Shown: positions 1 through 64,000 of the stretch, in pieces
Layout: every line of letters starts with the position of its first letter
Position numbering within the stretch: position 1 is the stretch's first letter
Assembly: GCF_037975245.1 (NCBI RefSeq)
Contig: NC_092572.1
Location: 12,216,269 to 12,280,268 of the forward strand
Origin: Apostichopus japonicus
Lineage: Eukaryota; Echinodermata; Holothuroidea; Aspidochirotida; Stichopodidae
Length of the DNA stretch: 64,000 nt
Reading direction: 5' to 3'
Notes under the pieces: generated by a model
What the model saw: the letters and a program-made list of their open reading frames with translations, nothing else
Told to the model about the DNA's origin: nothing
Databases searched by the model: none
Translations under genes and position numbers: made by a program

Positions 1-19
1 TAGGAAGTTTAAAACTGGT

Positions 20-330
20 TACCAACGATCAAACTTGTCGAGGTCAAATGAATTGATGGTGGCAGTAAAAAATATTGTCAAAATATTGGCTCTGAGTGAC
101 CAAGTTTCTAGCATAGTTTGTGAGGCAATGGCGACGATTTGAACATTCAGTGTTGTACCCAAATATGATAGAAAAAAAAAACTTTCTCTGCTCACCCATC
201 ATCAAGCTTGTTGAGGACAAATTTACTTGATTGTGGCAGTGAAATGTATGTCGACATTTGAACATGAGTAAGCATAAACTGAATCACTAGCATATCTGGG
301 AGCATTAGCTATACGCTATACAAGTCATCA
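20..330. repeat. Two-copy divergent tandem repeat, period about 168 bp
   Basis: The stretch around 23-90 (ATCAAACTTGTCGAGGTCAA, then TTGATGGTGGCAGT) recurs in diverged form around 191-258 (ATCAAGCTTGTTGAGGACAA, then TTGATTGTGGCAGT). A further similar pair follows (CTAGCATAGTTTGTGAG / CTAGCATATCTGGGAG). The array may continue left of the window. No coding function is seen. Confidence 0.55.
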
Positions 331-3204
331 GCATTCGTCCAGAAATATGCTAGGATTACTATACAACTATGGTCACCAAGAATTTAATTGATAGACGTCT
401 GTTCATATCACCATTGAGAAATGTTATTTCTTCTCCTCTCTGAGAAATCACATTGGCTAATTCCACTCTCCAGTTCAAATATTTTGGAGAGTAAGGTACT
501 TACCGTGAACTTACTTTCAGAAACGGTTAGCCTGCACTTCTAACATACTTTCCGAGGTATTACGCAACGAACCTTTCCCTTTAAACAAAGTGGTCAAGGC
601 GGGTGTCGAAAATCTTTTCGAAGCTAAAAAGTCAAAAACATTTTCTAGAGAAGCAAAGGGGTTTTTCCATCGATACATTTGTCTGCAGAATTGATATTTA
701 CAGCCCCAACTTCGAATAAATAAAATATATACGTATAAATTTTATAGAATGTACACACAAATTGACGAGATTTAGAGCAAAGAAAGGGGGGGGGGGGGGA
801 TAAAGGCTTTCATTTTTTTTTTTTTTTTGCATATCAAGTCTTATATTCTATATCTTAATAATCCATTCGGTGAATATCATAAGCGCTCATTATATCAAAT
901 TGCAATATACAAATGGTACATCGACGGGGCGAAGCAGGGACCCCTCCCTCAAACTGATGGAGGGGCTGAACATTCTAAACTTGGTCAGCCTACGCCCACT
1001 TCCCCTTATAGCTGCTTAAATCCCGTGATGCCTATCAAATTGTTTTAATAGTTAAAGGTTTTAGCTAATCAATCATTTTTCTGGTTCGTGTTTATCGGAA
1101 AATCTGCAGCCATCCCACCCCGTACCCATCGCAACTACGACCACACCGAAGATACAAACTGACCATAAATGCTATTCTTTCTAAAGCTTCTCTTCTTGAG
1201 ATGAACATGAACGGAGTTAATTTACTTATCATTAGCATACATTTATATTATTGTTCATTAATGTTTATATATACTTAATATTAATTCAATTTTCATCCAC
1301 AGCGATTACAACACAACAGCAATGTAATAAAAATATTTACGTCCCTAACTACGTAAAAAGAAGTAAAGTTCTTTCATAATAAAAGAAAAAAAAATGATTA
1401 TTTAAGAAAAAAATGGGGAAGGGTATAATGTTTTCTCTAAAGTAATATTAACAAAGCGTATAACTTTAGCATCATTTAGTAAAATGATATATTCAATTAG
1501 AGGTAATAACTTTGGTGTGCTTTGGTTTTTCTTGTCGTTGCTTCGGTTGTTTTTTTGTTGTTTTTTTGTTGTTGTTGTAATGTATTGGTTGCCCCTCTCC
1601 CCCTCCCCTACTTTCACTCGAACCACGCTTATCATCTGGGTCATGGGGGTTCAGCTAGGTAGATTAAGAATGCAACTTTTTTTTTTATAAAGATTGCAAA
1701 TTTCAAACTGGAAGTCAAGAATAACCTCTATGCCAGCTGCTTACTCTCTAGATTCTTTCAGAGGGGTGGGGTGGGGTGGGGGCGGCAAGCCCTCCCTAGG
1801 CACTCTCATTCCCTCTTAATCTTGGGTTTCAGATAAATTGTAACTTTTGCAATCATTACGGCGTGTGTGTGTGTGTTGGGGGGGGGGGGGGCGAAAGGGG
1901 GAGGGAGCGTATGGGGGCTTGTTTGGTGATGTTTCTGGCACCTTGATTGTTAAACGGTATCTCAAGAATGGAAACTTGAGTCGATATCATAATATGTATG
2001 CAAAATATGTTAATAAAGTATGTTTAACAAAGTATGTTTAACGTGTGAGGGAGGTTCGGTGGGGTGGGGATGGGGTTTCAAAATGAGTATGGAACTAGTT
2101 TCAGTATCATGTTTGGGTGAATGCATGTGTTACTTTAACCCAAGTCGATTACAATACATGCGCGATATACCCACTAACAAGAGGCAACATCATCAAACTC
2201 AACGGCCGAAAGCAAATAGGTGTTTTTAAATTTATTTTTAAAGCAGCATTTTGCGTCCTTTTCTATGATTTTTCTCAACCTCACTGATTCCACTTTGCCA
2301 TAACGACATACATAACTAGCTAATCTATTTATATTTTACTTCAAATGGTGGCATAAAAGTCGAAAAATTTGCAACTTTCAACTTTGTTGTTCTCCAAGAT
2401 ATTTTCCGTTGGGAACCCAATAAACCTCGCCCATAATATGAATATTTAAACACTACGAACGTCATTGACAAATACGTAATATAACACCACGCTTGTTTGT
2501 GTACAGTCTATATGGCAGTTGTACCAGGGAGTTCCATAACAACTCCCTGGTTCATGTGGTTGTACCAACGCAAAGTCTTGAATCTATTTTTAGCAATGGG
2601 CAATAACTAAACCTGCATCTCTGATTGGTTGCATTCAAACTAGTGGGTTTGGCGGAATTGTATGCGATTAATTTTAACTGTGGAATTTGTCGAGGACACT
2701 CTTCTCATTATCGACATTAAATCGTTAATTACTCGCTAATTAACGCTCTTGGCAGGGTGAAACTTGGATGGTATCTTAGTTTGCTGTTTTATGATTGATA
2801 CATGTAAAAAAATCGATGCACATGATAAAAAGGTGGAAAAAAGTGACCCAACGCAAAATGCTGCTTTAAGTTGGAGAGACCTTGGAGAACAACGGCATTT
2901 TAAACTTGCAGTACTTTTCGTGCAGTTATCATATAACATAATATCCTATTAGTTGAGTGTGACACTAAACCATATTGCTTTTCACGTGCATCATAATTAT
3001 CTCCCTTGTGACAGGTTCACTGACAGGGGAGCAATAATGGTATGGTGTTTATTACTTTACTTCACATCCACCCCCAACTCCCCCTGCGGCTCGTGTCCCA
3101 ATTTTCGGCGACCCCGCGAGGTTTTCGATGTCCTATTTCTAAAAAAATGTTTTTTTTTTTGCAAAGTGGTTGTTTTTGTAATTTGTTTATTTTAGTTGGC
3201 AACT
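331..3204. other. Intergenic, no gene recognised
   Basis: Only short ORFs without recognisable protein signature. It contains poly-G and poly-T tracts near 786-828 and 1876-1891, a GT-rich stretch near 1862, and the strong hairpin listed at 2523-2551. I see no exon with convincing splice sites. Confidence 0.5.
2523..2551. repeat. Perfect 11-bp hairpin, possible MITE terminus
   Basis: ACCAGGGAGTT at 2523-2533 pairs exactly with AACTCCCTGGT at 2541-2551 across a 7-nt loop. Palindromes like this are often the ends of small non-autonomous DNA elements, but only one is seen here, so the class is not assigned. Confidence 0.5.
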
Positions 3205-3352
3205 GTATGTATATATATATATATATATTTATATGGAAATTGTAGTGAGTCGGAAAATCCAGTACAGTGAAAAAACTTCCAGCCTCCACCGGGATTCGAA
3301 TCTGGGCCTCCCGCTTTATATGCGGACACCCTAACCACTAGGCTATGGACGC
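3205..3352 (-). mobile_element. tRNA-derived SINE
   Basis: Read on the minus strand from 3352 to 3282 the sequence folds like a decayed tRNA. The acceptor arm is GCGTCCA with TGGAGGC (six of seven pairs). The A box is TAGCCTAGTGGTTAGGG, the anticodon stem CCGC/GCGG is intact, and the B box is GATTCGAATCC. The T stem has mismatches and the apparent anticodon would be ATA, which argues against a working tRNA gene. A non-tRNA body follows down to an (AT)n tract at about 3205-3230, the usual layout of a tRNA-derived SINE with a simple-repeat tail. Confidence 0.7.
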
Positions 3353-4299
3353 TGATTGTATGTCCAGAGGTTCGAAACCGGTAAGGAAGGTCGTAGTTCC
3401 ACTGCAGGGGTCATCTTCGTTGACGTCGAGGGCTAGGTCGGGCCTCGAGCAATTATGTCACCAGGACCCCTCAACTTTGAGGTCTTCTTTTCTCTTTCAT
3501 AAGTATATATTATTCTTGTTGGGTTATACCACTGAATTTTCGATGGTGTTTTAACGTTGAATACTTGAGTTAAATACACTTCCTGCATGTTTACAGATTC
3601 TTTCCCCACCTTTCCATATTGGAGTGACCCGCGGTAGAGCTGATATGTGACCCTTAAAATTAGCTCCAAAGTTAATGCATACTATACCATGCATGTTTCC
3701 GCCCGAATCATTCTTATTGATATTGTATACATCTACGACAATATTTAACGTTGTAGCTTTGCTGCCAATGCTTACTAATGTATCATGAATATTTATGAAT
3801 ATTAATCTTGACTGTATTCGAAATCACGAAAGGCTTGCTTGATAACTGGTGTAACCAAGCAATTCATCATGTGGCATCTTTTCATAATACTACTAACTCA
3901 CTGAAAGAGTTTTTTACTCATGAATATGCAAATACCTCATGCAGAGATAACTTGAGGAAAGAAATATTTTATTTTGCTTCCGAAACAAAACGAAATAAGT
4001 TCTTCCTCTATGACACTGCGGATGCTACACAATAATGTATTTTTAAATTAAAAGATGTCCCGAATTGTCTTGAAAAGACGAAAATTTCGATAAACTTCGA
4101 AAAAAAACTGGAAATCTACATATGGACAGCAACAAATACTGTTATATGATATAAAGAAGAAGAAAAAAAAGATTCTTTATTCCCGAAGAGACTGGAAAAC
4201 ATGATACGATTGTTTTCTCTCTTTTGTTTCTCTTTTATTGTTCTTGTTCATTTACCACAGGATCGCAGTTGTAATTAGTTCACATATCATGTCGTCATG

Positions 4300-4317
4300 T
4301 GACGTCACGTGACGTCA
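4300..4317. promoter_or_regulatory. Double CRE palindrome sharing an E-box
   Basis: TGACGTCA occurs at 4300-4307 and again at 4310-4317. The junction forms CACGTG at 4306-4311. TGACGTCA is the consensus CREB/ATF site and CACGTG the canonical bHLH-ZIP E-box. Whether it is bound is unknown, and no promoter is identified beside it. Confidence 0.45.
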
Positions 4318-4695
4318 CGACCTATCATGATATCAAATGCTAATGTTGTTTAATGGCGTCGAAATTTCAAATTTCTTTACTTTGATAGGATGTTACTGGT
4401 GGATTGCCGAATGAGTCGGATGCACGATATCAACCAATTCCCAGACAAGTAAATTCATAAATTTTGCCAAAAATGGAAATTCCCTAAATATGTTTCAATC
4501 AATCCTCACACATTACCGCAGTAGTTATGTGTTTGCACTATTCATTTACATTTTGGTGTGGTTTTTGTTTTTTCCGTTCTCATATCATTTTTCTCCCCCC
4601 CCCACCACTTTTTTTTTTTGCCTCTCTTTCCTATCAAATTTCTAAACTTGTGGTGGTTTTCTTTATCGCAGTCATATTTCTTTGGAGTCATAACG

Positions 4696-4725
4696 TGACG
4701 TAAGCGTGACGTAAGCGTGACGTGT
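4696..4725. promoter_or_regulatory. Three TGACGT sites at 11-bp spacing
   Basis: TGACGTAA at 4696-4703 and 4707-4714, and TGACGTGT at 4718-4725. They repeat every 11 bp, about one DNA turn, so proteins bound there would lie on one face. ATF/CREB and PAR-bZIP factors use this type of site. It may also be just a short minisatellite. Confidence 0.4.
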
Positions 4726-6947
4726 CAGTATTTTATTATTAGACCAAATCTCAAAAGGGAAAATATTTCTTTCTAAAATAAACATTTTTTAACTACAAAT
4801 ATTCGATCGAAAGTAGAACGATCCAGCTTTGAAAAAAACAAGAAAGTTCTTTCAGAGTGTATACGTCATGAATAATTAATTGCTTTGGTGATAATGTTTA
4901 TTCATAACCCATATAGATACTGTTTGAAAAATTGTAAACCATTGGCGCGCTTATGTCACGTCATGAGAACAAAATATTTCATCTCATTAAGCATGTGGGC
5001 GGTTATTGCATCCTAACAAACACTGTGCCTCTATTTAAAATATTCTTACAAGACGGATTTAAACAAAAAGGCTATTTATTTTTCAAAACATTTCCCTTCC
5101 GAAACTACCTATACATTTTTTGCGTTTCATCTATCATTTTTGTATATTTATTTTAAATATTATTTAGTGACTTGAAGCAATCACACCTTTTTTACTTGGC
5201 AACGGGGTTTTTTTCTTATATGAAATAAATAAAGTAATTGCTATGTTTCGTGAAGAAAAAACAAATTGCGCCATTCCATACAATTTACTTCACATAAGTC
5301 AGAAAACTAAAACGGACCAACAAAAAATAGTTAGCAACAATTAAAACCTAATATCCAGTTGAAATAAAAAGCTTGTTTCTCATTCTCTCATAAAGTTAAC
5401 CCCCCCCCAACCACCCCCCCAAAAAAAACAATGCGTCATCAAACGTTACACGTTTCATAGCGCGACCACATAACTAAAAACAAATACATGGAAATAAATC
5501 GAAGATAGAAAGGTGTACAATCATTTTTTGCACTTCTTTCACAAACTTCGTTATAAAAAAAAAAGGATATTTCTTTCATTTCGACTGTTTTAATAATAGC
5601 GGGAACTAAATTTACTCGAAATTTCGCGCCAAATTTTCGAATATTATTTCCTGAAAGGCATTTTTGTTTTTGGATCTACCTTTATAAATGTGTCTTGTTA
5701 ATCTACAAGTAAGTGTACGTAATTGGAATGGAGTGGCACATAATATCACAATGGGGTCAAGTAAGGGAGGGGGGGGGGGGTGAGCTATCCAACAGTGTTG
5801 CTATAACAATGACTTTATCCTCGTTTTAGTCAAACGTTCATAGTAACTTTGAACAATTCTTATAATCGTGTGACTGTTCCAAGTTTCTATATATGCTGGT
5901 CATTCCTAGGGCTTATCACCTACCCCCATGTACTCTTTACTAACAAACAAAAAACAATAACCTATTGTATTTTAATGGTAAATTGAGAACAAGATTATAT
6001 CTTTTCGATGACCACTCTACATAAGTTGGATAAATGTGGATATGAAACTATAGAGAAGAACCTATTAAATTCTTTAGTTTATCGCAGTTTATGACAAAAA
6101 AAAGGTCGAATTAAATTACCTGGCATGCGCCCGTTCCCCCCCCCCCCCCCTTCTCGACCATTACACCCTCCTCACATGCACACGCACTTTTCATTTCTTT
6201 ATTTCGGAAATCAAACATCCAACTCAATCCCCCTAAACTACCTCTGGATTCATCGTTCAATGACGTAACATGTTGTTATGCTTTCACTTACGAATCATTT
6301 CACGTGTAACATCAAATAAAAAATTACGTTAAAAACAAAAGACATACGTACAATATTGCTAAAAGCTCTCATTTCAGCATTTTTGAAATTTTCATTTGTT
6401 ACAGAACGTTGCATGATATCATCCTTTCGTGCCTCCCTTCACATTTAAAAATATTTTATATCATTTTTTTTTATTTTTGAAATAATTTAAAACAATTTTT
6501 CCTTAAATAGTTAGACAAAAATCTTGCGACATCCATTCACATACAATGCTCAGTAAATATGGTAGAGATAAAAAAAAAGTTTACACATATTCAGGGGAAA
6601 AAAAACTATTAATTTCATTTTTGATTATTTTGATATTTCTTGGTTGAATTTTGTAAAATAAATTACAAGTGATACTTCTTTCTTTATGTCATTTAAAATT
6701 CATTTTAATTTTTTTTTCATCATGTTTTTTTCTTGTTTCTCAATATGATTGTTGTTCTCTCTTAAATTCACTTTGATTTAAAATGCACAAATCACCCATC
6801 AACCACCTCTTTAGGATCTCTACCAAAAATAAGGCATCTGGCAACATTTACCGAAGACGTTAAATCAATGTACATCGTCAAATACAGTCGTTTGCATTAC
6901 AATAACACGTTTGGCATCATATGCATGCATGCATGCATGTGTGTGCA

Positions 6948-6976
6948 TGATATATATATATATATATATATATAGG

Positions 6977-7028
<52 letters not shown>

Positions 7029-7030
7029 CG
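6948..7030. repeat. (TA)n microsatellite
   Basis: Long TA dinucleotide run interrupted once by GGCC and flanked by an ATGC repeat. Short open frames reported across it are low-complexity artefacts. Confidence 0.95.
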
Positions 7031-7210
7031 TGTATATGTTCATGTGCACCTTATTTAATTATTCAACCGGATGTGACGTCACATCGATATTTACCCATTT
7101 AATCATAATGATCATATATCGATATATCGATAATAACTGTTTACTGACTGGGGTTTTTCTTTTTGCATGACAATTAACCGAGTTTCAGTGAACTGACCTA
7201 GTTAACCTCC

Positions 7211-7222
7211 TGCGCCTGCGCA
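7211..7222. promoter_or_regulatory. NRF1-like site TGCGCCTGCGCA
   Basis: The 12-mer differs by one base from the palindromic NRF1 motif and is followed by a pyrimidine-rich stretch with TCAGTACTTT, which could be an initiator. This could be a promoter of a + strand gene, perhaps the one ending at 12750, but no first exon can be proven. Confidence 0.25.
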
Positions 7223-7842
7223 AGACCCCTTCTCACTCTCAGTACTTTGGCAGTGGCTTCTGTTAGCCTATTTTAGCCTCATTCTGGTACCTGGTTTTTC
7301 GTCTTCTTATGTTTAATCCAAGTTTATAAGTGAATACACCGTCAACGGCTCTTTTCTTCATCTCATGTTCTTATTGTTCTCACTCGTATGCACGGTCCAC
7401 ACTTTGAATTACTTCATTCTGTTGTTTTTATCTTTATTTAATTTAAAGTTTTAGTTTTTTCCATGTCACGCGTAGAATAGGTATTTATTTTCAAAATGGA
7501 CATTAGTTACGGTAGTTCTGAAGGTACAGACGCGACGTAGACTTACTGTGTTAGTATAACACGACAACATTCCAAAAATGTCTTGTGTTTAAATTTGAAA
7601 AAAGTTACGATCTTAATATGTTATCCTGGACAGTTAGATTCATATCGTCGACATGTGGCGTGCGTTGTACTAACACGGTAAGTAGTCTACAACGCAAATG
7701 TCACTTTAGAACCACCGTACTTATCGAATACTGGTAAACACTCGGAACTTTATCTCTTGTTCTTTTCCTTTTATTACTCTATTTATTTGTTGTCATTTTT
7801 GGTTCCTTGCTTTAGCAAAAGGAACCTATGCAGTCAGGTTGG

Positions 7843-7843
7843 C

Positions 7844-7875
<32 letters not shown>

Positions 7876-7906
7876 GTATGTATGTGTGTGTGTGTGTGTG
7901 TCTGTG
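7843..7906. repeat. (TG)n / (TATG)n microsatellite
   Basis: GT-rich tract at the left edge of the AGGTCA-rich element. The same arrangement (GCAAAAGGAA, then GT tract, then element body) appears at 19.21-19.32 kb, so the tract seems to be part of the element. Confidence 0.9.
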
Positions 7907-8286
7907 ACACTTGCTTGGGTACGCTCTATCTCAATAAGGGAATGTTGGATTGAGGCCAAACTTGGACTATAGATCCGCCATATGGAGAAGGTGTGCCCTA
8001 TTGTTTTTGGTGCCCACAAAGGTCACCAAAGGTCAGTTATGGTCCAAAAACCGAAAATATTAAAACTGCAATAACTCCCAGTGCCAATGTGCGACAAGAT
8101 TGATATTTTGGGACAAGTTGTGAACTGGTTAGGGGAGCATTTTCAAACTTAACGGTCATGTGATCCGAGGTCACCAAAGGTCAATTAATGATAAAAAACT
8201 AGTATTTTTGCGATAACTTGAGAACGAAATGTCCGTTAGGGTTGGGAGTTGCCTCAATGTAATCCAATTGTCGACCCGCATCTGGG

Positions 8287-8320
8287 TGACCCTTGACCTC
8301 AATTTGACCTCTGGTGACCT
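8287..8320 (-). promoter_or_regulatory. Composite nuclear-receptor-type half-site cluster (DR1-DR5-DR4)
   Basis: TGACCC-T-TGACCT-CAATT-TGACCT-CTGG-TGACCT places four half-sites in 34 bp with spacers of 1, 5 and 4. In nuclear receptor biology DR1, DR4 and DR5 spacings are used by RXR heterodimers with different partners. The same cluster recurs at 9242-9275, 9642-9675 and 10337-10370. Binding is an inference. Confidence 0.45.
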
Positions 8321-11060
8321 TTTCGTGTTTTTGGGATTTTTACAGTTTCGATGCTATTTTCAGATGTCAAAGGTACCTTCTGATCATAAATGTCAATAGG
8401 TTGACCCTGTGTGACCTTTATGTGCGAAGTTATATGGGGTCAAAGTTTTTCGGTCGGAGTTAGGATGGTTGTACAGACTTTTCGTTTTGTTTTTTGGAAT
8501 CAGGAGATTAAACTACATCTGAAACCAAGGTCAAAAGGTCAAAGGTCACATTAGAAAAAATGTGCTTATTTTGGGAGGAAACGAGCAAAAAAGAAAATGT
8601 TTGGTTTTGATGCTAGATTTGGATATCAAAGGTACCTTCCGATCAAAAATGTCAATTGGTTGACACCCGTGTGACCTTCGTGTGCGAAGTTATACGAGGT
8701 CAAATTTAATTTTCACACATTTAATGCAACAACTCCCAGTTCCAAGGTGTGACATGGTTGATATTTTTGGACAAGTTGCAAATGGTATAGGGGAATATTT
8801 TCAAACTTACCGGTCATGTGATCCGAGGTCACCAAAGGTCAATTAATGTCAAAAAACTAGTATTTTGGGGGTAGAAAATGGGCAAAGAAAAAAATGTTTG
8901 AATTTTTATAGTTTGATGCTCGAATTTAGGTCTCATCAATCAAAAATGTCAATAAGTTGACCCAAGGTGACCTTTGTATGTTAAGTTATATGAGGTCAAA
9001 GTTAATTTTCAGACATTTAGTGTAATAACTCCCAGTGCCAAGGTGTTACACAGTTGATATTTTGAGACAAGTTGCAAATGGTATAGGGGAATATTTTCAA
9101 ACTTAACGGTCATGTGATCCGAGGTCACCAAAGGTCAATTAATGATAAAAAACTAGTATTTTTTGCGATAACTTGAGAACAAATTGTCCATTTGGGTTGG
9201 GAGTTGCTTCAATGTAATCCAATTGTCGACCCGCATCTGGGTGACCCTTGACCTCAATTTGACCTCTGGTGACCTTTTTAGTGTTTTGTGGATATTTACA
9301 GTTTCGATGCTATTTTCAGATGTTAAAGGTACCTTCTGATCATAAATGTCAATAGGTTGACCCCCGTGTGACCTTCGTGTGCGAAGTTATATGAGGTCAA
9401 AGTTAATTTTCAGACATTTAATGCAATAACTCCCAGTTCCAAGGTGTGACAAGGTTGATATTTTTGGAGTAGTTGCAAATGGTATAGGGGGATATTTTCA
9501 AACTTAACGGTTATGTGATACAAGGTCACCAAAGGTCAATTAATGATAAAAAACTAGTATTTTTGCGATAACTTGAGAACAAATTGTCCGTTAGAGTTGG
9601 GAGTTGCTTCAATGAAGCCCAATTGTCGACCCGCATCTGGGTGACCCTTGACCTCAATTTGACCTCTGGTGACCTTTTCGTGTTTTGTGGATTTTTTACA
9701 GTTTCGATGCTATTTTCAGATGTCAAAGGTACCTTCTGATCATAAATGTCAATAGGTTGACCCCTGTGTGACCTTCGTGTGCGAAGTTATATGAGGTCAA
9801 AGTTAAATTTCATATATTTAATGCAATAACCCCCATTGCCAAGGTGTGACATGGTTGATATTTTTGGACAAGTTGCAAATGGTAAAGGGGAATATTTTCA
9901 AACTTAACGGTCATGTGATCCGCGGTCACCAAAGGTCAATTAATGTTAAAAAACTAGTATTTTGGGGGGAGAAAATGGGCAAAGAAAAAAATGTTTGAAT
10001 TTTTATAGTTTGATGCTATATTCGCGTCACACCGATCAAAAATGTCAATGGGTTGACCCAAGGTGACCTTTGTGGGTTCAGTTATATGAGGTCAAAGTTA
10101 ATCTTCAGACATTTAGTGCAATAACTCCCAGTGCCAAGGTGTTACACGGTTGATATTTTGGGACAAGTTGCAAATGGTATAGGGGAAAATTGTCTAACTT
10201 AACGGTCATGTGATCCGAGGTCACCAAAGGTCAATTAATGATAAAAAACTAGTATTTTTGCGATAACTTGAGAATGAAATGTCCGTTAGGATTGGGAGTT
10301 GCTTCAATGTAATCCAATTGTCGACGCGCATCTGGGTGACCCTTGACCTCAATTTGACCTCTGGTGACCTTTACTTGTTTTGGGGAATTTTACAGTTTCG
10401 ATGCTTTTTTCAGATGTCAAAGGTACCTTCTGATCATAAATGTTAATAGGTTGACCCCCGTGTGACCTTCGTGTGCAAAGTTATTAATGTTAAAAATCAA
10501 TTAATGTTAAAAAAACTAGTATTTTGGGGGGGAAAATGGGCAAAGGAAAAATGTTTGAATTTTTACAGTTTTGATGCTCTATTTAGGGCTCACCGATCAA
10601 AAAGGTCAATTGGTCGACCTCCGGGTGACCTTTGTGTGTGTAGTTATGTATACAAGTTCAAAGTTAATTTTTAGACATTTAATGCAATTAAATCCCAATG
10701 CCACAGTTGATATTTTGGGACAAGTTGTGAATGGGGTGATGGAACATTTTCAAATTTCACAGTCATGTCATCTGTGGTCACCAATGTTATCATATCTGCT
10801 GACCTGCTTGTAGGTGACCTTATATCTCTTACATTTTCGACGCCATGTTCAGATCTCAAAAGTGCATTTTGATCATAATCCGATCACAATTTGTGATCAA
10901 AAAAGTGTTGGCTATAGTGTTGGTTACTTTATGGGTACATGTAGGACCACAATTACTTGACTATTTGAACCCAATCTTGCTTGATAATATTATGTGTATT
11001 GTCATATACCCCTACGCAAGGAACCACAGTGCCCTTGGGCTCTTGTTCTTCTTCTTCTTC

Positions 11061-12663
11061 CTCTTCTTGTTAACTAGATTTTCCCAAATCGTTATGTTTA
11101 CAATTACATTGAATAAAAATTAAACTAAATTATGATTCAATGAAGTCAACCAAATCGCCAAATAAATAATGAATTAGTTAGAATGTTACTAAAATATGAT
11201 TAAAATCTGTTGGAAAGATTACAGATTATAATCTGTGTAATATATGCCGACGAGCCTTACGACGCAAAGGATACGATATTTTTTATAGTATATACACTTT
11301 AGAATCAAGTCTAATTGTGAGAATCCTGTACACTGTACAACTAAACTATATCAGACTAGTTATTTATAGGCTTAGTTTATCCAAAAACAATCATCATTTC
11401 TTGTAGTGGGTCGGCACTAGATTTTTTTATAATCCTCTTTTTTTTTTTAAACAATAACAGCAATCTTACTGCTATGGACATATATTGTTTACCCATACCC
11501 TGCCCTGAAAAGGCTGCCCAGGGTATAGAAATGACCTTGTCAAACCACAAGCAAACAACTTTTAGACCGACAATAACATAACTAGTTTAATTGTTACTTA
11601 TACTCGCCTGAAATTTTGTTTCTATGGACAACCCATTACAAAAGAAAAAAACAAAATGCCCGCAATGGACGCCCATTTATAGCCAACGCAAGTGTTAGTT
11701 AAGGGAGAGGGGAAAATTAGCATACCTATGGCTCTTTCAACGTTGCACGTCATTGAATGAAAATTTTTCGCATAAACAAGTTTAAGAATGAATATATTGA
11801 ACTATTCAATCGTTAGTGTACAACCACACGGTAAGAATAAGTGGGGAAAAAACAAAGTAAAATATTAAACGCACAAATATTATTCTGTTTTAATTTTTAC
11901 CAACGATATTTTGGCCTTCCTGAAACAGATTTTTTTTTAGAGGGGTGGCGGCTGAAGCTAATTGTCCTTTGTTCTAGCGCAATACAACTCAATAGTTAAA
12001 ATTATTCCAATTTCATGTTTAAAGGAAACCACAATGACGATAATTTGTTGTTTAAAACAAGAAATATACGCATCACGCCGAGGGGTGTGGGGGGGGGGAG
12101 GGGGTGATATCAGTGCATTGTAAACAATTAGGAATCGAACCCACCTTGAATAATGTTCTCAGAAATAAATTTAGTTTTTAATTTAGTGAAAATTAATCTT
12201 CTTTACATCAGGAATAAATTAAAGGATTACTTCAGGCAGAACTTTTGTCTTGTTGTGTTATAAAGTTTAACAAAAAAATTGTGGCTTGATTGATGCATAT
12301 TTAGGCTTGGTCAAGCCTATACAGCCTATACGTATGTGGAGGAACATATGATAAGTGTTATATCTCCCAAATGGAATAAGATTGATCACAGCTGCTTTGT
12401 GGAAGTTATTCATAGCTGTTATATCTATCACAGGGACCGAATGATGATGGGTTGTGCTTGTGTCTTTTTAAGGCATATATATAATATGACCTGTTTGAGA
12501 GGTTGACAAGTTGGTTGTATCGTAACACTTATTCATATATTTGGTTTCAATCACTCTGTTTTTCTTTCCAATGCGCATGTCCATCAATACACCTTCATCT
12601 ACCCTTTCTCTGACAATTCTCGTTTCTATTTTCTTTCCCCTTTTTTTCTTCTCATTATTTTAG
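11061..12663. other. Intergenic or intronic, no exon seen
   Basis: AT-rich sequence with a poly-G tract near 12090. It ends in a long polypyrimidine run that precedes the exon at 12664, so at least its right part is probably the last intron of that gene. Confidence 0.4.
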
Positions 12664-12750
12664 GAGGTTGAAGCTGGCCATGAGGACGACGGTGGTAATG
12701 GTGTTAACATGACCGAAATCTCCAAAGCTGCTTCCGCAGCCGCCGAATAA
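12664..12750 (+). CDS. Apparent 3'-terminal exon of an unidentified gene
   Basis: A textbook acceptor (about 60 bases of pyrimidines, then ATTTTAG) is followed by 28 codons and TAA. Only one frame is open; the other two stop at once or within 16 codons. The encoded tail is acidic then alanine-rich: EVEAGHEDDGGNGVNM followed by TEISKAASAAAE. Codon composition (GC-rich third positions, GCC, GAC, ACC) differs from the AT-rich surroundings and looks coding. AATAAA overlaps the stop codon at 12746-12751. I found no upstream partner exon, and I do not recognise the protein. The gene must lie to the left, perhaps outside the window. A chance ORF after a pyrimidine run is the alternative. Confidence 0.45.
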   Translation, partial: EVEAGHEDDGGNGVNMTEISKAASAAAE

Positions 12751-14176
12751 AGAGCTACTCGATGACCATTAAACACAGGACCTTCCGGGATACATATATA
12801 TATACATATATATGTAGTTTTAACCTCTGACCCGAATATACAATTCTGTTATCCTCTACACCAAGAGTTTTTGTATCAAACCACGTTAGAAAATAATCAG
12901 AAGGAGAAAACAATATATGAGAACGATAGAGATTATCTGTTTTTCGGAAAAACATTGTTTCCACAGATACCGACATTTAAACGAAAGTTCTTGTTGTGAT
13001 TGGTATATAGGTTTGCCTATGCAGAGTAAAGCGTGTGGCATCTCTTCTCCCATTACTCAGACTTTACAATGATGTTATAGTTGGCAAAAGAAGAAAAACC
13101 CGAACACAATGGTCTTGTTCCTTTAATTCTTGTTGTTGTTACTTTCTTTTTAACCTATATTTCTCTTTGACTTGTTTAACGTTACCATTGTATACCTACA
13201 TTGTGCAAGTATAAGGCCTTCGTACAGAATACATGCAGGCATATTTTGCCTTACAGTTTTGTTCTGTGAAACTTTCAAAAACCATTTACACATCCTTGCA
13301 GACAAATGTTACGTTGGTTAATCCTTGTTTACCGCAAACTGTTGGTTATCCTACCTTGTTAAGGGGAGGGGGTATGCGTATAGCATTAATATCGATTATG
13401 TTATAAGTTTATCATTGTATCTCTATAATATTCTATACTAATCATTATAGGCGGCTATTAGTATATACCATGGGTTTACTTATTAACTGCTTACTGTCAT
13501 TGTATGGTCAAAAGTCAAACTAAGAAGTCAAGGGGGGGGGGGGGGGAAGGGAGAAAACAATAAACGTATGAAGCAAACTATCATGCTTCTTCGTGAATAT
13601 TAATATCAACTCAGTCTTATCAGGGAGTTGTTCTTATCCAAGAAGCAAGGACGTATGTCCGGGGCCGAGACTCTGGAGATAAAGTGAAACAATACACCTG
13701 TTTACAAAATAGCTCTTAAAATAGGCCAAGACTTTGAGATAAAATGAAACATTATAGCTGTTTACAAAGTATAGCTCATAATAAAAACATGACATTCATC
13801 AGATACTAGAAGCCTTTATAACAGCTGAGTATAACAACATCGAAGATGATTTCAAAAGTTTGGTCTGATTTAAACAAACTTTTGATACGCGGTATACCGT
13901 GGATCCACTCACGCGGATAAGCAGTTTCTGTTTTATTTTTATTTTGTTTTGAAGAAACTGTGTCGGCAAACCAATAGGAACACAGTATATATAGTGCACA
14001 AACAATGTCAAATTGATTGTCGGTGTTATTCAAAGTCACGGTAATCGCGGTTCGCGTCCCCTGTTCCTCAACTGAAAAAAACTGCTCGGTCTGTTCAGTA
14101 ATAAGACTTAGTTAAATCACACGGTCAGTACTATACTTTGCTGTCGCGTGGTGTATTCAAGAAAGTTGCTTTAATG
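12751..14176. other. 3' flank and intergenic, no gene recognised
   Basis: No coding signal. A poly-G tract lies near 13533. Two related segments near 13681-13720 and 13731-13770 (GACTYTGGAGATAAARTGAAAC-like) form a short duplicated unit of about 50 bp. Confidence 0.45.
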
Positions 14177-14570
14177 CAGGGTTTCCCTAACTTTATCGTC
14201 CCCCCCACGAACCCCCTGTGGATGTCAGAGTTGTCCATGAACCCCCACCTTTTCGAGATACGATCTGAGTCATTATTATACTATCATTTTCAAGCATGAA
14301 TATATCATAGTGCTAACGTTGCTGTGTCGGGCAAAATGGAGGTCATCTGAAATTTCCAAAATACTAATAATTCCTTTGGCCAACCTTTCAGTTACTTTCA
14401 CAGCTCGCGAAAGAGTTTGTCGATAGGTACGACTTTTGTACTAAATTATATATCAGATTTTAGTTCAACAAAAAGTACACTAGTTTTGACTTTCAGAAAC
14501 GTCTCATGAACCCCCTGGGAGGGACTCACGCACCCCCTGGGGTTCACGCACCCCAGTTAAGGAACCCCTG
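14177..14570. mobile_element. hAT-type MITE, about 394 bp
   Basis: Left end CAGGGTTTCCCTAACTT and right end (reverse complement) CAGGGGTTCCTTAACTG form terminal inverted repeats. The flanks CTTTAATG and CTCTAATA match at six of eight positions, as expected of an old 8-bp target duplication. CAGGG termini with 8-bp duplications are typical of hAT elements. Subterminal 'gaaccccc' motifs repeat inside. There is no transposase ORF, so it is non-autonomous. Confidence 0.75.
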
Positions 14571-15009
14571 CTCTAATAGATCAATTGTCCATCCATATCG
14601 GGGATGCCGTTCAGCTTCCCATCTTCCTATAGTTTGCCCCTTCCTTTTCCCTTCTTTTTGTCCATTTTTTTTTCTTTTGTATATTTATCTCTTGTCTTAC
14701 ACTTACTTACTGAACTTAACGTAACATTTTTTTGGTTTTTGGTATATCTTGCCTAAGTTGAACTTTCACATTCAAAAGCGATAAACTTGTACGCAATTTT
14801 CCACGTCAATGTTTATTATGTTTATACTATTCAACTTTGTGTGTATTTTTTTGTTGTAATCGCTATGCATTATGGGTAATCAATACACTTTGCATGACAG
14901 GAATGTTGAAACGAAATTGCTGCATTTTTTTTTTTTTTTAGTTTTGCCGTGACGGGAAATCTCACATATTACGTTTACATTACTTTATATTGTTATTGTT
15001 CTTCTTCTT

Positions 15010-15044
<35 letters not shown>

Positions 15045-15924
15045 CAATATATTGTATTGCCTGTACGAGAATATCAACCCTATCTGAATCCTTAAATAGT
15101 CAGAGTGACGTCACTCCCGACCTTTCCCGCCGATTGCATTAGCCAACAGTGCATACTGCAATGCAATGCAAAATCGACCGCGTTGGGGAATTGTGGCGTC
15201 GGACATACACAGGAACATCCACATCCCACCAAATTATGTTTTTTTCCCTAGAGATCCTGATCATGCAGTTAAGTCTCAGACGTTATGGGGTCTTTATATA
15301 AGACAATAGAAAACTGTATCGGTGTTGGAAATCATTTTGAAAAGGCATTTTTTTTTTAAAAGAGGGATTTGTTGAAATTAGATCAAGAGTGACTGACCAT
15401 TATTTGACTCTATAGCATATTCACGAGTGAGACCGATGTGTCTCTCTCTCACCACATCTGTTTCAACCAATCCAAGTTTTGTTGGTCCTCTTAAGCTCAG
15501 CAGTCGCATAGGGTCATTTCTTATTGTTACTTTTGAGAAGCGGGACTAACCCCCCCCCCCCCGCCCCCACGTGTATCTCCCCAACATTTGATATAAACTC
15601 ATAGTATGCAATATCCATTCGAATTCGGAGGTCTTGCACGCATGGTACTATCACCGTAACACTGTAGTGATCACGTGGTTATAGTTTTAAGTATAAGGGG
15701 AGTGGGGAAGTTATGCATGAGAGCGGATCAGGTTGATTTTAGTGTCCCAGGGTCTCTATCTTGTGTGACATTACGAAAAGAAATCCCTCTTTACGAAAGG
15801 TCTAATTAGATGCAAAATAAAATAGCTATTTCGCATTCCTGCAATACGGTATAGTATGTTTTTACCAATACGTTTGAAACCACCGTACCCTGATGTGCCT
15901 TAATTCTCTGGCATGAATTTAACT

Positions 15925-16040
15925 ATTTTCTCTGTCATGCATTTTACGGTGCCTTATCTGTCATGCTTTTTAAGTACCTTCTGTGTCATGCATTTACGGT
16001 GCATTCTCTATCATGCTTTCTTAAGTGCCTTCTCTGTCAC
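15925..16040. repeat. Short dimeric minisatellite
   Basis: Units of about 30 bp based on TCTGTCATGC alternate between two variants, one continuing ATTTTACGGTGCC and the other TTTTTAAGTACC, giving a higher-order period of about 61 bp over nearly two dimers. Confidence 0.65.
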
Positions 16041-17825
16041 GTAATTGTGGCCCAAAGGTTTAACATGTGACTTGTTGTTTGATTCTCGTGTGTGTTTTTT
16101 TTCCATGGAATGTTGCAATATCTAGTCTTACTATTCACGATATCAGCATCCAACGAGGCTATAACTAACAACTAAGACGTCATTTATAAACCTTGATTGA
16201 TAAAATGTCTTCCAATATCCATGAATGTTACAACAACAAAAACACCTTTGATATTCAATTCAACGCATGTATGCTTATAATGTGGTATTTTGTACAAATA
16301 TATTATGATAGCTAATTACTGCTCTTTTCGCGTTCCTTGATTTGGCTGTTTGTGTTACTAAATCGATTTCTTTTGGTATAAAGGCTATTGCACATTGGCA
16401 AAACAAATAAAGCCAAATAAAAAACATGCGACTTCGGAGAGTTTTGTCGAAATTCTTCCGATGTCCATGAAACGATGAAATATAACCAGTTTTACGTGGA
16501 TGCTATCCCTACCCTACACCCCCCCCCACTCCCACTGAGCAAAATAAAGTTCTTTGTATATGTCTGAACCATTCCTTCAGGGTTTGAAGAAAAGAAAGAT
16601 AATACGATATAGAACATGATTCGAATTTCTTTAAACCATATAAAGCCAATTGGCTTAGTGATTCCTTGTCACATTTTCTACGAGAACTCTTAACAAGATT
16701 TGTATGTGTTGATCATTGCTGACTTCAATAGAGTGAGACTCTTCACGATTTCAAATTATTTGACCAAAAAATATGAAATTTTAAATTTCACGTCTTCCAA
16801 CAACTCTTCACCCCACCCTCCTCTCCCCTTCCCCTTCCCCCATCCTTCCACACCTTTCTCCACCTCCCACCCAACCAATATATGATTTACACAAACAAAC
16901 ACATAGGTTGCTCGATTGAGTGCTGTACTTACGGCAGGAATTGTTAAATAATTCGTAATGAGTGTCCACTGCAGCCACGCCCTGAAAGGGGGACGGATAT
17001 GAGTGCGTGCCCCTCCTCACCCACCCCCCTCCTCCCAACCCTCAAATAATTATGTTTAAACCATCCGCTTAGCGGAAGAAAACTTTGCCCTAAATTTTGC
17101 ACTAATCGGTTCTACAGATACTTAACGCCTTAGTCTGATACACCCCCCCCCCCCACAGACCCTCCATCGGAAAATGCTACCCAGAATTACGCTTTAATCT
17201 ACTCGGTTCAGTGAGACTTGTTATTCTGTCTGGCCCTTTCATCTTGCTTCCGCTAAAAGTGCCTCTCTGGCCTTCGCAGAAAATGAACTGGAGAAGAAAA
17301 CAAACTGTGCTATACACAGAAAGAACAAATTATAGCTTGAGGGGTATAAGCCAAAGACGAAAGAACTGACATCAAATACTACAGACTGCAAATATTTAAA
17401 ATATGTCGTACAAATAATATTGAAATAGTACACTAAGCCATAGTAATGGAACTAATTATGGGCTATATAACTAATAAGCTACTTTATAATCAGCATGGAT
17501 AGGTTGATGACCTTGTTATCATTAGCGAGATGTTTATGAAAGCTTTCGAAAGAATATCCAAGGTTAAATATCTATTTGGCAGCGCTCTTTGTAAACCGCA
17601 CTGCCGGTACCGTCACAAATACTTTTGTTAAACTGGACGGTTACCTGAACCGAGGACAGTCAAAGTCAAGCATTGTATTGCTTCTTATTCTTCTTCTTTT
17701 TCAAAAGGATACCTCCTAAGGTTAATGAATAAGTTAAGAACAGTTGTTTGTTTAGATAACTTGGTACCCTACATATGTTTACAAAATTGGTTACTATAAT
17801 ATTGAAATTGTAACTGTTTCGGAAT

Positions 17826-17841
17826 GTATATATATATATGT

Positions 17842-17888
<47 letters not shown>

Positions 17889-17890
17889 TA
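17826..17890. repeat. (TA)n microsatellite
   Basis: TA dinucleotide run flanked by TGTGTG. Open frames on both strands across it are artefacts. Confidence 0.95.
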
Positions 17891-19204
17891 TGCGTGTGTG
17901 TGTATGTTTACATAGAGAGAGAAGAGGAACTGTGTTAGTTGCATGCTTTAAGCTGTGTCATTTTGTTGGGGAAGGGCGTGGGGCGGGGGTAACTGATCGT
18001 TACTTCGTGCTCATTTGATTAAACAATATCATATTTAAAAAATAATTGGGTACCCTTCATTTGAACTAAAAGATCATCCATGTGGTATATACGGTAATGA
18101 TTTGGTTCCTTTTAAATAGTAAGGTGATAATTATTAACAGTCTAAGTGGTAACCCGGCCTGTATAGAAGAAAATATTCTTGTACATAAGTTTAATGTATT
18201 TGTATTGCAGCTACACAAGCAAAACCCTAAACATAATTTCACCTTTCGGCGGGCCTATAGTAACACAATACGGTTTCCTTGCAAGTTCATACCTGGTGTT
18301 TCTGTTGACTGTCCAGTTAAGCTCCGCCGGATTGTGACAAAATGCAACAGAAGATACATTTTGAAAAATTTTAAAATTTAGACGAGCTGTTCAATTATTC
18401 AATTGCCATTCCAAACCAAAAACTAGTAGTTCAGAATATTCGACTTCCAACATTTCTTTTCATATTTTATGAACGATAACCATAGAAGAAGTGTGTGGCC
18501 ACACGGAATATTGAGGACGCTCTGCTCTAAAAAATGTTCATTTTGTGATAGTCTGCCTTTAACCCTAATGAACCCCCATAGGTCTGACCCTATACTCAAC
18601 TAAAGAAAAACTAAATAAAGAGTAATTTGAGTATTCAACATGCTAAAATTTCATGAAAGCCTTAATTTGATCTTTCGATAACTTTCTGTTGCGGTTAGGA
18701 GGGGATGCTGGTGGTGCTTTGAAAAAGAAATTTTCAAATTTGACTTCAACACTTGACACTAGCACGTAATCTCCGTCCCGCACACCACCCCCCCCCCCCC
18801 CAAACCACCCTAAAAAGGAACGGCTCCCGACATAATTGTTTTGTGTGGGTATATTCAAAAAATCGCAATTGCATAAGCCTTTTTTGGCTTAAGGAAACTC
18901 AGCGAATTTAGAATTTGCCGAATTGCAAAATACCTCTAGATAGTTGCCAAATGTTTTTTTAATTCAGGTCACCCAGCCAAACAAACCTATTACTGTGGGG
19001 AGAAAATGCTCAACAAAAAAGCTTAAGAAAACCCGTTTGGCGCCTCAGAAGTATATTAACTGAATTGCCTTGTTTTGAAAATTAGTTCACTTTATTTGCC
19101 TCGGGCATGATTTTGTTTCAATACCCTGAGGTTTGAAGGTATGGCTCTTCTTTATAATAGCTCTAGTATATAATAAGAGTTTAAATATTATCATATAAAG
19201 GGAT

Positions 19205-19573
19205 TATCCTTTACCGAAGGCAAAAGGAATCTATCCGATGGTGAATGGTTTTTTTTCTGTTTGTGTGTTAATGCGTGAGTGTGCGTGTGTGTGCGCGTGC
19301 GTGTGTACGCGTGGCTGTTTGTGAACACGATATCTCAAGAATGGTAAACTTGAGGGATCTCATACTCAGTGTGTGGATGCCCCATATTGAGTATAAGAAT
19401 CACAATGATTTTGGTGGGGGTTAAACGTCATTTGGGTTCACCAAAGGTCAAACTGTGAACACATTGTGAACACGATATCTCAAGAAGGGAAACAATAAAG
19501 AATCCGTGATACTTGGGCATGTGGATGTCCCTGCATATCGAGTACAAGAACCCTATTGTTTTTGGTAGATATA

Positions 19574-19610
<37 letters not shown>

Positions 19611-19615
19611 TATTA
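19205..19615 (+). repeat. Second member of the AGGTCA repeat superfamily
   Basis: It begins with GGCAAAAGGAATCTAT and a GT-rich tract, as in the 7.8-kb element. Two internal copies follow of GTGAACACGATATCTCAAGAA, about 150 bp apart, with a degenerate half-site pair GGTTCACCAAAGGTCA near 19437, then ATTGTTTTTGGT and an AT microsatellite (19570-19610). Confidence 0.7.
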
Positions 19616-21306
19616 TATGTTACTTAGTAACACACATCCTTGGTCTGACTAAAGAAGGCGCGCTGCCTCAACGTGCGAGTGTGGTATACGGTTCTCAACG
19701 TGCGCATTTTTAAACTCGTACAAGAGGAAGGGCTGTTCTCGACGTGTATGTGCTGTAACCAATGTAACTGATGTGGGTTGTATTCACTCTGGTGTTCCAT
19801 ATTTATGGGTATTGTCCGCTCTGGCGTTCCATAAATATCCCCACTCGCTATGCCCCTTTGTTTCACAGCACCATCGGGTATTTTCGATCCTGTCAACAAT
19901 AACTAACAGAATCAAAGCTGACAAAACCAACAAACAGTTACAAATTTGTTTCAATTACTTTTGGTATATATATACAAACGCAACGTTCACAAGGTTAACT
20001 AGTCCAGCAAAGTGCAGTGTACGTTTTCTGTTACTAATTTGTTTTCGACAGGATTTATATTGAAAACAAATAAAGCTATTCAGTATTGTAAAGGGCGCGG
20101 GTGAACACGTCAGCGTATTCCAGTCTTCTCGCTTGATATGACGTGAATGAACCGATTAACACCCAAGTAAAATAATTATAATACGAGCTATTCATTTGGT
20201 TGTTTACAAGGGGTTCGATAGAATTAAACCTACTTTAAAGTGAAATACAAGCAGCAAATGAAACGGTTCTGCTTGTACCTCGGATTATTTTTGCAATATC
20301 ATCATGGAAGTGTACGGTTTATAGAAAAGTACGTATTGTGAGTATGAAGCAGAGGCAGCAGAACCGGGCTCACAAAGAGAACTAGTCTTGGCCAAGTCGT
20401 TTTTAATACTCTTTTTCTTTCGTGCAAACTGTACATATGCACCAGAGTCTGTTTCTGCCTATACCACGAATGTGCTTGCCTATTGTATTTTACATGCCCG
20501 AGGATCTGTCCGATACAAAAAGCTTTGTGAAAAAGAAAGGTACACTATATATGCTGTAGTGACATACTCAGAGAACGCGCTGAACGATCGACCCACCCTA
20601 GTTTGGTGGAAACCTCAAAAACAATAGCCGGGGTGCTATAGGCCCTACATAAATAGGCTACCAAGTTGTCCGTTTTGATTGAAAAAAACTGAAGAGAGTG
20701 ACCCTTTCGCATTTTTGTAATATAACTACAAATTTCCTTTTAGTCATCTAAAGGAAACTGTCATTTAGTTGAAGAACTAAATGAAAGTGTAGATTAAAAA
20801 ATGCCTTGTTGATGAAAAGTTAAGAAAGGTTGTAGTAAAAAAATACCCTTTGTTCGAATAATTATATAAAACGAATTGCACATAGGATTCATTTTGTCGA
20901 ATGGTTTTGAGGTAACCCGGTGGTTATATCGCCTTAAAGCAAAGTCACGTGCCCCACTGCCCCTCGAAGTTGTGTCCCCCGTCCCACAATTGTACCCCCT
21001 TCCTTCGCCCCTGGTTGTTTAGAAGTAAAGAGTACCATAGAGTCGTAGCCATCGCCCAGGCTGGTTTCGCTATAGCAGATTATATGGATGGTATTATATC
21101 GAGCGTGAGGTGAACGCATGCGCAATGATGATACTGAAAGAGCCTGAATTAGGCCTATGTTAAGTATATATTAACTGTATATAAAATCCTAACAACTTCA
21201 TATATGCTAATTTGGGTTAATACTATCCGATAAGTCGAAGTCAGTTTGCACTTTTGGGTGGGGTACAAGGTCAACTGCCCACTCATTTTGGGACAATGAA
21301 ACCATA
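19616..21306. other. Intergenic, no gene recognised
   Basis: No exon with domain similarity. Several small ORFs, for example 20388-20627, lack any family signature. Confidence 0.45.
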
Positions 21307-21664
21307 TCACTCCTTATTGTAATTTTAGTTAAGGATTCCAAGCACGTGTATTCATAACATGAACAATTCCTTACCTTTATCTAATACTATTGGTATCATG
21401 AAACTGGCATGTTGCCCACATTGTAAACAAAGGTTTCAATATTGCGTGACAGGATGTTAGGCCAGATAGAACTAAAGCAAAAATGTCACTCCTTATTGTA
21501 ATTTTAGTTAAGGATTCCAAGCACGTGTATTCATAACATGAACAATTCCTTACCTTTATCTAATACTATTGGTATCATGAAACTGGCATGTTGCCCACAT
21601 TGTAAACAAAGGTTTCAATATTGCGTGACAGGATGTTAGGCCAGATAGAACTAAAGCAAAAATG
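21307..21664. repeat. Exact 179-bp tandem duplication
   Basis: The unit at 21307-21485 is repeated base for base at 21486-21664. I see no difference between the copies. It includes GCACGTGT and ends GCAAAAATG. Identity at non-coding sites means a very recent event or an assembly artefact. Confidence 0.9.
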
Positions 21665-22522
21665 TCCAACTGGATGTCAAACGTTTGCTTGGTTACTGGA
21701 CTATTCAAGATTGGTATTGCATGAACGTATTGCTTCAGCGGCCATGGCATATCCTACAAACAAAATATCACTTTCCTGAAAACAAAGTAGCTGCATTAAT
21801 TCCACATTTTCATGCACAATAAATCTCCTAGTCGTCAGGTCTTTGAATGTTTAAACTCAGTTGAGCGGTTCCATCAAGTCTTATAACCCCAAATAATGTA
21901 GTTCAAAAGACCTTGCAGCGTTCGAATGACATCTTTCCAAAAGATAAACATGATTGTAAACTATCTATTATCAAGGTAGATTTATATCTAAGGTAAACGA
22001 CAGGTTGCTGCAGTAAGCTAACACTAGTGTTGGAAGGGGGGGGGGGTTGGCACAGGGAAGTAGCCAGGGGGCAGGGGAGCGACCGCTCCCCTTTCAGTGT
22101 CGAAAAAATGTTTAAAAACTGTTTTTTTTTAGCATGGTGTTTTGTCAGTGCTCTTTTGATCTTTAATACTCGTCAGCTCCGTTAACTCGATTATAATCGT
22201 AGTAACATTCAGGCCTACTGGTTCAGCTACTTAATTAGTTTGGCAGATGCAATTAGCTAACTTTAGCCAGCCTATTACAACCTACAGTTGGCCACTGCGT
22301 AATAAAATACATATTGCTATACAGTAACCGCACTCGATGGAGTGTCACGAACCGTATGCACAACGACGTCGACAACGTTCGTTCTCATCCTTCCTATGAT
22401 TCGTCCTAAGTTGTTGCATGAACAGCATATTATGAAGCTAAGGTAGCAATCGTACGCGATACGCACTTCCTATAAATACTTATTACACTGCTAATACAGT
22501 GCGATAACGATATTTGTTTTTA

Positions 22523-23862
22523 CAGGGGCGTATCCAGGGGGGCGCAACAGGCGCGCGCCCCCCCTATTGGCCGTCACCAAAAAAAAAAAAATTAGCAAAA
22601 AAAAAAAAAAAAAAAAATTGATGACGACCTTTATGTGAGATGTCGGTGATCGCTCAACCCCCCCCTCCCGTATGCTTTATTATTTGTTTGCCAAAAAAAG
22701 GTTCTGGCGAAGTTCGGCGGCATAATAGTTTTAGAAACATAGATGGTAATTGTGTTTGTATTATCACTATAAACACTAAATGACATGCCAGCCATACTAA
22801 ATTGTGCATTTTGTGTCCATATTTACTGGAAATGTTGCTTATTATTAAGGTCGAAAAATGGATCACATATGGCCATGGGCGGCGATCCTGGGTGGAGGGG
22901 GGATATATCCCCCATGAAAATGGGAAAATGGGGATGTAATGCACCATATCTCCCCCCCCCCCCACACACCAAATGCCAGGGATAAGAATATTTTCATGCC
23001 TACATTTATGCATCTTCGTTAATGTACGGCTCTTTTTTAGCTTCATTTCTCGCCTACCATAAACGCAGTGCGATCTTTTCAAATAAAGCGTCTTTATAAA
23101 GCAAAAATAGTTGACTGTAGGCTTCATTGGCCCTATAACAACAAAATGTATTATTGCGCCCACGGTATAGATATAGTACATATATGCACCCTCATAGTAT
23201 TCATATAGGCCCTATAGTAGGCCTACACACGTACATGTTCCCTCGAACAGCTGAGAATCTCATGTAACCAGGGTAATGCTTAATACACGTTTCACCTGGA
23301 TGCCCTAGCAATCGGTACCTAGGAATGTAACTATGTGTAATTGTGTATTGCATATGTATAGGCCTATAATAGCCTGCATGAGGCCATTTTCTTCATCGAA
23401 TAATATAACAGAGCTCTCGAACATTCTAACGTTGCGCCTGAAACAAGATTGACAGGGGCAATTTTCCCAAACTAACACCCGAAATTTAAAAAAATGTATT
23501 TTGGATCCTGATTATGAGATATTTCGGACATGACATCCCTATTTTAAAATTGGGTATATGCCGCTTGGAAACCTCGGGAAGTGCCGTTTCCGGCCATCTA
23601 GAGGGTTTGTTAATCCCAAAATTTTCTTGTACGCTTCGCGCCAACCCATGGTGGCGCTACGCTTAGATAGTCAACAAGGTCATATCCCCCCCCCCACTCG
23701 GAAGTACGGATCGCCGCCCATGCATATGACACCATTTTGCATTTCAGCCCTTCTTTGAAAGCAAAAATTGTACACCCCTCCCCTTAGATCCATCCCCCAG
23801 GACGGCGATGATTCATGCCTGGCGCCCCCCCCCCCTATTGGAAAATCCTGGATACGCCCCTG
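22523..23862. mobile_element. Middle nested hAT-like element
   Basis: CAGGGGCGTATCCAGG at the left end and its exact inverse at the right end (CCTGGATACGCCCCTG). The flanks share TTTTA on both sides, a possible 5-bp target duplication. It carries poly-A, poly-G and poly-C tracts just inside the ends. The 175-codon open frame on the minus strand across it is low-complexity TE sequence, not a recognised protein. Confidence 0.7.
22874..23722. mobile_element. Inner nested hAT-like element
   Basis: CATGGGCGGCGATCC at 22874-22888 and its exact inverse at 23708-23722. The flanking 8-mers CATATGGC and CATATGAC match at seven of eight, a good hAT-type target duplication. No ORF of transposase type is present. 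Confidence 0.65.
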
Positions 23863-24299
23863 TTTTAGGCCACTCCACATCTGGTGTCTTACAAAATATG
23901 AAAGTTTATATTGTCCAGTTAAATTCGTCAAATATATTAAGGTCCAGACATTGGACAATAAACAAGAATGATCCTATTCGAAAAATTGTAAAAGAGCACT
24001 ATATTTGTCTTTCTGATATATTATGTAAAAGAACATGTAACAAAATCTGATAATGATGAAACTGGCAAAACATTGCACCAGATCGCATCTTAGGACCTTC
24101 AATTGTTCAAAAATATCTCAAAGGGGAGGGGACACCCCATATCAATCGCAAAAAGTGCTCTCCCCCCCTTTTTTCAAATTCCTGGCTACGTCGCTGGATG
24201 GGCATGGGGTGGTCCGCCCTCCAGTTCCTATATGTCAATGCAGTGGACTGGTCTAATTAAGAGTTGTGATTCCACTTAGCGCCCTCTTTATCACCATGA

Positions 24300-24422
24300 C
24301 AGTCCTTTGTAAACAAAGAAAGTTTTCGTGCAACAGGTGTCATCTGTAGTCTTCGTAGGACACGATCTCGAAGTTCAGCGTTTGTCTACGTTACTGAAAA
24401 ATTTCTAAGGAGAAAAAGTTAT
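24300..24422 (+). other. Possible 5' untranslated exon of the F-box/WD40 gene
   Basis: A CpG-bearing stretch of about 120 bases ends in AAAGTTAT followed by a perfect donor GTAAGTTT at 24423. The next acceptor downstream in a sensible place is at 25700, 11 bases before the chosen ATG. Start of transcription is not determined; this is a guess from splice signals only. Confidence 0.2.
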
Positions 24423-25700
24423 GTAAGTTTGTGAGAAAGTATTGACGTATGACGAATGATACTTGATGAAACATACCAATAATGTTGATGTGATAATAAC
24501 TCTGCGTAATTGTAATAATAGGTTAGGCCTTTACTACTTTAGCCTACAATTAAGCCGAACGTTAGACCTGCGACAAGTGGAATAAAACCTAGACTTACGT
24601 TATGTATCAAGTTTAAGACGTAGCCCTGACTAGTAACATTACGTCCGTGATAATTCAGCCCTTCGATACTTCATTACATTGTCATAGTAGCTGTTTCTGT
24701 AACCCTATATGTTTATGCCATGGCCAATGGGGATGAATAATTTCGATTTGTGCCCAAATGCTCAAGCGAAAGGCTCATGCCGAAAATTTTCCAAATTAAC
24801 CATGAACAAAATAAATAATTCAGATTGAACCAGAACATTGACCCATGTTTGTTACATGGGTGCATTTCTACCAAAGAAGTTATGCTTATGACAAGATTTA
24901 AAACACTTGCTAAATTGACTTAAATTAGTTCCAATTAGGACTAGGCTAGCCCAAACTTAATACAGCTTATACATTAATGATAAATATGTGTTATATTGAG
25001 AGGTGTTGCAACTTAGGGATGAATTTTCAGCATTATTTAGATATTAATAGTACTGTGTATGATTGACATCATATAACTATACATCATCAGCAATCAATAC
25101 TTGGTTACCAGGATTTGCAATTTACAAAGTAGTAACAGATATATGCTGTACTGATAGAAGTGTCAACTTTTTGACAGTAGTCCGATCATTCGAGATGACC
25201 AAATTTCCGTTTGGACAACCAAAATCAGCTTCGCGACTAGAAGTTTATTTCTAATTTAGATTGCAATTTAACTAAATTTCCTCAAAAATTTAAAAAATGA
25301 TTTATTGGTATAGCACCCTATTACTAGATTATGGGCCTTGTCTTAAACAAATCACTGCATTGCAATTTTAGCAGACCTGTTTTTATAACCTGTAGTTATA
25401 TTAAATTTTTATCAGATATCACATTTCCTGCAACTTTTCATAAGTAGAGGTCATACAATTGGTTTATAGGTTGAACACTTCATGGGCAGTTTTGTTTAAC
25501 TTCTTCTAACCAAGTTACAAATGAGGATGTTGTATTTAAAGGCCTACAGAGTTAGTCCAGCAGTTTACGAAGAGCTTACATATACAAGTGTGATTGCATA
25601 ATGTTCTTCCAGAGTGTCAAGATTCTAGATTTTCTCATTTCTGCTATATGAGTTAAATTTGATCAATTTCTTGATTCAAAATTATTCTATTTGATTGCAG

Positions 25701-26311
25701 TTTTGAACCAGATGGCTCTGGTCCTGACTCAAGGGATAACAGATTATTTATCTGACGTTAACGGGAATGAACCGTCAAAATTTAACCAAGAAGAGCAGTC
25801 AGTAGAAACAGCTGCCGAGAACCACCAAGTGCAGAATCTTGTTCGGGAGACGAGGCCAGACCAGGTGAAAGACATTGCCGTTGCTTCCCAGAAATCTGTC
25901 GATCCGCAAATCAATGGAACTTCCTCGGGATCAAATCGAGCAGAGAATTGCATTTTGGGATCAGGGTACGAACATGCAGGAGACGATTTATCGCAGGTAG
26001 AAAATAGTCCGGCAGATCCTTCCGATGATAAGACATTATTGCCACCTTCGAATGGAGAAGAGATTACATCATCTCAAATTCAGGAAGAATCCTCTTCTAC
26101 CGCACCGGATAACCCCATCACATCGGAACTACCTCCGGACGACGTCAGTTCTTCTTTGGAGACTTTGAATCAAACGGAAGCAGCTCCGGGCTCAGGACGG
26201 TATGAATGGCATCACTTCTGCGGCAGAAATATCCAAAGAAAGGAATCGCTGGAGTTTTATCGACAGGTAGACCATCTGGATATTTGGACGGATCAGTGGA
26301 GTCACCATCAG
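25701..26311 (+). CDS. F-box/WD40 gene, coding exon 1
   Basis: Acceptor TTGATTGCAG, then 11 bases of 5' UTR (or in-frame continuation from upstream) and ATG at 25712. It encodes residues 1-200, rich in E, S, P, N and Q. Donor CATCAG|GTAAAT at 26311 leaves phase 0. An alternative in-phase donor, CGACAG|GTAGAC at 26266, would drop 15 residues. Confidence 0.75.
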
Positions 26312-29300
26312 GTAAATGCTGGCGCCTCTGGTTTGAATTCGGTTTGGAATGGAATGTAGTTATGTGGAGCAAAGTGTAACATTGTGTGACCAAATGAAAC
26401 CGGCAAATATCACCCACAATGCACCATGATGAGAGTAGACTCTTCCATTTAAAATTTCTAATATAGTTCTGTCAGAATTAAACCATAAATTTCAAAATCG
26501 TTGGTGAAATTTTCCTGACTACTGTACAAAATTATCCAGTTTTGTCACAGAAACGGTATTTTAAATACTTTAAGAATTTGTTTTAGATTTGTTCTGAACC
26601 TTTTGCAAGCTATCACCATATTGATATATTAATATCTCATAATTTTTCTCTTCTTTTGATATCTTCTTCCTATTTGTACTTTGGCTTGCTTTGTTGTTCC
26701 GCTGGGGTGTTTATTTTGTTGGTGTTTAGAAGAAGCGGAACAACATGGTACAAATGTTTAAAGGAGGTTATACTCTTGTTTGATAAATGTTCATAACCAT
26801 AAATTTATTCTTTGTGTAGTATTATTCACATTCAAGCTCATTGCTCAACCCTGGAGTGCTGTTTTACGTTTAAGTGAGCCCACTCGACTCAGCTTTTATT
26901 CATGGTTTGAATTACTATTCCTCTCATAAATTATGATAATTCAATGTACTCTCATCTCCTCGATGATACAGAAATGTGCGGTCATAGAGAACGTATTAAC
27001 CAGAAGCAACCTGACTCAGTTCAAGTTTCTCTGGACGACACTGCAGCCGACACTCCACAGAGACTTCATGTACGCAGCTCAGCTTGAGTTCCCCAGCTAC
27101 AGGTTCCTGCCTATCAGTAGCCATGTTAGTAGGGAAACCAAAGCTAGAAGAGCAGTTAGAAATTACCACCATGTCAGCAGGTAGGATCAATATACATTCT
27201 ATTATAGGGTGTGAAGACTCGCGCACAAAGCAACGTCTAATTCCGGTAATCTGACCTAGTTTCGAATGAGGTGTAACAGAAGTGTGAGACACCACCATCG
27301 AACCCAGAAAATACACACACAGCTTGCTACCGTCGGTAATTAGACATTAGTGTACAGTCAATACATACAGCTACAGTAGGGTCAATACCCACAACACAGT
27401 GTATATAGCAGCGTGTACATCTCAGGTCTAGATAAAAGTTAACAAGGTATCACGTTTATTACTGTCTGCATTTTGTAGCGACAAGAAGAAAACGTCATTT
27501 GCAAGCAACGGAAAGTTAACTTTTTCAGAGCGCGGCACACGGTTTTGGGCGAGTCTTAAATGCCTTTAAGGTCAACTGTATTTTGATACCCAAAGTTTTT
27601 TGGGGGGTTTAACATTGTAAAAATTGCCATTTAGTTTACAGAATTATTATCTCAGTTTTAAATTTGAGAACTGAAAGTTGTAGTTAAAATAACATCGATA
27701 CCAACAAAGAGATACGTTTGATCTTGTTGAAAAGTTGGATAGTTGGATGACCATTTTGGAAACTCATCTGGAGCGTTGCAGTTAATGCTATTTCCCTGCA
27801 AGCCTGTTCAGGATGTAGCAGTAACAATGGCACAGGGGGATCTAATACCCCCCTTCACTCTCCACATTTGTTCCTTTTCCTCTGTTGACCCTCTGTTGTG
27901 CAACTACTCAGTTTATTGACCCCTGTACATATTTTTGATCATATCAGGGCAGACCTGAAAGAGGGGAGTCATTGGCATACACCTTGGGGGCCTGAGATCA
28001 TCTAGGGGCCAGGGAAATATGGGATTAAGAGTTATTATGTAGATTTGTCCAAAAAGAAAAACATGATTTCTCATCTTTCTTTGATTAATTCTAATTCATC
28101 GCAGTTTTAGTTGGCTTTCTTTTAGTATTGATTTTTTTTTCTTTTCTATTTAGTAATTCTGTTTTTTTCTTTTTATTGCTGTCTCTCTTTCAGTGCTTAT
28201 TTGAAAAGCAGACTTGATGTCATGGAATGCAACAGAAAAGTAACACCAGCTTCAAGCTCGGAATTGCCTTCAGTGACAAGAAAAAGGTGAGTCGATTTAA
28301 ATTAACCTTGCACTTTGCGTCAAACCGTGAACTTGACAACCCAGTGGTACAATACTCTGCTCTTATATGAAATGTTTGTTACTCAGAAATATCATCTCTT
28401 ACGTTAAATTCACAAAATATGCAACTCACTGATGACTTAAGGTACTAGATGCATAGGTTTGCAAACAAAAGAAAATATTATCATTTCATAAAGAAAATGA
28501 AATTAATCAAGGTTAAGGCAACCGTCCAAATATTGTCACCACTTGATTGTGAATTAGAGAGTAAGTTAAGAATGTGTAAATGTAAGTGGGCCTGACATTT
28601 CGATCCTAACAGGATCTTATTCAGAGGCTGAATGTAAAGTTAGATTGATTTCTCAATAAACTTGACAGGCTTGGTAAATTTGCCACAAATTGCTTTATTT
28701 GGAAGCTTTGAATCATTCTCAAAAGACTTTTTTCTTTTTACTGAGGTAGCTTGACACTATTATTCATACCTCATTTAGCAGCTAGGTAATTCTCAGTTGT
28801 GAAATACATCCAGGCTCCATTCTCTCCTTCTTTAAACTTTCTTTCAGATCCAAAGCAGAGAAATCCCTTCTTAGCCAAAGCCTGCCTGCAACTATTCTGA
28901 CAGGTCAGGTGAAGTGTCGATCAGCCCCTGAGGCTTCAAGGTCAGTAGAGGCATGCCTGAGATGGGAGGGGGGTCAGGGGTGCTTCAGCCCTGAGGCCTA
29001 GGGTAAATAAAGGGGCTTGGGGAAATGTGGTATGAAGCACAATGCATGCCCATTATCATAAAATATATGAAAGGTAATATGAAGGCTTGAACAGAAAAGG
29101 AGGCTTGTTGACTTAACTGTTTCATTACTTTTATTGGAGCTGTGAACATGAGGAAGTAGTATATTAGAAGCCACAGATGTCTCTTTCAATAATAAATTAA
29201 TAGTTATAATAATAATAATAATAAATTAAACCAATGATACTCTGAAAATCTTTACCACAAGTTGTTTTAATTGGTACAAGTGTTTCATCACTCAGTATGC

Positions 29301-32300
29301 GGATGCGTCAGTTTCGCTCTTCTCATCCAGAGAGTTAAAATTAGCTGGTAGTTATTCTAGTTCTGTAATTATTTTGATTTACCAGATTTATATATCGCTT
29401 TGTTCATGCTTAAGCATTTTCAAGAGCGCTTTACAGTGACAACAAAATGACAAAACCCATAAAATATGATTGTGAAAAATAACATTGAAGCAGCTTAAAT
29501 ATTAATATAAAAAATATAAATATAAACGAAGGAATAATTTTAATACCAATAAAGATTTTCAGTGAAATTCCTAAAAAGAAAAAGTGAGTTTTAAGTTATA
29601 ATAGCAGTAACAAATTTAAGATTTTACATGCAAATTAGGCACGGCCTTATTATTACGTTAAGTATCCATTCTGGGAAAGTGTTATAGACCTAGGATAACC
29701 GTGTAGTTTTGCATGAAATGTAACAGGATTTGTTCCGGAGTTGACATGCAACAAAATAACTTTTTTGTTTTTTACAATTCAGCATTGGATAAATTTCATA
29801 TAGCTGTAGAGCTAACTCATTGTTTTCAATAGGACAATTGTTCAGTAGAACAGTTGTTGTCTAATGACTAGCATGTATATATGTAATCTGGTAGTGGTCA
29901 TGTGACCATGTGATATCGACATAAGTTTTAAAATATATCTTGAAAGTTGTTTTTGTCACAGAGATTCATTCCTTTCCATGTGAATTACAGAAAATTGAAA
30001 CAGATTGTGACGCGGTACGTTTCGTGACCGTAGCTAAATTGATAATTATGTAGGCTGCTCGCAGTGTTCAAAACTACTCTTTCACCTATTCATAGTAGAC
30101 TTACTCTAATTTACATATAATATTCTGGGCAATGAGGTTTTTTTTTTCATTGCCCTAATGTACATATATGATTCTGGGCAATGAGGGGTTATTTAATGGC
30201 ACGTCAGCTGAATATGTACTACAAGAGGAGGGATAGAAAAGAGAATTCTTGCATGATTGATTTGTCCTTAAAGGCACTGAAGACTCGTCCCAAACCGCAT
30301 GTGGCCATCCGAAAAGTATGTACTGACTGTACATTAGTGTCTAATTACCGACGGTAGCAAGCTGTATGTGTGTATTCTCTGGGTTCGATGGTGGTGTCTA
30401 ACACTTCTGTTACACCTCATTCGAAACTAGGTCAGATTACCGGCAATAGAAGTTTCTTTTTGCTTGAGTCTTCATACCCTTTAACTCGAATTGCATGCTA
30501 ACCCGAGTAGACACAAAAGTAGTCTGTAGCAGTCTGTGTTGTTGTGAATCAGTTACACAATTTAAATTCATTACTTTGGAAGAGCAAAAGTAAGGGAAGC
30601 TTGCATACATACTTTCATTAATTTTTTAAAATATTTTATGAAATATGTTTTAAAAATATTTTTCGTACCTTTGTAGACTGAAAAAAAAAGAGACTTTGTA
30701 ACAATTCATCTTCTTTAATTTTTAATTTTTTTTATTGTCATTTTTATTTTCTGGCTGTCTTTCAGGAGACATAAACGACCAATCAGGAGACACATGGACG
30801 ACTACGTTTGCTCGGAGCATCAAATTTCGGCCAAGGGCGATGCTCCATACGAGTACCATCCTGTTACAGAAGACGACTTCCCTAAATTAGTGAAATCAAC
30901 CAGTGAAATCCAACTGACCAGAGCCAGACCGACTTTGGTGTGTAAAATTTCCATTTTACCAGTTTCCATGTCGACGGATGTTACCGCTTTGCAGTTTCTG
31001 AATTAAAGTGGCTAAACACTGTGACTTGTCATTAAAGTCCAAACCTAAAACTTTATCAAAGAATTTGCTTAGATCCCAGATGTCAAACAACTCTAAATAT
31101 ATGGGGGTAGCACACTCTGGCTTGGAAGTTTGTTGCCCTGTATTACTGTTGGTTGTACAGTGATGGCCTCCTTATCATGTGGATGCTAACAGCTGCCTAT
31201 CTAGTTAAAAAACTATAGATACCCAGCCCGCCTTCTCCTATACTTTTTGCGTGGAGTAATATGTCCATTTTTGTAACTGATTTGATTGTCTGAAATCTGT
31301 CACTTCATCAGTTACTTTTATAGCTGTCATTAGCTTAAAGCAATACCTCCTACAGAGACTCTTTGCTACAACTAACCCTACTTCCTGCTCCAAACAACCC
31401 CTCCCCCTTTGCCCTCCCCCTAACCTTTAAACCCTACTCAACTGGCTCCACCACTTGCCCCAGTTCATAGCACTAATTTAGATTCATGCTTAGCCTAGAA
31501 AGGATCGCTGTGTTCTGAGGACACCATAGCTACACATGAGGTAATTAAGAATATCCTATACAAGCTGATTGAATGAATAGATATGTTTGGTACTGCCATC
31601 TGTGTGCATACTGTTCTTTGGAAGGGAAAGAGAGTCGAATGCCAAAACCGACAAAAACGCAGAAACAAATTTTGTTAACCTAAGTCCTTATGTGAATACA
31701 AAGTTATCGCCACATAATGACCAAGAACAATTTAAGTCCTTATGTGGCACTAATAGCACCTCCACATAATGACCAAGAACAGTTTATTTATCATGCGATC
31801 CTAACACTGCCACATAATGACCGCCAATACCGACAATATTCACAAGTCCTTATGTAGGGATCTCGCATGTCGCCACATAAGGTCTAACGCAGATCGTTAA
31901 TCCTTATGTGGCGATTCGAGTATCCACATAAGGACCAATGAACCGCGTTAGTCCTTATGTGGCGATATGAGAGTATCCACATAATGACCAACGAACTGCA
32001 TTGGTCCTTATGTGGCGATATGAGAGTATCCACATAATGATCAACGAACTGCGTTAGTCCTTATGTGGCGATATGAGAGTATCCACATAAGGACCAATGA
32101 ACTGCGGTTTGCAATTACTTAAAATTTGTTTTATGTTAGAGATGGCAAATTCTTTGTGCTGTTCACTACATCGTTTCTAATATATTTTGTAGTATGGTTG
32201 TTCTCATTCACATTGTTTTTATTATCTTTTCAGATCTTGATAAGTTTATAAATTGAGAATTTAGAAGAAAAATTACCCTGTCAAAAAGGCAAAATTGAAA

Positions 32301-35300
32301 AGTAATGATTTTTTCTCTGTCTTGAATTTTTCAGTCTGGTACTTCGGTTCGTAACCTTCCACCAATCAGCCCGTTACCTACTAATGCTTGGCAACTCCTT
32401 CATTGGTATTCAAATTGTTGGAATGGTAAGAAAACGTTTAAAAGTTTGATTTGTAAGCTGAGCCCCCAACCTTATATCAACCTAAAATTTACAACACCGG
32501 TGCTAAGGCCAAGTGGATAAAGGGTAAAGGCGGTGGCATTTGAATCAATGAGGCTTAGCAATCGGGATGTTCCGGGTTCAATACCCTGCTGGGTCATAGT
32601 AAGGTGGGTTTTTTTATCCAAGAGCAATCTACGGTTTTCCCATCTGAAATGACTTTCTAAATTGAAAGAGATTTTAAATTTGAGTTTAAATGTTGATTTG
32701 GAAGCCACCCGATGTAAGCCCTTGCGGCTTTCTCCCACTTTTTTGGTCGCATAAGCGTCATAGAAATAACTACTGATAATTATTATTATTATAAGATTTG
32801 ATGAATATTTCCAAAGGTCATATATATCAGTGACAGACTTAAAAGGAATATGCCAGGTATTTTCATCATCTTTTCATTTGTTTTTCTTTTACTTAAAAAA
32901 AATATGTTCAGTTTTTTCTTTCTTTTTTGGTATAATAAAAATTATCTTTTGAGAATCAGGGCCTTAAATTTAAAGAAGAAAATCAAAGAAACTATTTTTA
33001 GCTGAATCGCCACGATGAAATTATTTCCCTTGCCAGATGCATTCACAAAATATCACCAAATGATATGAGGGTGTACTTTTGACCCAAAGATACAGAAAAT
33101 TTTCTGAACTTTGGTATGTAATCAACATTAGCAACCAACACTACTTCTTTTTTTTTTTGTATCACAGATGTCGAAAGAAATGAATTTCTTCACAAACTGT
33201 TGAAGAAATTTGATGCGAGACAACTTTACTATGTGTCCTGTATTCTAGCGGTAAGTTTATGCATTCCTTTAGGGTGTTGCTGGTATTCACAGATTGTGGA
33301 AAATGCAATATTTATGTAAGATTATAATATTTCATCTGAAGAAAGGAGGCGAATTTGTCACAGCCTGGGAGGGGAAGGAGGTGAAGGCTTTGGGGAAGGT
33401 TCTAAATTTAAGGGTTCCCGGCTTCTTTTTTTAAGAAAAAAAAGAAAAGATTTTGAAGTGTAGCTTACCTTTATGAAATGGCACTGGATTGAAGTTACAA
33501 AGCTCCATTTCAAAGTAAGATGACAATGGGTGAAGGACCGTTACTAATATGACAAACTGCAACTCAGGGAAAAGGCTATATGTTCAGTTTTCCAAATTGA
33601 AAGCTGACACGACTTACAACCGGCAAAAGCTTGATCAGTTTTAGCAGAAGCACATTGCCCGAAAACCTATGACTTCTTTTTCACGTAACCACGGTCGATT
33701 TAGAGTTGGCTGGTGATCAGTCAGAGAGCAGTTGGTGGGCTTAAGGTAGCAAAGGGGACATGGAAGGGGAAATTTGGATGTATGATAACCCTCATCACGT
33801 CTCATCACATCACATGTCATCACATCACATTAGTGTTGTCAAATAATGTTCATGATATTAATTGATTTGTTTTCTAGCTTTTTTTTATGTTTTTCCCATT
33901 ATTCATTTACTTACATAATTATCCGTGTCTTCGAATATTTCTAGATCAAGCAATCGAGGGACTACCTGAGCCTTCTCCCCGAACACCTTGCCTTGAGAAT
34001 TCTGTCATTCTTGACCCCTGTTGACCTTTTGACCTGTGCCAAGGTCAGCAGAAAGTGGAATATACTCTCCAGTCACAACAAGATATGGAGAGTGAAATGC
34101 CAACTTGTTAAAATAGGTAAGATTTTCGAAGAAAAATGTCATCACTGTTCGAGCAAGTTGTAGATTGTATGCACCAACAACAGCTTCAGAATGTAACGTA
34201 AAGACGTGTTGTAAATAACAGCCAATCAGAGTCAAATAGTTGGTAGCCTCTGTTAAGTCAGTCCTTTGGTGAGGGCGATAAGAAACTGGCTCAAAGTCGA
34301 TGTTCTCACCCTCCAAATCATTCCCCAACACTCAGGAGCTTAAATAAGTTGAGTGAGATGTCACAGACGGGGAAACTACTTTGAAAGTTGGCGTTAAAAA
34401 GAGTTGTTAAAGTTTGGGGCACAAGTGACCATTATATCGATTGTCTAGCATACTTTATGGTGATATTGTCAACCCTTTAACGAAACTCGTCCTGTCGCTT
34501 TTGCGTTTCAGATATTCCGGTTCCGGCGTCGCCAACTTCTTGGAAAAAGATATACAAAGAGAACGTTTTTCTGAAGAGCAACTGGAGGGAAGGCAATTTT
34601 AAAGTTATTGATCTTCGAGGACATACTGCCAAGTAAGATTTCATTTAAGAAAACATTTGAGTTTTGTGGGTTTTATTTCTATGCTATTCACCTTGAGCAT
34701 GATACGTAGGGAGATTGTAATGTTGACGTGACACCAGAACACCCAGGAATAAATTGCAATGATAAATATCATAAAGTTTGTACCTGTTCCTCAAAAATAT
34801 GTGAAAAAAGAAACCGCTGGTTACTCCCAAATAGTGATAATAGTAACCACTGGTTACTGCCCAAAAAGTGATAAAGGTAACTACTGGTTACTCCCCCAAA
34901 AAGTGATAAAAGTAACCACTGGTTACTCCCAAAACATTTCCAGACCTTTTCATTTATATCTACATCTCTCTTACAGAGTCCATTGCGTTGCTTTCGATGG
35001 TCAAAGTAGACTGGCCAGTGGAAGTAAAGATAACACTGTCAGACTCTGGGATATAAAATCAGGTCAACTGATACACACCTTCAGGGGACACACGGTAAGT
35101 TTTTTTCATTTTATCTCAACACTGAATTCCTTCAGTGCCTTTGTGGCTGGCTAAACCATGGCCAGTACGCAGACTTCACACACAAACACTGCTCCCAGTC
35201 TTTCTTAACCATGGTTACTTATACATCCAGATTTTCCATGCATGTCCTCTTTACTCTGTCTTATCTTGAGCATCCGGTTTCGATGTACAAAGTTTTGAAG

Positions 35301-38300
35301 AATGTCTCTTTTGGTTTAAGGTTCAGGTTGTTAACAAATTCAGTGGAAAACCATGTTGTACCTGAATGAAGGTGAAGAAGTTGTCCTAGCCTCAGGTGAT
35401 GGGTTTCCACTCCCGCCCCTACTGTGGGAAATGAAAAATGGAATAGGCCTTTTTTTACCGAACAATTGAAGCGCTTTCTTTTGACAGTCTGCCTTGCTTT
35501 ATTTAAATTACAAATATATATTTGGTGGCCAAGTCACAGTTAAACAAAGTACTTTCCACTGTTCATATTTCATATTTGTTGGAAATACCTAATAGTCTAA
35601 GTGTAACTTTTTTCAAGAAGAAGATGAGGTTTGTGTGACCTGTAACGACTACTCGCCATGTACCTACGACATAGGAGCAGCGGGGTTAGGGGTGTTTACA
35701 ATGACTCTAATTGTCAGCTAGAATAGGGACGGACGCTTAGAATTTAATGAAAAAGATACACAAATCAATAAGCAAAAACATTTATAATAGGGTACGACTG
35801 GCTTCTATATTCAGCAAGGTCCAGCAACCACTCAACGACACATGCCATCAAGGAGCAGTACTGGTCTACTATAAACTATATGGTCTGTGCATGAACACAT
35901 GAGATCATAAACACAAATAATAATAATAACAACTCAGTTTGTGTGGATACATATGCATTGTAGCATTCCCACAACTACGAACTGGTGAAATACAATAAGC
36001 TCTCTCTTGAGGTCGGTTACAACTAACGACACTATATAACTAGAAAATACTACACTTGGACATATGCACTGTCATGCCGATCCAGCGTCTCTAGACCGCT
36101 CGGGGGACCATTGGGTGGAGTAGCTCCTTCCCTAGGTAGTACAATACAACCAGCGTCTATATAGGAACCACCGGCGTCTATAAGTATTACCCGGCGTCTA
36201 AATGTCCAAGGCCATCAACAGAGTATGTATAATAGAGTACATACGGTAATACCTGAATAATCAGAATATGCAGTATATCATGAAGACATATGAAATTGTC
36301 TTCAACTCTCTCTCAGGAGTGGTAAAGGTGTTGCCTCTGCTTGTGTCGGCAGATGAGAGATCGATAAAAACTAACCGAACTATAGTCGACCCACTTTATA
36401 ACTTAAAGAAGCAAAATAATATAAACAATAACAAAAGAAATAATAAGTAAACAAAGCAATGGACAGTACATCACTAACCCTATACATGTATGTACAACTT
36501 AAGCACTGCAGGGTAGTAGTGACCATAACTACATGTGCTAAACTATCTAGAAATGACATATGGCCTTCTAACCTCTTGTCACAAGTAGCAAACCAAAAGT
36601 GAATAAACAATTTATAATAAAGATAATAGAAAAGGTATGTACATATAAGCCAGTAAATGGGACAGGCCTATACATGATCTTTAGTCGCTATAATACAAGA
36701 TCATGAAAACAGCATGGGCATTACCCCTATATGCGTAAAATGCCTAACGCAAGAATCCTTGCAAAATACAACAATTTAACAGTTCATGAGCAGTGACCTA
36801 AATACAGCTATAACTCAGCCTAATTAGCAGATCACTAATACAACACATAACAATACATGTTTAAGAGTACAGGTACACGAACAACTGCCTTACTATGACT
36901 CTCCAAAGTCTAAATAAGCAATACTGCCCATACTCATTACCCATTGTGGTTCTGTTGCCATGGTAACGGAAGGTACCATGCACAGAGATCCTCAGGGACT
37001 CGAAGTATGCAGTTCTAACGCACAAAATGTTAAGCTACTGTCATAACGAGGGAATGGCAGAACTTGTTAACAATTAAACTGTATACAAAGTGACCTGGGT
37101 GATCACTACTAACAATCATTAACGGCATATTGAATATTAATTAAAATAATGTGCACCATGTTAACATGTCACACTTAACGAGCCTAGATACGATGTTGCA
37201 AACTAGATAACAGCAATATATGTACAGTATACTCTAGCACATACTAAATACAGAAGAATACTCAATTTTAATGTGACACCTAAATATTATGGGATTATAT
37301 TTAGTGAGCTTTATGATAGCAAACTGAACAATAATACAGCAATGTTACTTGCAAATAACACAACTTAAATAGTACAACAATTAATAGAAACACATTCACA
37401 AGGAATTTCAGGGGAAAACACAATATAGCAAAATTAGTATTAAAGGACCTGTACATGGCAATTAAATAAGCCTCAGTCACACTAATATCTCTAACCTAGG
37501 AAGCAATTGCAAGAAGTATAAAATAGACGCTTACCTGAATAATCAGAATATGCAGTATATCATGAAGACATATGAAATTGTCTTCAACTCTCTCTCAGGA
37601 GTGGTAAAGGTGTTGCCTCTGCTTGTGTCGGCAGATGAGAGATGCATCCATTGGATGTAGCTAGGTTTTTAAGCCCTAAACATCTTAACTTCACCCTTAG
37701 AATTATAGGGTGGCTGATGACCACAAACAAAGGAGAGTTGTTTTGCCTTTACAGTTGAGAGAAGCCAGATGCTGCTTCCTAACAGGTATAACTTAAGAGG
37801 TGTTACCACAGAACACACATTGGGAGCGCAGGAATGCTTAAGGGGTGAGAACAGGAAGCTCAGAAGTAATCAGAGCCAAGAAAATTAATGAAGGGAAACA
37901 AAGAAAGAAAAGTGGATAAAAGATAAACAGTCAGGCCAGAGATAGACTCCTTGTCTCTCTCTAGTCAACCACTACTTACTCCCAACAGACATCCATTGTA
38001 TTAGAAGTCAATGCCCTATGTACATGACATAGTTACCAGTACAAATGGAGGAGTTTGACCACATGGGGAGAAATAGTAACAGTGGCTAAAATAGCACTCT
38101 GCTACAGACCTTCCAAAGAAAAACTGCAATATTTAGCTGAATTTCAGTGAAATAGTTTTATCGTAGACAGTAAGCTCCGGTCAGTGTTCATGTACATTTT
38201 TTTTTAATTCTCATAATCTGTTAATCTTGCAATTCCAGAAAGGGGTCTGGTCCGTCAAGTTTTTCACCAATCATCTTCTCGTGAGTGGTTCCTATGACAA

Positions 38301-41300
38301 CACCATCAAAGTCTGGAACAGCCGGAGTGGTGCCTGCACCAGGACCCTACTGGGTCACGAGGGGTGCGTCTGGGACCTCGCTCTCAAAAGACATTATCTC
38401 GCATCGGCATCGCAGGACAGATCTGTGAGTCTCTTTGCAGCTTTAGTTTAATTGCTGGTTTAAGACATTTAAGAAAACAAATTTGCCATGTTGATAACTT
38501 TTTACAGCCTGTGGTTGGGAGGTATGGTGGTGTAAGGTTACTAGGCATGTTCCTGTAGTTCACCTAAGTGTGTTATAAACATGTAACAACACAAATAGAC
38601 ACTATAGTTGCTGTGTCCGTAAGTCAACTTGTCACCCCTTTTACGAATGTAATTTTAATCTACACAGCCTGAACGAAAACTTGAAAAAAATTTATACAGT
38701 GAAAGAAGGAAACCTCAATTTTGTTTCTTAGGCGTTCAAACATGAATTATTATTTTACACAATATAAACCACAATAATACCTTAAAAATTTCGAAGTTTG
38801 GGGAATATTTCCTCGCTTCGACTGTTATAACTGAAAGACCTTTACCAGTTAAAATCACGTTCTGACGGAATCCGATCATTGAGTAGATGAAATCCAGTAG
38901 GTGAAGGATAAAACTAAAACACAGATCGAAAGCAAAGATACCATCATAACCTTTGACCTTTGAAAGAAGATGTGTTCACTTAGCCACACATAGATATTTA
39001 GTGAGTCTAAAGGTTTTTTTTTTTAAAGAGGGGTTGGGGCGAGGGCACATTAAGAGGTTCTTCTGTAATGTCTGTATTATGCTGCCACTCTGAAACTTGT
39101 GAGTGAAAGTTTACCGGTAAAGTTTGCAGGATGTATAAACATTATTTTCAAACTACATTCAAAAACAAAATTGAATACAAAAGATTGTGTGTAAAATAAT
39201 TATGGGAGCATTGCTGGATTCAAAATGTTTCTTTGTTAACAAGTTGTATGTTTTGACTCTCAATACAGACTCTCAGGACAGAGTTTAATTTTCTACGAAA
39301 AGTAACACCGTCTATTCCTAAATATCATTTATTTCCTTAACAGGTCAAGATATGGGACCTGGACAGCTGTACTCTCATGCATACACTGGCTGGACACGCC
39401 CAAGCAGTGTTTTGCGTCGATATGGACAAGGAAGCCACGACGGTCATCTCGGGATCTGCGGACAGGGTAGGTGGCCAGAATGACTTAACAGGTTTTGCCG
39501 TTGCTAATTGCTAAAGGGCTTTGCTGCCGAGGCTTTTATCGTCATGGTATTAATAAGCCATGACGGCATATTTCCAGTTGCGTTTGCACTTAGCGGAATT
39601 GTTGGTTACAACTCTGAACAGCAAATATCTCGGCTCTCCTTGTTGTGCTGAATAGGCGGACAAAAACCTCTCCAAGTTTTTGACGTTTGGGAGTTAAAAC
39701 GAATGATTGAGGGGGCTATAAGGGGAACCGAGAAATGGTACATATGCTGAAATGGCCACGATGCTCTCTATAAACTTAACAAGTTACAATTACCCAATTT
39801 GAATATTTCTCTCCCAGTTTTAGAATGTATCATTTTCACAATCTTAATAACTTTTTGAGAAACTTGAAGTGAGCCTCAACTGTAGGAGAGAGATGACACA
39901 GGTCACACAAGACAGTCTTTTGATGCATTTCTGTAGTACCTTCAAACTTTGTGTACAGTGAATGTACCTCTATAAGATATAGTATAGGTGTGGGAAACAC
40001 TGTCATGGTGACCTGTCCTACATCCTTACTTTATTCTTGAACCTCCGACTCCAACTTCCCATGAATACAAGCATGTGTCAAAAGTGTTGCGGCGAAAGGC
40101 AGGTTTTTTTATTTTGTTAAATTTTTTATGAGCAGAGTTCTGTCTTCACAGTATTAAGTTAAGCTTCCCTTCAAAATGTTCTCTTTTGTTTTATTTTCAT
40201 TGTTATCTATCAAATTTAGAATAATAATACATTAAACATCATTTTGTGGTTCTTTCAGAGTGTAAGAATCTGGAATCTACATTCCGGTCAGCAGATGAAG
40301 GTTATATGGGTGAGTCAGTCGACCTCTGTGATGGCCATCAGCTACGATAGGGGGTACATCGCTTGCTCCGTGGGCGAGGTGGTATCTCTCTGGAGGGTGG
40401 AGACAGGGGCGTGTATCCGGAAATACCAGGAACATGAAAAGAGGTGGGTTACTGTCAGGGTATATATATATATCCCACATACCACCTTGAGACCAATTTG
40501 GTGTGTGTGGGTTGCCACCACCCACTTGTTGTTTGTGGGTTACCCCACTCAATTGGTGTGTGTGGGAGTCGAGGTGTGGATTACCATATTTGAATATATT
40601 ATTCTCATTTTACTAACTTTTCAGAGTTTCATTTCATTAATTTTGCATTGCTTGTAATTCGTGGGAGGGAGGGAGGGGGTGGAGAGTGGTGTGGAATACC
40701 ACCCTTGTAGTCCTTTAGTCCTACTCATTATTATTCTCTACTTTTCACAGGGTTGAAGCAGTTGGACTAAAAATAGACAATGCTAAGATTCCAGACAAGC
40801 CTAGAGGATTGCTAGTCACTGCAGGGGAGGAAGGACTTGTCAAATACTGGAAACTTCACAGGTATGTTGTGCCTATTTCAATCGCCTCGGGATATAAAAA
40901 GGACATTCTGGTGTCTAAAGTTGATTGCTTTCCAAAATTGCTGGACATTTTCTGGCAAAGTTGGGTCAATGCAGCAGCCTCGTCGCATATTTACATCGGG
41001 CAGATGTGATTTTTTTCAAATATTTTTGTGGTATTTTGAGATTGCATCTGGCAACAACCGAGTGAAGGATGTTACCATGGCAATAAGAGCTGTAAATGTT
41101 TTTGGGGGGTTTCCTTTATAGCATTTAAATCATTTATCCCGAAGGAGAAAATAATGTTTCTACAAAATTGTTGCATTTTGATGACGTGATAAAATATAGA
41201 GGAACATTGACAACTTAGCAAGTGTTACAAATCTATCAAATTTCAAGGATAAATCAAGAAGAAGATTTGATAGGAAATAGGGTTGTCTTTTCATATGATC

Positions 41301-42367
41301 CTGTTTTAGATAACCTGATGTTAGTGAATTCATGTTTAGTTCTAGATGCCACCCCCATAGCATCACTGTCTCTAATTAATTATAGAAACTGTGAAACCGA
41401 GCAGAACAAGTACAAGTAGAATTCCCCCTTGACATGAGTACAATGTATGAGTACTAAAAGTTTGAAGGCTCTATTAAAGCACAAACAAGATATATACTAG
41501 ATAACTAGTATACATTTATACTAGATTTCCAAGTCCAGAATCAGACACAAATCCATGAGACGGAGTACACGTGCAGACAACTCTGCTAGAATACAAGTAG
41601 CGGTACAAACACACTACAAGAATGTTACCAGATACAGCTAGACCTGAGTTACTGAAGTCTCAGCATATAAATATCTCAACACTAGCAGAAACTGGGTTAA
41701 TCAGCTTTGTGAACCACTGAAAGTTCAATACACGGCAAAATTAACTGCAATGGATGTGCTTCTTTGTAGGTGCATTTCCCTTCCATCCCCAATTAACCCC
41801 ACCTCCACCTCCCCCCCCCCCATCTGTCTCTCCCAACAGGATTCTAAATTTTCTCTAGATAATATTATGACAAAAGTTACAGTTTCAATATTTTCGGGAT
41901 TTCTTATTTTATTCGTGTATCAAATGGATGTGTCTCTTTGTAGGTACATTTCCCTTACCTCCCCAACTAACCCCACCTCTACGTCCCACCCCCGTTTTCC
42001 CTCCCAACAGGATTCTAAATTTTCTGAAGATAATATTATGACAAAAGTTGTTTTAAGTTTTGGGATCTAATATTTTATTCGTGTATCATATGGATGTGTC
42101 TCTTTGTAGGAATATTTCCCTCCCCCCCCTCACCTCCAAGCCACTTTCCCTGAACACAATGCACATTTCTTTGTTTATTCCTTTAGCGTTGAATAAACAA
42201 CATCTATTCATTCCATTTTTTTAAATTGTTCTTGTAGCAAACACAGCCACCAGACCCTGAAGGCTAGCCACGGCAGTCAAGTTAACAGCATCTACTTTGA
42301 CGAGACCAAGATCGTCAGTGCCTGTGCCGACTTCCGTATCAGGATCTGGAACTTTCACACTCCATGA
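25712..42367 (+). CDS. F-box/WD40 repeat protein (FBXW-type SCF adaptor), 15 coding exons, 828 aa
   Basis: Predicted substrate receptor of an SCF (Skp1-Cullin1-F-box) ubiquitin ligase: the F-box binds Skp1 and the WD40 propeller holds the substrate. Exons joined by GT-AG introns with matching phases give 2487 bases with no stop. Residues 1-185 are acidic and Ser/Pro/Glu-rich, probably disordered. Residues 186-270 hold a basic/aromatic segment (FLWTTLQPTLHRDF, then SYRFLPISSHVSRE) that looks conserved but which I cannot name. A basic linker follows, with a short helical segment near 410-447 (WNDVERNEFLHKLLKKF). The F-box is about 453-497 (LLPEHLALRILSFL, with W at its end). Then come a linker WKKIYKENVFLKSNW and seven WD40 repeats, about 532-828, with GH and WD/WN motifs such as TVRLWD, TIKVWN, VKIWDL and VRIWNL. 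WD5 and WD6 are the most diverged. The protein stops one turn after the last WD repeat. Start: ATG at 25712 is the first ATG in the exon. Subfamily is uncertain; the linker recalls Met30/FBXW7-type proteins, but the long N-terminus is unlike FBXW2. Confidence 0.9.
26312..26971 (+). other. Intron 1 with a fold-back hairpin
   Basis: Contains TGTTGTTCCGCT at 26692-26703 and its exact inverse at 26734-26745 (30-nt loop). A further TTTGTAC/GTACAAA pairing lies outside, offset by a bulge. No exon seen. Confidence 0.6.
26972..27180 (+). CDS. F-box/WD40 gene, coding exon 2
   Basis: Acceptor GATACAG, donor CAGCAG|GTAGGA, phase 0 in and 2 out. It encodes KCAVIENVLTRSNLTQ and the aromatic/basic segment FLWTTLQP...HRDFMYAAQLEFP. 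Confidence 0.8.
27204..27569 (-). mobile_element. MITE in intron 2 (copy 1, longer form)
   Basis: Ends AGGGTGTGAAGACTCG (27206 on) and, inverted, TTAAAGGCATTTAAGACTCG form terminal inverted repeats. Its first 165 bases are the reverse complement of copy 2 at 30272-30480; it also carries about 200 extra internal bases. Strand is arbitrary. Confidence 0.7.
28194..28286 (+). CDS. F-box/WD40 gene, coding exon 3
   Basis: Acceptor CTCTCTTTCAG, donor AAAAAG|GTGAGT, 93 bases, phase 2 to 2. It encodes AYLKSRLDVMECNRK and a short Ser/Thr-rich tail. Confidence 0.8.
28848..28940 (+). CDS. F-box/WD40 gene, coding exon 4
   Basis: Acceptor CTTTCTTTCAG, donor CTTCAAG|GTCAGT, 93 bases, phase 2 to 2. It encodes SKAEKSLLSQSLPATI and a Lys/Arg-containing tail. 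Exons 3 and 4 have equal length and phase, so either could be skipped without shifting frame. Confidence 0.75.
28941..30765 (+). other. Intron 4 with repeats
   Basis: Holds an (ATA)n tract near 29207-29225, a fragment of a common dispersed motif (ATTTATATATCGCTTT near 29387 and AAGAGCGCTTTACAG near 29421), a small duplicated ATTCTGGGCAATGAGG pair near 30121 and 30170, and the MITE copy at 30272-30480. Confidence 0.6.
30272..30480 (+). mobile_element. MITE in intron 4 (copy 2) flanked by TTAA
   Basis: AGGCACTGAAGACTC at the left and, inverted, AGGGTATGAAGACTC at the right. TTAA directly flanks both ends (30268-30271, 30481-30484), which would fit a TTAA-target element, although the termini do not look like the usual piggyBac CCC. 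It is inverted relative to copy 1. Confidence 0.7.
30766..30937 (+). CDS. F-box/WD40 gene, coding exon 5
   Basis: Acceptor GGCTGTCTTTCAG, donor ACTTTG|GTGTGT, phase 2 in and 0 out. It encodes RRHKRPIRRHMDDYVC and ends with TRARPTL. The basic run RRHKRPIRR could act as a nuclear localisation signal (inference). Confidence 0.8.
31677..32104. repeat. Alternating fold-back minisatellite in intron 5
   Basis: Two motifs that are reverse complements, TCCTTATGTGG and CCACATAAGGA (or CCACATAATGA), alternate along the array. Forward arms lie near 31685, 31735, 31847, 31902, 31951, 32004 and 32057, and reverse arms near 31711, 31761, 31810, 31872, 31924, 31977, 32030 and 32082. The last three units are regular at 53 bp. 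Sequence between arms is partly conserved (GCGATATGAGAGTAT), less so to the left. Confidence 0.9.
32335..32425 (+). CDS. F-box/WD40 gene, coding exon 6
   Basis: Acceptor TTTTTCAG, donor TGGAATG|GTAAGA, phase 0 in and 1 out. It encodes SGTSVRNLPPISPLP then a Trp-rich end, NAWQLLHWYSNCWN. Confidence 0.85.
32497..32790 (+). mobile_element. tRNA-derived SINE in intron 6
   Basis: A box GGCCAAGTGGATAAAGG, then B box GGGTTCAATACCC about 60 bases on, in the spacing of an RNA polymerase III promoter. A body of about 170 bases and an ATTATTATTATTAT tail follow. The acceptor and anticodon arms do not fold as a tRNA, so it is a SINE rather than a tRNA gene. Confidence 0.7.
33168..33250 (+). CDS. F-box/WD40 gene, coding exon 7
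   Basis: Acceptor TATCACAG, donor CTAGCG|GTAAGT, phase 1 in and 0 out. It encodes DVERNEFLHKLLKKFDARQ and YYVSCILA, a likely helical pair just ahead of the F-box. Confidence 0.85.
33945..34116 (+). CDS. F-box/WD40 gene, coding exon 8 (F-box)
   Basis: Acceptor ATATTTCTAG, donor AAATAG|GTAAGA, phase 0 in and 1 out. It carries the whole F-box: LP at residues 458-459, LRILSFL, LLTCAKVSRKWN and the closing W in NKIWRVKC. Confidence 0.92.
34512..34632 (+). CDS. F-box/WD40 gene, coding exon 9
   Basis: Acceptor GCGTTTCAG, donor CTGCCAA|GTAAGA, phase 1 in and 2 out. It encodes the F-box to WD linker with WKKIYKENVFLKSNW and the first GH of WD1 (LRGHTAK). Confidence 0.9.
34815..34935. repeat. Palindromic minisatellite in intron 9
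   Basis: About four copies of a 38-39-bp unit around AGTAACCACTGGTTACT, itself a palindrome with one central base, joined by CCCAAAAAGTGATAA. Confidence 0.85.
34977..35094 (+). CDS. F-box/WD40 gene, coding exon 10 (WD1)
   Basis: Acceptor CTCTTACAG, donor ACACACG|GTAAGT, phase 2 in and 0 out. It encodes LASGSKDNTVRLWD and the GH of WD2. Confidence 0.92.
35641..38106. mobile_element. Probable solo LTR or LTR-like element in intron 10
   Basis: Begins TGTAACGACTACTCG and ends GCTCTGCTACA-like (TGTA...TACA), and both ends are flanked by GACC (35637-35640 and 38107-38110). TG...CA ends with a 4-bp target duplication fit an LTR of the Ty3/Gypsy type. No second LTR boundary, primer site or polymerase ORF is visible inside its 2466 bp, so a solo LTR or non-autonomous element is likely. 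Inside, a block of about 110 bp (36251-36361) recurs almost unchanged at 37542-37645. Orientation is not determined. Confidence 0.6.
38239..38424 (+). CDS. F-box/WD40 gene, coding exon 11 (WD2-WD3)
   Basis: Acceptor GCAATTCCAG, donor GATCT|GTGAGT, 186 bases, phase 0 to 0. It encodes GVWSVKF, LLVSGSYDNTIKVWN and LLGHEGCVWDLAL. Confidence 0.93.
39344..39466 (+). CDS. F-box/WD40 gene, coding exon 12 (WD3-WD4)
   Basis: Acceptor CTTAACAG, donor GACAGG|GTAGGT, 123 bases, phase 0 to 0. It encodes VKIWDLDSCTLMHTLAGH and VISGSADR. Confidence 0.93.
40259..40443 (+). CDS. F-box/WD40 gene, coding exon 13 (WD4-WD5)
   Basis: Acceptor GGTTCTTTCAG, donor AAAAGAG|GTGGGT, phase 0 in and 2 out. It encodes SVRIWNLHSGQQMKV and the diverged WD5 (IACSVGEVVSLWRVETGAC). 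The open frame runs on into the intron, but WD continuity requires splicing here. Confidence 0.9.
40751..40861 (+). CDS. F-box/WD40 gene, coding exon 14 (WD6)
   Basis: Acceptor TTTTCACAG, donor CTTCACAG|GTATGT, phase 2 to 2. It encodes VEAVGLKIDNAKIPD and GEEGLVKYWKLH. WD6 has an insertion of about ten residues (DNAKIPDKPRG) relative to a normal blade. Confidence 0.88.
41745..42125. repeat. Tandem repeat, period about 187 bp, in intron 14
   Basis: Two full copies and a partial third of a unit beginning ATGGATGTG..CTTTGTAGG, then a pyrimidine/C-rich run, CCCAACAGGATTCTAAATTT and ATAATATTATGACAAAAGTT. Each copy carries acceptor-like TTTGTAG and CCAACAG, potential cryptic splice sites. Confidence 0.85.
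42238..42367 (+). CDS. F-box/WD40 gene, terminal coding exon 15 (WD7)
   Basis: Acceptor TTCTTGTAG, phase 2 in, stop TGA at 42365-42367. It encodes ASHGSQVNSIYFDE and IVSACADFRIRIWNFHTP. No strong AATAAA is near the stop; ATTAAA lies near 43348 and AATAAA near 44820. Confidence 0.92.
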
Positions 42368-42574
42368 ACAACTGGACCAAGTAAATTACTTCCTCCCTAC
42401 CTCCCCCACCCCCACCCCACCTGCCTACTCCTGCTCCCACCTTATTCTTTGCTATAGGCTGAAGTGCCTCTGTATTACATGGTGTTACACAACTCCAGTG
42501 AGGTCCTTATTACATTCCTCTTCGAAGGAATGACAAATGATACTTCATCATCAGAGCTCTTACAACTATATTAG

Positions 42575-43380
42575 GTGCAAAAATCAGCGAGGTTATAATG
42601 TGGTGCCCATGAGATCATGTTGGTGCTCCATGGTGCAGCTTGGTGACAATTTTTGGACACATAATTATTGGGTTTTGATATATCAAGTTTTGTCCCAAAA
42701 TAATAGTTTGAAATTCTTAACATTCAGAAGAAGTTTTTTTGTTGTAAGGTAAACATTTGGTGCCCTTGACATAATGTTGGTGCACCTTGGTGACAGATTA
42801 TTCACACATAATTATTGGGTTGATTTTTAAAATTTTGTCCTAAAATAATAGTTTGAAATTCTTAACGTTCAGAAGCAGTTTAGTGTTTTAATAAGGTTTA
42901 TATTTGGTGCCCTTGGCATAATGTTGGTGCTTCGTGGTGCAACTTGGTGACAGATTATTCACACCTAATCATTGGGTTGATTTATAAAATTTTGTCACAA
43001 AATAATAGTTTGAAATTCTTAACATTCAGAAGAAGTTTAGTTTTTTTAATAAGGTTAACATTTGTTGCTCTGTGGTGCTGCCTGGTGACAAATTATTCAC
43101 ATGTAATTATTGGGTTGATTTATAAAGTTTTGTCCCAAAATAATAGCTTGAAATTCTAAACATTGAGAAGAATCTTTTCTTTTTGTTATAAGGTTAAGAT
43201 TTGGTGCCCTCAAGATAATGTTGGTGCTCCGTGGTGCAGCTTGGTGCCAAATTATTCACACATAATTATTAGGTGGATTTATAAAGCTTTGTCCCAAAAT
43301 GATAGTTTGAAATTCTTAACATTTAGAAGAATGTTTGTTGTATAAGATTAAAACTTCGATGGCCTGACGATAATGGTGGT
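42575..43380. repeat. Tandem repeat, period about 150 bp, downstream of the F-box/WD40 stop
   Basis: Five to six diverged copies. The common core is TTGGTGCCCT, ATAATGTTGGTGC, ATTATTCACACATAATTATT, TTTGTCCCAAAATAATAG and GAAATTCTTAACATTCAGAA. Short ORFs across it repeat the same peptide and are repeat artefacts. It may lie in the 3' UTR. Confidence 0.88.
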
Positions 43381-43694
43381 GCATCATAAACATATGGCTT
43401 GGTTTCGTCTCAAATACTTCTTCAGTGTAAGCTTCCTTTTTTGGAAGGGGAAAGGGTGTTCCTTTTCATAGATTTTATAAATATTTTTTGAGACTAAAAA
43501 AGTTTTTGGACAAATGGCAGATTTGTTGGTCCATTTTGAGACATTATTACAATTTGAAGCATAAACTGGTACTAGCTACTTCATCTCCATCCTGCTATCC
43601 CAGTTGGCTCCATTTTAGATTTGTGAGTTTATTTATGTAGATTTATGTATGTAGATGTATGTATTTATGTGTTAGATTTATGTGTTTATGTGAA

Positions 43695-43925
43695 AGGAGT
43701 GTTAGCTCAGTGGTTAACGCCGGTGCCTTTCGAGTCCCGAGTTTGAGTCACTCCAAGATAATGTATGTCGTCCAGTAACAGAGTTGTTGACAATCGACAA
43801 TTCATAATCATGGACGTTAAATATGAATGTAAGAGACTGACTTCGGTCAGCTTGCGGCTTTGATAAGCCAATGATGGCTTCTTCGCGAGTTCCTGCTTGC
43901 AGGAGGATCTTAGATGCATACATAC
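43695..43925 (+). mobile_element. tRNA-derived SINE
   Basis: GGAGTGTTAGCTCAGTGGTTAACGC gives a complete A box and a tRNA-like 5' end; ACTCC closes a 5-bp acceptor-like stem at 43750. The B box is degraded (GAGTTTGAGTCACT). A body of about 170 bases, with hairpin-like CTTGCGGC and CCTGCTTGCAGG parts, follows. Confidence 0.6.
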
Positions 43926-46900
43926 CTACACACACATGTCTTTTTTTAAAGAGGAATGTAATATTATAAGAAGGGCTGGTGCAATAGTTATCAGCATCCT
44001 TGGCTGTTTTACCATGAAACTATCTTATTTCTCATAATGATAAGTTTTGAATTGTTGACTGTGTGTATTTATTACTACGTATCTTTCAAACTAATATAAC
44101 GAAACAGTTATATTAGTTTTAAATTTTACCAATGTCTTTGTCTTCGACATTCAAGTTTAAAAGCTGGTTTTGATATATTTCATGAAGCGTTTGGAATTGC
44201 TTTTTTGTAATATTTATTATATTTTTAAATTATGGTTGAATGAAAGATAAGATACTGTTGCACTGTTAACAGTAACTGTAGCATTGAGAGTCGCCAGGGT
44301 TATATTAATGATGGACATTTTTTCGGGGGAAAATGTTTCCTTTCATAAGTGAAAACAAAGGTACTTAAGAATCTGTCCGAGGGGTCAACATTCCTAGCAA
44401 AGAAGATCTCTATGTTTTTTGATTAGATCTGCTCAAGCAGTTTTATTAATCGAAAATTTAAAGCATAGATATGACTTAATTTTATCAATATTCAATATTG
44501 TACATAAATAGATTTCTTGGTGCCTTACTAGTTTGCAACTTTTTCATTGCTGCGAATTCTTTCCACTTTTACAATTTTTGACTTGCGATCCTAATATGAA
44601 TTAACAACTTTTTTTCCCGTCCAATGTTATCTAAAATTCCGTCCAAGGTCATCTTAAATTCCGTCCAGGTGGATAAAGCTTGCTAACCAATGGATTCTAT
44701 GAAACTTGCAAATTATTATTAAAAAACCGTCCAAGCAGTTTAAAAATCTGAAAATTTGCTCAAATTATATGCTTACATTCATGCATAAAAATATATGGCA
44801 ATTTTTTTATGCATAACTGAATAAATAGTATTGCAGATTTGTATTATTATCATTTTTATTTATGCATACGTTTCTAGACGTTAGGTATATGCTATTGTAT
44901 AAAACATTATTTGTAAAGGTTTCCATTTATGTACAGATGTCACGAATGATGATACAGGAACGACATAGGAGCTATGTTTGCTATGCAGTTGTTTACTATT
45001 TGTTTCTCTTTATATCTTTTGAAAACAGATAGGTTAGTTGATGTTAATGCTGATGCAGGCCTGAAGCATGTAGGGGGGGGGGGTGACAGGGGTACAGTCA
45101 TGGAGACAGGTCATTTGGGGGACACGTAAAATTTAAGGGATAAATTCTTAAATGTATTCTCATTTCGGAAAAAACTCCTTGAATGTTATGAAGAAATCAA
45201 AAGGTGATCTTGTGACATAAGGCAGCATTAGGTTGTCCTCAAAATGACATACATCCTTGATTCTCCTCTCTGAGACAGCTTTCTGATCCAAATGAGTTAC
45301 ACAAAGAACGAATTGTGATGTCCACCTGATCAAGAATCTGAATGGGAGAATATACCGTAACATAACCCAAGTACCACACCAGGCCTCTTCAAGCCCCGTT
45401 GTCTGACCCATTCTAACCCCTTCCCATACCCCTTGGTCAAGTTATCTGAGACTGCTGCTTTACATTTTGAACACCTGTATAGGCTCGGGGGTTTTGCTTA
45501 TTTCAACAAATGGAAGACCAAATGCAATATTGGTAAGAATGGAACCCTCAACCCATCCCTCCCTACACCCCCCCCCTGCACCCCATCTCACTGCTCCCTC
45601 TGTAAAGAATTGCATCGTGTTGCATCATATTTCTTTTCTCAAAACACTCAGGACGATTATTTCATCATTCAGTTACTGTAACATTTATTTATAGGACTTG
45701 AAATACGTATTACGTCATCCTATTAATGGCACCTATCAGACACCGTGACAACGTATTGAAAGCAATAGTTACGTCACAAAGTAAACGATCTTACTTTATT
45801 GATTTGTCTATATAGAATAATAGCTCTTTCGATAATGAAACCATGGAAATGCACTTAAACTATGCAACAACAGTTAGTCATACCATACAAACGCAAACGT
45901 TCGAGTATAAGGAAGTACATAAGTAATAAAGCACCCACTCACTCACAATGCGTTCAGCAAGATAATGCGTTGGTGTTCAACCGCCCTTAGTATACAATGC
46001 AATATAGATAAACCTTTCTATATCATATTTGTCACCAATTGTGGTAATGTTTTTTTCTCTTTTTGCGTGACTTTGACGTGTGTTAAAGAAGGTTTATCTG
46101 GTAGCCCTTTTTTTTTGTTGGGGGGGGGGGGTGTGTGTAGGAATATAACACGGAAATGGGGGAGGGGTTTGCTCTCCCTTTCGGGAATGTTTCTACGTGT
46201 AAAGTGACTCCGACGCAAATTGGTGCTACCATTTGACTATTTTTTCACATTAATGCATTGAATTGGAGCTGTTTCTAATACAAACGATTAACCTAGTTCT
46301 GTTTATTTTTGATAAGATCTGATTGTGGGGAAACTGGGGGACAATGGGAAATCTGGCGGATAATTTCCCCCACCCCCCACCCCCCCCCCCCCCCACCTCC
46401 CCGTAGCGCCGCCACTGGTCACAGCAAAGTCCTGCTTGAATAAATCGATTCCGTTTCACTGACCACCATTTCTACTTTGAAGACTGCTCAACATAACCCA
46501 CTCCAAGGTGCCATGAATAAAGAACGCTATGCCAGTAGTGTGTAGTACGTATACAAAGCATTCGGTGCAGTAGTGTAGTGCGTACCAAGCATTGGTTTAA
46601 ACATTCGGTGTAGGAATGCATAGCCCCGGAGAAACTAAACCGTGTAACGTAAACGGCCGTCCCTTCCTAAATCAATTGGTGGCAAGAGGGGCGGGAGTGA
46701 TGGGGGGGGGGTGGGGTAGAATCCTTAATGCCTTTGAAATTACGTGAACGTCACTCCTCCACCCTATACTGACCCATTCACGTTACTAATGTACAATATA
46801 TATTTATTTGATCTGCAAATTGCAACATTCAGGGACAAACGTTTCTCTGGTCGGCGGCATATATTATGCGGAGGAAGGGAGAGAGGGGAGCGGTGGTACA

Positions 46901-47590
46901 CTGTTAAGTAGTATCCCATGGAGGCGTACACAATAGGGACTTGTTCACATTTGAATTTGGAAAGGATGACGTTATGATAGGAAGCTCTATGACGAAGTCT
47001 TGAGAAAGGGGAAGGGGGTTAGAGGGGTAGGGTTAAACTGGTTATCATTTAACAGATGGGAATCAGACGGAAATGCGGTAGCGGGGAAAAAATGGTTCTA
47101 TTATCAATTTTTTTTTCGTATTATAAGTTTTTTTTCTCTCATTGTGTACAAAACATTTCAAAATAAGCTTTGATAAAATGTATATAATATTCTATTATAC
47201 AAACTATAAAATGATAAGAGCTTACAACATTCTACTGATACGCGTGTAGATATATACTAGGCATATTAATATTGCACGGTGATCATATCGCATCACGTGA
47301 TGTGGTTAATCAAAGATAATGTCTATAACATATGCACTTATTTTGTACTTTGTGCATGCGTAATAACTGAAATTCAGATTTTCGTCCTACAAGACGACCT
47401 ATGACTTTCAAAGGCTGATGAATGAATAAGGTTTAAACTTAATTTCCTCCACCCCGACCCCCCCCCCCTCCACTCCTGGCCCGCATTACACAAACCTTTC
47501 TTGACTAAATTTTTTTCTTAAAAAGTATCATTTGACGTCAAGTTACCCAGCATGCATCGTTTAATCTTGGCGTAACTTGATTTCCCATTT
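43926..47590. other. Intergenic, no gene recognised
   Basis: AT-rich with C-rich and G-rich runs (45068, 46118, 46367-46395, 46700). At 46401-46417 lies CCGTAGCGCCGCCACTG, whose inverse CAGTGGCGGCGCTACGG looks like a solitary hAT end; I found no partner. ORFs here are low complexity. Confidence 0.45.
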
Positions 47591-47596
47591 GTGTAT

Positions 47597-47880
47597 AGGA
47601 CCTCTACATTCTAAAGTATGCAGTATAGGTCCGTCAAATTCCCACCCCACTACTCACCCCCCCCCCCCAGCCCCGCACAATAGAATGTGGCGTTGGGAAG
47701 TCCATCGGAAGTAACAATACTTTTGGCAACACATAAACAACCATAATTTAGTATAACATCTGTTCATTATTAAAGAAACTGTTTTAACACAACTCAAGAT
47801 GTGTGATTTTTTTCTTTTAATTCTGTTAAATTTGTTTCGATTGTTGGATAAAATTGCAGTCTTAATGGTATTTACCATCT
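47597..47880. repeat. Segment duplicated at 58005-58290
   Basis: GGACCTCTACATTCTMAAGT, CCCCGCACAATAGAATG.GGCG and, further right, the ACACAACTCAAG.TGTG to TTGGATAAAATTACAGTCTTAA part are shared in order and orientation with 58005-58290. This is the region 3' of the nuclease-like gene, so the duplication covered its 3' end and not just the exon. Confidence 0.75.
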
Positions 47881-47884
47881 TATG

Positions 47885-48290
47885 CCTTTTTCCTCGTCGA
47901 ATGAATTAAGTAGAACATGACAGTGGTTTTCTATCTCCTAGTGTTTTACCCCCACTCCTACCCCCCCCATTACCACCCACCCCACCCCCCTTCTACCTTC
48001 TCAAGTATGCAGTATTGTTCCGTCAAATTTTCCATCTTTTCCATGGTCGATTGAAGAAAGTAGAACATGACAAGGGTTTTCTATCTCCGAGTGTTTTACC
48101 CCCACTCCTACCCCCCCCCCCATTACCACCCACCCCACCCCCTTCTACCTTCTCAAGTATGCAGTATTGTTCCGTCAATTTTCCATCTTTTCCATGGTCG
48201 AATGAAGAAAGTAGAACATGACAAGGGTTTTCCATCTCCTAGTTTTTTACCCCCACTCCTACCCCCCTCATTACCGCCCCGCCCCCCCCC
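47885..48290. repeat. Tandem repeat, period about 150 bp, 3' of the nuclease-like gene
   Basis: Nearly three copies of a unit with TAGAACATGACA (47911, 48061, 48212), GTTTTACCCCCACTCCTACC and CAAGTATGCAGTATTGTTCC. It is absent from the paralogous region at 58.3 kb, so it expanded after the duplication or was inserted here. Confidence 0.85.
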
Positions 48291-48367
48291 CCTCAGTGCA
48301 CCCTGTTATCAAGTGCATCGTTTGAATACAATAGTCCGGGGAAAAGTACTTTCTTGTGAATGCCATT

Positions 48368-48561
48368 TTAAATTTGGGAGGCGAACAACGTCACAGGTGA
48401 CTTCACGACGGTGATTAGAACGACTGTGTTAGAGACTAATTCGTTGGGTAGTTTCTTGTATTCTTTGCGCAGTAACTTCGCTGTATCATTTGAATTTGTC
48501 CAAATATGAAGAATCTGTTTATGCCATCTTTCTATAGCATTCCTTGTTGCATTCAATATAC
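48368..48561 (-). CDS. Nuclease-like gene, exon 3 and stop
   Basis: Acceptor TTTTCTTTTGAAG, phase 1 in, stop TAA at 48370-48368. It encodes RWHKQILHIWTNSND, LPNELVSNTVVLITV and KSPVTLFASQI. The paralogous exon at 58514-58291 uses the same acceptor sequence TTTGAAG and phase. Confidence 0.72.
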
Positions 48562-50888
48562 CTTCAAAAGAAAAAAAGAAGAACGAATGAGTATATGATG
48601 TCATAGATAAAAGTCTCAAGTATAAACGAGCTAATTGTCGGTGTTTTAGACAGGGACGTTACTAGAGTCTTGTGAGTGGGGGGGGGGGGGGTAGAATCAT
48701 ACTATTCCAACTGGGTGGAATCAAAAGTAGCTAGGGGTGTCGAACCGCAAGTTCGAAATATTCAGTAGCATAACACGAGTGGGTTGTCAATTCTTTGTAC
48801 CTTCAATATGATATACCGGGTACTAAGTAATATGCTAGGTGCTACAATCGAACGCCAATTGGCCGTATTCAGACAATTTTAAAGTTATAGTTTATAGTAT
48901 TATCAAATTATGGGCTGTACAAGGAGTTAGAAACAAGATTTCGGTTAATTGTAAGTTCGAATTGTGTCCAATCATGTAATAATGTAAGCGTAAACTTAGA
49001 AAAAAAAAAAAACTATTTGGGTAGAGACACACCTCAACCCCCTGTAGCTTTGTCCCTAATGTGAGACTAAGAAGTCCAGCTAATTTAATTGAACAAACCA
49101 TAAATATTGTATAAAGATACAAACTAGACGGGTAGCACCGATTTTAGCGGTTTAAAACTTATGAAATTTAAATTTGCCAGTTATGTATCCCTTTCTGAAG
49201 CGGCCTGTATATTCCACCCAGGCGGGCCTGGGGTTAAAATTACGGGAAAATATGGGATAAAGAATAATGTGTTCTCATTTTCATAGTATACCACTTAAGG
49301 AACAATGAAGACATCAAAAAGGGTGCGCTGTGACAAAATTGTCTCCAGGGTCCCAACCTGGTCCTCGAAGGTCCCTGCTTAAACCCTGCCCCACTCTTTG
49401 TTGTCCCCACCGCCCCTTACACGGCCACTATACGTGCATAAGGTTAGGTAGTCATTTAACCTACCTTTTAGCTTCTTTGTGAGTAGATGGATTGCATCTT
49501 CTTGTTCGAAGTCTCCCCGGTACTTCCAGGCTCTGGTAACGGAGACTCCTAGGGTATTATTGTTCAGTTTACAGGTATAATCAGTGATAGAGCCTCCTGT
49601 TGGGAAGTACTCGATCTCCGTCTCCGTTTTGAGTAAAGTAGCCCCGAAGCACCGATGAAGGAGTTCATAACTATTTATAGATAACATATAAGTTATTAGT
49701 ATTACGTAACTCAACGAGTATCACCGTAAAGTGCAAGACACGGGTATCAATACTATATTTATATAGAGAGTGTAATGACGTATAATTCATCATGATATTA
49801 CGTCACTCAAATAATAGGATAAAAACTTTACGATTAACCATATATTATGTCCGTATAAGCGGACGTGTTTGATGAGTGGGGCAATGTGTTGGCCAAGAGT
49901 AGGGGTAAGGTGATGGGCAGTAATATGTCGGTATCTCTGCATATATTGCAAATCAATATTACTGAATATGTTTCTTACAGTTTACAGGAATCATTATAAT
50001 GTCGAGCAGTGCGCGCGGTGTCGTAAGTTTTGAAATATGTCATTGCATGAATGACAAAAATATGTCATTGCATGTAATTTCGTACAAAAAAAATTAACAT
50101 CACATTTTTCATGTGATGAATGATAAGCCACTCCAAACCTAATTCGCTACGCCCACCGCTTTCCTCTCCTCCTCTCCCTTCCCAAATCAACCCTCCCCAC
50201 CCTTCCTTTCTCCTACCTGCCTTCCCTCACCGCCCCTTCCCCCACCCTTTCCTTCTCCTGCCTGCTGCAAGTTCCCTCACCACCCGTACCCCACCATCGT
50301 CTTCCATCACCAACCCAACCCACCCACATCTCATATCCCTTACCCGCTACTACAAATTAAAATCATACAAAATGTTAAACCTGAAATAATTATTTCTTAC
50401 CTTAGCACTTCAGACTCTACCGAACTCCCACCAGCATTCGGTGTGTTTCGTATCTTTTCGGCTTTCTCCGACAAATCCATATCGCTGAAGTCCCTCCGTT
50501 GCTCGTAATAAACAGTTATCAGAGCGTTCCTGCCCAAGGAGGACACGCGCTCTTTAAAGTGCATAACAAGTTTTATGTCTGTCACTACCGTATTAAAATT
50601 ATTTGAAATGTAACCGCCAATCGCTTTACTATGTTTACTACGCTTAACATTATTATATCTCAAACTCCGAGAGGTAGGCCTATTTACATTGCGGCTTCTA
50701 ATTTGGGGGCGGTCTTTTATTTGCCCCTCACGTAGTCCTATGATCATCTTTGTATTGGGTGAAGAGTAAAACCCACTGGGGGTTTGACCCCACCGTCGCG
50801 GTGCTGGGGTGGAAGCGCCTTCTCCCCCTCCTGGTACGTACAGCCCCCTGTGTATCTGCCTTTCCTTCAAAACCCCGACGTTTTTCAT
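48368..50888 (-). CDS. Unrecognised protein with PD-(D/E)XK-nuclease-like core, 3 exons, 295 aa
   Basis: Three exons (50888-50401, 49670-49465, 48561-48368) join in phase with GT-AG borders into 888 bases. Residues 1-100 are basic and low in complexity (PGGGEGAS, TPAPRRWG), probably disordered. Residues 100-295 look globular. Order seen: a helix GGSSVESEVLSYELLHR, strand-like GATLLKTETEIEYF, a turn PTGGSITDY, a strand LGVSVTRAW, a helical DAIHLLTKKLKG, then HKQILHIWT, a Lys-rich helix, and the hydrophobic strand TVVLITV. The order Glu-helix, then Asp after a strand (SITDY), then a strand IGVxVx resembles PD-(D/E)XK nucleases, in which the strand would read IGVEVK. Here the E and K positions read S and T (GVSVTR), so catalysis is doubtful or uses other residues. 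This fold assignment is inference. A paralogous last exon at 58.3 kb supports a real coding gene. The start is the first ATG of the open frame; upstream exons cannot be excluded. Confidence 0.7.
49465..49670 (-). CDS. Nuclease-like gene, exon 2 (core strands)
   Basis: Acceptor CTATAAATAG, donor CTAAAAG|GTAGGT. Phase 2 in and 1 out, matching both neighbours. It encodes ELLHRCFGATLLKTETEIEY, then SITDYTC and GVSVTRAWKYRGDF. Confidence 0.72.
50401..50888 (-). CDS. Nuclease-like gene, exon 1
   Basis: ATG at 50888. Donor GTGCTAAG|GTAAGA at 50401, phase 2. It encodes 162 codons, starting basic and Gly/Pro-rich and ending GRNALITVYYEQRRDFSDMD then the Glu-containing helix. Confidence 0.6.
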
Positions 50889-50934
50889 TCGAAAATTCCA
50901 TTTTTGAGACAATACTTCGTGAAAATTTCTTCAC

Positions 50935-53900
50935 TATAGGAGATATATGACGATACTTTATAAACTTGAATTTCTACTCAAAACATCTTTGGAAAAGTTA
51001 AACGTTGCCCTTTTATAGCCTATACGGTATATACCCGATCTCCGCCCGCGTGATTCAATATCCTTGTTTACTAATAACAAAGCAGGGATTGCAACATACA
51101 TTTCTTCCCAAATGAGTAATACAACTACCGATGTGTGTACGCGCCTTTCTGGTTATATATATATATTTTTTTGCCCCGTTTACGCAGTTGACTGAGATAC
51201 ATCACCAACTTCATACCAATCAAATGTATACATTCAAGTAAACCAGAATAATTTATTAGCTGTGAAAACCGTTAGACTTCCTGGTTGTCCAGATAATTAT
51301 ATAAAAATATTACAACATTTCTACATCGTTTAACAAACCGAATATCATAGTGCTATTTTTACGAGCTATTTTTACATATTTGGCGTATTCAAATTATTTA
51401 ATTTAATTTGTGTCATAGCAACATTAAGTGAGATTCACTTGATTAACTGTCATACTTCCATTTGAGATAGCACTTCTAACTTCCACCCCTCTCCATTTTT
51501 TGGTCGTTCATTATTACTATCATTTTATGTATATGTGAAAATAATATGAACAAAATGTAGATAACATAATTTAAAAGATGGAAAATGGCCAGAGCAAGAT
51601 TTATTTTCTGGATCAGCTAATGCAGGATGGACCCATTAAGTAATATACGTGGATCGTCCCATCGAAAGATTAAAACGATTTTGTTCCGATCGAAAAGGTA
51701 AAGATATATACATAATACAGGAATTATCAAAAACAAAATCAGAAGATGTCTACTATACTGTACCGTAGCTATTGCAACATCCTATGTAATAGGTTTCATT
51801 TTTCCCCTACGGAAGCTGTGGTAGAACGTTCACATGACAAAACAAATATGAAGTTGTACAGTACCGTATATTACTATATTCGGTAATAGTTTTATGCAAC
51901 AGTTGAGCTGTAGCAATTTGATAAGATGGTATCAAGTAAATATTAAGACCAAAATATGTTGATAATAGTTCTATTAAAATACCTTGCTGTCAATTTAGTT
52001 ATAAATCATCATTTTCCAAAAGTTAATAGATAGTGTCACATTTCCAAATTGTGAAATGTCTCAGTTTCTTTAGCAACTGCCAAATGTTGTGGATGCTCAA
52101 AATGAATTAAGCCAATGGTTTAAGTGATAGCAAGGTAGAATTGGATGTAGTTGAGTGGGGTGGGGATCTCAGACAGGTATGTTAGCTTTTCTGAGGGTGA
52201 GGACTTCTCTCTTCCTTTTAGTCGTTTTTTTTTACCTTTTGTCTCTTTTCCATCCACTTAAAGGAGGAATGGAGTGGTTTGGGGACTTGTTCATATCTCC
52301 TCGTTTCGATTATACTATTTTCATGTATTCCTTTCTTGTGTTTATTTTTATCTATGCAGGGTAGTAAATAAATGTACTGCCGTATTTAATTGTACCGTCA
52401 CGTAGAGGCTACCGTATATAGGTACGTACCAGATCAGCTGATCACGAAGGTCGTAAACGCAATGATATGAATCACAAAGGTCACTTCTTTAACTAAATTC
52501 AAATAATTAGAACAACTCAGCAACCTCCTCTTCCCCAATCCCCTTCCCCTCCCCAGGTCCAATAACATGAAATTTCTCACACATATACTTTGCATGATCA
52601 GGAAGTCCCAAGCTGGTGTGAAACAGTCATACAATAAGCTACTATACTACACTATATATATAAACTGCTGGAAACCAAACACTTCTCCCATTCAGTGGTA
52701 GAGTAATCCACCACTGAGAGGGTGGGGGTGGGGGAGATGCGGAATACATGGGGAAGGCAAGTGAAGGTAAAGTCATTAATGTTCATATGAAGCATAATCT
52801 TGCAGTGATATGTTATTCCCGGGGAACAATTACCTCTTGGTTTCAATTCCCCGATGATATCATTGTTCATGTTTTGTCCAATCTGTTGTGAATTTCATTT
52901 TGTAGAAGGGAATGGGAGCTTAGGTGCAGGGAAAGGAGATCAGTTTAAGTTTATGACATTAGCTCATCCCATTTTGATATCATCTCCGTTTCGGTCATAA
53001 ATTATAAGGCAATGGTTTGAGACTCAGTTTACCTAATGTTTCGACGATAAGTAAAAAAATTAGGGGAATACCCATCTACTATATTTTATCCATTGAAAGT
53101 CTGATTACATAATCTAGTCACACGGATACAACACGTACATCTGTTATGAAATTTTGATTGTTCCTTTTCTCATGGATTTAACACCACGTGACTCCTCCTC
53201 GGTACCCTCTTCACCTCGTCGGTAGTTCCCCGTTTTATGGACTTCACCGCTTTGGTACCACCCGACCTATACGATGTACGGTATCTGGAGTGGTAGTAGT
53301 AGTACACTCATAAAAACCATATATACAAGGTATATTATTTAACAAAGGTATTTTTTAACCACAAAGTAACATAAGAACTATAAAACGTCTAAGTAAAGTT
53401 TATCTAACCACATAAATGTGGTATGGGAAACCTCCTCCCCTTATACCCCTCCCCCGGGACGGCGATTCGTGGCATGGACCAGCATTTGCCTTCTCAAGAG
53501 TTGGGAGCTATGTAAATGTATGAGCATGAGGATTTACAGTTTAACACTATTTTGCAGTTACAGGCTGGTTGTAAGAAATTTATAACCTATGAGAAATAAA
53601 ATTTCTTGAGAAAGATGATCCCAACTTTGTTTTATAAATATTTTAGAAAGTTACACTTGGGAAACATTTTTTTTAGAAGTAAATTAACATCACCATTGTA
53701 CACTTTTGTCGCACCAAATTGCATCTGAGGGCATTCAGCAATAGAAAATTTTCCAAAGGGGGAGGGGGACACCCCCTCCCCTTAGACCCCTCCCCCATAT
53801 CACTCTAATGCCACTTTGGCCCCTCCCAAACAAAGGCCCTGGATCCGCCAGTGATGTAAGCTACTTCGAAGTGAAGTATTTCTCTTATCCAAATAAAGTG

Positions 53901-54200
53901 TAAATGATAGCTAATGTACGGGTAATGAGCATTTAAACAACAAAGATGTAAGCAATTTTAATAATTATTTGGGTCAAGTCGCAAAATCTGACACTAAACA
54001 CACTGAGAAATAAAGATACAAGAAATATATTTGTTAAGACCAGAAATTTACAATCAACCAAGTGAAGACAATATTTTAGGAGATTATTTTGAAGATGATT
54101 TTACGCTGAAAATACTCAAGAGGGATTTCATAATGCATGAATATCAGTCTGATTAGGAATACCATATGTAAAAATAAAACAACAATTAAGGTTGAGGCAC
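50935..54200. other. Upstream flank of the nuclease-like gene and intergenic
   Basis: No exon recognised. AT-rich. An hAT-like end lies at 53840-53856 (CCTGGATCCGCCAGTG; inverse CACTGGCGGATCCAGG) beside C-rich sequence near 53430-53460 and 53770-53830, with no matching partner found. Confidence 0.4.
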
Positions 54201-54221
54201 ACCATCTAACGTTAACACAGC

Positions 54222-56393
54222 TGGAAATTGAAAATGGTGGAAGGGTGGCGACCTCCTCACCTAATAGCCACCCAGTTCCTCTCCCTTTAAGTATTTTTTG
54301 TTTTATTAATTCTTAAATTTGATGGCAATAGCCACAGGTCAAAAAGACAGCTTACCAAACTTCTTATAACCTTATAAATGTTATAACTTAATATAACTAA
54401 TGAACATTTGACCAGCTCCTCTATTACAAATGCAAACAATTTGCAGGAACTCTCAATTTGTTCTCAATTATATTTTGCTTGGAAATGGTGGACAGGTGGC
54501 CACCTCCTCACCTGATGGCCACCCAGGTCCTCCCCATTTTAGTATTTTGTTTTTGTTTTTTTTATTATTTCTTAAATTTGATGGCAATAACCACAGGTCA
54601 AAAAGACAGCTTACCAAACTTCTTATAACCTTATAAATGTTATAACTTAATATAACTATTGAACATTTGATCAGCTCCTCTATTACAAATGCAAACAATT
54701 TGCAGGAACTCTCAATTTGTTCTCAATTATATTTTGCTTGGAAATGGTGGACAAGTGGCCACCTCCTCACCTGATGGCCACCCAGTTCCTCCCCATTTTA
54801 GTATTTTGTTTTTGTTTTTTAATTAATTCTTAAATTTGATGGCAATAACCACAGGTCAAAAAGACAGCTTACCAAACTTCTTATAACCTTATAAATGTTA
54901 TAACTTAATATAACTAATGAACATTTGACCAGCTCCTCTATTACAAATGCAAACAATTTGCAGGAACTCTCAATTTGTTCTCAATTATATTTTGCTTGGA
55001 AATGGTGGACAGGTGGCCACCTCCTCACCTGATGGCCACCCAGGTCCTCCCCATTTTAGTATTTTGTTTTTGTTTTTTTTATTATTTCTTAAATTTGATG
55101 GCAATAACCACAGGTCAAAAAGACAGCTTACCAAACTTCTTATAACCTTATAAATGTTATAACTTAATATAACTAATGAACATTTGACCAGCTCCTCTAT
55201 TACAAATGCAAACAATTTGCAGGAACTCTCAATTTGTTCTCAATTATATTTTGCTTGGAAATGGTGGACAAGTGGCCACCTCCTCACCTGATGGCCACCC
55301 AGTTCCTCCCCATTTTAGTATTTTGTTTTTGTTTTTTTATTAATTCTTAAATTTGATGGCAATAACCACAGGTCAAAAAGACAGCTTACCAAACTTCTTA
55401 TAACCTTATAAATGTTATAACTTAATATAACTAATGAACATTTGACCAGCTCCTCTATTACAAATGCAAACAATTTGCAGGAACTCTCAATTTGTTCTCA
55501 ATTATATTTTGCTTGGAAATGGTGGACAGGTGGCCACCTCCTCACCTGATGGCCACCCAGTTCCTCCCCATTTTAGTATTTTGTTTTTGTTTTTTATTAT
55601 TTCTTAAATTTGATGGCAATAGCCACAGGTCAAAAAGACAGCTTACCAAACTTCTTATAACCTTATAAATGTTATAACTTAATATAACTAATGAACATTT
55701 GACCAGCTCCTCTATTACAAATGCAAACAATTTGCAGGAACTCTCAATTTGTTCTCAATTATATTTTGCTTGGAAATGGTGGACAAGTGGCCACCTCCTC
55801 ACCTGATGGCCACCCAGTTCCTCCCCATTTTAGTATTTTGTTTTTGTTTTTTTATTAATTCTTAAATTTGATGGCAATAACCACAGGTCAAAAAGACAGC
55901 TTACCAAACTTCTTATAACCTTATAAATGTTATAACTTAATATAACTAATGAACATTTGACCAGCTCCTCTATTACAAATGCAAACAATTTGCAGGAACT
56001 CTCAATTTGTTCTCAATTATATTTTGCTTGGAAATGGTGGACAGGTGGCCACCTCCTCACCTGATGGCCACCCAGTTCCTCCCCATTTTAGTATTTTGTT
56101 TTTGTTTTTTATTATTTCTTAAATTTGATGGCAATAGCCACAGGTCAAAAAGACAGCTTACCAAACTTCTTATATCCTTATAAATGTTATAACTTAATAT
56201 AACTAATGAACATTTGACCAGCTCCTCTATTACAAATGCAAACAATTTGCAGGAACTCTCAATTTGTTCTCAATTATATTTTGCTTGGAAATGGTGGACA
56301 GGTGGCCACCTCCTCACCTGATGGCCACCCAGTTCCTCCCCATTTTAGTAGTTTGTTTTTGTTTTTTATTAATTCTTAAATTTGATGGCAATA
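54222..56393. repeat. 258-bp satellite with dimeric higher-order structure, about 8.4 copies
   Basis: Unit landmarks GCAAACAATTTGCAGGAACT lie near 54431, 54690, 54948, 55206, 55465, 55723, 55980 and 56238. The first copy (54222 on) is diverged. Two unit variants differ at ACAGGTGGCC versus ACAAGTGGCC and, in part, CCCAGGTCC versus CCCAGTTCC. They mostly alternate, so a dimer of about 515-517 bp is the best repeating unit; two 68-codon frames 517 bp apart are identical. ORFs in it are chance frames. Confidence 0.95.
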
Positions 56394-56599
56394 ATGTACG
56401 TTGCCTTGCAACCCAGATAGAGATAGTTATTCCCCCTTGACTTAGTGTACACTGTAAGTGATTTACTATTGACATATATATGCATAGCGCAGTACTACAA
56501 TATAGTGCTATGTAAATCTCTATGAATATACACCATGTAAGAGCATACAGTCTTAAAGTTTTATCTGTCAATATAAAGTCAAGTATGACTGGATAAACA

Positions 56600-57745
56600 T
56601 GATGTATATCCAGTTATATCTGGCTTTATATGGCCAGATAAAACTTTATCTGCATATCTGAATTGACTCTTTATCTAGTTATATCTGGCTTTGTATGGCC
56701 AGATAAAACTTTATCGGCATATCTGAATTGACTACATATCCAGTTATATCTGGCTTTATATGGCCAGATACAGCTTTATCTGCATATCTGAATTGACTCT
56801 TTATCTACTTATATCTGGCTTTGTATGGCCAGATAAAACTTTATCTGCATATCTGGATTGACTACATATCCAGTTATATCTGGCTTTATATGGCCAGATA
56901 AAACTTTATCTGCATATCTGAATTGACTCTTTATCTACTTATATCTGGCTTTATATGGCCAGATAAAACTTTATCTGCATATCTGAATTGACTCTTTATC
57001 TACTTATATCTGGCTTTATATGGCCAGATAAAACTTTATCTGCATATCTGGATTGACTACATATCCAGTTATATCTGGCTTTATATGGCCAGATACAACT
57101 TTATCTGCATATCTGAATTGACTCTTTATCTACTTATATCTGGCTTTATATGGCCAGATAAAACTTTATCTGCATATCTGGATTGACTACATATCCAGTT
57201 ATATCTGGCTTTATATGGCCAGATAAAACTTTATCTGCATATCTGGATTGACTACATATCCAGTTATATCTGGCTTTATATGGCCAGATAAAACTTTATC
57301 TGCATATCTGGATTGACTACATATCCAGTTATATCTGGCTTTATATGGCCAGATAAAACTTTATCTGCATATCTGAATTGACTCTTTATCTACTTATATC
57401 TGGCTTTATATGGCCAGATAAAACTTTATCTGCATATCTGGATTGACTACATATCCAGTTATATCTGGCTTTATATGGCCAGGTAAAACTTTATCTGCAT
57501 ATCTGAATTGACTCTTTATCCAGTTATATCTGGCTTTATATGGCCAGATAAAACTTTATCTGCATATCTGAATTGACTACATATCCAGTTATATCTGGCT
57601 TTATATGGCCAGATAAAACTTTATCTGCATATCTGAATTGACTCTTTATCCAGTTATATCTGGCTTTATATGGCCAGATAAAACTTTATCTGCATATCTG
57701 GATTGGCTCTATATCCAGTTATATCTGGCTTTATATGGCCAGATG
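56600..57745. repeat. 65-bp satellite rich in GATA motifs, about 17.5 copies
   Basis: Each unit contains TATCTGGC-tttatat-GGCCAGATA (inverted repeat) and AGATAAAACTTTATCT (inverted repeat, 2-base centre), then GCATATCTGRATTGACT. Two unit types, ACTCTTTATCTACTT and ACTACATATCCAGTT, are interspersed irregularly. AGATAA and TTATCT are full WGATAR sites, so the block holds more than thirty. No coding potential. Confidence 0.95.
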
Positions 57746-58290
57746 GCAATCAACATAGGTTTATTTATTCATTTATTTATTTACTTTTCTCCTCCTATTT
57801 CTCCCTTTTCTCCTTTTTCTTTTCCGATGGTTGTTCTGTTTTTTCCCCTTCGCAACCTGAAAACAGAGATGAAAAACGAGGTGGTTATTTGAAGCGAACA
57901 TGTCAAACTGTAACCAGCACGTTTAATAAACGTTATTACCAATTTGCTGGTCAATAATGTAGGAAAGTTGGGCAACCTTTTCACCCAACGGTTTTTAAAG
58001 TGTACAGGACCTCTACATTCTCAAGTTCGCACAATAGTTTGGTCAAACTTTACTAAATACCCCAACACCCCTCCCGCCCCGCACAATAGAATGCGGCGTG
58101 AGAAACAATCACTTGTGACAATACTTTTGGCAACAAATATAGAAAACCTTAAAATTAGTAGAATTTCTGTTCCAAACAAAGTCATTATTAAAGAAAATGT
58201 TTTAACACAACTCAAGGTGTGACTTGTTTTCTTAATTCTGTTACATTCGTATTGATTGTTGGATAAAATTACAGTCTTAATAGCAGTTAC

Positions 58291-58514
58291 CTCTTCTGCA
58301 TTTCCCGTATTCTCTTGTATTTCTTTGTGACAGTCGAACAACGTCACAGGTGACTCCGCCACGGTGATTAGCACGACTGCGTTAGAGACTACGTCTTTGG
58401 GAAGGTTTTTGTATGCATACTTTATTTTTTTTGCTATGATTTTGGAACCTGCAAACACATGGAGCATATTTCTATCCCATTTTTCTTCTGCGTTCTGTTG
58501 TGCAATATATAAAC
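58291..58514 (-). pseudogene. Paralogous last exon of the nuclease-like gene (partial copy or second gene)
   Basis: Acceptor CTTTTTTTGAAG, same phase as exon 3 of the 48-50 kb gene. It encodes EKWDRNMLHVFAGSK, LPKDVVSNAVVLITV and ESPVTLFDC, clearly related to its partner. It does not stop at the same place: the frame continues through HKEIQENTGNAEE to a donor GCAGAAGAG|GTAACT at 58291, or reads on to about 58021. No copy of exons 1 and 2 was found between 58514 and 64000, so it is either a truncated copy or part of a gene whose 5' exons lie beyond the window. The coding frame itself is not broken. Confidence 0.6.
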
Positions 58515-59054
58515 CTTCAAAAAAAGAGAAAAGGGATAGATACTTGCATTTTTGAAATTTATGGGGCTATAGTAATGTATCAAATAGCCTGTTAATTCAT
58601 AATGATGATTCATTCTAACACTATACACTCTATTACACTTAGACAGTTGTTGCATTTATCCAATTGACATTATGAAGTCACATTCAATAAAGAAGTTGGA
58701 AATTTAACACAATGAAAACACACTGTAAGGCATTCACAAAATCTTATCCTGGTCCTTGCTTGGAAAAACTGCCTGAACACCGGTACAATGTTTACCTGGT
58801 TATTAGTAATATGGAGGCCTAATAAAACCAAAATGAAAACTGCATCGCGGTTTCGATTACGTTACATGAATAATCTTATAGGTTATGAATGTAAAATAGC
58901 CTGCAAAAGACTTCAGCTAGGATGAACAACATAGGCCTACTTCAATTTTAGTAGTACCACAAAAGGCATTGAGATGTGACCAACATTATTCACATTGGCA
59001 GCTGATGACCGAAATGGACAATTATTGTCTTCTTGGACTCAGCATGTACAGATA

Positions 59055-59425
59055 TGGTTTACAAGGTTTCAACAATTTGACCCCTGTTGACTCCAAATGA
59101 TCTTTGACCTCCACCAAAACAATAGACTTCTTGTACATTATGTGTCACGACTATATTCTAAATATAAGATTGGTCCAAGCTTCCCTTCTTAAGATATCGT
59201 GTTTACAAAGTTCTCACAATTTGACCCCTGGTGACCCCAAACGATCTTTGGCCTCCGCCATATACAAAAGTAAGCTTGAACTCAACGTGTTACAACTACA
59301 TACTAAATACGAGATTGGTACAAGCCTTTCTTCTAGAGATTCCGTGTATACAAGGTTTTCACAATTTAACCCCTGGTGACCCTGAATGATCTTTGGCCTC
59401 CGCCAATAACTGTAGGCTTCTTTTA
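59055..59425 (-). repeat. Third AGGTCA-superfamily repeat, three tandem units of about 145 bp
   Basis: ACAA.GTTYTCACAATTTGACCCCTGGTGAC-like cores recur near 59061, 59204 and 59350, with GATCTTTGRCCTCCRCC and ATATCTTAAGAAGG-type parts. Read on the minus strand they match the 19.3-kb element (TATCTCAAGAAGGG, TGTTTTTGGTGGAGG, GGTCACC). The CA-rich stretch at 59440-59460 is where the GT tract should be. Confidence 0.75.
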
Positions 59426-61116
59426 CTCATTGTTGTCCTCCTACACATACACACGCATTCACGTGCCTACATGTGGGGACTAGCTAAGGGTTTGTGTGTT
59501 AGACAAGGACGTTACTAGGTGTGTGTGTGTATGCGTTGGTTGTTACATAATTATCTCATATTTTCAGGGACTTGTTCTTACACAGAGGTCAACAAAGTCA
59601 CAAAACAAAATATTGTAACTAAGCTCTCTCAATAATGCCGTTGACTATAGGGAATGAAAAAGATTAATATTGTTCAAATGATGAAAACCTACTATGCAGG
59701 GATATATAGTCACTATGTATGTTATGGCATAAATACCATATATATGTCTATTTGGAATAGATTCAAAATTCTGCCTCTCCAAGTAGAACTTATTGATTTT
59801 AACCACAGTTGATGCGGGGTAGGAAACAGTCGGAGGTTGCATAATATTTTGGATTTGAATTACCAATCAGATAATGCATCTTGCTGTGTTACGTCAGTGG
59901 TCCAAACTGCTATGTTGAAGTATCATAGCTTATAGGGAAATCATATATACAACCAAAACTGAAGTCTAGCCTTCAACTGTGCACTGATCGATCGAAGTAG
60001 ACACTATTACAATGGAACAATTGCATAAAGTATGTAGCTATAGGAAATTTTCTGCCATGAGACAATAAACTGAACTCTACATGTACTTTTTCGAATGACG
60101 ATGTTCATTTCAACAAAATTATTATGCTGTGACGATGAAATCACGTTTGTTTACCCCAATTCTTTTCTGTGACGTCATTGCTTAAAATGTTGGAGTTTGG
60201 ACACCACTCAGGGCTGTGACTATAACAATTGCAAGTACTCTACCCAAATTATTTGAGGTCGCCTAAACATATATCCTACACTAACAGTATGTTGATCTAT
60301 CATATATACCACAGTAACAAACTGGATTGTGCTGACAAATCTAATAAATCGTTATCATGTTCTAATAGGATTACAGTAAGAACTGGGGATATGTGTTATT
60401 CCAAGAACTGCATCAAACTGGATTTGCTGGAATTACACATATCCTCAGTTCTTCTGTAATAATAATAGCACATGGTACCGATTTATAGCAGGTTTCCAGT
60501 TTTTATTTTGGCACAAAATTTTAAGATTTACAGTAGTAACTGTGCGCTCTGTGTGTACCAGGTGCTTGTTATCACCCAACACTATACTGCTGTTCTTTGC
60601 ATTAGCAATTTATACACAGTACACTCAATGTCGGTTTACCGTTACACCTTGCTATTATTCTGTATGATTCTTCAAGAGCTCGATAAGGTGTGTGCCATTA
60701 TGATCCTGGTTAAAATGATATCGAAGGAGGACATAATGCAGTAAAGTGAAATTTTGTTGTGTGCACCCGTTGTATTTACATGTATTATGTAATATGCCGT
60801 AACAGTCAGTTTGTTAGCGTTAGTTGTTTGCACGTGTAATTTCTTCAGTTTCGTTGTATTTCGTGTATACGTTGTTGTATGGCGAACATCGTCCCTGCAG
60901 AGCTCCGGGGTTCGCCTCGTAAACCCCTTATTATTTCATCATATTTATTCATCTTGGGTCGTCAATAGCCCAAAATTATCCATATCTTTACTACCTGAAG
61001 TCACTGAGGAGATGTCACCCTTTTTAGAGGCAGGATGCCTCAGGTTTTGGATGGTTCGGCTTCTGGCTCGAAGCCACTGGTTTCCAAGATGGCGGATCAT
61101 ACCAACATACTGTATA
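59426..61116. other. Intergenic, no gene recognised
   Basis: Short ORFs without domains. Sequence right of about 60750 may belong to a retroelement ending at 62590, but its left border could not be fixed. Confidence 0.35.
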
Positions 61117-62590
61117 GCGAGCTGGCTGCGTTTTTCCCAGGACGAACGTGGGTTTCAGATTTTTCAGGAATTTACAAATTCGTTTGAAATCAGAGTTAGG
61201 GTTTAGAAAATGGGTTAGGGATCCAGTTTCTCTGAAAATGAAGGATTGTCGTTCATAATCTCGGGTCAAAACTAGGAAAAAAGATTCAGAACATGTTTTT
61301 TGAAAAAAGCGCATGTCACATGTTTGGAATCCAGGGATTTGATTCGCCGATGCCCACGTTCGTCCTGGGAAAAAAAATACGCGAGCTGGCTAGCGGCGAT
61401 GGAGTCTTGATGTCCGCGAGCTTCCTTTACCGCGAGCGTAGAGTCCTGTTCTTCGTTACCGCGAGCGAGCTTCACACATTTTTAGTAAGATATTAAGTCA
61501 TAAATATTATTATTGTTAAATGCCGTACGTACCCTTATTGTTATTTAATGAATTGTAGTTTTAAGTGTTGCCCCTTTGGCTAGGTTGTACTTCACTGTAC
61601 AAAGTACGTACTATGTCAGGTTGTATTTGGACCTTGGTCCTATGGGTATATAGCGTGTGTTGTGTACACTGTGTAGATCAGTGGTTGTGTATTGTTAAGC
61701 ACATGGGTGCTAGTAGTATTGCGTACCTTTATACTGTTCTGTAACTTAGAGTTCCGGTTGGGTTTCAGTTTACCCAAAAGTTGTTAAAAGTTACGTGTAT
61801 TGTACTGTATTGACAGTTCAGTTGTAGTGAGAGATGATTATTGTACCTGTCTTTTTTTTTTTAGTATTGTACTGCTCGCAGTGTAAAGAGTGTACGTATT
61901 CGTATTTTGTATCTTGAACATATTGTTTACTGTTGTACTTATAGAGTTGTCCCAGAGCTTGTCCTTTTAATCTTAGCCTTTATGGATAGCTATAGAGTGC
62001 CAAGTCTCTTGAGAGTTTGTGGGTTCAGGAGGTGGAAATTCCTGCTGTCTAGGAACAGTTTAGGTGAAAAGGCCTATAATGTGTTGCAGCTGGCATGTGT
62101 TGCCCTAGGCTGACCATTACGAAGGTGTTAAAATTCCTCGCCTGTTGGCAAACGTTTTATATTATTTATGCAGTTTATTTCATAATGTTCAATTTACATT
62201 TTTCCTTATACACTTTATGCATTGTTGTACAGTATTGTAAGAGTACAAGATTGATTGCGGGTATTGATTCTTTAATTGTATTCATGTTGTATGAATATTA
62301 CTTAGTTTGAGCACAGGTTCTGTGCATTTGTCATAGGTTGAGTATAGGTTTTTCCCCCAGAAAGGATAGTTTTAGTTAGGTTAAAGAGTTTATTAAGCCA
62401 TTTTATATACTGTCATGTATCATGATTTGTTCATTGGTATATTTTCATTTTCATATTGTGTAGAGTTTGTAATAAAAGTCAGCCGTTGTTTCAACGCAAG
62501 AACACTCTTGCCTCCTCGTTGATAACTTATGAGTTCGAAGCGAAGGACCCCAAACCCGGTAATTTCCCCCGCCATCCGCGGTTCGCTTCA
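60880..62590 (+). mobile_element. Possible LTR or other retroelement 3' end
   Basis: AATAAAA near 62471 is followed by a non-AT-rich segment (CAACGCAAGAACACTC, then ACCCCAAACCCGG) and an end CGGTTCGCTTCA. TGGCGAAC at 60880 roughly mirrors that end (TGAAGCGAACC), but no target duplication flanks the pair, so the left border is a guess. Confidence 0.25.
61131..61380. mobile_element. 250-bp insertion with 22-bp terminal inverted repeats
   Basis: TTTTTCCCAGGACGAACGTG begins the left end (61131-61152) and its exact inverse ends the element at 61353-61374. The flanks GCGAGCTGGCTGCG (61117-61130) and GCGAGCTGGCTAGCG (61381-61395) are near-identical direct repeats of 14-15 bp, either a long target duplication or an older repeat. 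No ORF. Confidence 0.7.
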
Positions 62591-63864
62591 ATAATATGAA
62601 AAGATAATGGAAGCGGCTTGGTAGGTGTACACCATTAGTAATATGATGCTTTAAGAATATTTATTGCAAAAGGATCAACTCTTATATCACTTGTCAATGA
62701 TGCAGTTAATGGAACATTTTAGATACCAAATTAAAAGGATATCTAGAAATTTGGCAGGAACAATGTTCACCGTTACTACATGAAAACCAGTTGAAATACG
62801 ATACAACAAATAATTGCAACTGGAATTCGATGTGGTTTCTAACTAAAGTATTGTTATATATGTTGATGACGGGTACATGTTAATGTGTGGTAAATATACG
62901 TTTGATAAATCTTTAAAGGGCGCACTAACACTATTATATTAACAGCAGTTTGTATGGTACATGATAACTGAATGGTGGATATTTTTCATGCTAACTAGGT
63001 AGATAGACCCTGTTGACTTTCCTGTTGATATTAAAATATTAAAGACCAAAATCTTTAAATAAGCGAGGAACCACAAACAAAATGATGTTCTGGTCTATAT
63101 ACTTTATTGACATATTTCTTTGGAATATTTGAACATACGTCAACAGTTGCAATTGTTTTGCATGCTCTTTGAAGTAGGTATATGTTAAAAGTTTGTTAAA
63201 TGATACAGTATAGACTTGGGTTGCTATGTCCCAAAAATTTGTCGACATCATGGAAATGTTCCTCATTGAATTAACACAGTGACTCAAATCAGTGACATGA
63301 CAAGTCAGAACATAGATCAGCTAATTTTAGTCAATAGTCGAGTTACTTGTTTAAAACTCTGATGGGAATAGTTTTTATTTTTTAATTGACAGAATGACCA
63401 CATTTTTTTTTCACCACTTCTTTTCTTCCATTTTTTTACATAAAAATCTTACTAATCTGGTGGCTTCATTTGGGTCTTTAACATTTCACACCCAAAAGGA
63501 TCAAAGGACTTCATACCCTTGATAGAAACTGTTTTCCTGAAGATACCTTCAGTGAAGACCACAAGAGCAGTGAGCAATATAGTAACTAATATAAAGAGTA
63601 TGTAAAAGGCTAGTTTGGCAGAATCTTATATATTGTGACTGACCATGATTTGATTTTATGAACCAGGAAACTGTAACCAACCAGTAAAATTCTTAAAATG
63701 GTTTGCATACAGTATAGCAGCACAGCCACTGTGCATATTTGCGTTCTGGTTTTAGTGGACGCTGGTCTACTTATATTGTGTGTCTAATATTTTTTTTAAA
63801 GTATAAAAATTCACAGGGAGTACCTGCATGGACAGTTATTTATTAGTTTGCATGTTTGATTTAA
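62591..63864. other. Intergenic, no gene recognised
   Basis: AT-rich, small ORFs only. Confidence 0.45.
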
Positions 63865-64000
63865 CAATACTTTATAAACAAGGATAAGGAAGTACTTCAA
63901 AAGGTCCAGAGGAGGGCTACTAGGATGATTAGTTCCTTAAAGAGGGTTCCTTATTATAGACGGTTACAACTGTTGAATATCACCACACTGGAGCTTAGGA
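63865..64000 (+). mobile_element. LINE reverse-transcriptase C-terminal fragment, runs off the window
   Basis: The open frame after a stop at 63862-63864 reads QYFINKDKEVLQKVQRRATR, then MISSLKRVPYYRRLQLL and TTLELR. The pattern 'E-x-x-Q-R-R-A-T-R-x-I ... Y-x-x-R-L-x-x-L ... T-L-E-x-R' is the well-known region just after the reverse transcriptase domain of CR1/jockey-type non-LTR retrotransposons. Nothing upstream is LINE-like, so the copy is probably 5'-truncated near here. Confidence 0.8.

Follow-up and report, generated by a model that had tools for sequence, protein, structure and literature searches.

The window analyzed here, a 64,000-nucleotide stretch of the Apostichopus japonicus genome (671.6 Mb, 35 contigs), lies on a 34.6-Mb contig (C12) and contains a gene of three minus-strand exons, copy A (Table 1). 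The exons are bounded by GT donors and AG acceptors, the introns are in phases 2 and 1, and all three exons join in phase to give 888 nt, or 295 codons plus a stop. A three-exon gene with fitting phases had been proposed from the sequence, and this structure held up: a profile built from 97 bacterial open reading frames (ORFs) and no animal rows matched copy A through all three exons (162.8 bits, E = 7.2e-48), and also matched a sister gene, copy B (116.5 bits, E = 1.1e-33; Z = 20000 for both). Exon 1 of copy A is an open frame that ends at the donor CTAAG/GTAAGA. Its final ~45 codons are matched both in copy B and in the bacterial relatives. Residues 1 to ~85 have no counterpart in either, so that the start codon is without support from relatives. 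Exon 2 matches bacteria and copy B by both tblastn and profile. The pyrimidine tract of the first acceptor, ATCTATAAATAG, is weak, but identical acceptor letters stand ahead of copy B exon 2.

Table 1. Coordinates of the gene pair and of neighboring features; positions are those of the window unless a contig record is named.
Feature	Position	Strand	Length or repeat unit	Description
Copy A exon 1	50401..50888	-	488 nt	Met start, basic N-terminus, start of the domain up to NAGGSSVESEVL
Copy A exon 2	49465..49670	-	206 nt	LLKTETEIEY (E179), ITDY (D193), GVSVTRA (S206, T208, R209), LLTKKL (K229)
Copy A exon 3	48368..48561	-	194 nt	Acceptor TTTTTTTCTTTTGAAG; WHKQILH (W244), last predicted strand, stop
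Copy B exon 1	L021 5311-5085 (contig C12)	-		Past the window end
Copy B exon 2	L021 2282-2065 (contig C12)	-		Past the window end
Copy B exon 3	58021..58514	-		Paralogous to copy A exon 3
Interspersed repeat	48651-49002			In intron 2 of copy A
Tandem repeat	47888-48267		151 bp x 2.5	Just 3' of the copy A stop codon
Tandem array	54228-56394		258 bp x 8.4	Between A and B; 97% matches
Tandem array	56605-57744		65 bp x 17.5	Between A and B; 92%
Open frame	40220-40654	+		Weak WD40-like matches

Copy B is a complete second gene upstream of copy A on the same strand, also with intron phases 2 and 1. Its third exon, read from window position 58514 downwards, is the paralogous exon that had been cited in support of coding, and it does lend that support. 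The modelled copy B protein has 312 residues, the final ~100 of which are without counterpart. Identical residues are specified by 87 of the 170 core codons aligned between A and B; differences at codon positions 1, 2 and 3 number 55, 43 and 80 (dN 0.39, dS 0.84; NG86), and the alignments show the conserved Glu, Asp, Ser, Thr, Arg, Lys and Trp to be retained in copy B. A whole-genome protein search revealed no third copy: six of its ten matches at E ≤ 10 belong to A and B and the remaining four (E 0.8–2.3) contain internal stops, which identifies the locus as a tandem gene pair. The basic N-terminus described earlier is present in copy A (pI 11.4 for residues 1–118) and missing from copy B (pI 7.9 for the whole protein).

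Several other features were recorded at and around the pair. The repeat in intron 2 of copy A holds 42 of 45 scored DNA-search matches, which are 75–92% identical and spread over many contigs; the count is a lower bound because 40 of 278 candidates were scored. The plus-strand open frame, whose WD40-like matches (best E = 0.00011) stayed under the cut-offs, is probably an exon of another gene. Elsewhere in the assembly, COX1 is whole on contig C35 (40-1380, with 11 TGA codons) and in several pieces on contig C29; C35 looks mitochondrial, and C29 is perhaps a second or rearranged copy.

Related open reading frames in Myxococcota

A viral-contig record, L009, contains a 286-residue ORF with 43% identity to copy A over 121 residues by tblastn, and 44% across the aligned domain. 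Nine further loci came from scanning genome contigs with two short patterns; they are labelled either Myxococcota or Deltaproteobacteria, the latter being assigned to Myxococcota by the tree tool. A profile built from the first ten loci (L009–L018) was then searched within Myxococcota only, the phylum of Enhygromyxa, where it found the family in 95 of 377 genomes (96 matches, one genome having two). For other phyla the pattern scan is uninformative, because only 10 of the 97 bacterial rows hold either pattern and these are the rows with which the family was first found. The 97 bacterial ORFs consist of 90 fetched matches out of the 96, minus three duplicates (of L014, L015, and L017), plus L009–L018; six matches (G300, G285, G362, G306, G194, and G326) were left out. 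A smaller alignment (A5) holds 66 of these ORFs plus copies A and B, or 68 members. At the level of sequence, these comparisons show that the animal pair and the Myxococcota ORFs have one domain of about 150–200 residues in common.

The family is without a name or model in the Pfam and NCBIfam copies searched, and without a solved relative. No NCBIfam model matched any of the 68 members, no Pfam model reached its threshold in any member with a detailed listing (the best E-values in the member tables were 0.035 and 0.0027, the latter to a viral core protein model in a single member), and the 68-row profile matched no PDB chain at E ≤ 10. A literature search found no paper containing the motifs GVSVTRA or LLKTETE.

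Plasmid or phage carriage of the family was rejected, since tblastn returned no match in phage sequences (with the copy A core and the L009 domain) or in plasmids (with the L009 domain). Four scans of viral contigs gave one contig, identical each time, or nothing. Within that record (48-5405), the family ORF comes after phage-type genes (pyrophosphatase, thymidylate kinase and RecE-like exonuclease, by PHROGs), and the frames past it look host-like by eye (an RCC1-like lipoprotein and a protein kinase); the record may span the edge of a prophage in a myxobacterial genome.

Enhygromyxa salina (L015) and a Nannocystis exedens metagenome-assembled genome (L017) illustrate the Myxococcota ORFs, which carry the same domain and invariant residues as the animal copies and differ from them in architecture. 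According to a home-made rule, a stricter earlier version of which gave fewer, 88 of the 97 bacterial ORFs have a lipoprotein-like signal, i.e., a hydrophobic segment with a lipobox-like Cys at its end, placed ahead of the domain and followed by acidic or glycine-rich linkers. Among the nine ORFs without the signal, eight have fewer than 50 residues of frame before the domain, and the ninth (L088) has 188. The bacterial ORFs are single-copy and intron-free, whereas the animal genes are paired and intron-bearing and lack the signal, starting with MKNVGVLKERQ (A) and MKKDTTKYTKY (B). Two Cys are conserved in bacteria, at position 95 in 96 of 97 rows and at position 170 in all; copy A keeps Cys170 only, a loss that fits an oxidizing environment for the bacterial proteins but not for the animal one. 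We infer that the domain is probably anchored and oxidized in bacteria, at the surface or in the periplasm, and intracellular in the animal.

Clustering of 1804 flanking frames identified no conserved neighbor among the 97 loci; the largest cluster covered 11 loci, whose frames lay at varying positions, and the next covered 5. A conserved operon partner was therefore rejected, and no neighboring gene points to nucleic acid, which counts against a nuclease role. A role in anti-phage defence was also rejected, as PADLOC gave no match for one family consensus and copy A.

Conserved positions and comparison with PD-(D/E)XK nucleases

Conservation was counted over 98 rows, the 97 bacterial ORFs plus copy A, with copy B left out. 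S156, E160, C170, E179, G204, R209, and W244 are invariant, and D193 (Asn in one row), S206 (Asn in one row), and K229 are each found in 97 of 98. Position 208 is variable (79 Thr, 9 Val, 7 Ser, 2 Ala, and 1 Lys), and so is not a fixed catalytic place, as would be expected if the lysine lies elsewhere. The sole row with K208, L104 (2001-2606, minus strand), also has Asn at 206 and 229; in this one divergent row the lysine may have gone back to motif III. The order given in the sequence-only reading, with Glu in a helix (E160) followed by ITDY (D193) and GVSVTR, is as claimed, and so is the missing E-x-K, with S206 and T208 standing at the positions expected for E and K. The suggestion of an inactive relative, if it means decay, finds no support in these counts: polar positions conserved in 97–98 of 98 rows indicate a site that is kept.

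Set against the PD-(D/E)XK superfamily, the pattern agrees in part. E160 would supply the motif I Glu, a common but not universal feature of the superfamily, and an Asp is present at the position expected for motif II (D193); the (D/E)-x-K of motif III is absent, with Ser at 206 and Thr, Val, Ser, or Ala (Lys once) at 208. D193 and S206 are 13 residues apart, a spacing shared with the Holliday junction resolvase Hjc (1gef), which the cited passage describes with a helix E9, D33, and a motif III of E46-x-K48 (PMC1913061). Hjc E46-x-K48 corresponds to S206-x-T208 in copy A, and no profile or PDB match links the two. The same source gives DUF1626 (PF07788) a predicted order abbbabab and a motif III lysine that is often Thr, with the lysine presumed to have shifted into the helix of motif IV (PMC1913061). 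Like DUF1626, copy A has Thr in motif III and then K229 on the next predicted helix; unlike DUF1626, its family has Ser at the motif III acidic site and an invariant E179 in the presumed first strand, and PF07788 is absent from the Pfam scan results for the family. COG4636/Tt1808, likened to copy A by description only, is presented as a PD-(D/E)XK family with a catalytic Lys that shifted along the chain and kept its spatial place (PMC551604), and further displaced sites are described in another report (PMC1189080). Ser in place of the motif III acidic residue is not among the variants in these cited passages.

Profile comparison with PD-(D/E)XK families, which had been put forward as a check and covered three of the many families in the superfamily, went against the proposal. 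With hhalign scores expressed as z relative to 40 column shuffles, the query domain reached 0.62, 0.73, and −0.39 against Mrr_cat, UPF0102, and VRR_NUC, none of these three families rising above shuffled columns, though they recover one another (z 7.67, 4.25, and 4.50). The unrelated PIN and Usp controls gave 0.29 and 0.82 with the query domain, the reversed query scored equal or higher in four of the five comparisons (all except UPF0102), and pairs involving PIN or Usp ranged from −0.08 to 2.37. Input profiles comprised 8 of 10 loci for VRR_NUC, 27 of 30 for Mrr, 29 of 30 for PIN, and 30 of 30 for both UPF0102 and Usp. Mrr with motif III masked kept UPF0102 (z 9.18) and nearly lost VRR_NUC (z 1.87), so the missing catalytic letters explain the null result only in part. 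Thirty sub-domain comparisons, local and global, gave z from −2.27 to 1.88 (nuclease families −1.77 to 1.71). The EcoRI model PF02963 touched a single member of the 68 (lowest E 0.033) and matched none of four family consensus sequences; on copy A it covered residues 169–251 with 11.9 bits against a cut-off of 22 (E 0.12), and EcoRI was rejected as a true relative because the matches were sub-cut-off and in one member only.

Measured against the superfamily core of order abbbab, predicted structure was equivocal. Chou-Fasman propensities averaged over the 98 rows, a crude estimate, give a helix at 160–170 that continues across most of 171–181, where a first strand would be expected, followed by strands at 194–198 (mixed) and 203–211, a helix at 219–233, a strand at ~247–254, a helix, and a strand at 277–284. 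Covariation over the same rows (Neff 79 at 70%) gave no pairing signal for the core-defining strands and supported only the final two strands as a parallel pair (p ~0.014, uncorrected over 20 tests), which fits a PD-(D/E)XK-like fold yet is not special to it. Given the null profile comparison, the missed first strand, and the scant covariation, we do not assign the domain to the PD-(D/E)XK superfamily. What stands of the proposed PD-(D/E)XK-like core is the E-D order, the 13-residue spacing, and K229 after T208; Pfam and profile support did not materialize.

Interpretation, alternatives, and origin

Our preferred reading, to which we assign a probability of roughly 0.45, is a divergent PD-(D/E)XK-like alpha/beta domain with a rebuilt site that would bind and perhaps cut nucleic acid. 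Under this proposal, a metal ion would be held by E160 (first helix), E179 (first strand), and D193 (head of the second strand), and R209 (third strand) and K229 (following helix) would substitute for the missing lysine. Nucleic acid would be bound, and perhaps cut, outside the cell in bacteria and inside it in the animal. We regard the PD-(D/E)XK-like fold itself as an even call and a working phosphodiesterase as doubtful; the nuclease reading is reasonable, not proven.

That there is a gene at all is hardly in question. The unsupported start of exon 1 could be used to argue for frames open by chance, for a pseudogene, or for bacterial sequence contaminating the assembly, but the presence on a 34.6-Mb contig of two copies that agree in splice sites and phases, an excess of differences at third codon positions, and a bacterial profile match through three exons make this explanation extremely improbable, and we rejected it; that A and B are a real gene pair in a real family is, judging from these features, nearly certain. 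A stronger competitor, with a sizeable minority chance of being right, is another alpha/beta fold, for which the PD-(D/E)XK likeness would be coincidence and the domain part of a surface protein with a ligand-binding or enzymatic site of its own. The silence of the nuclease families while the controls respond points this way, as do the first strand being read as helix, the lack of a solved or curated relative, and the probable extracytoplasmic place in bacteria, where restriction-like nucleases would be unusual. It leaves to coincidence, however, the conserved polar order, the D193/S206 spacing, and the helix with an invariant Glu that precedes them.

The PD-(D/E)XK-like fold might instead have lost catalysis and kept only binding, of DNA, RNA, or another ligand, with the conserved residues shaping a pocket. 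The replacement of the motif III E and K by S206 and by T208 or its Val, Ser, and Ala variants speaks for this, and the basic N-terminus of copy A would suit it, but copy B lacks that N-terminus, and the near-invariance of E160, E179, D193, R209, and K229 from bacteria to animal goes beyond the needs of a scaffold; we consider this version rather unlikely. The fullest form of the preferred nuclease reading is likewise unlikely: an undescribed enzyme family with a restriction-endonuclease-like fold, in which E160/E179/D193 plus R209/K229 would replace D...ExK, residing on the myxobacterial surface and carried into an animal lineage, where the secretion signal would have disappeared, introns would have been acquired, and the gene would have been duplicated.

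The tree pairs A with B (SH-aLRT 100); their shared branch is long (1.03) and stands beside ten Myxococcota rows (SH-aLRT 82). Because the root is arbitrary and the animal branch long, the direction of transfer is not readable from this tree. The gene may have passed from bacteria to animal or the other way, or may belong to a broad eukaryotic family. That myxobacteria have the domain in lipoprotein-like ORFs and an animal has it in an intron-bearing pair without the signal raises a clear question of gene transfer.

About a dozen positions are almost immovable from bacteria to animal in a family without a Pfam or NCBIfam model, which suggests a conserved core with a working but unrecognized site. 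The bacterial members are short, single-copy, and intron-free, and should therefore be easy to test. If the proposed fold is wrong, the family would represent a conserved domain, its fold yet to be assigned, that is common to Bacteria and Eukaryota; if it is true, the family would add a new layout of the site, with substitutions at both motif III positions and selection still maintaining function.
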